Assembly (NCBI RefSeq): GCF_001447155.2
Contig: NZ_CP014754.1
Span: 2,108,001-2,172,000 of the forward strand
Direction of reading: 5' to 3'
Length of the DNA stretch: 64,000 bases
Origin: Marinobacter sp. LQ44
GTDB taxonomy: Bacteria; Pseudomonadota; Gammaproteobacteria; Pseudomonadales; Oleiphilaceae
Within the stretch, counting starts at the first letter, position 1, and the number at the start of each line of letters is the position of its first letter. The notes beneath the pieces are model-generated. The model had not been told where the DNA came from, did not search any database, and saw only the letters and a list, made by a program, of their open reading frames with translations. Made by a program: the position numbers and the translations under genes. Positions 1 to 64,000 of this stretch are shown here, piece by piece.

Positions 1-1
1 C

Positions 2-1915
2 GAGACTGTCCACCGGGCGGTGAAAGACGGTGAGCTGATGTTGGTCTGTGAAGGCTGGGATGGACCCTTCTCCCCCTTGGTGACCTGGCGGCCAGACGAC
101 AGCCTGCCTGCCGGCGGCCGGTGGCGGGTAAATGACAACTGGATATACACGCCTTCGGCGATTGAGAGCGCCGTGGCGCAACTGAACGAATGCGGGGTGA
201 CCCTCGATCAGTTACGCCAATCCGCCCCCTGGGGGGTTGGAGCGCTGAAAGTGAACATGTTCTCGATGCACTACCGGCAGTGGCAGCGCCGGGAACAGGC
301 TGAGCAAGACAGCGCGGATAACCACCGGCTGAGCCTGCCCCTGGGGGCGTCCGCCTTGGTGGCTCCGCTGCCCATGCTGGCAGCATCCGCCACCAAAGGC
401 GCCTCTCAGGAACCCTCCCCCAGGATTCACCTGGAAGTGGGCCTGTTTACCGACGGCACCATGAACAACGCCGCCAATACCCAGGCTTTTAGAGAGCAGC
501 TGGAGCAGGAGTGCCTGATTCCTTATGAGAATAACACCATCAGCCGTGAAGAGTGTGAGCAGAGGCTGAGCCTGATGTTGGGTGCCAGCTACGCCAATGC
601 GGCCAGCAATGTGGCGAAGCTGCGAGACTTGTACAGTGAAGGTGAGGATGAATCGGAAAACACCATCACCTACCGGCGCAGGGTCTATGCACCTGGGGCG
701 GGCACCAAGACTGGCGGCAGCGACAAGCTGTATAGCGCCGCCACGGGCTTGGGGGAAGCTGGCGTTATCGCACAGGTGGACTACACCTTCTCGCAACTGG
801 CCTTGCGGGTGAAGGAAGTCCTGCAGGACCTGCCCACCGACCGACTGGACAAACCCATCGGCAAACTCACCTTGGACCTGCTTGGCTTCAGCCGGGGCGC
901 GGCGGCGGCCCGCCACGCTGCGCACGAGATTAATCAGGGGGAAAGCGGTCTGCTCGCCGAGATACTGGCTCAGAACCATATTCCTTGGCCGGAGATGGTA
1001 GAGATTCGCTTCGTGGGGCTGTTCGACTCCGTGGCCGCCATTGTGAACCCAGCTGCCGGCGATTTGTTGGCCCATAACAACCGCAACCACCCGGTAAAGC
1101 TGTACCTGAATCCGGACAAGGTGGGCCATGCGGTGCACCTGACCGCCGCCCATGAGCACCGCAGGAACTTTGCTCTGAACAGTCTGCAAAGCCCCGACGG
1201 CAGCTTGCCGGCCAACTTCCGGGAAATCTCCCTGCCGGGCGTTCATTCCGATATTGGCGGTGGTTACGGCGACAGCCAACGCGAGGATGTGCTGTTAAGC
1301 CCCAAGTTGCAGGTACCTCGCGACCGGCTGCGCTGGCCGGACAAAACCCTGCAGTGGGACAACCTGGAGGCCAAACGGCAACAGATAGAGTCAGAAGGCT
1401 GGATAGGCCCCCACAACCTGCCGGTACGGCAGTCCGAGCAGTTGCAGGCATGGCCGAAAGACCTGGGCCCCGAAGGGCCAGCCCAGCTGGAAATTGTTGC
1501 CCGGCGCTATGACCACCCGGCACCGGATGGCCGGGTGGAGCTGGTGTTGCGGATGCTACGCCAGGTGCGGGGGGAGTATTCGCAGGTGGCCTTGAGGTTG
1601 ATGCATCGGCTGGCCACCGATAGCGGTGCGCCGCTGCAAGATATTGATACCAGGAAAACCGACAATACCTTGCCAGAGGAACTGAAACCCATCCTGCAAC
1701 AAATCCTGGAACAGGTTGAACAAGGGAGCGACGCCCCTTCATTGACCGCGGAACACGAGCACCTGTTGCTCCAGCGCTATATTCATTACTCCGCTCACTA
1801 CAACGGCATCGAAGCCCTGGTGGCGGGAACACCTGCAAAGTTAGAGGGATTGCATCCCCATGCACCAGTGCTCTCCGGGGAGCGCCTGGTTTATCCACAG
1901 GAGGAAGGACAATGA
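2..1915 (+). CDS. T6SS phospholipase effector, Tle/DUF2235 family (5' end outside window)
   Basis: This is an alpha/beta-hydrolase of the DUF2235 (T6SS Tle-type lipase) family. Numbered from the GTG at 20, it shows the family's catalytic set: nucleophile Ser291 in the elbow GFSRG, Asp336 in LFDSVA, and His409 in GVHSDIGGGY. The hydrolase domain opens near residue 140 with GLFTDGTMNN. The reading frame is open to the left edge of the window, and no ribosome-binding site precedes the GTG at 20, so the gene probably starts upstream and the N-terminus is missing here. Its stop overlaps the start of the next gene (ATGA), so the pair is translationally coupled. Known family members are delivered by the type VI system and cleave phospholipids of rival bacteria; that role here is inferred from family and from the lipoprotein partner. 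Confidence 0.85.
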   Translation, partial: ETVHRAVKDGELMLVCEGWDGPFSPLVTWRPDDSLPAGGRWRVNDNWIYTPSAIESAVAQLNECGVTLDQLRQSAPWGVGALKVNMFSMHYRQWQRREQAEQDSADNHRLSLPLGASALVAPLPMLAASATKGASQEPSPRIHLEVGLFTDGTMNNAANTQAFREQLEQECLIPYENNTISREECEQRLSLMLGASYANAASNVAKLRDLYSEGEDESENTITYRRRVYAPGAGTKTGGSDKLYSAATGLGEAGVIAQVDYTFSQLALRVKEVLQDLPTDRLDKPIGKLTLDLLGFSRGAAAARHAAHEINQGESGLLAEILAQNHIPWPEMVEIRFVGLFDSVAAIVNPAAGDLLAHNNRNHPVKLYLNPDKVGHAVHLTAAHEHRRNFALNSLQSPDGSLPANFREISLPGVHSDIGGGYGDSQREDVLLSPKLQVPRDRLRWPDKTLQWDNLEAKRQQIESEGWIGPHNLPVRQSEQLQAWPKDLGPEGPAQLEIVARRYDHPAPDGRVELVLRMLRQVRGEYSQVALRLMHRLATDSGAPLQDIDTRKTDNTLPEELKPILQQILEQVEQGSDAPSLTAEHEHLLLQRYIHYSAHYNGIEALVAGTPAKLEGLHPHAPVLSGERLVYPQEEGQ

Positions 1916-2520
1916 CGGTAAGATCAATGATGGCCGGGATAGCCTTGGTGGGCTGGGTGGTGCTGGCTGCTGGCTGCGCCTTAAAGGCCAAGGACGATAT
2001 TCCTTGGGGTATTCAGGTAGCGGCTCCCAAGCACTACGACATTTGGGGGGTGAGCATGTTCCTGGAGAAACCCGGGGAACGGAGTTGGCGCCAGCCCGTT
2101 GGCTATGTGAGCTGCTGCTGGAAGGAGGGGGAGCGCGGCCCCTGGGGTAGTGGGGGGGGGGTTGATCCTTTCCCCGAACTGATCTTCCTGCACTGGTTCT
2201 CCTTTGCGGAGCAGAAATACTACGTCAAGCTGATCGAGGTGCCGCCGGATCTGCAGGATCGCATGCGGGAGCCGGTGCTCGTGAAGACCCAGACTGGCGA
2301 GCGCTTGGTTCCCCGCCACACCTTGGTATTTGGCCTAGCCCCCGGCGGAACTGTGGTGGTGTGGATCAGGAACCAGTTCGGCAACGTGATCGAGGTGATG
2401 CGCATGCAGGCCACGGAGGTGCCGGGGGATCCAGATGATTTTGAGGCAGGAACCAGGAATTATCTCGAAAAACACGGTGATTACCTCAGGGAACATGGCA
2501 TACCGCTGGAGGGCTGGTAA
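1912..2520 (+). CDS. DUF2931-like lipoprotein, probable immunity partner of the lipase
   Basis: A 202-residue protein with a lipoprotein signal peptide: a hydrophobic stretch follows MTVRSM, and the lipobox LAAGC gives Cys at about residue 23. The mature part has the tryptophan- and tyrosine-rich look of DUF2931 proteins (YVSCCWK, LHWFSFAEQKYY). The ATG overlaps the stop of the upstream lipase gene by the ATGA arrangement, and GAGGAAGG sits just before it as ribosome-binding site. T6SS lipases acting in the periplasm are usually paired with periplasmic lipoproteins that neutralise them, so immunity is the natural reading. This is inferred from position, export signal and family; no binding interface can be seen. 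Confidence 0.7.
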   Translation: MTVRSMMAGIALVGWVVLAAGCALKAKDDIPWGIQVAAPKHYDIWGVSMFLEKPGERSWRQPVGYVSCCWKEGERGPWGSGGGVDPFPELIFLHWFSFAEQKYYVKLIEVPPDLQDRMREPVLVKTQTGERLVPRHTLVFGLAPGGTVVVWIRNQFGNVIEVMRMQATEVPGDPDDFEAGTRNYLEKHGDYLREHGIPLEGW

Positions 2521-2541
2521 ACGAACTACTCAATAACATAA

Positions 2542-2580
2542 AAAACCCGGCGACTGTCTCCAGCGCCGGGTTTTCTTTTT
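2542..2580 (+). terminator. intrinsic terminator after the effector-immunity pair
   Basis: AAAACCCGGCG and CGCCGGGTTTT form an 11-bp stem around a short loop, followed by TTTTCTTTTT. It lies between two convergent genes and can serve both directions because the 5' arm starts with an A-run. Confidence 0.85.
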
Positions 2581-2602
2581 GGCGGGCTATCAGCCGGGCT
2601 GA

Positions 2603-3997
2603 TTACGCCAGCAGGTTATAGACAAACACGATTGCCACGGCAATCGGCGTTACAAACCGGATCAGGTTGTACCACAAGCCAAAGGTGCTTTCCTGCAGAG
2701 CCAGGTCGCTCTTCAGGGATTCCTTGGCCACGAACCAACCTACAAAGATAGCCGTCAGCAGACCGGAGAGCGGCAGCATGATGTTGGCAGTGAAGTAGTC
2801 CAGCAGATCGAAAATGGTCTTGCCTTCGAATGCAGCGAACATACCCAGCGGCGCCACGTCGGCCCACAGGTTCAGGGACAGGATGGAGGCAATACCGAGC
2901 AACCAGCAGGCACCACCGGCGATCACGGCGCTACCCACACGGGCAAAGCTGGTTTTTTCCTCTACCCACTCAACCACCGGCTCCAGCAGTGAGATGCCGG
3001 ATGTCCAGGCGGCGAACAGCAGCAGTATGAAGAACAGGGTGCCGAACAGGGTACCCATGGGCATGTTACCGAACGCCAGTGGCAGGGTCTGGAAAATCAG
3101 GCCGGGGCCGGCACCGGCTTCAAGGCCGTTGGCGAACACCACCGGGAAAATAGCCAGGCCCGCCAGCAGGGCTACAACCGTATCCATAATGGCAACGCTC
3201 ACCGCCGTGCGGCCAATGGAGACATCGCGGCTCAGGTAAGAGCCGTAAGCCATCATGATGGCCATACCCAGGCTCAAAGTGAAGAACGCATGACCCAGGG
3301 CCACCAGCACACCGTTCACTGTCAGGGCACTGAAATCCGGATTAAACAGGAAGGAAACCGCCTCCCCGAAGTGGCCGGTGGTGGTGGCATAACCCACCAC
3401 CATCAACAGCAGGATAAACAGGGCCGGCATCAGAATGGTGACTGCACGCTCCAGGCCGCCTTTCAGACCGCGGGCTACAACCAGCACGACCAGAGCCATG
3501 AACACCGTGTGCCAGAGCAGGAGCTTGGCCGGGCTGGCCAGCAGGCCGCCGAACATTTCACCCACGGATTCGGCAGTGCCGCCGGTGAAATCACCCATGG
3601 CGGCGTGGCCAACATAGGAGGCAGCCCAGCCACCGATCACCGAGTAGAACGACAGAATGATGAAGGCCGCCAGCATGCCGATGATGGCGGAAATTCGCCA
3701 GCCGGACGACGCCAGGTTGCGCTCGGCCACCAGGCGGAAACTGGTGATCGGATTGTGGCGACCATTCCGGCCGATAAACACCTCGGCCATCATGATGGGA
3801 ATACCGATGATGAAGATACAGAGCAGGTAAACCAGAACGAAGGCACCGCCGCCGTTCTCACCAGTGACATAAGGGAACTTCCAGACGTTACCGAGACCAA
3901 CAGCAGAACCGGTTGCTGCCAGAATAAACGCGAACTTGGACGACCAGAGTCCGCGAGCCCCGATACCGCTGTCTGATGCGGAGTTGGACTGTGACAT
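2603..3997 (-). CDS. sodium-dependent transporter, NSS/SNF family
   Basis: A 464-residue inner-membrane protein of the neurotransmitter:sodium symporter family. The signature of TM1 is clear near residues 30-45 (GSAVGLGNVWKFPY), where the helix unwinds to form the Na+ and substrate site in LeuT-fold transporters. About eleven to twelve hydrophobic helices follow, and the polar N-terminal tail is short. The start is supported by AGGAAGA upstream of the ATG. Bacterial members take up amino acids such as tryptophan, leucine or tyrosine with Na+; the substrate cannot be told from sequence. It is a single gene with the chemoreceptor gene behind it on the same strand. Confidence 0.9.
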   Translation of the reverse strand: MSQSNSASDSGIGARGLWSSKFAFILAATGSAVGLGNVWKFPYVTGENGGGAFVLVYLLCIFIIGIPIMMAEVFIGRNGRHNPITSFRLVAERNLASSGWRISAIIGMLAAFIILSFYSVIGGWAASYVGHAAMGDFTGGTAESVGEMFGGLLASPAKLLLWHTVFMALVVLVVARGLKGGLERAVTILMPALFILLLMVVGYATTTGHFGEAVSFLFNPDFSALTVNGVLVALGHAFFTLSLGMAIMMAYGSYLSRDVSIGRTAVSVAIMDTVVALLAGLAIFPVVFANGLEAGAGPGLIFQTLPLAFGNMPMGTLFGTLFFILLLFAAWTSGISLLEPVVEWVEEKTSFARVGSAVIAGGACWLLGIASILSLNLWADVAPLGMFAAFEGKTIFDLLDYFTANIMLPLSGLLTAIFVGWFVAKESLKSDLALQESTFGLWYNLIRFVTPIAVAIVFVYNLLA

Positions 3998-4086
3998 GAA
4001 TTTTCTTCCTGTGCTTTTGGCTATAGGAAACTACGAATTGTGAGGGCGCCAAACCGTTGGTTCAGGCCATTGGTGCGGGATTCTGC

Positions 4087-4114
4087 CAGCACTGGCGCGG
4101 TGATGCCAGTGCTG
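4087..4114. repeat. 10-bp perfect inverted repeat between mcp and the NSS gene
   Basis: CAGCACTGGC (4087-4096) and GCCAGTGCTG (4105-4114) are perfect complements around an 8-base loop. No T-run follows on either strand, so it is a weak candidate terminator for the chemoreceptor gene or an operator upstream of the NSS gene. Confidence 0.5.
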
Positions 4115-4168
4115 AAATGTTGTTCAGTGGTTTCTGTCGACCACACAGATCCGACGGGCAAGCGCTAA

Positions 4169-5743
4169 CTAGCCAGATTTACTGACAAACCGGGCAATCA
4201 GGTCCTTCAGGCCACGGGCCATGCCACTGAGCCGGTCGCTGCTGTCTTTAGCGGCTTCTGCCTGCTCGTCGCTCTGGTCAGCAAGGCCGGCGATGTTCAC
4301 AATTTGCCGGTTGATCTCATCCGATACCTGGCTTTGCTCCTCGAACGCGGCCGACATGGTAATGAAACTGTCGGAAATCGAATCCACCGAACCCACAATG
4401 GTTTGCAGGGATTCTGCCGCGCCCTGCACCCGGGCCAGGCCCTGGCTGGCGATTTCCTCACCAGAACGTACCGCCTGAATGGTTTCATCCACCTGGGCCC
4501 GGAACTGCTCAATCACCTCATGGATCTTGACGGTGGACTGCCGGGTTCTCTGGGCCAGGGAGCGCACTTCGTCGGCGACCACCGCAAAGCCTCTGCCTTG
4601 CTCGCCGGCGCGGGCCGCTTCAATGGCCGCGTTGAGAGCCAGCAGATTGGTCTGCTCGGCAATGTCCGAGATCAGGTCGGCCGCCTCTCCAATGGTGCGG
4701 GTGGATTCACCCAGACGACCCACCGATTCGCCAATGCCATTCACCTGCTGCACCAGCTGCTCGATCGCGGCAGTGGCCTCACCACTGCGCTGCCTGCCCT
4801 CATGGGCCAGCCGGTTGGCCTGCTCCGCCTCTTTCGCATTGTGGGTAACGGCTTCCGCCACTTCCTGAATGGACGCGGTCATTTCATTGATCGCCGAGGC
4901 GGTCTGGTCCGTCTCCGCCCGCTGCCGGGCAATGGCGGTAGCACCTTCCGTAATGAAGCCATGAGACGCCCGGGCCTGCTGCAGTAAATGCTCAGCCTGA
5001 TCGTCAATTCGAGCCAGCGCTGTGCGAATACGCGCTTCCTCACTGACCAGCACCAGAGCCAACCGCGACATCAGACCGTGCTCACCGCTGTACGTGCGGG
5101 CAACGATGGGGTCCTGGAAAGCATCGGGGCGCAAAGCGAGTAAACCTTTCAGACGATTGGAAATAGACCCGAACACCAGACTGAACGCCAGAGCATGCCC
5201 CGCCAACACAATCAGGGCTGCAAGCCAGAGCGGTTCCAGCTGAATGGCCCCCAGGGTGATCACCAGGGATAACAGAAACGGCCAGCCGGAACGCCCCATT
5301 GACATGGCCCGGTTAGTGAACGATGACGACAACTTGCCTGCGGAAATACCGGCATAGAGTTTTTCAGCCCGGGCAATCTGGTCCCGAGTGGCCGCCACGC
5401 GCACGGATTCATAGCCCACCATCTGGCCGTTCTCCCAGATGGGAGTGGCATAGGCACTGACCCAGTAATGATCACCGTTCTTTGCCCGGTTCTTGACCAC
5501 ACCCATCCAGGCCTTGCCCGCTTTCAGATACTCCCACATGTCAGCGAACACCGCCGGCGGCATGTCCGGGTGGCGAATCAGATTATGCGCCTGGCCAATC
5601 AGTTCGTCCCGGGTGTACCCGCTGATGGTTTCAAAATCGTCGTTGCAATAGGAGATCACGCCCTTGAGGGAGGTGGTACTGATCAGGCGCATACCTTCCG
5701 GTACGGTAATTTCGCGCTGGGTGACAGGTAGATTCTTGCGCAT
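4169..5743 (-). CDS. PAS-containing methyl-accepting chemotaxis protein (Aer-like)
   Basis: A 524-residue chemoreceptor. Residues about 20-118 form a PAS domain of the Aer type ([21 protein letters not shown], then HPDMPP), expected to hold FAD or another redox-sensing cofactor in the cytoplasm. Two adjacent hydrophobic helices (about 153-192) form a membrane hairpin with almost no periplasmic part, as in Aer. The C-terminal half is the coiled-coil signalling domain with the highly conserved tip ([20 protein letters not shown]), which docks CheA and CheW. It should direct energy or oxygen taxis. No che genes lie nearby, so it feeds a chemotaxis pathway encoded elsewhere. Confidence 0.9.
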
Positions 5744-5887
5744 AGGGGGTCGATGTCCGTTAAACCGGGGAAATTATTTCAGGGCGCAAGCGTAAGTCTG
5801 GATGAATATCAAGGAAATATCTAATGAGTTACGCTACGTCACATTAATGTAACGGCACACAACCCGATATCTTGAAGACAAGGCTTG

Positions 5888-6760
5888 TCAGGGCCCGGCC
5901 AGGACCCTTGCCCGGGGATGAAAACGGGCATTCACCCACAGTGAAAACGCGATCACCGCGCCGCCAAGCATAAGGCGCATGAGGTCCGCATCCCGGTTCC
6001 AGATCAGCAGGTTCACCAGCAACCCGGCAGGCACCAGGGCATTGTTCATAATCGCCAGGGTGCCAGCATCTACCTCACAGGCACCGCGATTCCACAGGTA
6101 TAGCCCAAGCCCCGAGGCCGCGAGCCCCAGCCAACCGAGAATGCCCCACTGAAGACTGGTCGTGGGCAGCTTGTCAGCATCACCGAATATCAGGAACGAC
6201 GGCAAGGCGATCACCAGCGCCCCGAAAAAGAAGTAGCCGAAGGTACGGTAGCCCGGCAAGGCCAGGGCGTAGTGGCGCATCACGTGTTTGTAGCCCACTT
6301 GGCCGGCGGCAAAGGTAAAATTAGCCACTTGCAGTAACAAGAAGCCGGTAATGAAATCTTCACTCAGGCCATCGTAGCGAATAATCCCGGCGCCCAGAGT
6401 AGCGATGGCTGCCGCCAGCAAGGCCACCGGGGAGAACCGGCGAAACAGGGCATCGTCAATCAGCGTAACGTACAAAGGGGTGAAGATGGTGAACAGCAAC
6501 ACTTCAGGCACCGTGAGGTAACTGAACGAGCGGTACAGACAAAGGTAGGTAATACCGAACTGCAGCATGCCGGTAATCAGAATACCAAGCTTCATGCCCC
6601 CGGGCACACCACGCCAGCGGGTGAAGGGCAGAAACACCAGGGCCGCCAGCAGCACACGGGTAAGCACGGCAAAATCGCTGTCTACCCGGCCAGCCAGGAA
6701 CTCGCCGATCAAGCTGAACGAAAACGCCCACAGCGCCGTTACCAGAACCAGAAGAACCAT
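5888..6760 (-). CDS. EamA/DMT-family transporter
   Basis: A 290-residue protein with about ten hydrophobic helices in two similar halves, typical of EamA-domain drug/metabolite exporters. The first half opens with TALWAFSFSLIGEFLAGR and the second with FLLLQVANFTFAAGQVGYK. The ATG follows a weak GGTGG motif. Members export amino acids or metabolites, or import some; the substrate is not predictable. It is divergent from the MATE gene, with about 160 bp between them for two promoters. Confidence 0.85.
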   Translation of the reverse strand: MVLLVLVTALWAFSFSLIGEFLAGRVDSDFAVLTRVLLAALVFLPFTRWRGVPGGMKLGILITGMLQFGITYLCLYRSFSYLTVPEVLLFTIFTPLYVTLIDDALFRRFSPVALLAAAIATLGAGIIRYDGLSEDFITGFLLLQVANFTFAAGQVGYKHVMRHYALALPGYRTFGYFFFGALVIALPSFLIFGDADKLPTTSLQWGILGWLGLAASGLGLYLWNRGACEVDAGTLAIMNNALVPAGLLVNLLIWNRDADLMRLMLGGAVIAFSLWVNARFHPRARVLAGP

Positions 6761-6924
6761 ACCACCACACCAGAAATAAACCGGACCGCTACTGTACCGT
6801 TTTTGCCGGCATTATCCAGTACGGAAGGCGGTGCAAACCCCTATAAGCTGCCCGACCGCCAATCGGGTAACATGTCCGCCTCTGACAGGTACAACCCTGA
6901 CGAACCAACATCGAAACCAGCACC

Positions 6925-8367
6925 ATGGACGAAAACCACCAACCGTTACCCGAAGCCCGACAGCCCCTTGTTCGCCGCACGCTGGCGGAATGGAGAACCC
7001 TGGCCATTCTGGGCGGGCCGATCCTGATTGCCCAGGTGGCACAGATGGCCAATGGGGTTATTGATACCGTTATGGCGGGCCACGCCAGCGCTCGGGATTT
7101 GGCCGCGGTAGGCATTGGCAGCAGCCTGTGGATGCCACTATTCCTGTTTTTCATGGGCATGCTGGGGGCGCTGCAACCGATCATTTCCGGCTACAACGGT
7201 GCCCGGCAGCACTCGAAGATCATGCCGGCCACCTGGCAGGGCATTTACATCGCAGCCGGCGGCACGGTGATCATGGCGTTGTTGCTGACCAACGTACACC
7301 CGGTACTGGCGATGCTGAAGATGGATACAGAGACTGCCGGCATCACCCAGGGATACCTGAACGCCTTCGCCTGGGGCATTCCAGCCCTGCTTCTTATGAA
7401 CGCTCTGCGGGGACTCACTGACGGCCTCGGCCACACCCGGGTAATCATGGCTTTCTCTGTACTCAGCACGCTGATCAACCTGCCGCTGAACTACATCTTC
7501 ATTTACGGCAAGCTAGGCCTGCCCGCCATGGGCGGTGTGGGCTGCGGCTGGGCGACATCGCTGTCCAACGGGACGGCCGCCATTGCCTTACTGATCTACC
7601 TGAACCGGAGCCGTACCTTCCGCCAGTTTCACCTGCTGGCCGACTGGGTGAAGCCCAACTGGCGGGGAATTCGCTACATTCTGGGTATCGGCGTGCCGAT
7701 TGGCTTCACCATTTTTGTCGAAGCCAGCATGTTTTCGGTCATTGCCCTGTTCCTGGCGCCCCTGGGGCCGGTGATCGTGGCGGGACATCAGATTGCGCTG
7801 AACGTGGTGTCGTTGTTGTTCATGCTACCGCTGAGCATAGGCATGGCACTGACGCTGCGGGTGAGTTTTCTGGTGGGTGCCCGGGCGCCGGATACCGCCC
7901 GGCTGATTTCCCGTAGCTCGCTCATCCTGGCCTCGGCGGTTGCCCTGATCTTTGCCACGTTGCTGTTTGTGTTCTCCGCACAGATCGCCGCACTCTACAC
8001 CGGCGACCAGGCCGTGCGGGATGTCACCATTCGCCTGCTGGCGTTTGCCGCCATGTTCCAGGTTGCTGATGTGATTCAGGTAACCTGCATCAGTGCGCTC
8101 AGGGGCTATAAGGACACCCGCATTCCCATGTTCATTATGCTGTTTTCGTTCTGGGGGGTTGGCCTGCCACTGGGCTACGTTCTGACCTTTACAGACCTGC
8201 TTTGGCCGGCGTTGGGAGCGGCGGGGTTCTGGGTGGGGCTGACGGCGGGGCTGACCTCCGCCAGTGTTTTGCTGGGTTGGCGATTGTTCCGCTACCGGCC
8301 CGGAAACCACCATCACGGCGAACCCGACAGCCGGACTTCAGTTCAAGCCGGTTCGGCCACCAACTGA
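6925..8367 (+). CDS. MATE-family multidrug efflux pump (NorM type)
   Basis: A 480-residue, 12-helix membrane protein of the MATE family. The two MatE repeats are visible (GPILIAQVAQMANGVIDTVM near residue 33, and VPIGFTIFVEASMFSVIALF near residue 260). NorM-type pumps expel cationic drugs and dyes in exchange for Na+ or H+. The C-terminal end is polar and rich in histidine and arginine. Its last 25 bases overlap the 3' end of the convergent GGDEF gene. Confidence 0.9.
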   Translation: MDENHQPLPEARQPLVRRTLAEWRTLAILGGPILIAQVAQMANGVIDTVMAGHASARDLAAVGIGSSLWMPLFLFFMGMLGALQPIISGYNGARQHSKIMPATWQGIYIAAGGTVIMALLLTNVHPVLAMLKMDTETAGITQGYLNAFAWGIPALLLMNALRGLTDGLGHTRVIMAFSVLSTLINLPLNYIFIYGKLGLPAMGGVGCGWATSLSNGTAAIALLIYLNRSRTFRQFHLLADWVKPNWRGIRYILGIGVPIGFTIFVEASMFSVIALFLAPLGPVIVAGHQIALNVVSLLFMLPLSIGMALTLRVSFLVGARAPDTARLISRSSLILASAVALIFATLLFVFSAQIAALYTGDQAVRDVTIRLLAFAAMFQVADVIQVTCISALRGYKDTRIPMFIMLFSFWGVGLPLGYVLTFTDLLWPALGAAGFWVGLTAGLTSASVLLGWRLFRYRPGNHHHGEPDSRTSVQAGSATN

Positions 8368-9347
8368 GTGTTCTTATCTGCAAATACAATCCGATCCCGC
8401 CCGGTCTCCTTGGCCTGATACAGCGCTTCATCAGCCCTCGCCAACCAGCTCTCCACGCTCTCGCCGTGGCCCAGCAAGGCGACACCAAATGACGAAGTGA
8501 CCGGGCCACCGGGGTACTTGAGATGCCTGCGCAACACCTGTTGCAGGTTGTTCATAACCGCCTGCAGGCTGGACCCATCCACACCGGGCAGCAATAACAC
8601 GAACTCCTCACCGCCATAACGGAACAGCTGATCAGACTTTCGTGTGTTGCGTTCAATCAGCGCCACCAAGTCCGTCAGCACATTATCACCGACGCCATGA
8701 CCATACACATCGTTGATTTTCTTGAAGTGGTCGATATCAAGCATCACCAGGGCATAGGGTAGCCCGGATCGCTCAGCATTGGCGGCAGCCGCATCCAGCT
8801 CCTCATCCATGGAGCGGCGGTTCTTGACACCGGTCAGCGGGTCAATAGTGGCCAGGTGCTCCAAGCGTTCCCGCTGATCCTGGTTACGATAGGCAAAGAC
8901 ATAGGCACAGGCGCTGACCACCGTCGCCGTGGTCGCAAACGTCCACATTTGAACCGTTGAGCTGAAAGCCGTTTCAATCGACATCAGCGCCAGAACGGAT
9001 AGCAGGTTCAGAATGGCCGCAAGTCGGCTGGATACAAGAAAGAAGGTTGTTACCAGGCAAGGGAATATCCAGAACAAACCCGCCTCACCCATAACCGCAC
9101 CAACGGTGACCGCGCCCGCGCAGATGATAATCGCCAGGAACATGCCGCTGCGGTATGTGTCTCCGGTGACCCAGGCATAAGCGAGGCTGCCAACGATGCC
9201 AGACAGAATCCCGAGATCAACAAAACCGGCGAGCGGATTACCCTCGACAAATCGCAGGATCACGAACGGCGTGATGCCAACGATGGCACTGATGCCAAGC
9301 AAAGTGATGATCGATAATCGGAAATCATTTTTTAGCCGATGAAACAT
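8343..9347 (-). CDS. membrane-bound diguanylate cyclase (GGDEF)
   Basis: A 334-residue protein: roughly six hydrophobic helices in residues 15-170, then a GGDEF domain from about residue 180 (LATIDPLTGVKNRRSMDEEL). The active-site motif is intact as RYGGEEF near residue 245, with the substrate-binding D.DHFK..ND segment before it. It should make cyclic di-GMP from two GTP at the inner membrane. There is no recognisable RxxD inhibitory site just upstream of GGEEF. It is divergent from the HD-GYP-like gene, with only about 50 bp between the starts, so synthesis and response may be co-controlled. Confidence 0.9.
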   Translation of the reverse strand: MFHRLKNDFRLSIITLLGISAIVGITPFVILRFVEGNPLAGFVDLGILSGIVGSLAYAWVTGDTYRSGMFLAIIICAGAVTVGAVMGEAGLFWIFPCLVTTFFLVSSRLAAILNLLSVLALMSIETAFSSTVQMWTFATTATVVSACAYVFAYRNQDQRERLEHLATIDPLTGVKNRRSMDEELDAAAANAERSGLPYALVMLDIDHFKKINDVYGHGVGDNVLTDLVALIERNTRKSDQLFRYGGEEFVLLLPGVDGSSLQAVMNNLQQVLRRHLKYPGGPVTSSFGVALLGHGESVESWLARADEALYQAKETGRDRIVFADKNTQLVAEPA

Positions 9348-9399
9348 TCAGGGTGCGTCCGACTATGGTCTTAGTTAGTACACAAGCTTAGCGTAAGCT

Positions 9400-10716
9400 A
9401 TGAAAGGGGGCGCTACCGGGCTACGATTCTTAACAATTCTATCTCTGAACACGACACAAAGTGACATGCATCACAAAAATGTGTCGGTTAGTATTCTAAA
9501 TAAGCAAGCCTCTGCCGGTTTTGACGTCAGACTATTGAAAGAAGTATTTCGAAGAACAAGAATCGCTCTAAGACACCGTGGGATACTCAAATTGGATTCA
9601 CTCATTCGCATCGCCCCTGGGGCATTGACCATAGGCCGCCCATTACCCTGGGATGTTTTCGACGCCGATGGAAACGTCTTGCTGCGTCAGGGCTATGTTA
9701 TCCAGACCAATACCCAACTGGAGCAATTGTTTGAGCGGGGCCGGTTCAAACCCCGGAAAATCGAACGGAAAAAGGAAAAGATTCAGGAGGACCAACGGCA
9801 GCGTAACCCGTTTGCCGACTACGCTGACCTGCTGGCCACCCTGGAAGCAACCCTAAACGCCATCACCAGCGAAGATCCGTCTGCGCAAAAACGCTTGCTG
9901 GGGCTGGCGCGAATGCTAGAGCGCACCTGTCAGGAAGCCCCGGAAGCCAGCCTGGCCCTGGTGCATCTGTACTCCATCGGCCCCACCATTCACGAACAGA
10001 TTCTTTTCTACGGCATTCTTTGCCACTTCACCGCCAAGGCATTTGGGCTGGATGAAAAACGTACCAGTGTGCTGACCGCGGCGGCCCTGACCGCCAACCT
10101 GGCACTGGTACCGGTGGCCGACCAGCTAAATGCCTCCACCCGCGTACTCACCGACGACCAGCGGGCGGTTATCCGCAAACACCCGCACCGCAGCATCCAG
10201 GCACTGACCTCCGCCGGCATCACCAATAAACTGTTGCTTAAAATCATCGCCCAGCATCACGAGCAGGCCGATGGCTCCGGCTATCCAGACGGATTAAGTG
10301 GCACTGATATTCTGCCAGAGGCGGAAATTCTGGCTCTGTCAGAACGTTATGTGGCGATGATCACCAAGCGCGCCTACCGCAACCGAATGACCATCACCGC
10401 TGCCCGCAAATTGATTGCCACCCTCGGTGACGGCAAGGTCCGCCCTGCCATTCCACGGTCACTGTTGCAAGTGCTCAGCGAATACCCGCCCGGCATGCTG
10501 GTGCGACTCGACAATAACGAAGTCGGCGTGGTGACCGGCCGCGCCGTCAGGGCCAGGGGACCGTTTGTCAAAGCGATTTTCGGGCCTCGGGGCAACCGCT
10601 ACAGCGGGACGTTTGAACGCGACACCAGCATTCCCGAATACAACATCCAGAGCCCCGAAGAGCCAGAAGAAATGCCCTCCATGGATTTCAGCCTGCTCTG
10701 GGGCTTTCGCAACTGA
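9400..10716 (+). CDS. degenerate HD-GYP domain protein
   Basis: A protein of up to 438 residues with the C-terminal signature of HD-GYP c-di-GMP phosphodiesterases (IIAQHHEQADGSGYPDGL near residue 286), preceded by HPHRS. The defining HD pair is not there: where the family has LLHDIGKI, this protein has LTANLALV near residue 230. It may therefore bind c-di-GMP or a partner rather than hydrolyse it. An N-terminal module (GRPLPWDVFDADGNVLLRQG) precedes the domain. The start is uncertain. The first 190 bases of the frame are AT-rich and lack a clear ribosome-binding site; ATG at 9400, ATG at 9466 or TTG at 9592 are candidates. Confidence 0.7.
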   Translation: MKGGATGLRFLTILSLNTTQSDMHHKNVSVSILNKQASAGFDVRLLKEVFRRTRIALRHRGILKLDSLIRIAPGALTIGRPLPWDVFDADGNVLLRQGYVIQTNTQLEQLFERGRFKPRKIERKKEKIQEDQRQRNPFADYADLLATLEATLNAITSEDPSAQKRLLGLARMLERTCQEAPEASLALVHLYSIGPTIHEQILFYGILCHFTAKAFGLDEKRTSVLTAAALTANLALVPVADQLNASTRVLTDDQRAVIRKHPHRSIQALTSAGITNKLLLKIIAQHHEQADGSGYPDGLSGTDILPEAEILALSERYVAMITKRAYRNRMTITAARKLIATLGDGKVRPAIPRSLLQVLSEYPPGMLVRLDNNEVGVVTGRAVRARGPFVKAIFGPRGNRYSGTFERDTSIPEYNIQSPEEPEEMPSMDFSLLWGFRN

Positions 10717-10737
10717 AATCCGCCGAGGATAGCGGTC

Positions 10738-11583
10738 TCATGCCAATCCCAAAGCCTTGGCGTGATGATTCAGGTGATCCTCAATGAACGAGGCAATGAA
10801 GAAATAGCTGTGGTCGTACCCACGGTGCATGCGAAGGTTGAGGTGGTGATGGAACGTCTCACAGACATCCGCTAACGTTTCCGGGTTCAGCTGGGTTTCC
10901 AGAAACTCATCGGCCGTGCCCTGGTCCACAAGTAGCGGCAGCCGCTCCTTTGCGGTCGGAATCAGGCGGGTCGCATCCCATTCTTCCCAGTGGCTCTGGT
11001 CATCTCCAAGATAACCCTTCAGGGCTTTCTGCCCCCATGGGCACGCCATCGGGTTGGCAATTGGCGCGAACGCCGATACCGATTTGTAATACCCCGGATT
11101 CTTCAGGGCACAGATCAAAGCTCCGTGACCGCCCATGGAATGGCCGCTGACTGCCCGTTCGCCGCTGAGCGGCAACTCATCCTCGACCAGTTGGGGCAAC
11201 TCCTTCACCACGTAATCGTACATGCGGTAGTGGGGTGCCCAGGGCTGTTCTGTGGCATTCACGTAAAAGCCCGCGCCACTGCCAAAATCGTAACTGTCGT
11301 GCTCGCCAGGCAGGTCCAGGCCCCGGGGGCTGGTATCCGGGCACACAATCGCCAGGCCCAGCCTGGCGGCCAGTTTCTGGGCACCGGCTTTCTGCATAAA
11401 ATTCTGGTCGGTGCAGGTCAGTCCGGACAACCAATACAGCACTGGCGCTGGTTTGCCTTTCTCGCCCAGAGCCGACGGCGGCAGAAACACCGCAAACTCC
11501 ATATCGCACTGGAGCGTGGCGGAAAAGTGGCGATAGCGGCGGTGCTCGCCGTCAAAGCAGACGTTGGTGGCTAAGAGTTCCAT
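10738..11583 (-). CDS. fghA: S-formylglutathione hydrolase
   Basis: A 281-residue serine hydrolase of the esterase D family, cleaving S-formylglutathione to formate and glutathione as the last step of glutathione-dependent formaldehyde detoxification in the cytoplasm. Family features are clear: WLSGLTCTDQNF near residue 50, SPRGLDLPGE near 85, nucleophile Ser in GHSMGGHGAL near 147, and a late His in HRGYDHSYFF. Length matches the family. The start ATG follows AGGAATGTT. The usual partner, the glutathione-dependent formaldehyde dehydrogenase gene, is not in this window; the next gene is a CBS protein. Confidence 0.95.
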   Translation of the reverse strand: MELLATNVCFDGEHRRYRHFSATLQCDMEFAVFLPPSALGEKGKPAPVLYWLSGLTCTDQNFMQKAGAQKLAARLGLAIVCPDTSPRGLDLPGEHDSYDFGSGAGFYVNATEQPWAPHYRMYDYVVKELPQLVEDELPLSGERAVSGHSMGGHGALICALKNPGYYKSVSAFAPIANPMACPWGQKALKGYLGDDQSHWEEWDATRLIPTAKERLPLLVDQGTADEFLETQLNPETLADVCETFHHHLNLRMHRGYDHSYFFIASFIEDHLNHHAKALGLA

Positions 11584-11612
11584 AACATTCCTGGCATTTG
11601 TGAGTGGACACG

Positions 11613-12044
11613 TCAGTCCTCAGCGTTGGCAAACCGCTGTTTCTCAATGGTATTACCGGATTTAGCCAGCTGGGACAATATCGCTGTACGGGTGACAATC
11701 CCCACCAGTTTGCCATGATCAACCACCGGGTACACTTTCGGCTTTCCGGCCCCCAGATTCTGCGCCAGATCAATCACCGACATCTCCGGCGATACCGTCA
11801 GCGGTTTATGGAACATCACATCGTCTACTATGGGTTCGCCCTCGCTGTGGTAGTTGCTCACCAACAGGGAATGAATGCAGTCCTGCTCCGACACAAAACC
11901 CAGAACCTGACGTTTGTCATCCACCACCGGCAAACCGGTGACATGGTTGGCCAGCAATGTCTTGACCACCTTGGTCAGCGGTGTGCCGCAGCGAATAGGC
12001 TCAATGTGATTCCACATGACTTCCGAGATTTTCAGTGAGCGCAT
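11613..12044 (-). CDS. CBS-domain protein
   Basis: A 143-residue protein made almost entirely of two CBS motifs (residues about 8-60 and 75-130; VTGLPVVDDKRQVLGFVSEQD and VYPVVDHGKLVGIVTRTAIL). Such stand-alone pairs bind adenine nucleotides and act as small energy or ion sensors, often on transporters or enzymes in trans. The start at 12044 is chosen because GGGA lies six bases before this ATG; an upstream in-frame start at 12071 would add nine residues without a site. It is divergent from the alanine symporter gene. Confidence 0.8.
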   Translation of the reverse strand: MRSLKISEVMWNHIEPIRCGTPLTKVVKTLLANHVTGLPVVDDKRQVLGFVSEQDCIHSLLVSNYHSEGEPIVDDVMFHKPLTVSPEMSVIDLAQNLGAGKPKVYPVVDHGKLVGIVTRTAILSQLAKSGNTIEKQRFANAED

Positions 12045-12242
12045 AGACTGTCCCTTTTCGGTTTCTTTCAAGGCGCCGGAATTGGCACCACCGTTACTCT
12101 AAACATAGGCAATGGTGGGCAAAATGGACAACCCTCAGGATCAAAACGGTTTACACCACAAAATAGCCGACTAAACTCAACAGGTTATGCCCTCTGGGGC
12201 TCTAATCATATGACCTATCCGTGGTAAACAGTGGGAGAACCC

Positions 12243-13604
12243 ATGGAACCCATTTCTGAATTTGTAAGTCAAATCAATAGCCTGGTCTGGGGACCGCCTA
12301 TGCTGGTGATGATCCTCGGGGTTGGGCTATTTCTCAGTATTGGTCTGAAACTGATGCCAATCCTGAAACTGGGTGCCGGTTTCCGGCTGATGTGGAGCGG
12401 CCGTGCCCGCGGTGACGAGGACGATGGTGATATTCCGCCATTCCAGGCCCTGATGACCGCCCTGTCAGCCACCGTAGGCACGGGTAACATTGCAGGGGTT
12501 GCCACCGCCGTGTTCCTGGGCGGCCCGGGCGCCCTGTTCTGGATGTGGCTGACCGCCCTGGTGGGCATGGCCACCAAGTACGGCGAGGCCGTGCTGGCCG
12601 TGCGCTACCGGGAAGTGGATGAGCGTGGTGCCCATGTGGGCGGCCCCATGTATTACATCCGCAATGGCCTGGGCAAGAAATGGGCCTGGCTTGGGGTGTT
12701 GTTCGCGATCTTCGCCTCCATTGCCGCTTTCGGTATCGGCAATACGGTACAAGCCAACTCGGTGGCGGATGTGTTGTCTGCCAACTTCGGCCTGCCCCAC
12801 TGGATCACCGGCGTTCTGCTGATGATTATGGTGGGCCTGGTGCTGATTGGCGGCATCAAGCGTATTGGCCAGGTGGCCAGTGCCCTGGTGCCATTTATGG
12901 CGGTGTCTTACGTGCTGGTTGGCCTGATTGTTCTGGCCATCAATGCCAGTGAAATTCCCGCAGCCGTCAGCATGGTGTTCAGCTATGCCTTCAGCCCGGC
13001 CGCAGCCGAGGGGGGCTTTGCCGGTGCCGCTGTCTGGGCGGCTATCCGCTTTGGTGTCGCACGCGGTATCTTCTCCAACGAAGCGGGCCTGGGTTCTGCG
13101 CCCATCGCCCATGCCGCCGCCCAGACCAAGAACCCGGTCAAGCAGGGCATGGTCGCCATGCTGGGCACCTTCATCGATACCATCATTGTGTGCAGCATCA
13201 CCGGCCTGGTGATTATTACCTCCGGCGCCTGGACCTCCGGCGAGACGGGTGCGGCCCTCACCTCCCTGGCCTTTGAAACAGGCCTCCCCGGCTTCGGCAA
13301 CTACGTGGTAGCGATTGCCCTGGCGATTTTCGCCTTCACCACCATCATTGGCTGGTCGTTCTATGGTGAACGCTGCATCGAGTTCCTGTTTGGTGTGAAG
13401 GCCATCGTGCCTTATCGGGTGTTGTGGATTGTCGCCATCCCCGTGGGTGCCACCATCAACCTGGGCTTTATCTGGCTGGTGGCCGACACCCTCAACGCGA
13501 TGATGGCGCTGCCCAACCTGATCGCCCTGCTGTTACTCAGCCCGGTGGTGTTCAAACTCACCCGGGAGCACTTTGAGAAGCAGAAGGCATTGGGTGTGAA
13601 ATAG
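12243..13604 (+). CDS. sodium:alanine/glycine symporter, AGCS family
   Basis: A 453-residue membrane protein of the alanine or glycine:cation symporter family. Typical signatures include ALSATVGTGNIAGVATAVFLGG near residue 75, KYGEAVLAVRYRE near 110, and SNEAGLGSAPIAHAAAQT near 275. It imports small neutral amino acids with Na+. The ATG at 12243 is preferred over the GTG at 12231 because GGGAGA sits at the right distance before it. The preceding 200 bp are shared with the divergent CBS gene. Confidence 0.92.
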   Translation: MEPISEFVSQINSLVWGPPMLVMILGVGLFLSIGLKLMPILKLGAGFRLMWSGRARGDEDDGDIPPFQALMTALSATVGTGNIAGVATAVFLGGPGALFWMWLTALVGMATKYGEAVLAVRYREVDERGAHVGGPMYYIRNGLGKKWAWLGVLFAIFASIAAFGIGNTVQANSVADVLSANFGLPHWITGVLLMIMVGLVLIGGIKRIGQVASALVPFMAVSYVLVGLIVLAINASEIPAAVSMVFSYAFSPAAAEGGFAGAAVWAAIRFGVARGIFSNEAGLGSAPIAHAAAQTKNPVKQGMVAMLGTFIDTIIVCSITGLVIITSGAWTSGETGAALTSLAFETGLPGFGNYVVAIALAIFAFTTIIGWSFYGERCIEFLFGVKAIVPYRVLWIVAIPVGATINLGFIWLVADTLNAMMALPNLIALLLLSPVVFKLTREHFEKQKALGVK

Positions 13605-13759
13605 TCGGCATCTAAGTCTGGTGCTCATAAGGATGTGAGCAAACCGTTGGATGCTCTGGATCAAATCGCCCTTGCATTCAGGGCATCCATCGCCACAGTG
13701 TCTAACGTACACAGAAAATAACACCGTGTTTGCCAACAACCTGTCTGAGGAGAACGACT

Positions 13760-14413
13760 ATGAGTTTGCGTCTTGGAGACACTGCACCGGATTTTGAACA
13801 GGATTCCAGCGAAGGCACCATTCGCTTCTATGACTGGCTTGGTGACAGCTGGGGGGTTCTGTTCTCACACCCTGCCGACTTCACACCGGTATGCACCACG
13901 GAACTCGGCCTGACCGCCAAACTGAAAGACGAATTCGCCAAACGTGGCGTCAAGGCCATTGCCCTGAGTGTCGACCCGGTTGACTCCCACAAGGACTGGA
14001 TCAAGGATATCAACGAAACTCAGGGCTGCACCGTCAACTTCCCGATCATTGCCGACCACGACAGCAAGGTGGCCAAGCTGTACGACATGATCCACCCGAA
14101 CGCCGACAGCACCCTGACCGTGCGTTCGCTGTTTATCATTGATCCGAACAAGAAGGTGCGCCTGATCATTACCTACCCGGCATCCACCGGTCGTAACTTC
14201 AACGAGGTGCTGCGGGTTATCGACTCCCTGCAACTGACCGATGACCACAAAGTGGCTACGCCAGGTAACTGGGAAAAAGGCGGCGATGTGGTGATTGTGC
14301 CGTCACTGCAGGATGAAGACGAGATCAAACAGCGCTTCCCGAAGGGCTACAAGGCGGTGAAATCCTACCTGCGGATGACTCCAGACCCGTCCTCTAACTG
14401 GAGCGGTGACTGA
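13760..14413 (+). CDS. 1-Cys peroxiredoxin (Prx6 type)
   Basis: A 217-residue peroxiredoxin. The peroxidatic cysteine is Cys45 in HPADFTPVCTTE, and the C-terminal half has the long Prx6-type extension (KGGDVVIVPSLQDED). No second conserved resolving cysteine is visible, so it should be a 1-Cys enzyme that reduces H2O2 or lipid hydroperoxides and is recycled by an external thiol. The start is fixed by TGAGGAG upstream of the ATG at 13760; a frame running further upstream has no site. A shared terminator separates it from the convergent met operon. Confidence 0.92.
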   Translation: MSLRLGDTAPDFEQDSSEGTIRFYDWLGDSWGVLFSHPADFTPVCTTELGLTAKLKDEFAKRGVKAIALSVDPVDSHKDWIKDINETQGCTVNFPIIADHDSKVAKLYDMIHPNADSTLTVRSLFIIDPNKKVRLIITYPASTGRNFNEVLRVIDSLQLTDDHKVATPGNWEKGGDVVIVPSLQDEDEIKQRFPKGYKAVKSYLRMTPDPSSNWSGD

Positions 14414-14443
14414 TCCTCGCTTTTCAGTAAGTTTTGTGCCAGT

Positions 14444-14480
14444 AAAAAGCCGGGCAGTTCTCACTGCCCGGCTTTTTCAT
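14444..14480. terminator. bidirectional terminator between peroxiredoxin gene and metQ
   Basis: AAAAAGCCGGGCAG and CTGCCCGGCTTTTT form a 14-bp perfect stem with a six-base loop, T-tailed on both strands. It lies between convergent genes. Confidence 0.92.
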
Positions 14481-14497
14481 TATCGGGTACCCGGATG

Positions 14498-15280
14498 TCA
14501 GAATGCCGGTACTACTGCACCTTCGTATTTTTCTTTGATGAACTCGCGAACGGCGTCTGATTTCAGCGCATTGGCCAGTTTCTGCATGGCGTCGCTGTCC
14601 TTGTTGTCCGGGCGGGCAACCAGGATGTTTACGTAAGGGGACTCGGCACCTTCAATCACCATGGCATCTTCAGACGGGTTCAGGCCGGCTTCCAGGGCGT
14701 AGTTGGTGTTGATCAGGGCCATGTCGACCTGGTTCAGGATACGCGGCAGGGTAGCGGCTTCCAGTTCGCGGAAGTTCAGGCGCTTGGGGTTGTCGGCAAT
14801 GTCACGGGGTGTGGCGGTGATTTTGCTTTCGTCTTTCAGGGTGATCAGGCCGGCTTCCTGAAGCAGCAGCAGGGCGCGGCCGCCGTTGGTGGGGTCGTTG
14901 GGGATGGCCACTACGGCACGATCTTTCAGTTCGTCGAGGGAGCTGATTTTGCTGGAGTAGGCACCGAAGGGCTCAACGTGGATGCCGGCAACGGTGACCA
15001 GGTTGGTGCCACGGCCGCTGTTGAATTCGTCCAGGTACGGCTGGTGCTGGAAGAAGTTGGCGTCCATCCGCTTCTGGTCAACCTGGATGTTGGGCTGTAC
15101 GTAGTCGGTGAAGACTTTCACATCCAGCTCAACACCTTGTTCGGCCAGCGCCGGCTTCACAAATTCCAGCAGCTCAGCATGGGGGACCGGAGTAGCGGCT
15201 ACGGACAGTTTCTCTGCAACAGCAGCAGAGGAGAAAGTTGCTACGGCAGCGATGGCTACCAGAGTTTTCTTCAGATTCAT
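14498..15280 (-). CDS. metQ: methionine ABC transporter substrate-binding protein
   Basis: A 260-residue NlpA/MetQ-family periplasmic binding protein: signal peptide (residues 1-22, ending SSAAVA), then KLSVAATPVPHAELLEFVKP and the DANFFQHQPYL and YVNILVARPDN segments of the family. Many relatives are lipoproteins, but this one has no lipobox cysteine, so it is predicted to be soluble in the periplasm. AGGAGA precedes the ATG. It is the last gene of metN-metI-metQ; a 200-bp gap containing a long inverted-repeat element separates it from metI. Expected ligands are D/L-methionine. Confidence 0.92.
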   Translation of the reverse strand: MNLKKTLVAIAAVATFSSAAVAEKLSVAATPVPHAELLEFVKPALAEQGVELDVKVFTDYVQPNIQVDQKRMDANFFQHQPYLDEFNSGRGTNLVTVAGIHVEPFGAYSSKISSLDELKDRAVVAIPNDPTNGGRALLLLQEAGLITLKDESKITATPRDIADNPKRLNFRELEAATLPRILNQVDMALINTNYALEAGLNPSEDAMVIEGAESPYVNILVARPDNKDSDAMQKLANALKSDAVREFIKEKYEGAVVPAF

Positions 15281-15328
15281 TATTGCGTTCTCCTGTGGAG
15301 CATCGTGTTTAACTTTGGTTTACGGCAC

Positions 15329-15433
15329 GCTGCTAGGAGGTTCCTTCCGAAAAACGCCCGTAAATACGTCCATGTAGGGCTCCGTCGCGCCATCCCTGGC
15401 GCTCCAGGTTTTCGGAAGGAACCTCCCAGCAGC
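15329..15433. repeat. long inverted-repeat element in the metI-metQ gap (copy 1)
   Basis: Two 25-bp arms (15329-15353 and 15409-15433) are complementary at 24 of 25 positions. The 55-base centre holds two small hairpins with four-base loops: TACG-TCCA-TGTA and GCGCCA-TCCC-TGGCGC. The layout matches the element at 46286-46387, though the arms are unrelated. No open reading frame or transposase is present. Confidence 0.85.
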
Positions 15434-15480
15434 CTGCCTATACCGGACTTTGGAATTGCCTGCCCGGCTCAATCACAGTC

Positions 15481-16158
15481 TTACTTTCTGCTGAAATACA
15501 GCACCAGACGATCACCAACCATCTGGAGTACTTGTACGAAAATCACCAGTAACGCGACGGTGATCACCATCACGTCGGTCTGGAAACGCTGGTAACCGAA
15601 GCGGATGGCCAGGTCGCCCAGGCCGCCGCCACCGATGACGCCAGACATGGCCGCGTAGGAGACCAGGGTGATGGCCGTCACGGTAATACCGGCGATGATG
15701 CCCGGAAGCGCTTCCGGCAGCAAGGCGCCGAAGATGATCTGGCGCACGTTAGCACCCATGGCCTGAGTGGCTTCGATGATGCCGCGGTCGACTTCCCGCA
15801 GGGAGGTTTCCACCAGGCGGGCGAAGAAGGGGGCACCGCCAGCCACCAGTGGCGGGATGGCGCCGGCCACGCCCAGTGACGTGCCAATGAGCAGTACGGT
15901 GAACGGGATCATCACGATCAGCAGGATGATGAAAGGCACGGAACGCAGTACGTTGACCACGAACGACAACACCGCGTAGGCCACCGGTTGTTCCAGGAGC
16001 TGGCGTTTGCCGAACAGGAACAATAATACGCCAATGGGCAGGCCGATCAGTACGCTGAACAGCAGGGACATGCCCACCATCACCAGGGTGTCCCAGCTGG
16101 CCCAGCCGATTTCCAGCCAGTCGACGTTGCCCATGAGGGTTTCCATTAAAGCTTCCAT
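15481..16158 (-). CDS. metI: methionine ABC transporter permease
   Basis: A 225-residue inner-membrane permease with five hydrophobic helices and the ABC-permease EAA-type loop (IEATQAMGANVRQIIFGALLPEALPG), which contacts the ATPase. Its ATG overlaps the metN stop (ATGA), so the two are translationally coupled. Together with MetN and MetQ it forms the methionine uptake system. Confidence 0.93.
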   Translation of the reverse strand: MEALMETLMGNVDWLEIGWASWDTLVMVGMSLLFSVLIGLPIGVLLFLFGKRQLLEQPVAYAVLSFVVNVLRSVPFIILLIVMIPFTVLLIGTSLGVAGAIPPLVAGGAPFFARLVETSLREVDRGIIEATQAMGANVRQIIFGALLPEALPGIIAGITVTAITLVSYAAMSGVIGGGGLGDLAIRFGYQRFQTDVMVITVALLVIFVQVLQMVGDRLVLYFSRK

Positions 16159-17165
16159 CAGCGCACTACCTCCACGTGAACATCGGCGGCTTCCAGCGCC
16201 TGCATGGCGACGTCGAGATCACCGCCCACCAGTGACAGGGTCAGCTGGCCGTAGGGGGTGTCTTTGATGTGATCGATCCGGCCGGAGAGGATGCTGAAGT
16301 CTACGCCGGATTCCCTTGCCACGCTGCCCAGCAGGGGTTTGTAGGTGGATTCGCCCTTGAAGGTCAGGCGCAGGATGCGGCCTTCGGCTTTCTGCAGGTC
16401 TTCCTGGAGTTCGTTGCGGTCGATGTTTTCGCTTTCGAACACAAAATCCCGGGTGGTGGGATGCTGGGGGTGCAGGAACACCTCGCTCACCGGGCCCATT
16501 TCCACGACGCGACCAGCGTCCATTACGGCTACCCGATCGCACACCCGGCGTACCACATCCATTTCGTGGGTGATCAAGACAATGGTCAGGCCCAGCTCTT
16601 TGTTAATGTCACTCAGCAGTTTCAGCACCGACTGGGTGGTTTGCGGGTCCAGTGCGCTGGTGGCCTCGTCGCATAGCAGAATGGTGGGGCGGCAGGCCAG
16701 GGCACGGGCGATACCAACGCGTTGTTTCTGGCCCCCGGACAGCTGAGACGGATACTTGTCGGCGTGGTCGGTCAGGCTCACCCGGGCCAGCAGTTCCTGT
16801 ACCCGCTCCCGTATCTCGGTTTTGCTGTAGATGCCCGCCAGCTTCATCGGAAACGCGATGTTGTCTGCCACGGTTTTGGACGACAGCAGGTTGAAGTGCT
16901 GGAAGATCATGCCCACTTTGCGGCGGAAGGCTCTCAGTTCCGCAGAGTTGTACCGGGTAATGTCTTCGTCATCGATCAGGATGCGGCCGCCGGTGGGCGG
17001 TTCCAGCAGGTTGATCAGCCTTACGAGGGTGGATTTACCCGCGCCGGAATGGCCGACGATGCCGAATACCTCGCCGGTTTCAATGGTCATACTGGTAGGG
17101 TGCAGCGCGGGGATCGCCCGGCCGGCCACCTGGTATGACTTCTGTACCTGGTCAAATACAATCAC
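16158..17165 (-). CDS. metN: methionine ABC transporter ATP-binding protein
   Basis: A 335-residue ABC ATPase. Walker A is GHSGAGKST near residue 38, the signature is LSGGQKQR near 141, and Walker B is [12 protein letters not shown] near 160. The C-terminal 100 residues form the NIL/ACT-like domain that binds methionine and inhibits transport in MetN proteins. The start appears to be GTG. It is the first gene of metNIQ. No SAM riboswitch is apparent in the leader (17166-17300), so control is not visible from sequence. Confidence 0.94.
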
Positions 17166-17375
17166 GATCAGTGCCTTGGTCTTTGCCTTTGGAGTGCGTA
17201 GGGCGCGCAGCCGAAAACCGGCGATTATAGCCTATTCGATGACCAAACCCGAATCCCGGCGGTGTGTAGTTGCCCTTACACAAAAAGCTACCTGACACAT
17301 CAGCCTGCCCTCAGCTAAACTGCTATTTGAAAAGAACATTAATAAACGACCACCCGTCCGAGGCGCGCCAGACCT

Positions 17376-18797
17376 GTGACTACATTGTCCGAGAATACGC
17401 CCTCAAGGATGAATTCCACCCAGGCATGGGTTTCCTACCTCAGCAAGGTAGAATTGCCGGTGTTGGCCAACACCCTCCGGCAAATCAACGAACTGACCGA
17501 CAGCCGCAACAGCACAGTGAACGAACTGGCGAATGTCATTCTGAATGATGCCCAGTTGACCTCCCAGGTGCTTCGGCTTTCCAACACGGTGTTCTACAAC
17601 CAGACCCGAACCCAGGTGAGCACGGTCAGCCGGGCCATCACGCTGATCGGTTTCGATGCCGTGAAGTCCATGGCGATTTCCTCGCTGATTGTCGACACCC
17701 TGCTCAAACGCAACGACCGGCCCCATTTGCTGCGCTGCCTCGCCCGCGCTATTCACGCAGCCGTTCAGGCCCGGTGCCTGATGCCCAAACGCACCGAACA
17801 TGCGCTCGAAGAAGTGTTCATCGGGGCCTTGCTGATGAACATCGGTGAGCTGGCATTCTGGTCCTGCGAAACCGATCAGGCGACCGAGCTGGAAGAACGC
17901 CTGCGGCTGGACGAACCGCCCGTGGAGGCACAGAAGGCTGTGCTGCACACCACTTTTACCGAGATCACCCGGGGCCTGGTGGAAGCCTGGTCTCTAGGAC
18001 CGTTTATCCGTGAAGTGGTTGCTCCCGGCAAGGCCAATTCCATGGCAAGCAGCCTGGTGCGCAGTACCGTGGAAATGGCCACGGTGTCCGAGCATGGCTG
18101 GAGCGGGCCAGAGATGGACAAGGTGCTGGAACGGTTGTCGGCAGATGTTGGAGAAAGCCCCGCCGCCATCCGGGACCAACTGAAGGTCAACGCCCAGGAA
18201 GCCACCAAAGTAGCCGTGTCTCTGGGCATTCCGCAGGTCACGGCGTTGCTGCCCGGCAATCAGGAGAGCGCCGCCGGACACGGCGCCGAAGCCCCGGTTA
18301 TGGACCCCGCCCTGCAATTGCAGATTCTGCGAGATCTGACTCAAACACTCGCTGAAAAACCCGATATCAACGAAGTGTGCCAGTTGGTGATCGAAGGCAT
18401 TCACCGGGCTATCGGAATGCAACGGGTAGCCCTGCTGATGAGTGACCGCACCGGACAAGACCTGATTCCCAGAAAGGTAGGCGGTCGTGGTACCGAAGAG
18501 TGGCGCGAACACCTGATTATCCACAAGGATGGCACCGGGCCACTGGGAGAGCTTTTACCCCATGGCACTTGTGCCATCTACAAACCCGGCAAACAGGCGG
18601 GCGGTGTTCCCTATGACCGCTGGCTGGGCAAAGTGCCGGCCCTGGTAGGCTCGCTTACCGCCAAGGGCCGACTGGTGGGCCTGTTCTATGCCGATAATGC
18701 GGCGGCGGGCTATGTGCCGTCGGAACAGCAGTTGGCAGCCTTTTCGCACTTTATCCAGAATGCACAACTGTGCCTGACCCTGATCTCCTCTCGCTGA
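17376..18797 (+). CDS. HDOD-GAF signalling protein
   Basis: A 473-residue cytoplasmic protein. The N-terminal half is an HDOD domain (PVLANTLRQINELTDSRNST, ILNDAQLTSQVLRLSNTVFY, AITLIGFDAVKSMAISSLI), related to HD phosphohydrolases but lacking the metal-binding HD. From about residue 310 there is a GAF-like domain (ALLMSDRTGQDL, then GLFYADNAAAGYV). Such proteins act as non-catalytic scaffolds in motility, biofilm or c-di-GMP pathways. The start is unsure: GTG at 17376 lacks a strong ribosome-binding site, and ATG at 17409 follows CAAGG. It is transcribed alone. Confidence 0.8.
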   Translation: MTTLSENTPSRMNSTQAWVSYLSKVELPVLANTLRQINELTDSRNSTVNELANVILNDAQLTSQVLRLSNTVFYNQTRTQVSTVSRAITLIGFDAVKSMAISSLIVDTLLKRNDRPHLLRCLARAIHAAVQARCLMPKRTEHALEEVFIGALLMNIGELAFWSCETDQATELEERLRLDEPPVEAQKAVLHTTFTEITRGLVEAWSLGPFIREVVAPGKANSMASSLVRSTVEMATVSEHGWSGPEMDKVLERLSADVGESPAAIRDQLKVNAQEATKVAVSLGIPQVTALLPGNQESAAGHGAEAPVMDPALQLQILRDLTQTLAEKPDINEVCQLVIEGIHRAIGMQRVALLMSDRTGQDLIPRKVGGRGTEEWREHLIIHKDGTGPLGELLPHGTCAIYKPGKQAGGVPYDRWLGKVPALVGSLTAKGRLVGLFYADNAAAGYVPSEQQLAAFSHFIQNAQLCLTLISSR

Positions 18798-18809
18798 GAT
18801 CGGGTCAGG
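18773..18809. terminator. hairpin between convergent genes
   Basis: CCTGACCC plus GATCTC pairs with GAGATC plus GGGTCAGG, with one bulged T. The structure spans the stop codon of the HDOD gene. It lacks a good T-run, so termination strength is uncertain. Confidence 0.6.
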
Positions 18810-18824
18810 CCATGTTTTCGTCGT

Positions 18825-19433
18825 TCAGTGCAACGCCCGCATCTGCCGCGGGTAGAGCGCCGCGCTGACCTCGGGTTCTTCCAGCAAATCCGCCAGCTCG
18901 CGGTCGATATCGGTTTCCTCGCCTTCGTCTGGCAAAGGTTCGAACAGGGTGCTCAACCAGGCAGCCACGCTTGGCGCGCTGTCTCTGTCGTAGTCGGTGG
19001 ACAGCGCTTTGATCCGGCGAAAGCCGATAATGCGCTGATGTTTGGGATCGCGGATTTGTTCAAAGCCCCGCCAATAGATTCTGTCTCGGGTGTGCAGCTG
19101 AACAAACAGGGTGTCGATGGGACCGTTATCATCATCGGCACTGTCTTCATCCTCTGCCTGGGCCTGGGATGTTTCGGCATCGGTCGGTTTTCGACGGATG
19201 GTGGTCCAGGCCGGGTAGAGTACCGCTACGGCGTCGGCTTCCACATGTTCGCGGGCCGCCCGCAGAATCAGACCCCAGCGGGCCTTGTCGGCATCGGTTT
19301 CCAGAGAGTTGATGGGCAGGTCGTAGCTCTGCTCACTGGACAGAACTATGGCCATCATCGGGGCGTCCAGTTCCCCCATGGCTTCGGCCTGTGCTACGGA
19401 TACCAGATCGTCGATTGCCATCGATTGGTTCAT
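18825..19433 (-). CDS. hypothetical acidic protein
   Basis: A 202-residue soluble protein I do not recognise. There is no signal peptide or membrane helix. A central low-complexity acidic linker (QAEDEDSADDDNGP, about residues 92-105) separates an N-terminal part (MMAIVLSSEQSYDL) from a part with RDRIYWRGFEQIRD; the C-terminus is also acidic. GAGGAGG lies upstream of the ATG, and coding character matches its neighbours, so it is likely a real gene. It is transcribed alone between the HDOD gene and the amidase. Confidence 0.7.
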   Translation of the reverse strand: MNQSMAIDDLVSVAQAEAMGELDAPMMAIVLSSEQSYDLPINSLETDADKARWGLILRAAREHVEADAVAVLYPAWTTIRRKPTDAETSQAQAEDEDSADDDNGPIDTLFVQLHTRDRIYWRGFEQIRDPKHQRIIGFRRIKALSTDYDRDSAPSVAAWLSTLFEPLPDEGEETDIDRELADLLEEPEVSAALYPRQMRALH

Positions 19434-19575
19434 AAGATGCTCGCCTCCTCGATGCCATCAGGGTAGTCAGGGAATCAGATCCCTGTGTTACAGCATAGCC
19501 TGTTCCACCAGTAAAGATAAACGTGGAGTTTGCCGGCGCGGATCACAACCCCGCACGGGAGTTTGTGTCACCGCG

Positions 19576-21063
19576 TCAGAATGCGTTTTCCAGGCGTTCG
19601 TAATTGGCGAACCAGGGGTTTGCTTCCTCAAGCTGGGCGGCCAGCTGCAACAGTCGATCCTCGCGGCCATGGGCGGCGCCGAACTGGACCCCTACCGGCA
19701 AACCATCGCGGGTCCAGTGCATGGGTACCGACATCGCCGGCGTGCCGGTCAGGTTCGCAAGCTGGGTAAAGGGCGTTCGGGCCAGGCTTTCTAGCGCCAT
19801 CTGGTCCACCTGGCCGCTACGATGGACCAGTTTGCCCGCTTTCAGGGTTAGCACCAGCCTGGCGATCAGCTTGAGGTGGGCCGGCGTATCCATTTCACCG
19901 ATCCTGGCCGGCAACTGGCCGGTGGTCGGGGACAGGTACAGGTCAAAACGCTCGAAGAATGCGCCCAAGGCACGGGAGAAATCGTTCCACTGCTGGCGAC
20001 GACGAACATAATCCGGCAACGGCATTGTACGCCCCAACATACCCAGTAACCGGGTCTCCAGCTCAAAATCCTTGTCCTCGGCACCGAACTGCTCCCGGGC
20101 CCTGTCCATCATTGAGGACACTTCACCAAAGTAAAGGGCCAGGTAGCACCGTGCCAGGGCCATGCCGTCAAATTCCGGCCGGGCATACTCGACATGATGC
20201 CCCAGACCTTCCAGCATACGGGCGGTTTCTTCGACGGCAGCCACACACTCCGGCGCTACCTCGGTGTCGTAAGGCGACGAGGTAAACACACCAATCCTCA
20301 GCCGCCCCGGCGATTGCTGCATCAGGTCCAGCCAGGAACCCTTCGGTTCCGGAATGCAGAACGGGTCGCCACTGGCTGCACCGGCCAACACATCCAGCAT
20401 GCTGGCGCTGTCTCTCACCGTCCGGGACACCACATGGTCGGTCGAAGCGCCGGTCCAGGCCTCTCCGGCGTGGGGCCCTACAGAGATCCGGCCGCGGGAT
20501 GGCTTTAGTCCAAACAGCCCGTTGTAAGCTGCCGGAATGCGGATGGACCCACCGCCATCGTTGGCTCCGGCCATGGGAACAACACCGGCGGCTACCGCGG
20601 CACCGGAGCCACCACTGGAGCCCCCGGGCGTCAGTTCTGTGTTCCATGGGTTGCGGCTCGGGCCCCAAAGAGCAGACTCGGTGACGGCCTTGAGGCCGAA
20701 CTCCGGCGTTGCCGTGCGACCGATAAACACCAAGCCGGCCTTACGGGCACGTTGTACGAACTGTGAGTCCCGGCTCGGAATATTCTTTCGCATGGCCCGG
20801 CTGCCATAGGTGCAAGGTTGCCCGGACTGTTCCTGGGCCAGGTCTTTCAGCAGCAGGGGTACACCAGAAAACGGCCCATGAGACACCGGCGCTTGCCCCA
20901 TGGCGTCTGAGTACTGGGGATGGCAAATGGCGTTCAGGGCCCCATTGACATGATTGGCCCGCTCCACCGCAGCGTCGGTCACTTCTCTGGGTGTCACGTC
21001 GCCCCGGCGGATCAGATCAGCCAGCGCTGTTGCGTCGTATCTCAGGTATTCGGACTGGTTCAT
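19576..21063 (-). CDS. amidase signature family hydrolase
   Basis: A 495-residue enzyme of the amidase signature family, hydrolysing a carboxamide with a Ser-cisSer-Lys triad. The serine-rich stretch is intact (TPGGSSGGSGAAVAAG near residue 150, then GANDGGGSIRIPAAYNGLFG), and the catalytic Lys lies in PLLLKDLAQ near residue 71. Overall it resembles the 6-aminohexanoate cyclic-dimer hydrolase branch more than GatA, and no gat genes are adjacent. The substrate is unknown. GGTGGTGAG precedes the ATG. Confidence 0.87.
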   Translation of the reverse strand: MNQSEYLRYDATALADLIRRGDVTPREVTDAAVERANHVNGALNAICHPQYSDAMGQAPVSHGPFSGVPLLLKDLAQEQSGQPCTYGSRAMRKNIPSRDSQFVQRARKAGLVFIGRTATPEFGLKAVTESALWGPSRNPWNTELTPGGSSGGSGAAVAAGVVPMAGANDGGGSIRIPAAYNGLFGLKPSRGRISVGPHAGEAWTGASTDHVVSRTVRDSASMLDVLAGAASGDPFCIPEPKGSWLDLMQQSPGRLRIGVFTSSPYDTEVAPECVAAVEETARMLEGLGHHVEYARPEFDGMALARCYLALYFGEVSSMMDRAREQFGAEDKDFELETRLLGMLGRTMPLPDYVRRRQQWNDFSRALGAFFERFDLYLSPTTGQLPARIGEMDTPAHLKLIARLVLTLKAGKLVHRSGQVDQMALESLARTPFTQLANLTGTPAMSVPMHWTRDGLPVGVQFGAAHGREDRLLQLAAQLEEANPWFANYERLENAF

Positions 21064-21162
21064 GGCTCACCACCCTGCTTGTTGTTATTTAGCCGCCCAC
21101 ACTGGACTTTTTAGACATAAACCGGAAACTCAGGAGCTTACGCCAATCCCAAAGTGAGTTCC

Positions 21163-21930
21163 ATGGACCTGACCCTGTTTCCTGAGGCCATTAGCCCGAG
21201 CATTGCTATTTTCCTGCTATTGGCCTCTGCGGTGACCTCAATGCTGACCGCTGTGCTCGGTGCCGGTGGTGGCGTTTTGCTGCTGGTGCTGATGGCATCC
21301 TGGATGCCACCGGCGGCGATAATTCCGGTGCATGGCATGATTCAGCTTGGCTCCAATACCGGCCGGGCAGTGCTGACCCGGCACCACATCGACTGGAAGG
21401 TTATTGCTGCCTTCACGCCCGGCGTGGTCGCCGGCGCAGCCGTGGGCGCCTGGCTATTGGTGGATTTACCCGCGCACCTCTGGCAGTTGTTCATCGCCCT
21501 ATTCGTGTTGTACCTGTGCTGGGGGCCGAAACTGCCCAAAGCATCGTTCGGGCCGATTGGCATTTTCGTGGCTTCCGCCGTTACCAGTTTTGTTAGCCTG
21601 TTTGTGGGCGCCAGCGGCCCTTTGGTGGCCGCCTTTATCAAGCAGATTCACCGGGATCGCTTTAAAACCGTGGCCACCTTCGCCGCTGCAATGACCTTGC
21701 AACATGCGCCCAAAGCGCTGGTCTTCGGGGTTGCCGGATTCGTGTTCTCGGACTGGCTGCTGTTCATTCTCGCCATGATTGCCTGCGGCTTCACCGGCAC
21801 CTGGCTGGGGCTGCACGTTCTGAAATCCATCACCAACCGGTGGTTCAGCCTCGCCTTCAACCTGGTACTGACACTGCTGGCGCTGCGCCTGCTGTGGCAA
21901 GCGGCGGAGTCCGCCGGCTGGTTGACCTAA
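21163..21930 (+). CDS. TauE/SafE-family membrane exporter
   Basis: A 255-residue protein with about seven to eight hydrophobic helices and the TauE/SafE pattern: an N-terminal glycine-rich segment (AVLGAGGGVLLLVLMASW) and a second-half repeat (SFVSLFVGASGPLVAAFIK). The family moves sulfite, sulfoacetate or related organic anions across the inner membrane; the substrate here is not predictable. ATG at 21163 is chosen; a GTG nine bases earlier is an alternative. It is divergent from the amidase gene and its 3' end touches that of the GGDEF gene. Confidence 0.83.
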   Translation: MDLTLFPEAISPSIAIFLLLASAVTSMLTAVLGAGGGVLLLVLMASWMPPAAIIPVHGMIQLGSNTGRAVLTRHHIDWKVIAAFTPGVVAGAAVGAWLLVDLPAHLWQLFIALFVLYLCWGPKLPKASFGPIGIFVASAVTSFVSLFVGASGPLVAAFIKQIHRDRFKTVATFAAAMTLQHAPKALVFGVAGFVFSDWLLFILAMIACGFTGTWLGLHVLKSITNRWFSLAFNLVLTLLALRLLWQAAESAGWLT

Positions 21931-24347
21931 AGTCCCGTGTCGTCAGGCGGGGCGGGCACTGAGACCACCGCATTGCGCCCCCGAGATTTGGCGATATAGC
22001 ACCCTTCATCCGCCCGTGCCATGACCTCCCTCGGGCCGCTGTCGCCAGCAGACACCGGCGTGAGCCCAATGCTTACAGTGACACCGAAAGAACGGCCATC
22101 ATGCTGGACTTTCAGCGCCTCGACCCGGCTGCGCAGGTTTTCTGCCAGGGCTTCGGCCCGTTCCAGACCACATCCGGGCAACAGAACCGCAAATTCATCA
22201 CCACCCAACCGAGCGACGGTATCCGATTGGCGAACCGCGCTCTGGAACAGCTCCGCCAGGCGTTTCAACAGGTCGTCGCCCACCAGGTGGCCGCCCTGGT
22301 CATTGACCGGTTTGAAATGATCCAGATCGATCATCATCAAGACAGGGGGCGTCGCCTGGTGTGGCGCCTCAGCCAGCGCTTTCAGCAACGCGGCAGTGAA
22401 AGCCCTGCGGTTCACCAGTTGGGTCAGCGCATCGTGGGTAGCCTCCCAGGAGAGTCGTTCTTCTTCCCGACGCCGTTCGCTGTCGTCCCTCAGCACAAAG
22501 ACCAGGCGTTCCTAATGCTCACCCCTGCGCAAGTGCAACATGGTGAGATCAATGTCGAAGACCTGACCCTGCGAGTTTTCCAGAGTAACGTACCGGTTAT
22601 CGATTTCCTCGCCTTCCTGAAACTCCTCCGGCTCCATCTTGTGGTTGTCATAACGAAAGGTCACGGTCTCGAAGAAGTTCTCACCAATGCAATCATCGCC
22701 CAACGCAAGAAATTCGCCGGCCGCGTCGTTGGCGTACCGGATCAGGCCTGCCTTGTCGACCATCAGAACGCCTTCTTGCAACACATCCAGGATCGAATCG
22801 GCCCTCTGCTGCTCTTCCCGGAGCGCCTGCTCAAAGCGCATTTCACGGGTGACATCCCGCACAATCGTGATGGTGCCAAGCGTCTGGTCCGGCAGGTCAA
22901 TGACCGAGGTCATGGTATCTACCCAGACATACCCCGGTGAACGGGTGGTCAGCAACCGCAGGCGTCCGCGATAAAACCTGCGGCGGGTCAATGCCCGGCG
23001 CCAGCCCGCCAATGCTGTGTCGCGATCTTCATCCGCCACTTTCGAGGTAAGGTAGCGCTGGGTAACCTGTTCAGCCGTTTCACCGAGAATGTTCAACAGC
23101 GCCGGGTTAACAAATTCAATCCGGCCGAGAATATTGGAGTGGACAATGCCAATGGGGGCATCCTGGGTCAGTGAACGGAAGAACGCCTCCCGCTCCGCCA
23201 ATGATCGCAGAATCTCGTCGCGCTCATGGTGGACCATGTTGAAAACCCGGGCTACATTCCGGATTTCCCGCCCTCCGATTTCCGAGACCGGCATCTGGCG
23301 TTCCCCGGTATGACGCTGATAGATCTGCAAGCTCAGATCGCGCAGTGGCCGCAACAAGCGATGGAAGAACCAGAATGCCAGGGGGACCAACACAACCAGT
23401 ACCGACAGCAGTGTCCAACTGAAAGCGTCGCGCATACGATTGACCGACGCGAAGGCATCCGTCTCGGGCCAGACCGCCGCCACAAACCAAGGCACTTGGG
23501 CCATTTGCTCATAGGCAGTGATGGTCGGCATTTGCTGGTCAGACTCATCGCGAAGTGTACCTTCAAAGCCCTCCATGGCACGTACAATAGAGCTCTGCCC
23601 GGCATCCACCGGCACCATAACCCGACCGTCTCGGCCATCAGCCAGTACCACCCCCTGCCGGGTTATCAGGCGCAGATAGCCTGCATCCCCCACACGAATC
23701 CCGGAGATATCGCTCATGAAGTTGTCACCATCGAGCAGAATCAACCCGCCAATCATGCCGGTGAAACGTTTACGGTGATCAAAAAGTGGCGCGGCAATCA
23801 TTACACCTGGCTCACCATCAATGTGAGTCAGGTAAGGCTCGCTGATAATCGGCACTAGCTGGCTGGAAACGGCTTTGAAGTATGGCCGTTCCGAGGCATT
23901 GAAACTGGGGATCAGGTAATCAAGGGGATTGGCGGCCAGTAGCTTACCCTCGGCATCCATTATAAACAGAGCATCAAACAGCCTGAGCAACGAGGCCTGC
24001 TGGCGCAGTATCACTCGCGCCCGATTCCGGAGCAGGGCTTCGGAGGCCGGGATTTCACTGGCAACGTGAGAGAGAACGTCACGCCGCAGGGCAAGTTTCT
24101 GGTCGAGGTCACGAGCCACCATTTCGACAATCGCTTCCACTTGCTGGTGCGCCTGATGCTCCAGTTCAGCCCGGCTCAGCGCAGAACCAATGCTGGCCAC
24201 CACAACCGCGGTCACCAACACAAAAGCCACTACCAGGGCAACTGCCCGATTCGCCAGACTCGCAAACCACAACTTTATCAAATAACCAACCTCATGCTGT
24301 CCAAACCATACACACCGCATTCTACGAACTTTATGAAAGTGTAGCAC
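21927..24347 (-). pseudogene. dCache-HAMP-PAS-PAS-GGDEF protein split by an in-frame amber codon
   Basis: One continuous reading frame is broken by a single TAG at 22512-22514. The 5' part (611 codons) has a membrane helix near residue 35, a periplasmic double-Cache sensor (about 60-300), a second helix, a HAMP-like linker and two PAS modules (PIGIVHSNILGRIEFVNPALL and GVLMVDKAGLIRYANDAAGE). Immediately after the TAG the frame continues ERLVFVLRDDSERRREEE into a complete GGDEF domain with ARLGGDEFAVLLPG intact. A CAG to TAG change would explain the stop. The product without read-through is a receptor lacking its output enzyme. A GTG at 22494 could start a separate GGDEF protein, but no ribosome-binding site is evident. 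The N-terminal start is also uncertain (24347 or a later codon). Confidence 0.85.
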
Positions 24348-24388
24348 AGACAGGTTTTTCCAATCAGATTCCCGCTTGTAATTTCAGT

Positions 24389-24407
24389 GATAATCGTTAT
24401 TATTTAG
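24389..24407. promoter_or_regulatory. Fur-box-like operator upstream of exbB-exbD-exbD-tonB
   Basis: GATAATCGTTATTATTTAG closely follows the Fur consensus of repeated GATAAT hexamers. It lies 30 bp before the exbB start in an AT-rich region shared with the divergent sensor gene. Iron repression of the TonB energy system is the expected outcome. Confidence 0.75.
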
Positions 24408-24436
24408 ATCTATTTTCATTTTCCGAGCGATTCTGT

Positions 24437-25222
24437 ATGGATTCCATCAGCCCTGCATCCGCCGCACTGGCCCAGCACGGCCCCCTTGCCCAACTGATCG
24501 ACATGGGCGGACCGGTGATGATTGTGCTCATCGCCATTGCCGTTATTGGCCTCGTCACCTTCGTTTATCTGATGCTTTTCGGCGCCTTGTACGCACCCCG
24601 ATACACCCGCAAGCTGAAGCACCTTACCCAGCAGTGGCAGTCCTCCCCGGCAGATACCCGGCCCGAAAAGGTGCGGGAGCAGGCAGGCTTTTTGGGCCGT
24701 TGTAATCCTCTGATGCATTTGATGGTGAATACCATGTCGGCCTGCAAAGGCACCGCAAACACCACAGCGGTTCGGGAGACCGCCGTGCGGGATGCCCAAC
24801 ACGCTCTGGAACCCTTTGAAGCGCCGCTCAAGATCATTGAAGTGATCGCAGCCCTGGCGCCACTGCTTGGCCTTCTGGGCACGGTTATGGGCATGATGGA
24901 AGCCTTCAGCGCCATGGCCGCAACCGATGGTCGTGCCAATGCCAGCCAGCTCAGTGGCGGTATCTACGAAGCGCTGACCACCACTGCCGCAGGCCTGGTC
25001 ATTGCCATTCCATTTGCGGCACTGGCGGCGTGGGTGGAGTTTCGCCTGCGACGCATTCACAAGGTTATTAACAGCACCCTGGTAAGCGTGTTTAACGTGC
25101 TGCCGGCCACAGAGCCGCAGCCTGTTACCGAGCAATCAACAGTTGCTTCGGAGCAGGCCGCTCAAGCCAGCCATAGCTACGACACCGCAGACAACCCGCG
25201 TTTTGCCCATGCAGCTGGTTGA
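24437..25222 (+). CDS. exbB: ExbB-type proton channel (MotA/TolQ/ExbB family)
   Basis: A 261-residue inner-membrane protein with three hydrophobic helices (near residues 25-50, 135-160 and 180-205). The family hallmark is in the second and third (APLLGLLGTVMGMMEAF and GGIYEALTTTAAGLVIAIPF). With ExbD it harvests the proton gradient and energises TonB. The C-terminal tail of about 40 residues is polar. It is the first gene behind the Fur-box-like site and overlaps the next gene by 14 bp. Confidence 0.9.
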   Translation: MDSISPASAALAQHGPLAQLIDMGGPVMIVLIAIAVIGLVTFVYLMLFGALYAPRYTRKLKHLTQQWQSSPADTRPEKVREQAGFLGRCNPLMHLMVNTMSACKGTANTTAVRETAVRDAQHALEPFEAPLKIIEVIAALAPLLGLLGTVMGMMEAFSAMAATDGRANASQLSGGIYEALTTTAAGLVIAIPFAALAAWVEFRLRRIHKVINSTLVSVFNVLPATEPQPVTEQSTVASEQAAQASHSYDTADNPRFAHAAG

Positions 25223-25604
25223 GCCCCGACCAAACAGACCCATACCGATCCGGATTACACCACTAATTGATGTGGTGTTTATCCTGCTGGTGTTTTTCAT
25301 GCTCACCACCAGGCTGTTACCTGTGGATTACCTGGAACTGGGCAACGACACCAGCCAGCGCAGCACCACCGCAGGCGACCCCCGCCCGGAACTCCGGGTA
25401 GAGGTAGATGGCCGCATCCTTTGGCAGAACACCCGCTACAGCCTGCAGGAGCTGGTGCCGGCCCTGACCGCCGCCGGCGTTTCCGAAGCGAACCTCGAGA
25501 CGGCTCCGGAGGCCAGCCTGGCCAGCTTTACCCGCACGCTGAGCACGCTGGATAACGCCGGCATCACCCCCCACTGGAAACGTCGCGGCACACCCGAATC
25601 ATGA
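25209..25604 (+). CDS. exbD: ExbD-type biopolymer transport protein (first copy)
   Basis: A 131-residue protein with a short cytoplasmic N-terminus, one membrane helix containing the proton-carrying Asp (ITPLIDVVFILLVFFML, residues about 16-32), and a periplasmic domain. ATG at 25209 is chosen because it gives the standard ExbD N-terminus; upstream starts would overlap exbB by 80 bp. No clear ribosome-binding site is seen, so translation is probably coupled to exbB. Confidence 0.88.
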   Translation: MQLVEPRPNRPIPIRITPLIDVVFILLVFFMLTTRLLPVDYLELGNDTSQRSTTAGDPRPELRVEVDGRILWQNTRYSLQELVPALTAAGVSEANLETAPEASLASFTRTLSTLDNAGITPHWKRRGTPES

Positions 25605-26011
25605 CCGACCTGGTTCCACCCCCCGCCACCTCCGGAAAAGGTCTGCTGGAACGTGTTGAAGATGCGTTGCTGCCGCTGATCAATCTGGTGTTCCTGTTGT
25701 TGATGTTCTTTATTGTTGCCGGCCAGCTCACTGAAGACCCATTACCGGAACTGCCGGGAAGCTCGCAGCTGAAAGAAGAGCGCGCTCCAGAGGCAGATCT
25801 GATGGTCAAGGCCGATGGCAGCTGGACAGTGGGTGGAGAAACGGTCAGCCGGAACCGACTGCTGGCAAGTTTGCCCGAACCTGAAGATCAGGCGTCTTTG
25901 CGCATTGCCGCCGACCAAAGCCTCACCATGGCGGACCTGGAAGACCTGTTGGGTGTTCTGGAAGCCGGCGGTTACACCGATGTGCTGCTACTGACGGAGC
26001 CTGGGGCATGA
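25601..26011 (+). CDS. exbD: ExbD-type biopolymer transport protein (second copy)
   Basis: A 136-residue second ExbD homologue in tandem. The helix [20 protein letters not shown] has Asn where the first copy has the proton-carrying Asp of ExbD. The first copy keeps that Asp, so the two may form an asymmetric pair. The ATG overlaps the previous stop by four bases. The periplasmic domain is shorter and the C-terminus ends [10 protein letters not shown]. Confidence 0.85.
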
Positions 26012-26748
26012 CAACCGCAGGCCGGGGACCGAAAACTCTGATTCTGACCGCCGCCATTGTGGCGACGGTAGCCACACTGGCGCTGATGGCACCGGACGAA
26101 CCCATGGAACTTCCGGTGCTGGGCGACAGCGCTGTCAACACTGCTCCGGCCATCCGGATCAGCCTTGCTGGCCGACAATCGCCAGAACCTCAACAGGAGC
26201 CCGTGGCGGAACCGGAACCCACCCCGGAACCCGAGCCAACACCGGAACCTGAGCCAGAACCCGAGCCAGAACCTGAGCCAGAACCCGAGCCAGAACCCGA
26301 GCCAGAACCGGCTCCGGAGCCAGAGCCCGTTGCCGAGCCAGTCAGCGAGCCCAGCACGCCAGCACCCACGGATTCAGCGGCTGTAGAAGAAGCCGGGGAG
26401 GAAGCAGATGCCGATAACAGCCAGGATGCGATACCCCTCCAGAACGCCGGGAATTCCAGCGATGTCGACAGCTACCTGAGCAAACTCAGCCGCCACCTGG
26501 CCCGCTATTACGAATACCCCCGGCGGGCCCGCCGCCTCGGGCAGGAAGGCACCCCGGTGATCGTCTTCGAATTTGCCCGTGACGGCTCGCTGGTCAGCCA
26601 TTCGCTGCGAGACAGCTCCGGGCATCAACTGCTTGATGACTCAGCCATGCAGATGCTCGCCCAGGCAGCGCCCCTGCCCAAGGTTCCGGACACCATGCGC
26701 GGCCAGACGTTTACCTACGCGCTGCCCGTTCGCTTCAGCTTGCGCTGA
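26008..26748 (+). CDS. tonB: TonB energy transducer
   Basis: A 246-residue TonB. After an N-terminal membrane anchor ([14 protein letters not shown], residues about 11-24) comes a long Pro-Glu repeat (residues about 66-115) that spans the periplasm as a rigid rod. The C-terminal TonB domain follows ([15 protein letters not shown] near residue 170, ending LPVRFSLR), which grips the TonB box of outer-membrane receptors. The canonical anchor motif SHxxH is not evident. It overlaps the second exbD by four bases and is the last gene of the operon. No receptor gene lies in this window. Confidence 0.9.
26206..26340 (+). repeat. tandem Glu-Pro coding repeat inside tonB
   Basis: About twenty near-identical six-base units, mostly GAACCC/GAGCCA with occasional ACC, encode alternating Glu-Pro or Thr-Pro. 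Unit length is a multiple of three, so slippage would change rod length without a frameshift. Confidence 0.9.
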
Positions 26749-26875
26749 ACCCGCACCACAGAAGCGCAGATCGCACTGAGTCGGTGCAGGCCGGCAAACA
26801 TCGTCCCGGGCACACAGCCCGCCGTCCTTTTATTACTTACTGAAATAAAAGCCTTTTCCCCGAAAAGCCCAGAGC

Positions 26876-26891
26876 TGGCACGGTGCCTGCT
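26876..26891 (+). promoter_or_regulatory. sigma54 (-24/-12) promoter for the FNT-kinase operon
   Basis: TGGCACGGTGCCTGCT has GG and GC separated by exactly ten bases and a full TGGCAC block. Predicted transcription start is near 26902, leaving a leader of about 140 bases before the FNT start. Confidence 0.75.
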
Positions 26892-26938
26892 GAGTCCTGG
26901 TCAGCAGATCGAATTTGTCTGCCCAAACAGCAATCTTT

Positions 26939-27001
26939 CAGACGACGGCGTCTGCTCATGCCTGCCATTCACGGCAGCCCATGGGCGTCGTCGTTTTTTT
27001 T
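26939..27001 (+). terminator. leader terminator with overlapping alternative hairpin before the FNT gene
   Basis: ACGACGGCGTCT (26942-26953) pairs, with some G-U pairs, to GGGCGTCGTCGT (26983-26994), enclosing a CTGCC/GGCAG hairpin and followed by eight Ts. A competing hairpin CAGACG-ACGG-CGTCTG (26939-26954) uses the same 5' arm. The arrangement is that of an attenuator: 3' of the promoter and 44 bases before the gene. Confidence 0.75.
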
Positions 27002-27044
27002 CGCCCACGGAAAAGCGGGCAAAGAAGGAACCAGGGGATAACCT

Positions 27045-27881
27045 ATGTCTTACATCATGCCTTCGGAATTTGTCACCAAAATGGTGGACACCGGTGAATC
27101 AAAAATCTACATGGCTACCCGGGATGTACTGATCCGAGCGTTCATGGCTGGCGCCATTCTGTCCCTGGCAGCGGTATTCGCAGTCACCGTTGCCGTTCAG
27201 ACAGGCAGCCCGCTGATTGGCGCCATGCTGTTCCCGGTGGGCTTCTGTATGCTCTACCTGATGGGTTTTGACCTGCTCACCGGGGTGTTCATGCTCACCC
27301 CCCTGGCACTGCTGGACAAACGCCCGGGGGTGGATACCCGCGGCATTCTTCGCAACTGGGGCTGGGTATTCCTTGGCAACTTTGCCGGCGCTTTAACCGT
27401 CGCTGTCATCATGGCCTTTGTCTTCACCTACGGCTTTAATACCGAACCCGGCGTGGTTGGCGACCGCATTGCTGCCATTGGCAAAGAGCGCACGCTAGGC
27501 TACGCGGAACATGGTGTGGCCGGCTGGTTTACCATTTTTCTGCGGGGCGTACTCTGTAACTGGATGGTGTCGATGGGCGTGGTCGGGGCGATGATCTCAA
27601 CCACGGTACAGGGCAAGGTGCTGGCCATGTGGATGCCAATCATGCTGTTCTTCTACATGGGCTTTGAGCATTCCATCGTCAACATGTTCCTGTTCCCCTT
27701 TGCCCTTCTGATGGGCGGTGAATTCGGCATCATGGACTACTTCGTCTGGAACGAAATTCCCACCGTACTGGGCAACCTGGTTGGCGGCCTGTCGTTTACT
27801 GGTCTGACCCTCTATGCCACCCATGTGCGCACGGCTCCCAAGCGCACTCTGCCAGAACGCTTTAACACCAATGCGGTATGA
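27045..27881 (+). CDS. formate/nitrite transporter (FNT family), probable nitrite channel
   Basis: A 278-residue FNT-family protein with six hydrophobic helices. Family landmarks include LLTGVFMLTPLALLDKR near residue 80, the NWGWVFLGNFAGA segment near 103, RGVLCNWMVSMGV near 167 and FEHSIVNMFLFPF near 208 with the central-pore His. The family passes formate or nitrite. Nitrite is favoured here because the coupled kinase/phosphatase and the leader design both point to nitrate assimilation. CCAGGGGATAACCT precedes the ATG. The stop overlaps the next start (ATGA). Confidence 0.85.
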   Translation: MSYIMPSEFVTKMVDTGESKIYMATRDVLIRAFMAGAILSLAAVFAVTVAVQTGSPLIGAMLFPVGFCMLYLMGFDLLTGVFMLTPLALLDKRPGVDTRGILRNWGWVFLGNFAGALTVAVIMAFVFTYGFNTEPGVVGDRIAAIGKERTLGYAEHGVAGWFTIFLRGVLCNWMVSMGVVGAMISTTVQGKVLAMWMPIMLFFYMGFEHSIVNMFLFPFALLMGGEFGIMDYFVWNEIPTVLGNLVGGLSFTGLTLYATHVRTAPKRTLPERFNTNAV

Positions 27882-29608
27882 CCTCACAGCTCGCGGTCTC
27901 CACCGGCCAGCACACTGACCCGGGGCCCAAGCCGGTCAACCAGGATTTTCATGGACTGGTGATCCCGGGCGACCATCAGCTGGGCACCAAGGGTATCGCG
28001 GTGGCAATTGCCGATGGCATCAGCTCCAGCAACGTCAGCCATATTGCCAGCGAATCGGCCGTCGCGGGCTTTTTGAACGACTATTACGCGACACCGGACA
28101 GCTGGTCCGTAAAACAGTCTGCCCAGCGGGTGCTTCGGGCTACCAACGCCTGGCTGCACGCCCAGACCCGGCAAAGCCGCTACCGTTATGATCAGGACAG
28201 GGGCTACGTCTGCACCCTCAGTGTGCTGGTACTGAAATCGGCGACAGCCCATCTGTTCCATGTTGGCGATGCCCGTATTTATCGGTCGCAGGGGGGCTCG
28301 CTGGAGCAGCTAACCACCGATCACCGGGTATGGTTGTCACAGGAAGACAGCTGCCTGAACCGGGCCATGGGGCTGAGCCAGCAGGTCGACATCGACTACC
28401 TGGCGGTGCCGGTATGGCCGGGTGATACTTTTTTGCTGGCGACTGACGGCGTCTATGAACATCTGACCGAGCGTGACATGGCCGGCATTATCCGTGCGGC
28501 CGGTGACGACCTGGACGCCGCCGCCGGAGAGCTGGTCTGCCGCGCTCTTGCCGCTGGCAGCGACGATAATCTGAGTGTGCAGCTGGTTCATGTAAATTCG
28601 GTTGCCGCCGGAAAGAGCAGCGACGAAGTCGCACGGGATGTTCAGCAGTTGCCCTTCGCCCGGGAACTGGCACCGGGGCAGGTACTGGATGGTTATCGTA
28701 TTGTGCGGCCGATTCACGCCAGTAGCCGCAGCCAGGTTTACCTGGCCGTCGATGACGCCAGCCATCAGCAAGTCGCCCTGAAAGTGCCGGCCATGGAACT
28801 GCGCGAAAACCCGGCGGGGCTGGAGCAATTTGCCACCGAGCAATGGGTAGCCCAGCGCATCGACAGCCCTCACGTGGTGAAAGCGTTTGCGCCGGAACGC
28901 CCACGCAGCTGCCTGTACCTGGCCACCGAGTACGTTCAGGGCATCAGCCTGCGGCAATGGCTTCTGGACCACCCGGCGCCGGCACTGGAAACCGTGCGCC
29001 AGTTGGTGGAACAGATTGCCCGGGGGTTGCGGGCGTTTCACCGTCTGGAAATGGTGCACCAGGACCTGAAACCGGAGAATATCCTGATCAACGGCGAGGG
29101 CACCGTGGTGCTCATCGACTTCGGCGCCACCCGCATCGCCGGCCTGCAGGAACTCCATGACCACGATGAGCCCACCTGGCCCCGTGGCGCTGCACTTTAC
29201 AGCGCCCCGGAAGCCTTTCTCGGTGAAACTACCGGCTGGCAGGCGGACCAGTTTTCCCTGGGCGTAATCGCCTATCAGATGCTGACCGGCCAGCTACCCT
29301 ACGGCACCCGCGTACCGGGTATTCGCAATCACCGCCAGTTGCGTCAGCTTAGATACCATCCCGCTCGCCTGCACCGGGAGGACCTGCCAGCCTGGATTGA
29401 CCACGCCCTGGCCCGTGCCCTGCACCCGGAACCCCACAAACGCTACCCGGCCCTGTCGGAGTTCCTGTTCGACCTGCGCCAACCCAATCCACAGTGGCAG
29501 CAGCATCACCAAAAACCCTTGATGGAGCGCCACCCGGTGGCCTTCTGGCAGGGAACGTCTGCGCTGTTGTTACTCGCCTTGCTGGCATCATTCGCCTGGC
29601 GCCCCTGA
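27878..29608 (+). CDS. PP2C phosphatase-Ser/Thr kinase fusion, membrane anchored
   Basis: A 576-residue bifunctional protein. Residues 1-240 are a PP2C phosphatase with the metal-binding aspartates in NQDFHG, ADGIS, VGDARIY, TDGVYEHL and SDDNLS. Residues about 268-520 are a Hanks-type kinase with catalytic Lys302 (VALKVP), Asp396 in HQDLKPEN (HRD changed to HQD) and Asp414 in DFGA. A single C-terminal helix (TSALLLLALLASFAW) anchors it, with both domains in the cytoplasm. It is translationally coupled to the FNT gene. A comparable kinase lies among the nitrate assimilation genes of Pseudomonas aeruginosa (PA1782, next to the NasA transporter gene), which supports a role there, but its targets are not known. 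Confidence 0.88.
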   Translation: MTSQLAVSTGQHTDPGPKPVNQDFHGLVIPGDHQLGTKGIAVAIADGISSSNVSHIASESAVAGFLNDYYATPDSWSVKQSAQRVLRATNAWLHAQTRQSRYRYDQDRGYVCTLSVLVLKSATAHLFHVGDARIYRSQGGSLEQLTTDHRVWLSQEDSCLNRAMGLSQQVDIDYLAVPVWPGDTFLLATDGVYEHLTERDMAGIIRAAGDDLDAAAGELVCRALAAGSDDNLSVQLVHVNSVAAGKSSDEVARDVQQLPFARELAPGQVLDGYRIVRPIHASSRSQVYLAVDDASHQQVALKVPAMELRENPAGLEQFATEQWVAQRIDSPHVVKAFAPERPRSCLYLATEYVQGISLRQWLLDHPAPALETVRQLVEQIARGLRAFHRLEMVHQDLKPENILINGEGTVVLIDFGATRIAGLQELHDHDEPTWPRGAALYSAPEAFLGETTGWQADQFSLGVIAYQMLTGQLPYGTRVPGIRNHRQLRQLRYHPARLHREDLPAWIDHALARALHPEPHKRYPALSEFLFDLRQPNPQWQQHHQKPLMERHPVAFWQGTSALLLLALLASFAWRP

Positions 29609-29703
29609 GCGGGCAACTTTTTGCCCGGCCAGCAAAAGCTCGCCCATGGGCCAAGCAAGGGTTTGCTCACGACAAATTTCAGTGTCGCCACAAATTACTT
29701 AGG

Positions 29704-29726
29704 CGATTGTATTCAATCGTTTTTTT
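29704..29726 (+). terminator. intrinsic terminator after the phosphatase-kinase gene
   Basis: CGATTG-TATT-CAATCG forms a perfect stem followed by seven Ts, about 100 bp after the kinase stop and just before the hcp promoter. Confidence 0.85.
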
Positions 29727-29731
29727 AGAGT

Positions 29732-29747
29732 TGGCACAGCGCTTGTA
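29732..29747 (+). promoter_or_regulatory. sigma54-like promoter for hcp
   Basis: TGGCACAGCGCTTGTA matches the -24 block fully. The -12 block reads TTGTA instead of TTGCA, so it is near-consensus. Sigma54 control of hcp is common in type VI systems. Confidence 0.6.
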
Positions 29748-29812
29748 ACCAGTAAGCGCGTCCAGGGAACAGCCCGGGGACAAACATTCACTTAAACGTC
29801 ATGGAGCAGACT

Positions 29813-30331
29813 ATGCCAACTCCTTGTTATATCAGCATCGAAGGTAAAACTCAGGGTAACATCACCGCTGGCGCATTCACTTCCGACTCCGTAGGTAACA
29901 TCTACGTTGAAGGTCACGAAGACGAAGTGCTGGTTCAGGAATTCAGCCACGTTGTCACCGTTCCGACTGACCCGCAGTCTGGTCAGCCTTCCGGCCAGCG
30001 TGTACACAAGCCGTTCAAGTTCACTTCTGCTCTGAACAAAGCCACCCCGCTGATGTACAACGCCCTGGCTTCCGGCGAAATGCTGCCGAAGGTAGAGCTC
30101 AAGTGGTACCGCACTTCCGTAGAAGGCAAGCAGGAGCACTTCTTCTCCACCATCCTGGAAGATGCCACCATCATCGACATCAACTGCAACATGCCCCACT
30201 GCCAGGACGCCGCCAACGCTGACTTCACCCAGCTGGTAACCGTTTCCCTGTCTTACCGCAAGGTCACCTGGGAGCATGCCGTTGCCGGTACTTCCGGTGC
30301 AGACGACTGGCGTACACCGATCGAGGCGTAA
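29813..30331 (+). CDS. hcp: type VI secretion tube protein Hcp
   Basis: A 172-residue Hcp1-type protein, very close to the common form of this family (MPTPCYISIEGKTQGNITAG, VPTDPQSGQPSGQRVHKPF, KWYRTSVEGKQEHFF). Hexameric rings stack into the secreted T6SS tube and carry small effectors in their lumen. The start at 29813 is preferred over 29801 because GGAG lies at the right distance and the protein then starts MPTP, as in relatives. No other T6SS structural gene is in the window, so it is an orphan hcp serving an apparatus encoded elsewhere. A strong terminator follows, making it monocistronic. Confidence 0.95.
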   Translation: MPTPCYISIEGKTQGNITAGAFTSDSVGNIYVEGHEDEVLVQEFSHVVTVPTDPQSGQPSGQRVHKPFKFTSALNKATPLMYNALASGEMLPKVELKWYRTSVEGKQEHFFSTILEDATIIDINCNMPHCQDAANADFTQLVTVSLSYRKVTWEHAVAGTSGADDWRTPIEA

Positions 30332-30337
30332 TGACCC

Positions 30338-30370
30338 CACAAGGGCTCCTGCGGGAGCCCTTGTGCTTTA
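30338..30370 (+). terminator. hcp terminator
   Basis: CACAAGGGCTCC and GGAGCCCTTGTG form a perfect 12-bp stem with a four-base loop, followed by CTTTATTC. It starts seven bases after the hcp stop. Confidence 0.88.
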
Positions 30371-30385
30371 TTCAAGGATGAATCT

Positions 30386-30733
30386 ATGGAAAGCCAAATA
30401 ACCGCCGAAGACATTGATAAAATCAGAGCTATCATGGGGGCGTTCTACGGCCAGTCTGTTGCTTCGGGGTTCACTGAAAGCAGTGTAACCGAAGAAACCG
30501 TTCGCGCTATCGCCCATATGCTCGTGGAAACCGTTGATTGCAGTAGATGGATTGATGCTATTCCGTCTCCACAGGACCTGCTACGACCAACACGCAGGAT
30601 CACGCAATGGGCTTTACGCCTGATTCGCGAGGCAGGGAAACCTTTTCTGCTGAACGAAGTGAAGGTAAGCTGGGTCTGTCGAACTGTTCGTTCAAGCCAG
30701 TTCAGATCCTCTATCGAAACGACATTAAGATGA
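30386..30733 (+). CDS. hypothetical protein downstream of hcp
   Basis: A 115-residue soluble protein I do not recognise. No signal peptide or membrane helix is seen. GGATGA precedes the ATG. Base composition is more AT-rich than the flanks, and this stretch up to the restriction genes looks acquired. Its place straight after hcp, next to a small lipoprotein, recalls cargo-immunity pairs, but nothing in the protein itself supports a toxin activity. Confidence 0.5.
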   Translation: MESQITAEDIDKIRAIMGAFYGQSVASGFTESSVTEETVRAIAHMLVETVDCSRWIDAIPSPQDLLRPTRRITQWALRLIREAGKPFLLNEVKVSWVCRTVRSSQFRSSIETTLR

Positions 30734-30743
30734 GATTCCTACC

Positions 30744-31193
30744 ATGCCAAGGATGGGCCTAGCTTTAGCATTTGTACTTCTTCTCTCCGGCTGTGCATCG
30801 CACTCTTCATTGGTGATTCAACCATACAGCGAATTAACCATAGAAGTACCAGATAAGATGTTCTCCTCTGTAAAGATGAGGGATGACGAACTTCTGTTTC
30901 TACGAAATGACCGGATCGTAGGTTTTGTGAAATCAGAAGACATCCCAAGTTCAGTAAGCTCAGGTTCAGCAATCGACACTTCACTGACCCTCTTTGAGAG
31001 CGCAAGTCAGGGCTCAATCAAACCAGTTTGGATAGAGCAGATTCCCGAAGCCCAGGTATTTGGAGTAGTTCAGGGAGAATTTAGAACCGTATTCATCGTA
31101 CCGAACAGCCAAGCTCAATCACTTATTACATTTCAGGGGCCAGCTGAAAGCTCAACGTCATTGCGGATAAATGGCGCAAAAATTTTGGAGTAG
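30744..31193 (+). CDS. small lipoprotein of unknown function
   Basis: A 149-residue protein with a lipoprotein signal peptide; lipobox LLSGC places the lipidated Cys near residue 17. The mature part is beta-rich by appearance, with no recognised domain. It lies 10 bp after the preceding hypothetical gene and is probably co-transcribed. The codon use is AT-rich compared with the core genes. Confidence 0.6.
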   Translation: MPRMGLALAFVLLLSGCASHSSLVIQPYSELTIEVPDKMFSSVKMRDDELLFLRNDRIVGFVKSEDIPSSVSSGSAIDTSLTLFESASQGSIKPVWIEQIPEAQVFGVVQGEFRTVFIVPNSQAQSLITFQGPAESSTSLRINGAKILE

Positions 31194-31272
31194 TGCAGCC
31201 GGCTTGTAACTTTGCATAGAAAAAACTTGTAACCGAAATTTTATTTTCTTTATCTGTCAGAAAACAACGCAA

Positions 31273-31551
31273 ATGATTTATGCTGTCTATATTTTTTTAG
31301 GCAATGAAACAACTGCCTACGGCGCAGAGATACCCGATATCCCCGGATGTTTTGCTGCATCTGATGAGTGGGATGACCTACCGGCTCATATGCTTGATGC
31401 CTTTCGTTTGAGCATGGAGGGTACAGCAGAAGAGCCACCTGCACCCTCCACCATATCCTCACTTGAGGCGCGCTACGATTTTCAAGGGGGCATTTGGATG
31501 CTCTTCAATACAGAATCCGGGGAACTTAGGCAACCCACTTCCGACCACTAG
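31273..31551 (+). CDS. HicB-like antitoxin, short and without HicA
   Basis: A 92-residue protein whose first 50 residues match the HicB partial-RNase-H fold (YGAEIPDIPGCFAASDEWDD, then MLDAFRLSMEG). Full-length HicB proteins continue into a C-terminal DNA-binding domain after a segment like GGIWMLF; here the frame ends about 15 residues later. No hicA-sized frame with the expected dsRBD-like sequence is adjacent. The last 26 bases overlap the 3' end of hsdR. It may be a remnant cut when the restriction operon inserted, or a stand-alone HicB-fold protein. Confidence 0.6.
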   Translation: MIYAVYIFLGNETTAYGAEIPDIPGCFAASDEWDDLPAHMLDAFRLSMEGTAEEPPAPSTISSLEARYDFQGGIWMLFNTESGELRQPTSDH

Positions 31552-34500
31552 CCGCAAACTCCACGACCAGCTCGAAAACGTTGTCGCACTTCTCCTTGAA
31601 CGCCACACGGTCGTAGCTCTCCGGCAGGTCTTTATCCAGAACTTCCTCAATGGCAGCCTTAACCGCACGCTGGGTCTGGCCATCTTTCCACCAATCCTGA
31701 ACCAACACTTTCGGATGGCCTTCCAACAGTCGGATGATCAAATCCTTTGCCGCCAGCTTTACTCTCTGTTCCTCGGCTTTGGTGAGTTTTTCCTTTCTCA
31801 ACAGGTCGTAGATCTCCAGCTCATCCTCGCTGAGACCTTCACGAATATGCCGTTCTGATTCTTCCCGAATGTTACCAACGTACTGGACCAGATCTTCATA
31901 GTACGCATCTGCCGAGGAGCTGCCGGAGTTGTACTTGTCGATGATCTCCTGCAACCGTTGGGCAAAGTCGGTACGGGTGCGGTTCTGCTCCAAAAGCTGC
32001 TGCAGCTTGTCTTCGATAAAAGCACGCAACTCAGCGATCTCAATGTGCTTGTACTCGGCTTTCCTGAAATCTTCTCGAAGCTTGTCGTAGTTGATCTTGC
32101 TCAGGTCCCAACCCTGGCCTTTTTGGACGATCTCATATTCAGCCCGGTGCTCCTTGATGTTAAACGCCTCGGCGTTGTCCACCACTACACTCTCGTCCAG
32201 CAGCTCCGAGATCTTTTGACTGACTTCATCAATATCAGCCTGCTCCAACAGCGCATCCACCACGCCACGGAGGTACTGGATTGCCGCAATCCGCTGATTA
32301 TCATGCTGTTGGAAGATTTCCGGTTTACAAGCCTCATACAGCGCCGTCACAGTGTTTTCGTAAACGTTAAACTGCTTGCGCCAGTCTTCGTTGCTCAGAA
32401 GGGTATCGGCTGCCTGGTTAAAGAAACCGATATTCTTGAAGGTATCCTGCTTCTCAAACACTGAATTCAGCTCGATATCCCGCTCCCGGCAGAACTCGAG
32501 TGTTTGGCCAACCGCATCATCGAGTAGTTCAAAGAGCTCAGACTTTTCCTGAACCGGCTGCTCCTCGCCATCCGCGCCCTGCGCGTAATCTTTCAGTGCC
32601 TTGCGCATGTTGCGGAACACGTTGTAGTAATCAACGATTTCGCCGTTTTTCTTCTCGACCAGATCACCGCTGTGGCCTTTGACGCGATAGGAAGCCACCC
32701 GGTTCGCCCGGGCTATGGTCTGCATCAGGGTGTGGCCCTTCATGGGCTTGTCGAGATAAAGCGTGGATACGGTGGGCGCATCGAACCCGGTTAGCCACAT
32801 GGCGCACACGAACACCAGTTGAAGAGGGTGCTCCGGGTCTTTGAAGTTATACTCAACATCGTGCATGTGCTCGTCAAGCTGTTCCAGGCGCTTGGTGTGC
32901 GGCTTGATATCCAGGCCCTGCTTTTCGAATTTCTCCTCGTCCGCTTTCGGATCACTGATCACTACGGCCATCTCGACCGTTTTCATGTAATCCCTGATTT
33001 TCTTGTAACGGGCCTTTTCAACCTCGTTGGTCGATTCTTTCATCAGCTTCAGCAAGCGTTTCTGCTCGTCTTTCCAGTGCTGTTGGACCTTGTCGTACAT
33101 GCGCACGGCGGTGAACTTGTCCAGCGTGATGACCATACCCTTGCCAAGATAACCACGGCGGGGAAAGTGGTACACGATGTCGCGAGCAATGGTATCCAGG
33201 CGGTCGTCCCGCTTGATCACTTCCAGTTCACGGGCGTACTTTTTCTCCAGCTTCTCCTGCTGGGCTTCGTCCAGGTTTTCGCCCTCCAGTAACTCGTAGA
33301 ACTCGTCCCCCAGATCGTCATTCTGGATCAGAACCTTCGGCACCCGTTTCTCATAGAACAACGGTACAGTAGCTTTGTCCTCCATGGCCTGCTGGAAGTT
33401 GTACTCAGACACATAATCGCCAAACCAGCTGCTGGTCTTGCGGTCGCGCCCCAGCAGTGGTGTGCCGGTAAAGGCCAGGAAGTGCGCACCCTTCAGTCCT
33501 GCCCGCATGTTTTCCGCCAGGTTCTTGTACTGGGTGCGGTGGGCCTCATCCACCATCACGATGATTTCCCGGTTTTCCTTGTCCGGATCGAACAGCCGAG
33601 GGTACTTGCGTCCCTTTTCGTACCGGAACTTCTGGATCAGGGTGAAAACCACCTTCTTGTTCTGCCCCAGGAACTTGCGCATTTCCTCGGCATTGGCCGG
33701 TTGCGCTGCATCTTCTTTGCGAACCGTCTCCGTATTGAGGAAGTTCCGGTAGATCTGCCCGTCCAGATCCTGTCGATCAGTCACCACCACAAAGCTGAAA
33801 TTACCCGTCGCTTTCCGGAAAATCTTGCGGGCGTAGAAAATCATTGAAAAGCTTTTACCCGAGCCCTGCGTATGCCAGAACACCCCGAGCTTGCCGTCGT
33901 ATTCGCTGCGTTTACGGAAACGCTCATAGGCGTTGTTCACACCCAAGAATTGGTGGTTCTGAGCAATGATCTTGGTTTCGCCTTTGTGGAAGAGGATAAA
34001 GTTTTCGACGTAATCCAGCAGGCGGGACTTTTCGCACAAACCGTCCGCGACGTGCTCCAGGCTGGTGGCCTGCTCGGTAATCTCCTTACGGTTTACCGCC
34101 TCCTTCTCGCTCTCCACCCGGAACCAGTTAAAGAAGTGTTCCCAGCCAGCAGTGAAGCTGCCCACTCGGGTTTCCAGGGCATTGGACAGCACGCAGAAGG
34201 CGTTACAGTGAAACAATTGGGGAATGTCGTGGCGGTAATTGCGCAGGTTATCCTCGAAGGCATTGCGCAACCGCACGTTGGAGTTCTTCAGTTCGATAAA
34301 GACCAGGGGCAGCCCGTTAACGTACAGGATGACATCCGGGCGACGGTAGGCAGCTTTGGGGGCCTGGCCCGCTGATTTGATCCACAACTGGGAGACCGCC
34401 AGCCAGCGGTTCTGTTTCGGATCGTCGAAATGAACCAGCCGGACTTTGTCGTGCTGTTTGATGCCTCTCTCATCATCAAACTGCACCGGCACGCCATCCC

Positions 34501-34795
34501 GGATCAGATCATACAGTTCCCGGTTGGCAGCAATCGGAGACATTGCTGCGCGCCGGTTCATCACCCGCTCAATGGCTTCGTCGATCTTGCTTTCAGGGAT
34601 GTCGGAATTCAATTCCAGGCAGGCGGTTTTTAACTCGGCCGGGAAAATCACATCCCGCTTATCGGCACGGTGAGAGCCATCGTTCAGTTCTTCCGGCTTT
34701 GCGGTATAGCAATCCAGCACATTGAAACCATGAATGTGCTGAAGGCGCTGCAACAGCGCCTGCTCGATATTGTCTTCCGAAATAAAACTAGCCAT
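31526..34795 (-). CDS. hsdR: type I restriction enzyme, R subunit
   Basis: A 1089-residue HsdR. Near residue 175 is the PD-(D/E)XK nuclease core (RPDVILYVNGLPLVFIELKN), followed by a superfamily 2 translocase: Walker A QGSGKS near residue 312, DEAHR near 420, and helicase motifs such as FTGTPL and ANRVASYRVKGHSG. The C-terminal part is the helical region that docks on the methylase. With HsdM and HsdS it translocates and cleaves unmodified DNA. The start overlaps the abiEii stop by eight bases. It is last in the operon. Confidence 0.93.
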   Translation of the reverse strand: MASFISEDNIEQALLQRLQHIHGFNVLDCYTAKPEELNDGSHRADKRDVIFPAELKTACLELNSDIPESKIDEAIERVMNRRAAMSPIAANRELYDLIRDGVPVQFDDERGIKQHDKVRLVHFDDPKQNRWLAVSQLWIKSAGQAPKAAYRRPDVILYVNGLPLVFIELKNSNVRLRNAFEDNLRNYRHDIPQLFHCNAFCVLSNALETRVGSFTAGWEHFFNWFRVESEKEAVNRKEITEQATSLEHVADGLCEKSRLLDYVENFILFHKGETKIIAQNHQFLGVNNAYERFRKRSEYDGKLGVFWHTQGSGKSFSMIFYARKIFRKATGNFSFVVVTDRQDLDGQIYRNFLNTETVRKEDAAQPANAEEMRKFLGQNKKVVFTLIQKFRYEKGRKYPRLFDPDKENREIIVMVDEAHRTQYKNLAENMRAGLKGAHFLAFTGTPLLGRDRKTSSWFGDYVSEYNFQQAMEDKATVPLFYEKRVPKVLIQNDDLGDEFYELLEGENLDEAQQEKLEKKYARELEVIKRDDRLDTIARDIVYHFPRRGYLGKGMVITLDKFTAVRMYDKVQQHWKDEQKRLLKLMKESTNEVEKARYKKIRDYMKTVEMAVVISDPKADEEKFEKQGLDIKPHTKRLEQLDEHMHDVEYNFKDPEHPLQLVFVCAMWLTGFDAPTVSTLYLDKPMKGHTLMQTIARANRVASYRVKGHSGDLVEKKNGEIVDYYNVFRNMRKALKDYAQGADGEEQPVQEKSELFELLDDAVGQTLEFCRERDIELNSVFEKQDTFKNIGFFNQAADTLLSNEDWRKQFNVYENTVTALYEACKPEIFQQHDNQRIAAIQYLRGVVDALLEQADIDEVSQKISELLDESVVVDNAEAFNIKEHRAEYEIVQKGQGWDLSKINYDKLREDFRKAEYKHIEIAELRAFIEDKLQQLLEQNRTRTDFAQRLQEIIDKYNSGSSSADAYYEDLVQYVGNIREESERHIREGLSEDELEIYDLLRKEKLTKAEEQRVKLAAKDLIIRLLEGHPKVLVQDWWKDGQTQRAVKAAIEEVLDKDLPESYDRVAFKEKCDNVFELVVEFAASGRKWVA

Positions 34796-35693
34796 CGGCC
34801 TGCCGACTCCATGGACCGGGTGGATGCCAGATTTCCTCGGGGGCGTCCGCGACGTTACCGTCCATCATCGGTCCAAGGAACTCAACCACCGCCTCTACAA
34901 CTTCCGAAAATGCCTCCGGCACATGGTCCTGGCCAAGGCGTTTACGGAAAGCCTGCCAGTTTGGCTGTTTGCTGTCCACAAAAGCGGCAGAAAAGGGATT
35001 GGTTTCAGGGATTTCGGTCCCGCGTTTCTGGAAGGTGCCGTCAACAGCACCCTTCAGGTTTTCCAGCCGGAATTTGTGCTGGCGGGACAGCAGCCAGATA
35101 TCGTAAAAGTCCTTCATCCGGCTGTTCAGCTCACCCAGGTTCACCATCGCCTGGAACTTCTCGGCAATAGACGATTCAGGTGTGTAGCACTGAATCCGTG
35201 CAGCCGGAAAATCCAATAAGGTTGGAAACTCCAGCCAGGAAGGGAACGGAAATACAGGATCACCAAAGCCAATATCCAGTTGCATTGGTATCCTGGCGTT
35301 GTCGAGAAAGCCGGTAAAGGTCACTCGCAACCCCTGGTAGTCGGCATCTTCAGTGATGGCCTCTGCTTTCAGGGTATCCGCATCAAAGCACAAGCCATCA
35401 TCCGTCACCTCAGTCTCAATAATGTCCCGCACCTGGGCAAGAATCGCCTCTGGCTCATTGCTGGTCTGCCCCAGCATATCGATATCCCGGGTCGGTCGGC
35501 TGGTCGGCCCCTGCATGGCCCACAGCATTAAAGCTCCTTTAAGGGTAAAACAGCCGTTGTGGGGCGATTGACTGAGCCGATAGAGAAACCGCTCCATGGC
35601 GTAATACTGCAACAGCTCCAGAAAGGGGCGCTTTTCAGCCCGGGATTTATTCAGCAGTTTCTGTCGAACAGACGCGGCGGTGTTTTTTGCCAT
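34788..35693 (-). CDS. abiEii: AbiEii-type nucleotidyltransferase toxin
   Basis: A 301-residue protein of the AbiEii (DUF1814) family. The nucleotidyltransferase motif is present (GALMLWAM, then RPTRDIDMLG, near residues 54-75), with a third Asp in MQLDIGFGD and the family's EKFQAMV..RMKDFYDIW segment near 190. Relatives transfer nucleotides to tRNA and stop growth, giving abortive phage infection. It lies directly behind its antitoxin gene and overlaps hsdR, all on one strand. The ATG follows AGGAGATCACC. Confidence 0.88.
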   Translation of the reverse strand: MAKNTAASVRQKLLNKSRAEKRPFLELLQYYAMERFLYRLSQSPHNGCFTLKGALMLWAMQGPTSRPTRDIDMLGQTSNEPEAILAQVRDIIETEVTDDGLCFDADTLKAEAITEDADYQGLRVTFTGFLDNARIPMQLDIGFGDPVFPFPSWLEFPTLLDFPAARIQCYTPESSIAEKFQAMVNLGELNSRMKDFYDIWLLSRQHKFRLENLKGAVDGTFQKRGTEIPETNPFSAAFVDSKQPNWQAFRKRLGQDHVPEAFSEVVEAVVEFLGPMMDGNVADAPEEIWHPPGPWSRQADG

Positions 35694-35740
35694 GGTGATC
35701 TCCTGTCACTAGGGTAACTCCATTGACCGGCTGCGCTCAC

Positions 35741-36361
35741 CTAGAATTTGGCTTCCACGTAAGGTGCTATCACATTGGCGACGCGGCAGATTCTGGCGTA
35801 TGCCATCAGCTTGCCGGGCCGAAAGGTTTTCCGGGTGCGGTATAGTTCCAGCGCTTCCAGCACCACATCCATGCCGATGCGGTTCCGGAACTTGAAACAG
35901 TCCGCCAGGGTTTTCTCCGGGTTGTACACGTTCAGAGTAATGCCATCTACGTCTACCTGATCAATGCCTGCACTGAAGGCCTGCCCGGAGAATCGGTACC
36001 CGGCCACCGGCGGATAGCCCAGTACCGGCAGGCGGGCACCCCGCTCCACCGCCAGATGCACCTGGTGGGGAACCTGCGTGGTGATGCCGTGCCAGTCCAG
36101 CGCGGAAATCAGGCAAAGCACGGCATGGGGGAAACGCGTCGCGGCGGTCACCAGATCCGGGTTTTCTATAGGAGGCAGGTCCGCCAGCCGGTACAGACCA
36201 CGACTGACCGGCTCAATCAGACCCTCGTCCCGGAGCTGATAGAACTGATACCGGCTAAAGCCCCGGGCCAGTGCCTCGCTCAGGCGAAGCTGTCCGCCGT
36301 GCTGGCGGAACAGGGTTTGGAGTTGCGCCCGGGAAGTTCGGGCGGAGCCGGAGTCAGACAA
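35741..36361 (-). CDS. abiEi: AbiEi-type antitoxin and autorepressor
   Basis: A 206-residue protein with an N-terminal winged-helix (LRLSEALARGFSRYQFYQLR, then ISRGLYRL-like VSRGLYRLADL) and the AbiEi C-terminal antitoxin domain (NVYNPEKTLADCFKFRN). It should neutralise AbiEii and repress its own promoter. The start is uncertain: the longest frame begins at TTG 36361, inside one arm of a 14-bp inverted repeat that is a likely operator. Confidence 0.85.
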   Translation of the reverse strand: MSDSGSARTSRAQLQTLFRQHGGQLRLSEALARGFSRYQFYQLRDEGLIEPVSRGLYRLADLPPIENPDLVTAATRFPHAVLCLISALDWHGITTQVPHQVHLAVERGARLPVLGYPPVAGYRFSGQAFSAGIDQVDVDGITLNVYNPEKTLADCFKFRNRIGMDVVLEALELYRTRKTFRPGKLMAYARICRVANVIAPYVEAKF

Positions 36362-36398
36362 ACCGTCACCACTTATTGATATCTGGTGACAGTTTGTC
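36357..36398. promoter_or_regulatory. inverted repeat at the abiEi start, probable AbiEi operator
   Basis: GACAAACCGTCACC (36357-36370) and GGTGACAGTTTGTC (36385-36398) are complementary at 13 of 14 positions around a 14-base AT-rich centre. AbiEi proteins bind inverted repeats near their start to autoregulate. Confidence 0.7.
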
Positions 36399-36415
36399 TC
36401 ATTAGCGTATAAGGT

Positions 36416-37729
36416 TCAAGCGGCGGCTTCGTCGGCTCTATCCGGCTGATCACTCTGCATGGAGGGCGGCAACTGAATATCCAGGTTTTCCACGGAGAGT
36501 TTGCCGGAAATCAGGCGGGGGAGGAGTTGGTTTTTAGTCTGCTCCAGTTTTTGATTCTGTGCCGCCAAACTTTCTATTTGTTTGAATATCGGAGACACCA
36601 GTTCATCAAACTTTTCGATTACACCTTGGTCCGGAGACAGGATCTCAATCCTTTTAAATGTAGACTTAGTCAGCTCCGGAAAAGTTGCGCCACCTGACAA
36701 CATTTCAAAATGGGGTTTCGCAGCTTTGAGCCAGTGGTACAAATAAGTCAGTGGGTACCGATCATTCGGAATGCAGGTGATAAAGCCCTGGTTGGTACAA
36801 GCAGGTTTCGTATTGATGCCAATCGCGCCGATCGTTGCTCGGCTCGTCATCATTACCGAGTAGGCCGGAAACAGCTTGGCGGAGCTTCGCCGGAGACCTT
36901 CTTCGTTACATTGATACTCAGAGCTCGCCATAAACAACGAATTTGATTTCGTGATATCGGAAGGCGTATACCAATCGACATCACCGTTGCGCCAAAAACT
37001 ATTGTTGTCTTTCGAGGGGGTACCGCCACCAGTGAAGTCGAATGCTCCCGCTATTTTCTGGTGTGTCCAGCCAGCAGGCTGCCCCTTCTCAAACTCCGCC
37101 TTCTGCCATCCCGGAAACCGGAACCGCACAAACCACTCGCGGTAGATTTCCTCGGCCATGTTTTCAAGCAGGGTGATGCGGCGTTTGTTGTTTTCGATCA
37201 GCTCGTCGTAGGTAGAGAGCAATCCCACAATCTTATTCTGAATATCAATCGGCGGAACCGGGACGTTAATCAGTTTCACAATGTCCTGATTCAAGGAGGC
37301 CATGGTTGCCCCGAATGCGCACACGGCAATCATCCAGTCCTGATGGGCTTGCGTTCGGAAGAAATAAGAAATGAATTTTGGGTTTATCCTGGATGAGTTG
37401 AACCTTAATCTCAGACAGTCAGAGCCCTGATACCAGCCTTCCTGTGCTTCAGTGATTAACCCATGCCTTTCTACGGCCCCTTTACGACCGAACACAATAT
37501 CATTCTGCATCAATCTGTGTGTTGGCAACTTCTCCGCAATCCGGTCATCAATAAACTCCAAACTTTCTGTGCGGACATCCCCCAAACCGACATTTCGGAC
37601 ATTGATCACAGGATACCCGTGATCAGAGTAATCACTGGCTTTTAGCTGAGTACCAAAAGGGCCGGTCTGAATTTCAGCTTCACCAGATTCAATTAATTCG
37701 CCAATTTTGACTATTGGGAAGTCAATCAT
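36416..37729 (-). CDS. hsdS: type I restriction-modification specificity subunit
   Basis: A 437-residue HsdS with the two-half plan: target-recognition domain 1 (residues about 1-165), a first conserved helix (VPVPPIDIQNKIVGLLSTYDE), target-recognition domain 2 (about 215-370), and a second helix (FKQIESLAAQNQKLEQTKNQ). It decides which bipartite DNA sequence is methylated or cut. The start overlaps the hsdM stop (ATGA). TRD sequences cannot be matched to a target by eye. Confidence 0.9.
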   Translation of the reverse strand: MIDFPIVKIGELIESGEAEIQTGPFGTQLKASDYSDHGYPVINVRNVGLGDVRTESLEFIDDRIAEKLPTHRLMQNDIVFGRKGAVERHGLITEAQEGWYQGSDCLRLRFNSSRINPKFISYFFRTQAHQDWMIAVCAFGATMASLNQDIVKLINVPVPPIDIQNKIVGLLSTYDELIENNKRRITLLENMAEEIYREWFVRFRFPGWQKAEFEKGQPAGWTHQKIAGAFDFTGGGTPSKDNNSFWRNGDVDWYTPSDITKSNSLFMASSEYQCNEEGLRRSSAKLFPAYSVMMTSRATIGAIGINTKPACTNQGFITCIPNDRYPLTYLYHWLKAAKPHFEMLSGGATFPELTKSTFKRIEILSPDQGVIEKFDELVSPIFKQIESLAAQNQKLEQTKNQLLPRLISGKLSVENLDIQLPPSMQSDQPDRADEAAA

Positions 37730-39834
37730 TTGCTATCAACCAATGCCGATACGTTCTTTCTTATTAAAGAGGCAAGAACCTCTGCCTCGGAATCCAATGA
37801 TGTAAGCTCATCATTCAAATCTTCAATTCCTGTCAGAAACTCCTCCTCAGTCTTTCCATCCTCTTCAATCACCACCCCCACATACCGCCCAGGATTCAGG
37901 GAGTAATCCTGCTCTTTCACTTCCTCCGGTGTCGCCAGCTTGCACAGCCCCGTCACATCCTCGTACTCGGCATTCGGAAAGCGCTCCTGCAGCCAGTGAA
38001 TGTGCTGGTAGTAGGCCTCGGCACTGCGAACTTCCTTGTGCAGCTCTTCCAGCGCCTCTTTCAGGCGGCGAGCGTTGCGGTCGGAGGTAGCGCGCTTGCC
38101 GGCTTGTCTGGCTTCTTCGGCTCTGGCCTTTTCGTGCTGGCGCACCACTTTGTCCAGTTGTTTCAGACCGGTGTGCAGTTGCTGGAAGAAGGGATCGAAT
38201 GTCGCTCTCAATTGCTGCTGTTTGCGGTTGGCCGTTTCGATGGCCTCCGGCGTGGTCAGTTGCAGGTCAGCGGCTTGGATGTAGGCATCGCTGGCCCGCT
38301 GCAGGGCATTCAGGCCCTGCCACTGGCTGACCAGTTCGCCCACAGCCTGTTTGCCCTGGGCATCGTCCAGCACATCCAGTAACTGCTCACTGACGGGTTC
38401 CACCTTTTCCCGGTTGGCCAGCAGTTGTTCCATGCCTTTTCGGAAATAGCTGTCCACCAGCCGGATAAAGTCCGCCCGCTTGCCCTTGTGCAGCTTGCTG
38501 ATGATGGCAATGTTCTGAACCTGTTCTTCACTGAACTCCCGATGGGCCCGGTCGATCTGGGTGAAGATGTTGCGGGCATCAATGAACAATATGCGGTCGT
38601 CCTGCTTGTTCTTGTCGAAGAACCAGAGGGTGGCGGGCAGGGTGACCGTGTAGAACATGTTGGACGGCAGGGTGAGCATGCCGTAGATCAGGTTATTCTC
38701 GATCAGGGTCTGGCGAATGTCCGCCTCGCTGTGCCGGGCATCGGAGGCGGAATTGGCCATAACCAGTGCCGCCCGGCCGCTGGCCGGGGTGTTGTTCTTC
38801 AGTGAGGTGGCAAACAGATTGATCCACAGGTAGTTGGCGTTGGGGACGGTTTCCTTGCCCTTCTCGCTGGCCTTGGCCTTGGTTTTCTTGCGGGGCAAGC
38901 CATAGGTGTTGAAACGGGGATCGTCTTCCACCGAAGCGAGGGGCACGTCATCCACGTTGAACGGCGGATTGGCCATCACGAAATCGAACTTGCCGAAGCC
39001 GTCAAAGGGGTTTTCGGTGTAGCTGTTGGCCTGGCGAATCTCGCCCCGAAGGCCGTTAACCGCCAGGTTCATCTTCGCGAGCTTGACGGTATCCAGGGTC
39101 TTTTCCTGGCCGTAGACGTAGAGCTGGTCTTCGTCGTGGGCCTCGCCCAGTTCGTCCAGCTTCTTGCGGTGGCGCTCCACGAATTGCTGGGACTGCACGA
39201 ACATCCCGGCCGACCCACAGGCTGGGTCGTATACCGTGCCATGGTGGGGTTCGATGATTTCCACCATCAGTTTAACCACAGAGGTAGGGGTGAAGAACTC
39301 ACCACCTTTCTGGCCTTCACTCAGAGCGAATTTGCCCAGGAAGAATTCGTAAATTTTGCCGAAAATGTCGCCATTGGCATCAGCCGGGATGTTGGAGAAG
39401 TTCTTCAGCAGTTCCGCCAGCAGGGTATTGCTGGTGCGGGTAAGAGCGAAGTATTCGTCCTTGGGCAGGATGCCATCCAGCTCGGTTTTGTATTCCTCGA
39501 TGGCTTCCATGGCCTGTTTGATTTTTCTGGCCAGGTCTTCCTGCTCCGGCAGGCCCAGAAGGTAGTGGTAACGGGCATGGTCCGGAAGATAGAAACCGCA
39601 TTTCTGGATAGCGATTTCGGAGATGGGTTTTTCCCGCCGGGTGCCCCTGAGTTCTGCGAACTCTTTGGTGATGTCCGGCTCGGCACGCTTGTACTTGTTG
39701 TCGGCGAATTTCAGGAAGATCAGGCCGAGTACCGGCGTGGCGTATTCGCTGGACTTGAGATCAGAATTGGCCCGCAGGTTGTCGGCGGCGGACCAGAGGT
39801 CATCTTCAAGCTGTTTTAGCTGTTCAGCATTCAT
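37726..39834 (-). CDS. hsdM: type I restriction-modification methyltransferase subunit
   Basis: A 702-residue N6-adenine methyltransferase. SAM-binding motif I is DPACGSAGMF near residue 206, and the catalytic motif IV is NPPF near 288. The N-terminal HsdM helical domain (LWSAADNLRANSDLKSSEY) is present. The C-terminal 200 residues are a long coiled-coil extension, making the protein longer than a typical 500-residue HsdM. ATG at 39834 begins MNAEQLKQLEDDLW, the usual N-terminus; the open frame goes further upstream but with no supporting features. First gene of hsdM-hsdS-abiEi-abiEii-hsdR. Confidence 0.92.
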   Translation of the reverse strand: MNAEQLKQLEDDLWSAADNLRANSDLKSSEYATPVLGLIFLKFADNKYKRAEPDITKEFAELRGTRREKPISEIAIQKCGFYLPDHARYHYLLGLPEQEDLARKIKQAMEAIEEYKTELDGILPKDEYFALTRTSNTLLAELLKNFSNIPADANGDIFGKIYEFFLGKFALSEGQKGGEFFTPTSVVKLMVEIIEPHHGTVYDPACGSAGMFVQSQQFVERHRKKLDELGEAHDEDQLYVYGQEKTLDTVKLAKMNLAVNGLRGEIRQANSYTENPFDGFGKFDFVMANPPFNVDDVPLASVEDDPRFNTYGLPRKKTKAKASEKGKETVPNANYLWINLFATSLKNNTPASGRAALVMANSASDARHSEADIRQTLIENNLIYGMLTLPSNMFYTVTLPATLWFFDKNKQDDRILFIDARNIFTQIDRAHREFSEEQVQNIAIISKLHKGKRADFIRLVDSYFRKGMEQLLANREKVEPVSEQLLDVLDDAQGKQAVGELVSQWQGLNALQRASDAYIQAADLQLTTPEAIETANRKQQQLRATFDPFFQQLHTGLKQLDKVVRQHEKARAEEARQAGKRATSDRNARRLKEALEELHKEVRSAEAYYQHIHWLQERFPNAEYEDVTGLCKLATPEEVKEQDYSLNPGRYVGVVIEEDGKTEEEFLTGIEDLNDELTSLDSEAEVLASLIRKNVSALVDSK

Positions 39835-39988
39835 GGTGGAAAGGTATCTCCTGAAACGACCACTACACAAAATGTGGAGAGACTCTAAACAACTCTGCCA
39901 ACACGGGCCATAGCAATTTGTAAATTCCATGGTTACGCTTGCACGACCATTACCACTCTGTGCTTTTCAATCCAGATATCCAACGCGT

Positions 39989-40687
39989 ATGCCAGTACCA
40001 ACATCAACCACCCGAGCCATCGGCACTCTCATGTGCCAGGCCACCCGCGACATCCTGTGGACGCCCGTCGAAGCCCGGGTTCGGGAGCAAAACCCGGGCG
40101 CAGGGCTGGCGTTGCGGGTGGGGTCAGGCCAGGCCACCTATCACCGTTATGATCCGGCGCGTAAACAGCATCTGATTAACTACGGGGCGCGGATGATTGC
40201 CGCCAAGCAACAGCCGGAAACCGCCCAGGGCTGGTTATCGACGCGGGAGATCCGGGGCCGGGGCTATTTTGGGGGCGAGGTGAGTGTATTGAACCTGCTG
40301 GCCCACACCTGCTGCCATGAGTTTGCCCATTTGCTGCAATACAGTGCTGGCCAGCGGCACTATGGTTCGGTGCACAACCGGCATTTCTATGCAGCGCTGG
40401 ACGGGTTGTATAGCAGTGGTGCAGCGCTCGCCACCCGGCAGTACCTCGAGGAGACTGCCGTAGAAGCGGGAGTGGCGCTGCCCAGCACACCGTTTGTATT
40501 CCCCAGTCCAGTCCGGGAGGTCCGGCAGTGGCAGGTCGGCGATGCGGTCTGTTTTGGTGAAGGCCGGCACGAGAAACGGGGCCAGGTCATCCGGGTGAAC
40601 CGAAAAACCTGCACGGTTGCGGTGACTTTGAATACCCGCGGTTTGCGGTACCGGGTACCGGTTTCTCTCCTACGCCGACAGGGCTGA
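39989..40687 (+). CDS. SprT-like zinc metalloprotease-fold protein
   Basis: A 232-residue soluble protein with the zinc-binding motif HEFAH (His near residue 110, in AHTCCHEFAHLLQYSAG) and a downstream HNRHFYAAL that may supply the third ligand. The C-terminal 50 residues look like a small beta-barrel (WQVGDAVCFGEGRHEKRGQVI). It resembles SprT-like proteins, but I cannot assign a substrate. The start is uncertain (39989, 39929 or 40031). It is divergent from hsdM and convergent with nasA, with only seven bases between the stops. Confidence 0.65.
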   Translation: MPVPTSTTRAIGTLMCQATRDILWTPVEARVREQNPGAGLALRVGSGQATYHRYDPARKQHLINYGARMIAAKQQPETAQGWLSTREIRGRGYFGGEVSVLNLLAHTCCHEFAHLLQYSAGQRHYGSVHNRHFYAALDGLYSSGAALATRQYLEETAVEAGVALPSTPFVFPSPVREVRQWQVGDAVCFGEGRHEKRGQVIRVNRKTCTVAVTLNTRGLRYRVPVSLLRRQG

Positions 40688-40694
40688 TCCGGCT

Positions 40695-43370
40695 TCAGGC
40701 AGGCTCCCGATCCACCGATTTCGCCAGCAAGCCTCGAATTTCGGGGATGCAAGACCCACAGTTGCTGCCGCACTGCAGCCGCTGGCCCAATGCCTCAACG
40801 CTCGCGGCCCCCTCTTCGATTGCCTGGTTAATCTGGCGCTCGCCTACCTGGAAACAGCTGCAGACCAGCGGTCCGGTCGGTTCTGCATCAACTGAACCTG
40901 CAGCCAACAAGGATCGGCGCTGCTCCGGCGTCAGGTTTTCAGAGCCAAAACAGTCATCCAACCAGCCGAGGTCCGGCATGGATTGCACACAGGGCTCGAC
41001 CAGCAATACGCCATCCAACCGGTTGCCGGTGAGCCAGGCTGCACGAAAGCGGCGCCGGGCACCATCTTGCATAACCAGCTCCGGTTCCCTGGCGAAAACC
41101 TGCCGGGCCCATTCGCGCCAGTCCATTGCCCGTCGACCGGCCAGCCACCAGGACCGGCTATGAGGCATTGCCTGGTGGCTCCAGTAATCCAGTGACGCGG
41201 CGTTCAATGCGGTATCCCCCGCGGCGGGCAGCATCAGCCGGGCTTGCCATCGGGTGATGAGTGGCCGAAGGGTGGCTACGCCACATTTCGCTTCCGGCTG
41301 CCCCGAAATCGGGTCGACAACGGGGGCGATCAGGTCGGAGGCCAGGGCTGAGGATGCAAACTGCCGATTCCAGTGAATTGGAACGAATACCTCTCCGGGT
41401 CGCTGGGCCTGGCTGGCCCGGACCCGGCCGGTAAATCCCTTTCGGGCTGGCCCTGTCAGGGTCGCCAGCGCGCCTTCAATCAAACCCAGAGTAGCGATGT
41501 CCTTCGGGTGAACCTCGATAAAAGGCTCACTACGATGGGCAAACAGTCTGGGCGCCAGTGCCGTGCGAGTCATCGTGTGCCACTGGTCCCGTATGCGGCC
41601 GGTATTCACAATCAGGGGATACCGGGCGTCCGGCTTCTGTCCGGGCGGCAGGTTCGAAACCGGCACCAGGCGGGCGCGGCCATCGGGCGTGGGAAACCGG
41701 CCATCGGAGAACAGCCGGCGGGTCTGCAACCAGGCGCCGGGGTTGCCTCCGGTAAGAGGCCATTGCACGGGTTGAAGCTGGTCATATTCCGTGGAGCTCA
41801 GCGTGGCCAGGGCAGAGATATCAAACACTCTCTCGCCGCCGTTGCCGTAGCCGGACAGTGCCGCGTGTTCCCTGAAAATATCCGCTGGTTCCTGATAACC
41901 GAAGGCATGACCATAACCCAGCGCCTGGGCGATATCCCGGATGATCTGCCAATCCGGGCGGACACCGTCCGGTAAAGGTAAAAAACGGCGCTGGCGTGAA
42001 ATGCACCGTTCCGAGTTGGTCACGGTACCGTCCTTCTCGCCCCAACCGGCAGCAGGCAACAGGATATCGGCAAACGCCGTGGTATCGGTCTGGGCCACGC
42101 AGTCTGACACTATAAGCGTCTCGCATCGCGCCAGGGCCTCCCTGACCCGGGCGTTGTCGGGCAGGCTGACCGCAGGATTGGTGCCCATCACCCAGAGCAC
42201 CCGGATGTCACCCCGATGAACGGCTTCAAACAGATCCACCGCCTTATAGCCCGGTCCCGCTGCCAGTTTCTCACTGTGCCAGAAGTCGGCAACCCGTTGC
42301 ACCGCGCCGGGCGTGTCGTAATCCATATGGGCCGCCAGGGTGTTGGCCAGACCGCCCACTTCCCGCCCACCCATGGCATTGGGTTGACCGGTGAGCGAAA
42401 GCGGACCGGCGCCGGGCCGGCCAACACGCCCCGTGGCCAGGTGGCAGTTGATAATAGCGTTGGCTTTGTCGGTGCCAGCCACCGACTGATTGATGCCCTG
42501 GGAAAAGGCGGTGACTGTTCGATCGGTCTCGGCAAACCACCGATAGAAGCGTTCCACATCCGCAGCCCGAAGGTCACATCCGCGGGCGACCGCCATTATC
42601 GAGGGCGCACAGGCGCGGGCCACACTCAGAGTTTCCTCGAATCCGTTGCAATGCTGTTCCAGGTACTGTGTGGCCAGGGCTCCGTGTTCATGCAGCCAAA
42701 CCAGCAAGCCATTGAACAGCAGGGTGTCGGTGCCCGGCCGCAGTTGCAGGTGCAGGTCAGCCATCTCTGTGGTTGCGGTTTGCCTTGGGTCAATGGCTAC
42801 CACTTTGCGCCCGGGCCGGTGGGACGCTTTTATCCGCTGGTAAAGCACCGGATGCGTCCAGGCGGCATTACTGCCCGCCAGCACCAGCAAGTCCGCCAGC
42901 TCGAGGTCCTCATAGCAGCCGGGCACGCAGTCCTCACCAAACGCCCTCTTGTGGGCTGCCACGGCAGACGACATGCACAACCGGGAATTGGTATCCACGT
43001 GCGGGGTGCCAATAAAGCCCTTGGCCAGCTTGTTGGCGATGTAATAGTCCTCTGTGAGCAGCTGCCCAGACAGGTAAAAAGCCACAGACTCCGGGCCATG
43101 GTCTCTGACCGACACACGGATGGCCTCAGCTACCCGGTCAATGGCCTCCGACCACTCAACGTTGTGCCCTGCCACACGAGGGGCCAGCAACCGGTCGTGT
43201 CCGGTCACGGTCTCATGCAACGCCGAGCCTTTGACACAAAGCCGGCCCTTATTGGCCGGGTGCCCTACATCGCCCTGAACGGCGTCAGGTTTCGCCAGAA
43301 CACCACAGCCCACACCGCAATAAGGGCAGGTGGTGGCGGTACTTCCGGGAGTGGTTCGGCGGTTTTTCAT
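40695..43370 (-). CDS. nasA: assimilatory nitrate reductase, catalytic subunit
   Basis: An 891-residue molybdopterin enzyme reducing nitrate to nitrite in the cytoplasm. The N-terminal [4Fe-4S] cluster ligands are Cys15, Cys18, Cys22 and Cys45 (CPYCGVGC). The Mo-bis-MGD core follows (NSRLCMSSAVAAH, GSNAAWTHPV, TGRVGRPGAGPLSLTGQPNA). The C-terminal 60 residues add a BFD-like [2Fe-2S] domain (CSCFQVGERQINQAI, then CGSNCGSC), as in Klebsiella NasA, to take electrons from a flavoprotein. ATG at 43370 is chosen because AGAGGA precedes it. It is transcribed alone, divergently from nrtABD, behind its own sigma54 promoter and leader terminator. Confidence 0.93.
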   Translation of the reverse strand: MKNRRTTPGSTATTCPYCGVGCGVLAKPDAVQGDVGHPANKGRLCVKGSALHETVTGHDRLLAPRVAGHNVEWSEAIDRVAEAIRVSVRDHGPESVAFYLSGQLLTEDYYIANKLAKGFIGTPHVDTNSRLCMSSAVAAHKRAFGEDCVPGCYEDLELADLLVLAGSNAAWTHPVLYQRIKASHRPGRKVVAIDPRQTATTEMADLHLQLRPGTDTLLFNGLLVWLHEHGALATQYLEQHCNGFEETLSVARACAPSIMAVARGCDLRAADVERFYRWFAETDRTVTAFSQGINQSVAGTDKANAIINCHLATGRVGRPGAGPLSLTGQPNAMGGREVGGLANTLAAHMDYDTPGAVQRVADFWHSEKLAAGPGYKAVDLFEAVHRGDIRVLWVMGTNPAVSLPDNARVREALARCETLIVSDCVAQTDTTAFADILLPAAGWGEKDGTVTNSERCISRQRRFLPLPDGVRPDWQIIRDIAQALGYGHAFGYQEPADIFREHAALSGYGNGGERVFDISALATLSSTEYDQLQPVQWPLTGGNPGAWLQTRRLFSDGRFPTPDGRARLVPVSNLPPGQKPDARYPLIVNTGRIRDQWHTMTRTALAPRLFAHRSEPFIEVHPKDIATLGLIEGALATLTGPARKGFTGRVRASQAQRPGEVFVPIHWNRQFASSALASDLIAPVVDPISGQPEAKCGVATLRPLITRWQARLMLPAAGDTALNAASLDYWSHQAMPHSRSWWLAGRRAMDWREWARQVFAREPELVMQDGARRRFRAAWLTGNRLDGVLLVEPCVQSMPDLGWLDDCFGSENLTPEQRRSLLAAGSVDAEPTGPLVCSCFQVGERQINQAIEEGAASVEALGQRLQCGSNCGSCIPEIRGLLAKSVDREPA

Positions 43371-43393
43371 GATCAATCCTCTGCTTTACCCAT

Positions 43394-43447
43394 AAAAAAG
43401 CCCGCCATCCGGGGTCTGTTTCCAGAGCCGGGGCGGGCTTCTTTGCC
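43394..43447 (-). terminator. nasA leader terminator with overlapping hexaloop hairpin
   Basis: Read on the minus strand, AAGCCCGCC pairs with GGCGGGCTT, enclosing CCGG/CCGG and TCTG-GAAA-CAGA, followed by six Ts (43399-43394). A hairpin GGC-AAAGAA-GCC (43447-43436) overlaps the 5' arm; its six-base loop has A at 1 and G at 4. The structure is 24 bases before the nasA start. Confidence 0.75.
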
Positions 43448-43468
43448 AAAATTGTCTGTTTTATGGAA

Positions 43469-43484
43469 AGCAATAACGGGGCCA
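43469..43484 (-). promoter_or_regulatory. sigma54 promoter for nasA
   Basis: On the minus strand TGGCCCCGTTATTGCT has GG and GC ten bases apart and an ideal TTGCT. Predicted start near 43458. Confidence 0.78.
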
Positions 43485-43605
43485 GCGATTGCCAAAACAG
43501 CACTTGCCCGGCCGGCCTTGTGGCAACGCCCGGGCTACGGCCTTGTTCAGCAGATCCATCGGCTCCGGCAGGCCGGGATACACTTCTGCCTTGAGGTTTC
43601 ACATT

Positions 43606-43630
43606 GGTGCGAAATCGCTCAGGTTGCACC
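43606..43630. promoter_or_regulatory. paired GGTGC/GCACC half-sites between divergent nas promoters
   Basis: GGTGC (43606-43610) and GCACC (43626-43630) are inverted, 20 bp centre to centre, about 130 bp upstream of the nasA start site and 120 bp upstream of the nrtA start site. The half-site resembles that of NtrC, but the arrangement is not the classical one. Confidence 0.4.
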
Positions 43631-43715
43631 AAAAACAGACCGGGCTCGATTGGCGTTTTCCTCGCTCAACACGGAATGGAATATCAAGCCTTTGAAAACT
43701 ATGAATATTAAAAAA

Positions 43716-43731
43716 TGGCACGGCTTATGCT
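43716..43731 (+). promoter_or_regulatory. sigma54 promoter for nrtABD
   Basis: TGGCACGGCTTATGCT has a full TGGCAC block and GG-N10-GC spacing. Predicted start near 43742. Confidence 0.82.
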
Positions 43732-43773
43732 GAGGTAACAGCGAACCATCAAGACATCACATCTCTCGTTCTA

Positions 43774-43820
43774 AGGCATTGGCGCCTGCTCTCCGGAAAC
43801 GGAGGGTGGGCGTTTTTTTT
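43774..43820 (+). terminator. nrtA leader terminator with overlapping ANTAR-type hexaloop hairpin
   Basis: A continuous 13-bp stem (43783-43795 with 43800-43812, three G-U pairs) closed by GAAA is followed by eight Ts. A hairpin AGGC-ATTGGC-GCCT (43774-43787) overlaps its 5' arm; loop position 1 is A and position 4 is G, as ANTAR proteins require. The nrtA ATG is 36 bases after the T-run. Confidence 0.88.
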
Positions 43821-43856
43821 GTGCGCCAGAAAAGAGAGACACAGAGAGGTAACAGC

Positions 43857-45221
43857 ATGAACACACGCCGTCATCAACTCAGAGGCTTGCTCACCGCCGC
43901 GCTGATCGGGCTGAGCACACTGGCCCAGGCGAGCATCGGGCCAGCAGAGAAGCCAGACCTGAAACTGGGCTTCATCAAACTCACCGATATGGCACCCCTG
44001 GCGGTTGCCTGGGAGCAAGGCTACTTCCTGGACGAAGGCCTGTTCGTGGAACTGGAAGCCCAGGCCAACTGGAAAGTGCTGCTGGACCGGGTGATCACCG
44101 GCGAGCTGGACGGTGCCCACATGCTGGCCGGCCAGCCTCTGGGCGCGTTCATTGGCTATGGCACTCAGGCCAACATCATTACCGCCTTCAGCATGGACCT
44201 CAACGGCAACGCGATTACCGTGTCCAACGCGGTGTGGGACACCATGAAGCCCCACCTGGACATGGATGGCGACAAACCCGCCCACCCGATCTCCGCGAGC
44301 GCACTGAAACCGGCGGTGGAGCAATCCCTGAGCAAAGGCGAGCGGTTCCGGATGGGCATGGTGTTCCCGGTGTCCACCCATAACTACGAACTCCGCTACT
44401 GGCTGGCGGCCGGTGGCCTGAATCCCGGCTTCTACGCCCCACAACGGGGTGATACCAGTGGCACCTTGCAGGCCGATGTTCATCTGTCCGTTACCCCGCC
44501 GCCGCAAATGCCGGCGACCATGGAAGCCGGCACCATTCAGGGCTACTGCGTGGGCGAACCCTGGAACCAGCAGGCGGTATTCAAGGGGATTGGCGTGCCG
44601 GTTATAACCGATTATGAGATCTGGCCAAACAACCCTGAGAAAGTCTTTGGTGTGACCGAGACCTGGGCAGAGAAGCATCCCAATACCCACCTTCGGTTGT
44701 TACGGGCACTGATCCGCGCGGCTTACTGGCTGGATGAAAACGACAACGCAAATCGCCAGGAAGCGGTAGAGCTGCTTTCACGCTCCAGCTACGTGGGCGC
44801 AGACAAAAACGTGATCGCCAACTCTATGACCGGCACGTTCGAATACGAGAAAGGGGATGTGCGGGAGGTTCCGGACTTCAACGTGTTCTTCCGCTATCAC
44901 GCCACTTACCCCTATCCCTCGGATGCCATCTGGTACCTGACCCAGATGCGCCGGTGGGGCCAGATTCCGGACGCCAAGCCGGATGACTGGTACATGCAGA
45001 CCGCAGCCAGGGTATACCGGGGTGATCTGTATGCTCAGGCCGCACAGTCACTGATCGATGATGGCGTGATGAATGCCAGTGACTTCCCGGACTTTGACGC
45101 CGAGAACTTTGAACGCCCCTACCAGGGCGAGCTGATTGACGGTGTGCCTTTCACTCCTCGCGAACCGAACGCTTACATAGACCGCTTTGAGATCGGGCTG
45201 AAAGGCACCGAGACACCGTAA
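43857..45221 (+). CDS. nrtA: nitrate ABC transporter, substrate-binding protein
   Basis: A 454-residue NrtA/NasF-type periplasmic protein. A signal peptide (residues 1-26, ending STLAQA) is followed by KLGFIKLTDMAPLAVAWEQGYF, the family's opening, and later THNYELRYWLAAGG and YCVGEPWNQQAV. ATG at 43857 has AGAGAGG upstream; the frame further upstream runs through the leader terminator and is not coding. It delivers nitrate (and possibly nitrite) to NrtB. First gene of the uptake operon. Confidence 0.92.
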   Translation: MNTRRHQLRGLLTAALIGLSTLAQASIGPAEKPDLKLGFIKLTDMAPLAVAWEQGYFLDEGLFVELEAQANWKVLLDRVITGELDGAHMLAGQPLGAFIGYGTQANIITAFSMDLNGNAITVSNAVWDTMKPHLDMDGDKPAHPISASALKPAVEQSLSKGERFRMGMVFPVSTHNYELRYWLAAGGLNPGFYAPQRGDTSGTLQADVHLSVTPPPQMPATMEAGTIQGYCVGEPWNQQAVFKGIGVPVITDYEIWPNNPEKVFGVTETWAEKHPNTHLRLLRALIRAAYWLDENDNANRQEAVELLSRSSYVGADKNVIANSMTGTFEYEKGDVREVPDFNVFFRYHATYPYPSDAIWYLTQMRRWGQIPDAKPDDWYMQTAARVYRGDLYAQAAQSLIDDGVMNASDFPDFDAENFERPYQGELIDGVPFTPREPNAYIDRFEIGLKGTETP

Positions 45222-45233
45222 GGGGGGCACAAC

Positions 45234-46226
45234 ATGAGCACTTTAAGCATAAGAATTGGCCAGTCGATGGCCGCCAGGAGCCGCAACCTGCTCGCCCGGC
45301 TGAGCCCGAATGAATTGTTGGCGGCCGGCAAACAGACTTTGCTGCCCTTGATCGGAATTCTGGTGTTTCTGGGATTCTGGCATCTGGCAGCGCCCCAGGT
45401 GCAGACGTCCCTTGGTGCTTTCCCAGGGCCAGCTCAGGTCTGGGAGCAGGCGGGGCAACTCTGGCAAGAGCACGCCAACCAGCGGGAACGCGCCAGCCAG
45501 TTCATCGCCATGCAGGAGCAGCGTAATGCCAGGATTCTGGCTGACAACCCGGAGGCGGAGGTGCGGATCCGGTCTTATCCCGGCGCACCCACTTTTATCG
45601 ATCAGATCGGTACCAGCCTGGTCACGGTGTTGTCTGGATTTGCCCTGGCCACGCTGATTGCGGTGCCCCTGGGAATTGTGTTCGGTCTTAACCGGTATTT
45701 TCAGGCGGCGGTCAATCCGCTGATCCAGATCTTCAAGCCGGTGTCGCCCCTGGCCTGGCTGCCACTGGTGACCATGGTGGTGTCTGCCACGTACGTGAGT
45801 GATGACCCGATGTTCCAGAAGTCGTTTCTGACGTCGATGATCACGGTCACCCTTTGCAGCCTGTGGCCGACGCTGATCAATACCAGCGTTGGCGTGGCCG
45901 CGGTGAATCCGGACCTGCTGAATGTGTCGAAGGTGCTGAAGCTGTCGTTCTGGACCCACGTTCGCAAGGTGGTGCTGCCTTCATCGGTACCGATGATTTT
46001 TACCGGGTTGCGGGTGTCTCTGGGTATTGCCTGGATGGTGCTGATTGCGGCGGAGATGCTGGCGCAGAGTCCCGGGCTTGGGAAGTTTGTGTGGGATGAG
46101 TTTCAGAATGGCAGCAGCCAGTCGTTGAGTCGGATCATGGTGGCGGTGCTGGCCATCGGGTTTATCGGGTTTTTGCTGGATCGGGTGATGTTGTTGATTC
46201 AGAAGAAGGTGGCCTGGAATGAGTAG
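45234..46226 (+). CDS. nrtB: nitrate ABC transporter, permease
   Basis: A 330-residue inner-membrane permease. One helix (residues about 36-55) is followed by a long charged segment (about 80-120), then five helices with the ABC-permease loop (NVSKVLKLSFWTHVRKVVLPSSVP). The charged segment is, as I recall, usual in proteobacterial NrtB. GGGGGG precedes the start, 12 bases after nrtA. A 190-bp gap with a long inverted-repeat element separates it from nrtD. Confidence 0.9.
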   Translation: MSTLSIRIGQSMAARSRNLLARLSPNELLAAGKQTLLPLIGILVFLGFWHLAAPQVQTSLGAFPGPAQVWEQAGQLWQEHANQRERASQFIAMQEQRNARILADNPEAEVRIRSYPGAPTFIDQIGTSLVTVLSGFALATLIAVPLGIVFGLNRYFQAAVNPLIQIFKPVSPLAWLPLVTMVVSATYVSDDPMFQKSFLTSMITVTLCSLWPTLINTSVGVAAVNPDLLNVSKVLKLSFWTHVRKVVLPSSVPMIFTGLRVSLGIAWMVLIAAEMLAQSPGLGKFVWDEFQNGSSQSLSRIMVAVLAIGFIGFLLDRVMLLIQKKVAWNE

Positions 46227-46285
46227 CCAACACTCACCCACTGCTGCGTTTAACCTAGAAATCTCAAACGGCGGAGCATGCCGCA

Positions 46286-46387
46286 CCGGGTGGGTAGTGC
46301 CTCCCGGGACACGCGGCGAGTACATCCATGTACGCTCCGCAAAAACATCCATGTTTTTGAGGGTCCCGGGAGGCACTACCCACCCGG
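46286..46387. repeat. long inverted-repeat element in the nrtB-nrtD gap (copy 2)
   Basis: Two 25-bp arms (46286-46310 and 46363-46387) are perfectly complementary. The 52-base centre contains TACA-TCCA-TGTA, extended outward by GCGG/CCGC, and AAAAACA-TCCA-TGTTTTT. Same plan as 15329-15433, with different arms and a different second stem. Confidence 0.9.
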
Positions 46388-46418
46388 CGCTCGTCCGACC
46401 TGTTTAGGGGATTCTGTT

Positions 46419-47297
46419 ATGGCTAAATCACATTTAGAGTTAACGGGCGTTGAAATGGCCTTTGATACAGCCAAAGGGCCATTTATCGCTCTGGACAACG
46501 TGAACCTGAAGATACAGAAAGGGGAGTTTGTTTCGCTTATCGGCCACTCCGGCTGTGGTAAATCGACGGTGCTGAACATTGTCGCCGGGTTGTTGCAGGC
46601 CACCAAGGGTGGCTGTGTGCTGGACGGGCATGAGGTGAACTCACCGGGGCCGGAGCGGGCGGTGGTGTTTCAGAATCATGCGCTGATGCCCTGGTTAACG
46701 GTGTATGAGAATGTCGAGCTGGCTGTTCGGCAGGTGTTTCGTAAGTCGATGAACCGTAAGGAGCGCCGGGACTGGATTACCCACAACCTGGAGCTGGTGA
46801 ATATGGCCCATGCCGCCAATAAGCGGCCGGGGGAGATTTCCGGGGGTATGGCACAGCGGGTGGGGATTGCCCGGGCGTTGGCGATGAAGCCGAGCGTGCT
46901 GCTGATGGATGAGCCCTTCGGGGCCCTGGATGCGCTGACCCGTGCACATCTTCAGGATTCGCTGATGGAGATTCAGCAGGAGCTGAACAACACGGTGATC
47001 ATGATTACCCACGATGTGGACGAGGCGGTGCTATTGTCGGATCGCATCATCATGATGACCAACGGGCCGGCGGCGACGGTGGGGGAAGACCTGCACATTG
47101 ATTTGCCGCGGCCGCGTAATCGGGTGGCGTTGGCGGATGACACCAAATATGTGCATTACCGGCAGGAGGTGCTGTCGTTCCTGTACGAGAAACAGCGAAA
47201 GCTGGAATCCCTGAGCAGCCGGCGGGCCGCCAGTGCCTCCACGCAGGGTGGCGAGAGGACAAAGTCGGAAAAGGAGAAACAGCCGGCGTCTGCCTGA
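46419..47297 (+). CDS. nrtD: nitrate ABC transporter, ATP-binding protein
   Basis: A 292-residue ABC ATPase of the nitrate/sulfonate/taurine type. Walker A is GHSGCGKST near residue 44, the signature is ISGGMAQRVG near 140, and Walker B is VLLMDEPFGALD near 162. The last 40 residues are polar. ATG at 46419 follows TAGGGG; the open frame extends upstream only through the inverted-repeat element. Powers nitrate import with NrtA and NrtB. Confidence 0.92.
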   Translation: MAKSHLELTGVEMAFDTAKGPFIALDNVNLKIQKGEFVSLIGHSGCGKSTVLNIVAGLLQATKGGCVLDGHEVNSPGPERAVVFQNHALMPWLTVYENVELAVRQVFRKSMNRKERRDWITHNLELVNMAHAANKRPGEISGGMAQRVGIARALAMKPSVLLMDEPFGALDALTRAHLQDSLMEIQQELNNTVIMITHDVDEAVLLSDRIIMMTNGPAATVGEDLHIDLPRPRNRVALADDTKYVHYRQEVLSFLYEKQRKLESLSSRRAASASTQGGERTKSEKEKQPASA

Positions 47298-47306
47298 GGC
47301 TGCACG

Positions 47307-47335
47307 GCACCGGGGCTACTTTGGCCCCGGTGCCC
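47307..47335. terminator. bidirectional hairpin between nrtD and nasR
   Basis: GGCACCGGGGC and GCCCCGGTGCC form a perfect 11-bp stem with a seven-base loop between convergent genes. No T-run is present. Confidence 0.7.
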
Positions 47336-47347
47336 TCAGGGATGGCG

Positions 47348-48646
47348 TCAGCCCAGAACGCCGGCCATGGAGACCAGGGCCCGGGCCACATCGGGTAATC
47401 GCTTGCCCTGATCCATCGCCAGCTTTCGCAGCAATCGGTGGGCTTCGTCGTTGCTGATGTTGCGATGCTCCATCAATAGCAACACGGCCTTTTCCTGGGT
47501 GCGCCGGTCTTCCAGAGCTTCTTTCGCACTTTGCAGTTCTTCAGACATCTGGCGCAGGCGGCGGGTTTGCTCCTGAACCAGATCAAAGATAGACCGGCCT
47601 GACTGTTGTCCGACACCGTCGCCGGCCCAGGCATCTGCGGTACTCGCATCTACACCATTATCGCAAACCACCAATACCGGCATTGTCGAGGCGTTCCGTT
47701 GTTCCAGCGAGGCCAGCAGAGTTTCCTGGTGAGCCAGGGAGTGGCGCGCCTCGGTGTAGCGTTCCACGCAACGGTGGTGGAAGGCGTTTTCCACGGAATC
47801 TTCGATTTTCTTGAGATCATCCATACGGTCGGTCATCAGGTTAAACCAGCGATCGGCCATTTCCCTGTCCAGGGATTTATAGGGTCCGACCGACACCGCC
47901 TTCTGGCGCAACCGCTCTATTTCCAGTTCCCGCGGGTGAGACCGCAGCGCCTGCCAGAGAGCCAGGCTGTCTTCGCTGGCAAAGGCAACAAATACCTCGA
48001 AACACCGTTCCTGCGCTTCAACCAGGTGCATCATGCGCCGTGACAGTGCGTTTTCGAAGTGGCCACTGGAGAATCCCGCTGAGCCTGCCGCCCGCTCCTG
48101 GCCACAGTATTCCTTACCATTCATCACGTGCACCATGGCCACCAGCAGGCCGGCAATGGAGGGTTCAGCAACGGTTTCGGCGGCTTCAAAAACCACCGTA
48201 ATCAGCTGATGGATGGTGTCGCAAAACCAGTCCGTAGCATCCACCACGCTGGCTTCCTGCCCGACCACTTTCTGCCTGAACTCGGCCAGCTGATCGAGGC
48301 TATGAAGGGCACTGGCAATATGACCCAGCAGCGGGCTGCTGACCGGATGGGTAGTCAGGTCTTCCTGTATGTCGGTCAGCGCCTTACGGAAGATGACAGC
48401 CAGTTGGTCATTCTCTTTCAGGATAACCGAACGCTCCCGGGCGAAACGCTGGCAACCGGACCCCAGATACAGGTTGGTAGCTCCCCGCTCCCGTTGCAGT
48501 CCGTGCACCAGGTTACCCACGCTCTGCACCAGCCGGCCCATCTGCAGAAAGTACTCCAGGTTGCGGATTTCGCACTGCCGGGAGGCCATCAGAAAGTCTG
48601 CGGCTGTGGCCGTCGCGGCCGTATTGGTCTGGCGTTTGCTGTTCAT
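47348..48646 (-). CDS. nasR: NIT-ANTAR nitrate/nitrite-responsive transcription antiterminator
   Basis: A 432-residue NasR-type regulator. Residues about 45-300 form the all-helical NIT sensor (GLQRERGATNLYLGSGCQRF and later helices), which binds nitrate or nitrite. The last 60 residues are an ANTAR RNA-binding domain (LEDRRTQEKAVLLLMEHRNISNDEAHRLL, shown here in parts). ANTAR proteins bind hexaloop hairpins in leaders and stop terminators from forming. CAGGAG precedes the ATG at 48646; a longer frame upstream lacks a site. Its likely targets are the leaders before nasA, nrtA, nasC and perhaps the FNT gene. It is convergent with nrtD and divergent from nasC. Confidence 0.9.
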   Translation of the reverse strand: MNSKRQTNTAATATAADFLMASRQCEIRNLEYFLQMGRLVQSVGNLVHGLQRERGATNLYLGSGCQRFARERSVILKENDQLAVIFRKALTDIQEDLTTHPVSSPLLGHIASALHSLDQLAEFRQKVVGQEASVVDATDWFCDTIHQLITVVFEAAETVAEPSIAGLLVAMVHVMNGKEYCGQERAAGSAGFSSGHFENALSRRMMHLVEAQERCFEVFVAFASEDSLALWQALRSHPRELEIERLRQKAVSVGPYKSLDREMADRWFNLMTDRMDDLKKIEDSVENAFHHRCVERYTEARHSLAHQETLLASLEQRNASTMPVLVVCDNGVDASTADAWAGDGVGQQSGRSIFDLVQEQTRRLRQMSEELQSAKEALEDRRTQEKAVLLLMEHRNISNDEAHRLLRKLAMDQGKRLPDVARALVSMAGVLG

Positions 48647-48832
48647 GGTGCAACTCCTGGTATCGGTACACAGCGGGTTCCTGTCTGACTGGACTGCAGC
48701 AATTAACAGGCCAGAACCACCGGCATCATCTTCGTGCGTTTCGCCCCATCCCGGGGCATCTTTTCTGCCCGGCACGGGTGCAATAGAGCCGCGATACCAT
48801 CTAAGCAACTGAATTAAATGGAGTTAAAAAGT

Positions 48833-48848
48833 TGGCATGGAGATCGCT
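48833..48848 (+). promoter_or_regulatory. sigma54 promoter for nasC-nirB-nirD
   Basis: TGGCATGGAGATCGCT has GG-N10-GC spacing and a TGGCAT -24 block. Predicted start near 48859. Upstream to the nasR start (48647-48832) I see no further clear signal apart from a GGTGC half-site near 48777. Confidence 0.72.
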
Positions 48849-48872
48849 ATGTCCTAATCAAGGACGACTGTC

Positions 48873-48969
48873 CCGGCCATGGAATCAGGCCGGACCATCA
48901 GATCATTGTTGTTGGCATTGGTGCCGGACCATCTGTTCTCTTCGGAGAGCATGATGCTCCGGCTTTTTT
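48873..48969 (+). terminator. nasC leader: hairpins and terminator with overlapping ANTAR-type hexaloop
   Basis: Three structures follow each other. CCGGCC/GGCCGG (48873-48893) is a hairpin with a nine-base loop. Next is TGGC-ATTGGT-GCCG (48913-48926), whose hexaloop has A at 1 and G at 4. Last, the terminator's 5' arm 48923-48940 pairs through a TTCG loop with 48945-48963, with one bulge and one mismatch, followed by six Ts. The hexaloop hairpin and the terminator share GCCG and exclude each other. Confidence 0.88.
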
Positions 48970-49010
48970 CGTTTGGTTTTCGGCAATTCGTTGAGTAAGG
49001 GAGCGCACCT

Positions 49011-50240
49011 ATGGAACACACACAGACCCCTGCGCTGGTGATCTGCGGCCATGGCATGGTTGCGCAGCGATTGCTGGAGCAACTGGTGGCCACAGGGCAC
49101 CCGTTCAGCCGCATCGTGGTGTTCAACGGTGAGCCTTTCGCTGCCTATAACCGAATCCAGCTGTCGTCCTTGCTGGCGAATCAGGTCCGGGAGTCGGAGC
49201 TGGAACTGAAACCCCGGTCCTGGTTCCGCCAGCACAAAATCGAGGTCTATAACCGTGAGCCGGTCACGGCCATCGAACCGCATCAGCGCCGGGTGACGAC
49301 CGCCAGCGGGCGCACGCTGGCTTACCACACCCTTGTGTTGGCCACTGGCGCCAGTCCTTCACGTCTTGGCCTGCCCGGTGAGGATCTGGATGGCGTGATG
49401 ACCTTCCGGGATCTGACCGATACCCGCACCCTGATTCACCGGGCGCAGACACATCGCCGTGCGGTCGTCATCGGCGGCGGTTTTCTTGGCCTGGAAGCGG
49501 CCGAGGGGCTCAGGGCCCGGGGCATGGACGTCACGGTTCTGCATCGCAGCGGTCACCTGCTGAACCGACAGCTCAATCCAGCTGCCGGCGAATTACTGAA
49601 GCACCAGTTACAGCAACGGGGCCTCACCGTTCTGACCGGTACAGAGCCGACAGCGCTGCTGGGCAAAAACCAGGTCCAGGCGGTACAGCTCAGCGACGGC
49701 ACCGTGCTGGCGACGGACCTGGTGGTGCTGGCAACCGGTATTCATCCGAACAAAGCACTGGCAGAAGCCGCCGGCCTGGCCTGCGACCGGGGAATACAGG
49801 TGGATTCGCAGATGACCACTTCCAATCCTCATATCCACGCCCTTGGTGAATGCTGCCAGTTTCAGGAACACACGTTTGGCCTGGTGGAGCCCGGGTACGA
49901 GCAGGCGGCCGTGTTGGCCCGGCATCTCTGCCAGGTGTCCGGAAGCCCGGGTTTCACACCGGGAGAAATCGCCACCCGCCTGAAAATCAGCGACCTCCCC
50001 ATTTTTTCCTGCGGGCCGATCACTCCGGGCCCGCACACCGAAACCATTGAGTGGCAGGACTACGCCCAAGCGGTCTACGGCCAACTGCTGGTGGAACACA
50101 ACCGCCTGACCGGCGCCATTCTACTCGGAGACACCGGCAGCGGCCCCTGGTACAGCGAGTTGATTCGTTCAGGCACGGATATCTCCCGCTACCGGGACAC
50201 CATCGCTTTCGGCAAACCCTATTGCGACGCAGCGGCCTGA
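49011..50240 (+). CDS. nasC: FAD-dependent electron-transfer subunit of assimilatory nitrate reductase
   Basis: A 409-residue pyridine nucleotide-disulphide oxidoreductase. The FAD-binding Rossmann segment is near residue 5 (VICGHGMVAQRLLEQL), the NADH-binding one near 150 (RAVVIGGGFLGLEAAEGL), and ATGASP and ALGECCQF complete the FAD site. It resembles the N-terminal third of NirB but has no iron-sulfur part, so it should pass electrons from NADH to the BFD-like cluster of NasA. GTAAGGGAG precedes the ATG. It leads the operon, with nirB 27 bp downstream. Confidence 0.85.
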   Translation: MEHTQTPALVICGHGMVAQRLLEQLVATGHPFSRIVVFNGEPFAAYNRIQLSSLLANQVRESELELKPRSWFRQHKIEVYNREPVTAIEPHQRRVTTASGRTLAYHTLVLATGASPSRLGLPGEDLDGVMTFRDLTDTRTLIHRAQTHRRAVVIGGGFLGLEAAEGLRARGMDVTVLHRSGHLLNRQLNPAAGELLKHQLQQRGLTVLTGTEPTALLGKNQVQAVQLSDGTVLATDLVVLATGIHPNKALAEAAGLACDRGIQVDSQMTTSNPHIHALGECCQFQEHTFGLVEPGYEQAAVLARHLCQVSGSPGFTPGEIATRLKISDLPIFSCGPITPGPHTETIEWQDYAQAVYGQLLVEHNRLTGAILLGDTGSGPWYSELIRSGTDISRYRDTIAFGKPYCDAAA

Positions 50241-50267
50241 TCCGCTGCCATGAGAGAGGACAAGACT

Positions 50268-52781
50268 ATGAGCAAACAGACCCTGATCGTGATCGGCAAC
50301 GGCATGGTTGGCCATCACTTTCTGGAACAGTTCAGCCAGTCTCCGGCCGCTGACGCCTACAACATCGTGGTTTTCGGCGAGGAAAAGCAACTGGCCTACG
50401 ACAGGGTGCACCTGTCGGAGTACTTCAGTGGCTCAAGCCATGCGGACCTGGCCATGGGCACCTCAGACTGGTATGCCGACCAGGGCATTGATCTGCACCT
50501 GAATGAGCCGGTGACCGGCATAGATCGGGACGCCCGGATGATCACCACACCCAAGGGCGAGTACCCCTACGATCAGCTGGTGCTGGCCACGGGCTCCTAC
50601 CCGTTTGTCCCGCCCATTGAGGGCAACGATCAGGAAGGCTGCTTCGTGTACCGCACCCTGGATGACCTGGACGCCATCCAGGCCAGTGCGCACTCCGGAA
50701 AAACCGGCGTGGTGGTGGGCGGCGGCCTGCTTGGCCTGGAAGCGGCAAACGCGCTGAAAAGCCTGGGGTTACAGGCTCACGTAGTGGAGTTTGCCCCGAG
50801 GCTGATGCCGGTGCAGCTGGACGATCAGGGTGGCGCCCTGTTGCGCCAGAAGATTGAAGATCTGGGAGTGCAGGTGCATACCGAAAAAGCCACCACCGCC
50901 ATTGTGCCGGGCAACGGCGCGCGGTTGCGGATGAATTTCGCGGATGACAGCCACCTGGAAACCGACCTGATTGTGTTCTCTGCCGGCATCCGCCCGCAGG
51001 ATGCCCTGGCCCGGGCCTGTGGTCTGGAGGTTGGCGAGCGCGGCGGGATTGTCATCAACAACCAGTGCACCACGTCCGACCCGCACATTCACGCCATTGG
51101 CGAATGTGCACTCTGGAATAACTTCATTTTCGGCCTGGTGGCACCGGGTTACACCATGGCCCGAACCCTGTCGGCCGCCCTGAACAACGACACCAGCGCA
51201 GCCTTTACCGGTGCCGACATGAGCACCAAGCTCAAGCTGCTGGGGGTGGATGTGGGTTCCATCGGCGACGCTCACGCCCGGACTCCGGGCGCCCGCAACA
51301 TTCGTTTTCACGATGAGCAGGCCGGCCATTACCGGCGCATGGTGGTGAGCCAGGACGGGAAAACCCTGCTGGGTGCCATTCTGGTGGGCGACAACGGTCC
51401 CTACGACACCCTTTTGCAATACACTATCAACGGCATCGAGTTGCCGGCGAACCCGGAAGCGCTGATTCTTCCTGAGAGCGAAGGCGGTGCCCCGGGGCTG
51501 GGTGCTGATGCCCTGCCGGACACGGCCTCGATCTGTTCCTGCCACAACGTCACCAAGGGCGATATCTGCGGCGCTATTGACGCAGGTTGCGCCGATCTGG
51601 GCAGTGTGAAAGCGGAAACCAAAGCCAGCACCGGCTGCGGTGGCTGCGCGGCGCTGCTCAAGAAGGTGGTGGACAGCGAGCTGGAGAAACGCGGCGTGGA
51701 GGTGTGTACGGATTTGTGCGAACACTTCCCCTACACCCGCCAGGAGCTGTTCCATCTGGTCAAGGTGAACGGCATTCGCACCTTCCGGGGCCTGCTCAGG
51801 CAATACGGCAAGGGCCAGGGTTGCGACATCTGCAAGCCGACGGTGGGCTCCATTCTGGCCACCTGCTGGAACGAGCATATTCTGGCCACCGACCACGTGC
51901 CGCTGCAGGACACCAACGATACCTTCATGGCCAACATGCAGAAGAACGGCACTTACTCGATCGTGCCGCGCATTCCCGGCGGCGAGATCACCCCGGACAA
52001 GCTGATTGTGCTGGGCGAGGTGGCCAAGCAATACAACCTGTACACCAAGATCACCGGCGGCCAGCGGGTGGACCTGTTCGGCGCCACCCTGAGTGAGCTG
52101 CCGGAGATCTGGGAGAAGTTGATCGCCGCCGGTTTCGAGACCGGGCACGCCTATGGCAAGTCGCTGCGTACGGTGAAGTCCTGCGTGGGCAGCACCTGGT
52201 GCCGTTACGGCGTGCAGGACAGCGTGGGCATGGCGATCACTCTGGAGAATCGCTACAAGGGCCTGCGGGCGCCCCACAAGGTGAAGATGGCGGTCTCTGG
52301 CTGTACCCGGGAATGCGCGGAGGCCCAGAGCAAGGATTTCGGGGTGATCGCCACCGAGAAGGGCTGGAACCTGTACGTGTGCGGCAATGGCGGTATGCGG
52401 CCGCGGCATGCGGATCTCTTTGCCACGGATTTGTCGGATGAGGAGCTGATCCGGACCATTGACCGGGTAGTGATGTTCTATGTGCGGACGGCGGATCGGC
52501 TGCAGCGGACGTCGGTCTGGATGGAGAATCTGGAAGGCGGTCTGGAGTATCTGAAGCAGGTGGTGCTGGAGGACAGTCTGGGGATTGGCGAGGAGCTGGA
52601 GCAGCACATGGCGGGTCTGGTGGAGACCTATCAGTGTGAGTGGAAGACCGCGGTTGAGGATCCGGAGAAGCGCAAGCGGTTCCGGGAGTTTGTGAATGCG
52701 CCGGAGCAGAAGGACCCGGTGCAGCAGTGGACTTCGGAGCGGGGGCAGCGGCGGCCTGTTTTGGAGGTGGCTTCTTCGTAG
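50268..52781 (+). CDS. nirB: nitrite reductase (NADH), large subunit
   Basis: An 837-residue assimilatory nitrite reductase making ammonium from nitrite in the cytoplasm. Residues 1-400 bind FAD and NADH (VIGNGMVGHHFLEQF, VVVGGGLLGLEAANAL). A BFD-like [2Fe-2S] domain follows (CSCHNVTKGDICGAI, CGGCAALL, near 425-465). The C-terminal half has the ferredoxin-like and sirohaem domains, with [4Fe-4S]/sirohaem ligands Cys639, Cys645, Cys679 and Cys683. GAGAGGA precedes ATG 50268. It is followed by nirD after a 170-bp gap that contains a long inverted-repeat element. Confidence 0.95.
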   Translation: MSKQTLIVIGNGMVGHHFLEQFSQSPAADAYNIVVFGEEKQLAYDRVHLSEYFSGSSHADLAMGTSDWYADQGIDLHLNEPVTGIDRDARMITTPKGEYPYDQLVLATGSYPFVPPIEGNDQEGCFVYRTLDDLDAIQASAHSGKTGVVVGGGLLGLEAANALKSLGLQAHVVEFAPRLMPVQLDDQGGALLRQKIEDLGVQVHTEKATTAIVPGNGARLRMNFADDSHLETDLIVFSAGIRPQDALARACGLEVGERGGIVINNQCTTSDPHIHAIGECALWNNFIFGLVAPGYTMARTLSAALNNDTSAAFTGADMSTKLKLLGVDVGSIGDAHARTPGARNIRFHDEQAGHYRRMVVSQDGKTLLGAILVGDNGPYDTLLQYTINGIELPANPEALILPESEGGAPGLGADALPDTASICSCHNVTKGDICGAIDAGCADLGSVKAETKASTGCGGCAALLKKVVDSELEKRGVEVCTDLCEHFPYTRQELFHLVKVNGIRTFRGLLRQYGKGQGCDICKPTVGSILATCWNEHILATDHVPLQDTNDTFMANMQKNGTYSIVPRIPGGEITPDKLIVLGEVAKQYNLYTKITGGQRVDLFGATLSELPEIWEKLIAAGFETGHAYGKSLRTVKSCVGSTWCRYGVQDSVGMAITLENRYKGLRAPHKVKMAVSGCTRECAEAQSKDFGVIATEKGWNLYVCGNGGMRPRHADLFATDLSDEELIRTIDRVVMFYVRTADRLQRTSVWMENLEGGLEYLKQVVLEDSLGIGEELEQHMAGLVETYQCEWKTAVEDPEKRKRFREFVNAPEQKDPVQQWTSERGQRRPVLEVASS

Positions 52782-52799
52782 CCTTCTGGCTTGGGGGCG

Positions 52800-52896
52800 G
52801 AGCGCGGGGGCCGGGGTAATTTTCTTCTGGAAAAAATAACTCGCTTTGCTCAGACATCTTTTTTCCTGCCAGAAAATTACCCCGACCCCCGCGCTC
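52800..52896. repeat. long inverted-repeat element in the nirB-nirD gap (copy 3)
   Basis: Two 26-bp arms (52800-52825 and 52871-52896) are complementary at 25 of 26 positions. The centre adds GGAAAAAA/TTTTTTCC around TAACTCGCTTTGCTCAGACA. The centre differs from copies 1 and 2 but resembles the one at 62236-62319. Confidence 0.88.
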
Positions 52897-52951
52897 GCAG
52901 ACATAAGTGGGATAGGCAAGTTAAAGACATTGGGATTCAGGAGAACGTTTT

Positions 52952-53320
52952 ATGAAAGCTCGGACTTGTTGGGAAGCCGTTTGTACGGTGGACGATCTGG
53001 TGGCTGACTCCGGCATTGCGGTTTGGACGGAGGACGGGCCGGTGGCGGTGTTTTATCTGCCACACCGGCTGCCGGCGTTGTTTGCCATCAGCCATACCGA
53101 TCCGTTCAGTGGCTCGAATGTGCTGGCCCGGGGGATTACCGGGGATATCAACGGGGAGCCGGTGGTGGCATCGCCGTTGTATAAGCAGCATTTCAGTCTT
53201 CGCACCGGTGTCTGCCTGGAGGATGACAGTGCCCGTGTGAAGACATACCCGGTGTTGCTGGACGGTGATCAGATCCGTCTGGAGGTGCCGGTGGCTCAGG
53301 CGGCGTCGGTGGCCGCCTGA
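52952..53320 (+). CDS. nirD: nitrite reductase (NADH), small subunit
   Basis: A 122-residue NirD with a Rieske-like fold (GDINGEPVVASPLYKQHFSLRTG, in parts) but without the Cys-His cluster ligands, as is usual for NirD. It supports NirB activity. GGAGAACGTTTT precedes the ATG. It ends the nasC-nirB-nirD operon and faces the nitroreductase gene. Confidence 0.93.
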   Translation: MKARTCWEAVCTVDDLVADSGIAVWTEDGPVAVFYLPHRLPALFAISHTDPFSGSNVLARGITGDINGEPVVASPLYKQHFSLRTGVCLEDDSARVKTYPVLLDGDQIRLEVPVAQAASVAA

Positions 53321-53339
53321 GATCTGAGAGACGCTTATG

Positions 53340-54005
53340 TCAGTTGATGAATTCGACGTTTTCAGACAGGGGTGCCCTTGGGCTGGTGATCTGGTTCACC
53401 GGGCTGTCGGGGTTGGCGTAGCCGATGGCCATGCCGGCGAAGACTTTTCGGTGTTCGGGCAGGCCCAGGAATTCGCTGATGGTTTTGGGGTAGACGGACC
53501 AGGATTCCTGGGCGCAGCTGTCGAGGCCTTCGGCGCGCAGCAGGAGCATGATGGTTTGCAGGATCATGCCCAGGTCGGACCACTGGGGCGGGCCCATGTT
53601 GTCGTCGACGGTGCAGAACAGGCCGACCGGGGCGCCGAAGAATTCGAAGTTGCGTTTGAACCACTCGAAGCGGGCGGCTTTGTCTTCCCTGGGGATGTCG
53701 AGCTGTCGGTACATGAGTTCGCCAATCTCGAAGCGGCGGTCGCGGTAGGGTGATTGCAGTTTGGGTGGGTAGATTTCGTATTCCGGCACTTCGTTGAAGC
53801 CTTTGCTGACTTTCTCCCTCATCAGGGTTTTCAGGCGGGCCAGGGCGTCGCCGGTCACCACGTACAGGTGCCAGGGTTGCAGGTTGCCGCCGGACGGGGC
53901 CCGGGTGGCGGTTTCGATCACTTGGCGAAGGGTGGCCTCGGAAACCGGGGTGTCGAGGAAGTCCCGGACGGATTTCCGGGACTGGACGGCTTGTTGTACA
54001 TCCAT
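53340..54005 (-). CDS. nitroreductase family protein
   Basis: A 221-residue FMN-dependent oxidoreductase. The flavin-binding signature is near the N-terminus (AVQSRKSVRDFLDTPVSE), followed by TRAPSGGNLQPWHLYVVTG. It reduces nitro compounds, quinones or similar electrophiles with NAD(P)H; the true substrate is unknown. ATG at 54005 is chosen because GGGGAG lies seven bases before it and it gives the normal length; the open frame goes 49 codons further without features. It is divergent from the MFS-acyltransferase gene. Confidence 0.87.
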   Translation of the reverse strand: MDVQQAVQSRKSVRDFLDTPVSEATLRQVIETATRAPSGGNLQPWHLYVVTGDALARLKTLMREKVSKGFNEVPEYEIYPPKLQSPYRDRRFEIGELMYRQLDIPREDKAARFEWFKRNFEFFGAPVGLFCTVDDNMGPPQWSDLGMILQTIMLLLRAEGLDSCAQESWSVYPKTISEFLGLPEHRKVFAGMAIGYANPDSPVNQITSPRAPLSENVEFIN

Positions 54006-54150
54006 TGAAGACATCTCCCCAAAAAAAGTCATTGTTGTTTGAACAGGCTCAGACTGTGGCCAGTATGGAGGCCGTTTCAATGCTTGACCACCCTCACCGG
54101 CGGGTTTAGTCTCCGGCAACATTACAAGGCCAATCGAGGGTGTTCGGGTC

Positions 54151-56028
54151 ATGGAAGATCACAGTCAGTTTCGCCTGCTGTCACAGCGGCGGTTCCTGCC
54201 ATTTTTTGTGACCCAGTTTGCCGGGGCATTCAACGACAACCTGTTCAAGAACGCTTTGTTGTTGCTGGTCACCTACAGCGCCGGGGGCCTATTCGGGTTG
54301 TCGGCAGATGTGGTGGTTAACCTCGCCGCCATGCTGTTTATCCTGCCATTTTTCCTGTTTTCCGCAATTGCCGGCCAGGTGGCGGATCGGTTCGAGAAGT
54401 CGGCGGTTATCCGTTGGATCAAGTTTGCCGAAGTGGTGATCATGGGCGTCGCCGCCGTCGGGCTCTGGTTTGGCTGGTACGAGATGTTGTTTCTGCTGTT
54501 GTTCCTCACCGGGGTGCAATCCGCCTTTTTCGGACCGGTAAAGTACGCCATTCTGCCCCAGGCCCTGAAGGATTCTGAGCTGGTGGGTGGCAACGCGCTG
54601 GTGGAGATGGGCACCTTTGTGGCCATACTGGTGGGCACGCTGATGGCCGGCGTGATGATGAAAGCCCCGGTGCCGGGCCCGGTGATTGCGGTGGCCGTGG
54701 CTTTACTGGCCATCACAGGCCTGATCGCCGCGCTGCGGATTCCCAAAGCGAAGGCTGCCGCGCCGGATCTGAAGATCCAGTTCCGCCCGCTCCAGGAAAC
54801 CTGGAAGCTGATGGCCATCGCCCGGGATAATCACAATGTGTTCCTGAGCATTCTGGCCATTTCCTGGTTCTGGTTTCTGGGCGCCGCCTACCTGACTCAG
54901 TTCCCCAACTTTGCCAAAACCCACCTGATGGGTGACGAAACCGTGGTCACCATCCTGCTGGCTATTTTCACCATCGGCATTGCCGCCGGCTCCATTGCCT
55001 GTGAGCGGCTGTCCGGCCACAAGATTGAGCTGGGTATTGTGCCCATTGGTTCCCTCGGGCTCAGTTTCTTCGGCATTGACCTGTACTTCAACATGCCCGA
55101 GCAGCCCATTCCCTCCGACTGGTGGATGATCATCACCGATCCCCATTACCGCCAGGTGGCCATCGACTTGCTGGCCATCGGCATTTTTGGCGGGCTGTTT
55201 ATTGTGCCGCTGTATGCCTACGTTCAGCGAGAGGCCTCGCCAGACACCCGGGCGCGGGTGATCGCCGCCCTCAACATTTTTAACGCCCTGTTCATGGTGA
55301 TCAGTGCCCTGCTGGCCATGCTGATGCTGGGCGTGATCGGGCTGAGCATTCCCGAGTTTTTCCTGGTGCTGTCGATCATGAACCTGATCGTGGCGGGCTT
55401 TGTCTATCAGCAGGTGCCGGATTTTGCCCTGCGCTTTGTGATCTGGGTGCTGTCCCACACCGTCTACCGGGTCAGCCATCATCACCTGGACAGGATCCCC
55501 GAAGAAGGGCCAGCGCTGTTGGTGTGTAACCACGTGTCCTACATGGACGCCCTGGTGATTGCCGGTGCCGTGCGCAGGCCGGTGCGCTTTGTGATGGACC
55601 ACAACATCTTCGCAACCCCCATCATGGGCAGCTTTTTCCGGCTGGCCAAGACCATCCCGATTGGTCCTAAATCCAAAGTCCCGGAAATCTACCAAGCGGC
55701 CTTCGACCGCATTGATGAGGAGCTGGCCGCCGGCCATCTGGTGTGCATTTTCCCGGAGGGCAAACTGACCAAGGACGGCGAAGTGGATACCTTCAAATCC
55801 GGCGTGGACATGATTCTGCAGCGCCGGCCGGTCACCGTCGTGCCGATGGCCCTGAGAGGCCTGTGGGGCAGTTTCTTCAGCCACTGCGGCGGCCCGGCAT
55901 TCAGTCACCTGCCGAAGCGTTTCTGGTCCAGGATACACCTTCTTGCCGATCACCCTGTCGCTCCGGAGGAGGCCGGGGCCACTGTGCTCGAGCATAAGGT
56001 CAAAGCACTCAGGGGGTCTCAACCCTAG
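54151..56028 (+). CDS. MFS transporter-PlsC acyltransferase fusion
   Basis: A 625-residue protein. Residues 1-420 are a 12-helix MFS module of the lysophospholipid transporter (LplT) type (FFVTQFAGAFNDNLFKNALL, ITGVQSAFFGPVKYAILPQ-like LTGVQSAFFGPVKY). Residues about 440-620 are a 1-acylglycerophosphate acyltransferase domain with NHVSYMD near 460 and FPEGKLT near 534. This is the LplT-Aas arrangement without the acyl-ACP ligase domain. It should flip and re-acylate lysophospholipids at the inner membrane; its acyl donor is unknown. The 3' end overlaps that of the RND gene by 20 bp. Confidence 0.85.
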   Translation: MEDHSQFRLLSQRRFLPFFVTQFAGAFNDNLFKNALLLLVTYSAGGLFGLSADVVVNLAAMLFILPFFLFSAIAGQVADRFEKSAVIRWIKFAEVVIMGVAAVGLWFGWYEMLFLLLFLTGVQSAFFGPVKYAILPQALKDSELVGGNALVEMGTFVAILVGTLMAGVMMKAPVPGPVIAVAVALLAITGLIAALRIPKAKAAAPDLKIQFRPLQETWKLMAIARDNHNVFLSILAISWFWFLGAAYLTQFPNFAKTHLMGDETVVTILLAIFTIGIAAGSIACERLSGHKIELGIVPIGSLGLSFFGIDLYFNMPEQPIPSDWWMIITDPHYRQVAIDLLAIGIFGGLFIVPLYAYVQREASPDTRARVIAALNIFNALFMVISALLAMLMLGVIGLSIPEFFLVLSIMNLIVAGFVYQQVPDFALRFVIWVLSHTVYRVSHHHLDRIPEEGPALLVCNHVSYMDALVIAGAVRRPVRFVMDHNIFATPIMGSFFRLAKTIPIGPKSKVPEIYQAAFDRIDEELAAGHLVCIFPEGKLTKDGEVDTFKSGVDMILQRRPVTVVPMALRGLWGSFFSHCGGPAFSHLPKRFWSRIHLLADHPVAPEEAGATVLEHKVKALRGSQP

Positions 56029-59000
56029 CCCGCCGACCCAACACCAGAATAATCAGCGAGGGCAGGAAGGTGACGGTCACGATCGCCGCACCCAATAGGC
56101 CAAAGAGCACAATCGCACCGACCCCGCGGTAGAGTTCCGTCCCCTCGCCGGGCAGAAAAACCAGGGGCGACAGGCCGCACAGGGTGGTCATGGTCGTCAT
56201 GGCGATGGGCCGTAACCGGGTCTGAACCGCGCCGGTGACCGCCTCCACCACGGTCACGCCTTTGCTGCGCAGATTGTGACGGGCCTGTTCCACCACCAGT
56301 ATCGGGTTGTTGACGACGGTTCCCATCAGAATCAGGAATCCCAACATGGAGATCATGTCAAACGGCTGCCGCAAAGGTTGCAGGCCGATCAGAGGCAGCA
56401 TCCCGCCCACCAGGTTCATCAGTCCGAGCCCGACAATACCGCCGGCCACCCCCAGGGGGATCGCCGTCATAATCAGCAGCGGGAATCCCCAGTGAGCAAA
56501 AATGGCCACCAGCAGCAGATAGACAATGGCAATGGCGATCAGGAAGTTACCCGTCAGGGCATCGCGGGTGGCGTTGAGCTGATCACTGGCCCCGGAAATA
56601 TCCACCGTCACGTTCGCCGGCAGCTCGCCACTGGCCCGCAAGGCATCCAGTAATTCTGTGCGCACCCTTTCCACGCCGGCCTCAAGGGGCACATCCGGCG
56701 GCGGTATCACGTTCAAGGTAACCGTCCGCCGGCCATCAACCCGGCGGACGGTGCTGGTATCCACTGTTTCTTCGATCGTGGCCAGGCTCGATAGTGGCAG
56801 AATGGCGCCCGAGGGCGTGTGCACGGCAACATCCGGCAGTTTGCTCAGGTCTGGTTGCTGCCCCTCCTGGCCATAGAGGTAGATATCGATCTTCTCGTCG
56901 TCCAGGAAGAAATCATCCACATAGCTGCCTTCGGTGAGAGTGGCCACAGTAAACCCGATGGCCTCCGCATCCAGTCCAAGCTCCGCGGCCCGGTCCCAAT
57001 CTGGCCGGATCTGAATCAGCGGTTGGGCCAGCGTGAGTGTCGACGGCTGGCTCTGGATGCGAGGGCCGTCGAAGATCTGCTCTGCCCGCCGATAGGCGGC
57101 ATTGGCAGCCTGATAGACCGACGCCAGATCCGGACCGGAAATGTCCAGATTAATACTGCGGGTGCCCCCGTCGTTGCTGGAGATGATCGAGCCTTTAGCG
57201 GCAAACGCGCGCATTCCCGGGAATTGCCGGTATACGCGAGTGATCTCGCTCATCAGGGCGTTGATGTGGGTGGGGTCCAGGGTCTCTGAAATGATCCGGA
57301 CACGGGTTGGCGTAACCCCCATGTTCAGATAGGCAATCGGCGGCACTTGCGTTTCACCACGGGCATAGGCTTCGCCATCGGCATTCACGTGGGGCAGAAA
57401 ATGCGCCTCTACCAGCTCCGCAATCGCGGCCATTTCAGTCAGGTTATAGCCCGGCGGCGCGGTCATGGCGGCAAAGGTTTTCGGCTCTTCGCCCTCTGGC
57501 AGGTACTCGGCTGGAGGCGTCAACACCAGAATGATCCACAGGCTGACCCCGGCGGTCACCGCGATCACCAACACCCGGCGCAGCGACCCATCCACCAGCC
57601 AGCGCACCAGCCCCATCACACGGGCAACCCATCCGCCCCCGGTGTCATTGCCATACTGATCGACCTTGTCGGCTTTGCCGCCAAAGTCGAGGCGGGCACA
57701 TAAGGTAGGGATAATCGTGACGGCCACCAACATGGAGGCCAGTATCGCCGCCGATATGGCGATGGCGACGTCTGAATACAGCTGGCCAGCTTCCTCTTCG
57801 ATGAACAGGATCGGCAGAAACACCAGAATCGTGGTGGCGGTCGAGGCGAGTACCGCCGGCCATACCTCCCTCACGCCCTTGAGCGACGATTCCATCCGGT
57901 CCAGCCCCAATCGCCGGTATCGTTCGATGTTCTCCAGCACCACAATGCTGTTATCCACGGTCATGCCAATGGCAAAGGCGACACCAGCCAATGAGATCAC
58001 GTTGATCGTGCGCCCGGTCATCAGCAGACCAATAAACGCCGCAATCGCGCACAGCGGAATACCGACCACACCGGCAAAGGTGGCCCGCCCGGAGCGCAGG
58101 AACAGGTACAGCACCAGGGTGGCGAACACGGCACCAATGCCAAGATTGGTCCAGACATTGGCCACCGAGGCTTCGACATAACGGGCATCGTCAGACGTCA
58201 GCGTCAATTGAAGGCCGGCGGGCTCCAGCACCTCACGATTGATGGCGGCCACCTCCTCCAGCATCGCCCGCTTGATCTGAATAACGTTGGAGCCGCTTTC
58301 CCGGCGAACCTGTAAGCCAATCACACGCTGGCCGTTGATAATGGACAAGTCTCTCAACAAGGCATGAGCCTGGCGCACCCTGGCCACTTCGCCGAGCCGG
58401 ACCACGCTGTCTCCGTCCCGTTGAACGACCAGCCGTTCCAGGGCTTCCACGTCGTCAAAACGCCCGACCGTCCGCAACAGATAACGGCGCTTGCCGGAAT
58501 CCACTTCACCACCGGAGATGTCCCGGTTGCGCGCGGTGATGGCGTCGCGCAGGTCCAGCAGGCTCAAACCACGCTGAGCCAGGGCAGTCTCATCAACAAT
58601 GATCTGCATCTGCCGATCGGCACCGCCGCCAACCGTGACTTCCGAGACCCCCGGCACGCTCTCCATGCGGGGGCGCACCCGATCTTCCACAAAGTCCCGC
58701 ATCAATTCGATATCGAGCTCCCGGGGGTTGCCCTCCAGAGTCGCAATACGGAAATACATGAAGGCATTGGCGGAGAACGAGGCTGCGACAATCCGGGGCT
58801 GATCAACATTGCGCGGGTAGTCCGACACCTGGCTCAGTGCATTGTTGATCTGAATGAGGGTTTCGGTGATGTCGACGCCGAACGGAAACTCCAGCTCGAT
58901 CTCAGAAGCGCCACTGGAGGCCGTTGCCGTCATCCGGCTCAGGTTGGGTACATTGCGCAGGAAGCGCTCCTGCTCAATCAGAATTTCCTTCTCGATGTCT

Positions 59001-59164
59001 TGGGGCGTGGCTCCCGGCCAACGGGTTTCCACGGTGACCGTGCGTACTTCCAGATCGGGAATCATCTGGACCGGAATTCGCATTGCTGCGGCCGCACCCA
59101 GAATGGCGACGATCAGCGCGATCACCGCCACCAGGATGCCGTGGCGGATAATACCGGCAAACAT
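56009..59164 (-). CDS. RND-family efflux pump, inner-membrane component
   Basis: A 1051-residue RND transporter with twelve helices in two repeats and two large periplasmic loops. Landmarks include the N-terminal helix then PVQMIPDLEVRTVTVETRWPG, GMTVDNSIVVLENIERYRRLG with the proton-relay Asp near residue 400, and the second-half GFLILMGTVVNNPILVVEQAR. It exports drugs, solvents or lipids from the periplasm with H+. The start overlaps the adaptor stop (ATGA). No outer-membrane channel gene is adjacent, so TolC would be supplied elsewhere. Confidence 0.92.
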   Translation of the reverse strand: MFAGIIRHGILVAVIALIVAILGAAAAMRIPVQMIPDLEVRTVTVETRWPGATPQDIEKEILIEQERFLRNVPNLSRMTATASSGASEIELEFPFGVDITETLIQINNALSQVSDYPRNVDQPRIVAASFSANAFMYFRIATLEGNPRELDIELMRDFVEDRVRPRMESVPGVSEVTVGGGADRQMQIIVDETALAQRGLSLLDLRDAITARNRDISGGEVDSGKRRYLLRTVGRFDDVEALERLVVQRDGDSVVRLGEVARVRQAHALLRDLSIINGQRVIGLQVRRESGSNVIQIKRAMLEEVAAINREVLEPAGLQLTLTSDDARYVEASVANVWTNLGIGAVFATLVLYLFLRSGRATFAGVVGIPLCAIAAFIGLLMTGRTINVISLAGVAFAIGMTVDNSIVVLENIERYRRLGLDRMESSLKGVREVWPAVLASTATTILVFLPILFIEEEAGQLYSDVAIAISAAILASMLVAVTIIPTLCARLDFGGKADKVDQYGNDTGGGWVARVMGLVRWLVDGSLRRVLVIAVTAGVSLWIILVLTPPAEYLPEGEEPKTFAAMTAPPGYNLTEMAAIAELVEAHFLPHVNADGEAYARGETQVPPIAYLNMGVTPTRVRIISETLDPTHINALMSEITRVYRQFPGMRAFAAKGSIISSNDGGTRSINLDISGPDLASVYQAANAAYRRAEQIFDGPRIQSQPSTLTLAQPLIQIRPDWDRAAELGLDAEAIGFTVATLTEGSYVDDFFLDDEKIDIYLYGQEGQQPDLSKLPDVAVHTPSGAILPLSSLATIEETVDTSTVRRVDGRRTVTLNVIPPPDVPLEAGVERVRTELLDALRASGELPANVTVDISGASDQLNATRDALTGNFLIAIAIVYLLLVAIFAHWGFPLLIMTAIPLGVAGGIVGLGLMNLVGGMLPLIGLQPLRQPFDMISMLGFLILMGTVVNNPILVVEQARHNLRSKGVTVVEAVTGAVQTRLRPIAMTTMTTLCGLSPLVFLPGEGTELYRGVGAIVLFGLLGAAIVTVTFLPSLIILVLGRRARVETP

Positions 59165-60228
59165 CAGTTCGCCTCCCGCTCGGCAATCCGGACCGTCACA
59201 CCCTGGCTGAGATTTTCATTGCCCCGCACCACCACCTGTTGGCCGGCTTCCAGACCACGGGTAATTTCAATCCGGCCACTGAAACCGGTACCTGGCCAAA
59301 CCCGCTTTTCACTGACCGTAAAGGTGTCGTTACCCTCAGGCTCGGCAATCCACACCGTTACCCGGCCTTCAGGGTACCGGTTGATCGCGTCCCGCGGCAC
59401 CGTCAAGCCGCGCTCTCCGGTTGTGATTCTTAACGTTGCCCGGACCGCCATGCCGGGTAGCACGGGCAAGTTATCGGGCCGATCAGCTCGCAACAGGAAA
59501 GTCCTCGACTGAGCATCGTTGACCGGCACCAGGGTCACGATGTCGGCTTGCATCCGGTCGTTGTGATGGGAGATCCACAGCTCACTGTTTTCATTAATTC
59601 GGGCAAAGTAGTCCTGAGGAACCTGAAAATCCAGTGCCAGGTTATCGGTATCTACCAGGCGCAACAGCTCAGTGCCTGGCGTTACCCACTCGCCCAGGTC
59701 CAGTGAACGGTGACTGATTATGCCGTCGAATGGCGCCACCAGGCGGTGCCTGTCAACCTGTACATCAATCTGTTGGCGCTCGGCCTCAAGGCGCGCCAAC
59801 AACGCCTCAGCCGCAGCTACCTCACTCTCCCGGGCACTGACTTCGGTGGCTGCGATATTGCGCCCTGCGCCAACCGATCTGGCCTCTCGCAGTCTTCTTT
59901 CCGCCTCCGCCAGTCGGGCTCGGGCTTCTTCCACTTCAGCACGGGCAGCGCGGCTTTGCCAGTCCACCAGTTCGTGATCCAGTTCCGCCAGCAAGTCGCC
60001 GGTAACCACACGGTCGCCAATATCCACATGCAATGCTTTGAGTAAACCGGCAACCGACGCGGAAATTCGTGAGCTGCGCAGAGCATTGACGGTACCATTG
60101 AGGGAAACCTCCTGAACCACCTCTTGCTCAACCACCGCTTCAAGGCGAACGATGGGCCTGTCCTGAGCAAGCACACCGGACGACGCACTTGTCAGAATGA
60201 ACACTATCCAGATACAGACACGCTGCAC
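59164..60228 (-). CDS. RND efflux periplasmic adaptor (membrane fusion protein)
   Basis: A 354-residue HlyD/AcrA-like adaptor. A signal peptide (residues 1-21, ending SGVLAQ, not a lipobox) is followed by a lipoyl-like half (ISASVAGLLKALHVDIGDRVVTGD), a coiled-coil hairpin (about 85-150, RAEVEEARARLAEAERRLRE), the second half (LVAPFDGIISHRSLDLGEWV) and a beta-barrel. It links the RND pump to the outer-membrane channel. The start appears to be GTG after AGGGAG. First gene of the two-gene operon. Confidence 0.9.
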   Translation of the reverse strand: MQRVCIWIVFILTSASSGVLAQDRPIVRLEAVVEQEVVQEVSLNGTVNALRSSRISASVAGLLKALHVDIGDRVVTGDLLAELDHELVDWQSRAARAEVEEARARLAEAERRLREARSVGAGRNIAATEVSARESEVAAAEALLARLEAERQQIDVQVDRHRLVAPFDGIISHRSLDLGEWVTPGTELLRLVDTDNLALDFQVPQDYFARINENSELWISHHNDRMQADIVTLVPVNDAQSRTFLLRADRPDNLPVLPGMAVRATLRITTGERGLTVPRDAINRYPEGRVTVWIAEPEGNDTFTVSEKRVWPGTGFSGRIEITRGLEAGQQVVVRGNENLSQGVTVRIAEREAN

Positions 60229-60414
60229 ACACGTCTCCCTATGCGTCCCGATTTAGATGCATTTAACACCCGACATTTATCCACTACGAGCAAAAGCAGG
60301 TTCCAGACCTGACCGGGCAAAAAGTCCCAATCGGTCATCCGGTCAATTCACTCTGCAGGCAACTCGGGTACTATCCACTCTAGTCTCAATAACAAGTTGC
60401 CAAAAGGTGCCGAC

Positions 60415-61782
60415 GTGAAACCCCTGAGCCCCACCGACCAACTCTTTCTCTGGCTGGAAAAACGCCAACAACCCATGCACGTGGGTGGCCTGCAGCTGTT
60501 CTCGTTTCCCGAGGGCGCGCCGGATGATTACGTGGCACAGCTGGCGGACGAGCTGAGGCAGAAATTTGAGGTGACACCGCCGTTCAACCAGCGGCTGAGC
60601 TACAAGCTGGGGCAGCCAGTATGGGTGGAAGACGAACACCTGGACCTGGAACACCATTTCCGCTTCGAGGCCCTGCCAACCCCCGGTCGTATCCGGGAAT
60701 TACTGGCGTTTGTGTCGGCGGAGCATTCCCATTTGATGGACCGGGAACGGCCCATGTGGGAGGTGCACTTGATTGAGGGCTTGAAGGATCGGCAGTTTGC
60801 CATCTACACCAAGGTGCACCACTCTCTGGTAGACGGGGTATCCGCCATGCGCATGGCCACCCGGATGCTCAGCGACAACCCGGAGGACACCGGACTTCCC
60901 CCCATCTGGGACCTGCCCCGAAGAGCCCGGCCAGACCGTGACGACGCGGGCAGCTCGCTGTGGCACAGCATCGCCCACGTGCTGGGGATGTCCGGCAAGC
61001 AGCTGGGCACCATTCCGACGGTAGCCAAAGAACTGCTCAAAACCATCAACCAGGCCCGCAAAGACCCGGCCTACGACTCGATATTCCACGCGCCGCGCAG
61101 CGTGTTGAACCAGAAAATCACCGGCTCCCGCCGTTTCGCCGCCCAGTCCTACTGCCTCACCCGCATCAAAGCGGTGTGCGAAGCCTACGGCACCACCATC
61201 AACGATGTGGTAACGGCCATGTGCGCGTCGGCTTTGCGCACGTATCTGATGAACCAGGATGCCCTGCCGGAGAAACCGCTGATTGCCTTTGTGCCGGTGT
61301 CCCTGCACCGGGACGACAGCACCGAGGGCAATCAGGTGGGGGTGATTCTGGCCAACTTGCACACCGACGAGAACGACGCCGGCCAGCGATTGGTGAAGAT
61401 TCATCATGGTATGCAGGAGGCCAAGGACCGGTACCGGCACATGTCGCCGGAAGAAATCATCAACTACACCGCGCTTACCCTGGCCCCCGCAGCATTCCAC
61501 CTGCTCACCGGCATGGCGCCCAAATGGCAGACCTTCAACGTGGTGATTTCCAACGTGCCTGGGCCATCCAAGCCGCTGTATTGGAACGGGGCAAAGCTGG
61601 AAGGCATGTACCCGGTGTCCATTGCCATGGATCGCCTGGCCCTGAACATGACCCTGACCAGCTACAACGGCCAGGTGGAGTTCGGGCTGATCGGCTGCCG
61701 CCGAACCCTGCCCAGCCTGCAGCGGATGCTGGATTACCTGGAAAACGGCCTCGCGGAACTGGAGACCGCCGCAGGCCTTTGA
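60415..61782 (+). CDS. wax ester synthase/diacylglycerol acyltransferase (WS/DGAT)
   Basis: A 455-residue bifunctional acyltransferase joining fatty acyl-CoA to fatty alcohols (wax esters) or diacylglycerol (triacylglycerol). The active-site motif is HHSLVDG with His135 and His136; later family blocks include NDVVTAMCASALRTYL, FNVVISNVPGP and the final SYNGQVEFGLIGCR. The N-terminus (LSPTDQLFLWLEKRQQPMHV) is nearly that of Marinobacter WS1 as I recall it. The GTG start at 60415 follows AAAAGGT; a TTG 18 bases earlier is less likely. It is transcribed alone. Confidence 0.95.
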   Translation: MKPLSPTDQLFLWLEKRQQPMHVGGLQLFSFPEGAPDDYVAQLADELRQKFEVTPPFNQRLSYKLGQPVWVEDEHLDLEHHFRFEALPTPGRIRELLAFVSAEHSHLMDRERPMWEVHLIEGLKDRQFAIYTKVHHSLVDGVSAMRMATRMLSDNPEDTGLPPIWDLPRRARPDRDDAGSSLWHSIAHVLGMSGKQLGTIPTVAKELLKTINQARKDPAYDSIFHAPRSVLNQKITGSRRFAAQSYCLTRIKAVCEAYGTTINDVVTAMCASALRTYLMNQDALPEKPLIAFVPVSLHRDDSTEGNQVGVILANLHTDENDAGQRLVKIHHGMQEAKDRYRHMSPEEIINYTALTLAPAAFHLLTGMAPKWQTFNVVISNVPGPSKPLYWNGAKLEGMYPVSIAMDRLALNMTLTSYNGQVEFGLIGCRRTLPSLQRMLDYLENGLAELETAAGL

Positions 61783-62190
61783 TCAGCCGATCTGGTCGGC
61801 GTGGTTGCGCTCGGAGATCTGGCTGTTCAGGGTCCAGAAGTCGTACAGCACACCAATCAGGAACAGGCCGCCGGTCAGCAGGTAGATGATGCCGGTGATC
61901 CACTTGCCCATGTACATGCGGTGTACGCCGAACACGCCCAGGAAGGTGAGCAGTATCCAGCTGATGTTGTAGCTGATATTGCCTTCCTGAAAGCGTTTGT
62001 CGGCCTCACGGTCCATGCTCGGGATCAGGAACAGATCGATGATCCAGCCAATGAGGAACAGCCCGAAGGTGAAGAACCAGATGGTGCCGGTGATGGGTTT
62101 GCCGTAGTAAAAGCGGTGGGAGCCCAGGAATCCGAAGATCCAGAGCAGATAGCCTATAACTTTGCTGTGGGTGTCTGGTTGTCCGTTCAT
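61783..62190 (-). CDS. TM2-domain membrane protein
   Basis: A 135-residue membrane protein with two TM2-type hairpins (YLLWIFGFLGSHRFYYGKPI with WFFTFGLFLIGWIIDLFLIP, then WILLTFLGVFGVHRMYMGKW with IYLLTGGLFLIGVLYDFWTL). The G-hR-Y-G turn is in both. The function of bacterial TM2 proteins is unsettled. GGAACCAAG precedes the ATG. The 3' end abuts that of the wax synthase gene. Confidence 0.85.
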   Translation of the reverse strand: MNGQPDTHSKVIGYLLWIFGFLGSHRFYYGKPITGTIWFFTFGLFLIGWIIDLFLIPSMDREADKRFQEGNISYNISWILLTFLGVFGVHRMYMGKWITGIIYLLTGGLFLIGVLYDFWTLNSQISERNHADQIG

Positions 62191-62235
62191 CTTGGTTCCT
62201 TTATTTGGATTGTGTTACTCCTGCCCTAGCCTGTG

Positions 62236-62319
62236 GGTTTGGGGGCGGGACTGGGGAGGTTGGATTATTTTTCCCTTGGAAAAAATTCTCTGACCACCCT
62301 GCGACCATGCTCCCAAACC
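62236..62319. repeat. decayed inverted-repeat element (copy 4)
   Basis: GGTTTGGG (62236-62243) and CCCAAACC (62312-62319) close a region with partial pairing further in. The interior shares TTGGGGGCGG and TGGAAAAAAT with the element and flank at 52791-52838. Lies between araC-type and TM2 genes; no gene seen in this gap. Confidence 0.55.
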
Positions 62320-62333
62320 AGAGGCGCAACAAA

Positions 62334-63440
62334 TCAAGGCCCCACCTCCGGAGCCGGGTCCGGCCCACCTTCCCGAAACTCGGAGGCGGACTTCCCGGTC
62401 CACTTGCGGAATGCCCGGCTGAAGTTGGACAGGTCGGCATAGCCCAGCTCATAGGCAATCTCGCTGACCGACTGATTGGTATAACGCAGCAGCTGGATCG
62501 CCCGGTCTTTCAGCACCGCCTCGACGATTTCGCGGTAGCTGGTGTCTTTCTCCGCCAGCCGCCGTTTAAGCGTTCGGGACGACACACAGAAACGCTCTGC
62601 CATCGCTTCCAGGGACGGCAGCGGCCCCGGCGTCATGCGCAGCATGTTGCGGATCGCCAGCACGATATCGCCCTGTTCCTTCAGCGCCTTTTGCAGTTCA
62701 AACTCACACTGGTCCCGGGCCATGCGGGAGGCTTCGGCATCGGCCAGGCGCATGCGCACGTCCAGCAGCTTGCGAGGCAACACCAGCATTTCCTCCGGCT
62801 GGCCGTATTCGAAACGCACCGGTAACTGGCTGGCAAACCGGGCATAGTAGGCCGGCTCCGGGCTGGACAGGCGTACCGAGACCCCTGGTAACTTACCATC
62901 CTCCAGGGCAAAGCCCCGGCTTTCGGCATCGGCACGGTCCAGGAGCTGTTCGGTTAACAGAATCAGGGTGGCGCTGACGGTTTCGGCCAGGAAACCATAT
63001 AGCCCCGGCACATCAAATTCGGTACACAACTGCACCAGCACCTGATCACCGGCCAGGGACTGTTTCATGCTCAGGAACGGAGCCCGCAGTTGCAGATAGC
63101 GGCGGACCGAATCCAGTGCCCCTTCAAAGGTCGGGCTAGTCAGGGCGGCAAAACCGAGGGTGCCGTGAATGGTCAGCCGGAGTTCCTTGGCCAGGTGGAA
63201 GCTGAGGCCATCCTTTCCGGCCAGCTCCAGGGCGCGCTGGGCCATCAGGATGGCATCGGTTACGAAGATGCGGCTGTCGTTGGCCTTGAGGTCGTCTGCC
63301 GTGAAATCCAGCCCCTGGTAAAGGGCCCGGTCGTTGTGGCCGAGCTGGCGTACCGTTTCACCCAGTACCCGCAGGTAAACGCCGGGTACCAGGAACAGCC
63401 CCAGCATTTGTCGTTCTTTGTCTGCACTGGTTGATGCCAT
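62334..63440 (-). CDS. AraC-family transcriptional regulator (OruR/ArgR-like)
   Basis: A 368-residue regulator. Residues about 20-210 form the arabinose-binding-like domain of the OruR branch (LTIHGTLGFAALTSPTFEGAL, in parts). The last 100 residues are two helix-turn-helix motifs (MAERFCVSSRTLKRRLAEKD, VSEIAYELGYADLSNFSRAF). ATG at 63440 is chosen for CAGGGAC upstream and because the frame before it looks non-coding. It is divergent from a metal-dependent hydrolase gene, which is its most likely target. Confidence 0.88.
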   Translation of the reverse strand: MASTSADKERQMLGLFLVPGVYLRVLGETVRQLGHNDRALYQGLDFTADDLKANDSRIFVTDAILMAQRALELAGKDGLSFHLAKELRLTIHGTLGFAALTSPTFEGALDSVRRYLQLRAPFLSMKQSLAGDQVLVQLCTEFDVPGLYGFLAETVSATLILLTEQLLDRADAESRGFALEDGKLPGVSVRLSSPEPAYYARFASQLPVRFEYGQPEEMLVLPRKLLDVRMRLADAEASRMARDQCEFELQKALKEQGDIVLAIRNMLRMTPGPLPSLEAMAERFCVSSRTLKRRLAEKDTSYREIVEAVLKDRAIQLLRYTNQSVSEIAYELGYADLSNFSRAFRKWTGKSASEFREGGPDPAPEVGP

Positions 63441-63669
63441 GCGGTGTCCCTGATTGATATTTGTCGTGTTTCTGACTCTATCAGAAGCCACCGCCACTGG
63501 CAGTGGGGCGGCTCGCACCGATTCACCTGTCTCCCGGGCCAATTGTGCGGCGCTTTTTGTCCCAATGTGAACGGTAGCCGTCCCAACCTCGCATTCTGAA
63601 ACGCCTTTGACTCCTCCACACTGGACCCATGACATCAGCCAAAGCGTTCAATCGCAGAGGAGTACAGAC

Positions 63670-64000
63670 ATGCTGACAACAACTCAAACAGACAAGCAAA
63701 ACAAGATTTCACATACGCCGGACAATGTCTCGATCAAGCCGCAGCGCATGGGCTTCGAATTTGGAGAGCAGGTACCCCGGTACTGGTTGGATAACAACTA
63801 CCTGATCAGTCATACCATGAATGCGCTGTCGGTGCTGTTCCCCGAGGGCGAGCAGTTCTTTGTGGATTCGGTACGAGCTTTCCGGGGCCAGATTCAGGAC
63901 CCCAAGCTGAAAGAGGAAGTTCGCGGCTTTATTGGCCAGGAAGCCATGCATTCCCTGGAACACATTGCCATGAACCAGCACGTGCGTGACCAGGGCATGC
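63670..64000 (+). CDS. metal-dependent hydrolase, PF10118-like (3' end outside window)
   Basis: The first 110 residues of a protein that runs off the window. IKPQRMGFEFGEQVPRYWLD and HTMNALSVLFPEGEQFFV match the start of the YbcI-like metal-dependent hydrolase family, and GFIGQEAMHSLEHIAMN gives likely metal ligands (Glu, His, His). AGAGGAG precedes the ATG. Its neighbour is a divergent AraC-type regulator. Function is not established for the family. Confidence 0.75.
   Translation, partial: MLTTTQTDKQNKISHTPDNVSIKPQRMGFEFGEQVPRYWLDNNYLISHTMNALSVLFPEGEQFFVDSVRAFRGQIQDPKLKEEVRGFIGQEAMHSLEHIAMNQHVRDQGM

Follow-up and report, generated by a model that had tools for sequence, protein, structure and literature searches.

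The two inverted repeats found in the 64-kb window, by which we mean the whole 64,000-nucleotide stretch of Marinobacter sp. LQ44 DNA that was analysed, belong to a dispersed family of about 100 copies in which a locus-specific stem of about 28 bp carries two GGA hairpins and G.T mismatches are in excess, and whose sites differ between relatives by presence or absence, by inversion and by block replacement of the arms. As the best explanation we propose, with somewhat less than even confidence, a mobile-like palindromic element of the YPAL/TwoAYGGAY type whose RNA would offer a candidate two-site dock for CsrA. The copies in the window and the genes beside them are laid out as follows.

46283..46390, GGA strand minus: copy 2, whole stem-loop element, an inverted repeat; 105.5 bits with the family model
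46283..46310: copy 2, arm on the left side of the stem (28 nt); complementarity to 46363-46390 is 96%
46363..46390: copy 2, arm on the right side of the stem, pairing with 46283-46310
46320..46333, minus: copy 2, hairpin P2 (GTACATCCATGTAC; on the minus strand GTACATGGATGTAC), 5-bp stem around TCCA, GGA at 46325-46327
46340..46359, minus: copy 2, hairpin P3 (CAAAAACATCCATGTTTTTG), 8-bp stem, GGA of the minus strand at 46348-46350
15324..15438, GGA strand minus: copy 1, whole element, an inverted repeat; 102.6 bits with the family model
15324..15353: copy 1, arm on the left side of the stem (30 nt); complementarity to 15409-15438 is 93%
15409..15438: copy 1, arm on the right side of the stem, pairing with 15324-15353
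15365..15376, minus: copy 1, hairpin P2 (TACGTCCATGTA), from sequence and family alignment, GGA of the minus strand at 15369-15371
15387..15402, minus: copy 1, hairpin P3 (GCGCCATCCCTGGCGC), 6-bp stem, GGA of the minus strand at 15393-15395
15481-16158, minus: MetI-type permease gene, flanking copy 1
14498-15280, minus: MetQ/NlpA-type lipoprotein gene, flanking copy 1
flanking copy 2, plus: ABC permease gene (nearest model ntrB, below that model's cut-off)
flanking copy 2, plus: ABC ATPase gene (ntrCD)

A sequence-only reading of this DNA had described two structured inverted repeats with self-pairing arms, and both were borne out: the minus-strand folds reach -79.7 kcal/mol for copy 1 (z -11.0, arms 93% complementary) and -81.7 kcal/mol for copy 2 (z -11.8, arms 96% complementary), with none of 200 dinucleotide shuffles as good in either case. 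The location given for them was right, while the extents of 15329-15433 and 46286-46387 with 25-bp arms proved slightly short of the elements and of their arms of 30 and 28 nt. The common plan of the centres, with TCCA-type loops, a GCTCCG spacer and a second hairpin, is as described in both copies; on the plus strand copy 1 carries TACGTCCATGTA and copy 2 TACATCCATGTA, each followed by the spacer, and then the second hairpins GCGCCA-TCCC-TGGCGC and CAAAAACA-TCCA-TGTTTTTG, respectively. Both P2 and P3 of copy 2 fit CANGGANG on the minus strand. The two copies are the strong family-model matches of the window, the next best elsewhere in it reaching 28.8 bits. A second kind of long hairpin lies at 52800-52896, with 37-nt arms that are 84% complementary, a 23-nt loop and no GGA tip; the family model gives it only 28.8 bits.

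Each window copy is placed inside one transporter gene set with co-directional neighbours, the GGA strand being sense to both the MetI-type and the MetQ/NlpA-type genes at copy 1 and antisense to both flanking ABC transporter genes at copy 2. That the repeats are bidirectional intrinsic terminators, or palindromes arisen by chance, is very improbable. A GC-rich long stem near gene ends would suit terminators, as would the short CTTTTG that the family flank shows immediately beyond one arm (on the strand first read), but both window copies sit within a co-directional transporter set, no long T-run adjoins either of them, and the tip is conserved across families, which speaks against terminators and chance alike; chance palindromes are excluded by the fold shuffles together with the absence of matches to a reversed control pattern.

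In the LQ44 genome a simple core pattern has 25 matches compared with 0 for its reversed version; the pattern is present in 38 of 58 genomes, own included, and several core subtypes exist among the copies. The sequence-only reading had proposed a covariance-model scan, with a lack of further copies as a refutation; such copies are plentiful, so that this refutation fails. A model built from 49 copies (leaving out L006, L007, L008, L017, L027, L029 and the truncated copy in L045) finds 106 distinct copies in the 4.44-Mb LQ44 genome (G000), a lower bound because 150 of 1489 candidates were scored, and 120 in the close relative G375 (150 of 1416 candidates scored). These counts remain after removal of four opposite-strand duplicates and one weak match (E 0.003) from 111 model rows in LQ44, and of four opposite-strand duplicates from 124 rows in G375. 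In a scan of 274 sampled gammaproteobacterial genomes, own included, under strict filters and with at most 13 candidates scored per genome, 49 genomes and 44 of 222 genera have matches at E 1e-4.

Close pairs of full-length model matches are always head to head (13 of 13 in LQ44 and 19 of 19 in G375), and one truncated LQ44 copy (2567026) stands in tandem instead. We also note that 27 of the 106 copies fall within one 250-kb stretch of the LQ44 contig (1.00-1.25 Mb), that G051, from another family of the order, has 27 core-pattern matches and nine CsrA-family matches, and that an extra hairpin-bearing insert lies within one hairpin loop in L017 and L029 (P3) and in L263 (P2), as if the loops were insertion targets. 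A plasmid search with copy 2 gave no match; with a core query it returned nine Pantoea records, all covering less than 80% of the query, one of which (L364) scores 54.8 bits with the family model. The phage records searched gave no match, and five viral-contig stretches (L382-L386) contain the core pattern.

The arms were said to share no sequence, and it is true that they differ from copy to copy and still pair: over the 106 LQ44 copies 2887 of 3180 arm cells are Watson-Crick, and 99 of the copies are Watson-Crick at 26-29 of 30 arm positions. They are nevertheless partly conserved, which qualifies the distinction drawn earlier from a REP or MITE with conserved arms; a weak consensus exists for the arms of the family, most evident on their inner side (..AGGGCTTTCCAAAAC), and the inner arms of copies 1 and 2 have CCTYCCGRRA in common. 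The junction bases are conserved in the family alignment, and weak common flanks lie outside the arms (in GGA orientation ..CAAAAGTTtG before and GCACCAAA after), with 8.0 and 10.4 bits of information compared with 6.4 and 8.0 in shuffled flanks. In the 49-copy alignment 29 of 29 arm pairs are changed on both sides, doubly changed cells over the whole structure number 527 compared with a shuffled mean of 146, and shifting the partner by one column lowers pairing from 87% to 40-46%. At the copy-1 locus 30 same-site copies, aligned by fitting them to the model, show changes on both sides in 24 of 29 arm pairs, and doubly changed cells number 193 compared with 50. These data support a structured family in which the letters of the stem change while pairing is kept.

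On the strand originally read, plus in the window, arm mismatches are A.C in 53 cases and G.T in 14. If RNA pairing is under selection, the folding strand should tolerate G.U more than A.C, and by this imbalance the folding strand would be the reverse complement; the bias and the GGA loops together point to the strand opposite to the one first taken as informative. On the GGA strand the arms of the 106 copies hold 76 G.T and 23 A.C mismatches; copy by copy, 50 have more G.T, nine more A.C and 47 neither. The bias is independent of the direction of neighbouring genes, G.T:A.C being 26:9 for copies in sense on both sides, 13:9 between convergent genes, 11:4 between divergent genes and 13:0 for copies in antisense on both sides. 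One-sided arm differences number 67 G.T and 17 A.C between LQ44 and G375, and 11 G.T and 2 A.C at the copy-1 site (columns counted at the 19 of 30 sites where a TAGGC/TAGGT flank was present and the core could be parsed), the three sets overlapping and not being independent. The G.T excess is not the sole asymmetry of the GGA strand, since T.T exceeds A.A (63 vs 11) and G.G exceeds C.C (17 vs 6), an imbalance that may partly reflect register at the inner A/T runs. In 34 elements from 29 loci of other families, taken by best model scores, there are 14 G.T and 17 A.C, which tells against the RNA reading, and the bias is demonstrated for this genus alone.

The motif CANGGANG, which we take to be the CsrA/RsmA binding consensus, occurs 211 times on the GGA strand of the 106 copies and once on the other strand, compared with a mean of 5.3 and a maximum of 12 in shuffles. 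At least two such motifs are found in 103 of the copies, three lacking one of the two, and the N position takes all four letters; the two loops are spaced 23-25 nt apart in 102 of the 103. The AY form of the loop is kept in 69 of 103 first loops and 59 of 103 second loops, the first loop letter often being G, and 31 of the 34 elements of other families have at least two CANGGANG motifs. A text search for the CANGGANG string returned CsrA papers mixed with unrelated ones. The LQ44 genome has one CsrA gene (ORF start MLILTRRVGETLMIGD) and 55 of 56 relatives have one, but since CsrA is near universal in the group the presence of its gene tells little. Two GGA hairpins in a suitable loop context on one strand, a feature of CsrA/RsmA-binding RNA, are thus present by sequence. 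The sponge RNAs CsrB, RsmY and RsmZ, which are encoded by a few dedicated genes and carry many GGA hairpins for CsrA/RsmA, resemble the LQ44 element in those hairpins and differ from it in that the latter exists as about 100 dispersed copies, each with two main GGA hairpins on a long stem.

Of the 106 copies, 104 have gene calls on which their context could be scored, all such calls being heuristic. The upstream gene is co-directional with the GGA strand at 65 of the 104 sites and the downstream gene at 56, while 23 copies, copy 2 included, are antisense to both neighbours. Such a modest upstream bias allows for read-through RNA; its small size and the antisense copies count against a CsrA-docking RNA. 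We propose that the GGA strand would be transcribed by read-through from a co-directional upstream gene or from a promoter of its own, and that the RNA would form a long stem presenting the two GGA hairpins at a spacing of 23-25 nt, over which one CsrA/RsmA dimer could clamp both. An element positioned in a 3' UTR or between cistrons would tie the mRNA decay of its neighbours to CsrA, and all copies together would constitute a distributed CsrA sponge; the cores would spread as a mobile family, whereas the arms, which need only pair, would turn over quickly. It is improbable, though conceivable, that the element is a plain RNA hairpin stabilising or processing mRNA between cistrons, as for ERIC and BIME repeats, with CsrA uninvolved. 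Its intergenic position agrees with such a role, as do the 40 of 104 copies lying in sense direction between two co-directional genes and its occurrence at metI/metQ in 30 of 30 loci in both orientations, which a symmetric stem would tolerate; yet a plain hairpin leaves unexplained both the conserved junction bases and the two conserved GGA loops set on one strand at a fixed spacing.

The sites themselves are in flux. Among 30 fetched congeneric loci for the copy-2 site, the best matches of 100 genomes, 17 are filled and 13 nearly empty, with 11-58 nt between the genes, and in the filled loci the arms differ between loci while each pairs with itself. Of 80 named permease loci five hold an element at this site, three in the orientation first read and two inverted (L174, L194). 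The permease has its nearest named relatives in Marinobacter. At the copy-1 site (metI/metQ) all 30 fetched loci hold one, six of them inverted and two of another subtype, and this site is among those that show stepwise change, 10 of 24 pairs having at least two Watson-Crick types among 19 orthologs.

Comparison of LQ44 with G375, in which sequence beside the elements is about 95% alike, revealed a same-site partner for 92 of the 106 copies; partners are under-counted, as three of the 14 partnerless copies are nearly identical in their arms to unpaired G375 copies. At 49 of the 92 shared sites the arms are kept and at 43 they are not (the cut being 15 of 19 outer arm positions), although two of these form a single pair exchanged through an inversion, and values of 12-14 stand for partial change. 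Flank identity at the replaced-arm sites is 45% within 0-20 nt, 64% at 20-40 nt and 83% at 40-80 nt, compared with 86, 87 and 93% where arms are kept, and beyond 80 nt the two groups agree to within about 2 points (flank sides that had another copy within 500 bases, 25 in all, were left out). A core likeness above 0.9 is retained at 26 of the 43 replaced-arm sites compared with 9% of random pairs. Among the 92 partners four are inverted, and one of these (1138127) has largely kept its arms. Stems change not only gradually: the arms and the adjoining flanks can be different as one block, often with the core type kept. The earlier proposal of selection on structure is right in that structure is kept (527 vs 146 doubly changed cells), but gradual selection as the whole cause is not supported, given 43 of 92 sites with largely different arms.

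New paired arms may possibly arise via template switching, via exchange with unsampled alleles or via repeated insertion. Copying of arms from other genomic sequence was considered and, as far as the search reached, rejected: a likeness seen in L167 was not matched a second time in the window when up to 3 mismatches were allowed, and the search of about 430 kb of the 4.44-Mb LQ44 genome gave seven weak arm matches (at least 30 bits) outside elements. Nor do replaced arms appear to be shuffled copies of other elements. Their best matches among all elements of both genomes mostly reach 11-15 of 19, while unrelated pairs average 9.3 and reach at most 17; exceptions are 2812960/2813175, a pair exchanged through an inversion, and a weak and unusual G375 copy (3630127) similar to another unusual one. 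Individual sites add to the picture. At 2331400 G375 (L372) retains the outer palindrome with the core gone, either a collapse or an uninserted hairpin; at 2334817 G375 has no element; beside 1740570 an extra element is found in G018; and in the MAG locus L167, after position 6990, arm-like sequence runs directly into the ATPase coding sequence at a short common stretch, through a deletion or an assembly error.

Much of this behaviour would be expected of a miniature mobile element of the YPAL type acting at the DNA level and having no RNA role, which we regard as somewhat unlikely. Its palindrome would be kept as a substrate for mobility or remade by template switching between the arms, and the GGA loops would be bases read by a mobility enzyme on one single strand. 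Filled and empty sites at copy 2 (17 vs 13 of 30), inversions at shared sites, head-to-head close pairs, block replacement of arms and flanks and the lack of a G.T bias in other families all favour it, and YPAL is itself described, in excerpts of the source, as mobile and as targeting dyad symmetry (PMC2229807). What stands against it is the strong one-strand wobble bias in the genus, even if single-stranded DNA could give some of it, and a loop motif that suits a known RNA-binding protein in both hairpins; moreover, no enzyme was found, and counts of Y1 transposases do not track copy number. The latter observation bears equally on REP/REPIN-type repeats moved by a RAYT (Y1) transposase, an account with hardly any probability in our estimate. 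The head-to-head pairs, the single Y1_Tnp gene of LQ44 and the mean of 21.0 pattern matches in genomes with Y1_Tnp compared with 10.2 in those without would fit, but over 36 congeneric genomes the numbers of transposase genes and of pattern matches are not correlated by rank (0.10, p 0.54), 14 of the 15 genomes lacking a Y1_Tnp match have pattern matches, and REPs differ in size and tip as far as an extract of PMC3733652 describes them. The elements may still have been mobilised by such an enzyme in the past.

The preferred reading, a palindromic element whose RNA would dock CsrA, also draws on likeness to named repeats. The sequence-only reading knew of no named family of this description, which did not hold, as the core resembles YPAL/RU-2 and the Rfam families RF01731 and RF02770. 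YPAL or RU-2, for which De Gregorio 2006 is reportedly the original paper, has the core GCGCCAAGGATGGCGC followed by CTACATGGATGTATTTACGGCGT, its two CANGGANG loops lying at a distance of 24 nt, and is intergenic and multicopy with internal inverted repeats, as is the LQ44 element (106 copies, by heuristic gene calls). Local alignment to the published RU-2/YPAL sequence scores 81 for the best of the 106 copies, 70 for copy 1 and only 43 for copy 2, against a maximum of 40 in 300 shuffles. The LQ44 element differs in its near-perfect arms, which vary from copy to copy, and in its number of about a hundred; a 168-bp unit conserved along its length was not seen, conservation being confined to the core and inner arms with weak flank motifs. 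The partial texts of the sources describe YPAL as a 168-bp palindromic sequence of Yersinia (PMC2759123, PMC2229807) and as a structured intergenic repeat (PMC2229807, PMC2267715). At the three aligned sites checked for target-site duplication and for insertion at dyad symmetry there was no clean duplication, and one of these is a palindrome without core.

At gathering cut-offs no Rfam family matches within the 64-kb window. TwoAYGGAY (RF01731) scores 36.5 bits (E 2e-4) on the minus, or GGA, strand of copy 1, below its cut-off of 43, and does not match copy 2 up to E 10. It has matches in 20 of 29 genomes, seven of them over the cut-off, compared with 0 of 14 controls; one of 14 loci from other families exceeds the cut-off (L108, 45.2 bits). 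In LQ44 there are 16 matches at E 0.01, the best of 37.8 bits (66 of 218 candidates scored), and the 10 checked among the matches listed are all model copies on the GGA strand. Since any long hairpin helps, microRNA-precursor models (mir-642) obtain comparable E-values with either strand of copy 1, and the sub-threshold TwoAYGGAY scores are therefore weak evidence. TwoAYGGAY shares the long outer stem and the two GGA hairpins on the same strand (103 of 106 copies), and differs in that neither window copy reaches the 43-bit cut-off and the AY letters are often not kept. In the passages available it is proposed to bind CsrA, with a poorly conserved outer stem (PMC4333381), and is listed for human gut, gammaproteobacteria and Clostridiales (PMC2864571). 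The consensus of the Yersinia sRNA Ysr224 (RF02770) has the same core on the TCC strand, so that its annotated strand is opposite to the GGA strand; its best score, at L098, is 38.0 bits (E 2e-7) with a cut-off of 70 bits, and in the window it gives only 17.4 bits for copy 1 and no match for copy 2. To our knowledge ERIC and REP/BIME repeats lack the two-GGA core and have more conserved arms, and by that description they are set apart from the LQ44 element. Excerpts of the sources describe both as structured repeats between genes for which roles in mRNA stability are proposed (PMC2229807, PMC3733652). The LQ44 element is a high-copy variant of the YPAL/TwoAYGGAY kind, in which the variant is new and the core is known. 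Among the papers listed by literature searches that lie outside most subscription journals, none is on the repeat in Marinobacter or connects YPAL to CsrA.

A bolder version, which we consider doubtful, is a self-spreading family of CsrA decoys, in which a mobile two-site clamp in about 100 copies would hold much of the CsrA capacity, transporter and other operons would become wired to CsrA, arms would be remade as near-perfect palindromes at a very high rate, and YPAL, TwoAYGGAY and Ysr224 would form one class; the rapid renewal of the arms would then perhaps exist because copies able to pair or recombine are harmful.

Block renewal of paired arms between near relatives calls for caution in covariation tests, as changes of paired bases in repeats may have other origins than stepwise compensation. 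Three separately catalogued entries, a repeat of Yersinia, an Rfam motif with no assigned role and an sRNA placed on the opposite strand, come together through one core, and about a hundred intergenic repeats per genome are given a proposed strand and a testable role. If CsrA binds the copies, models of Csr regulation in these bacteria would need to include a distributed sponge of repeats.
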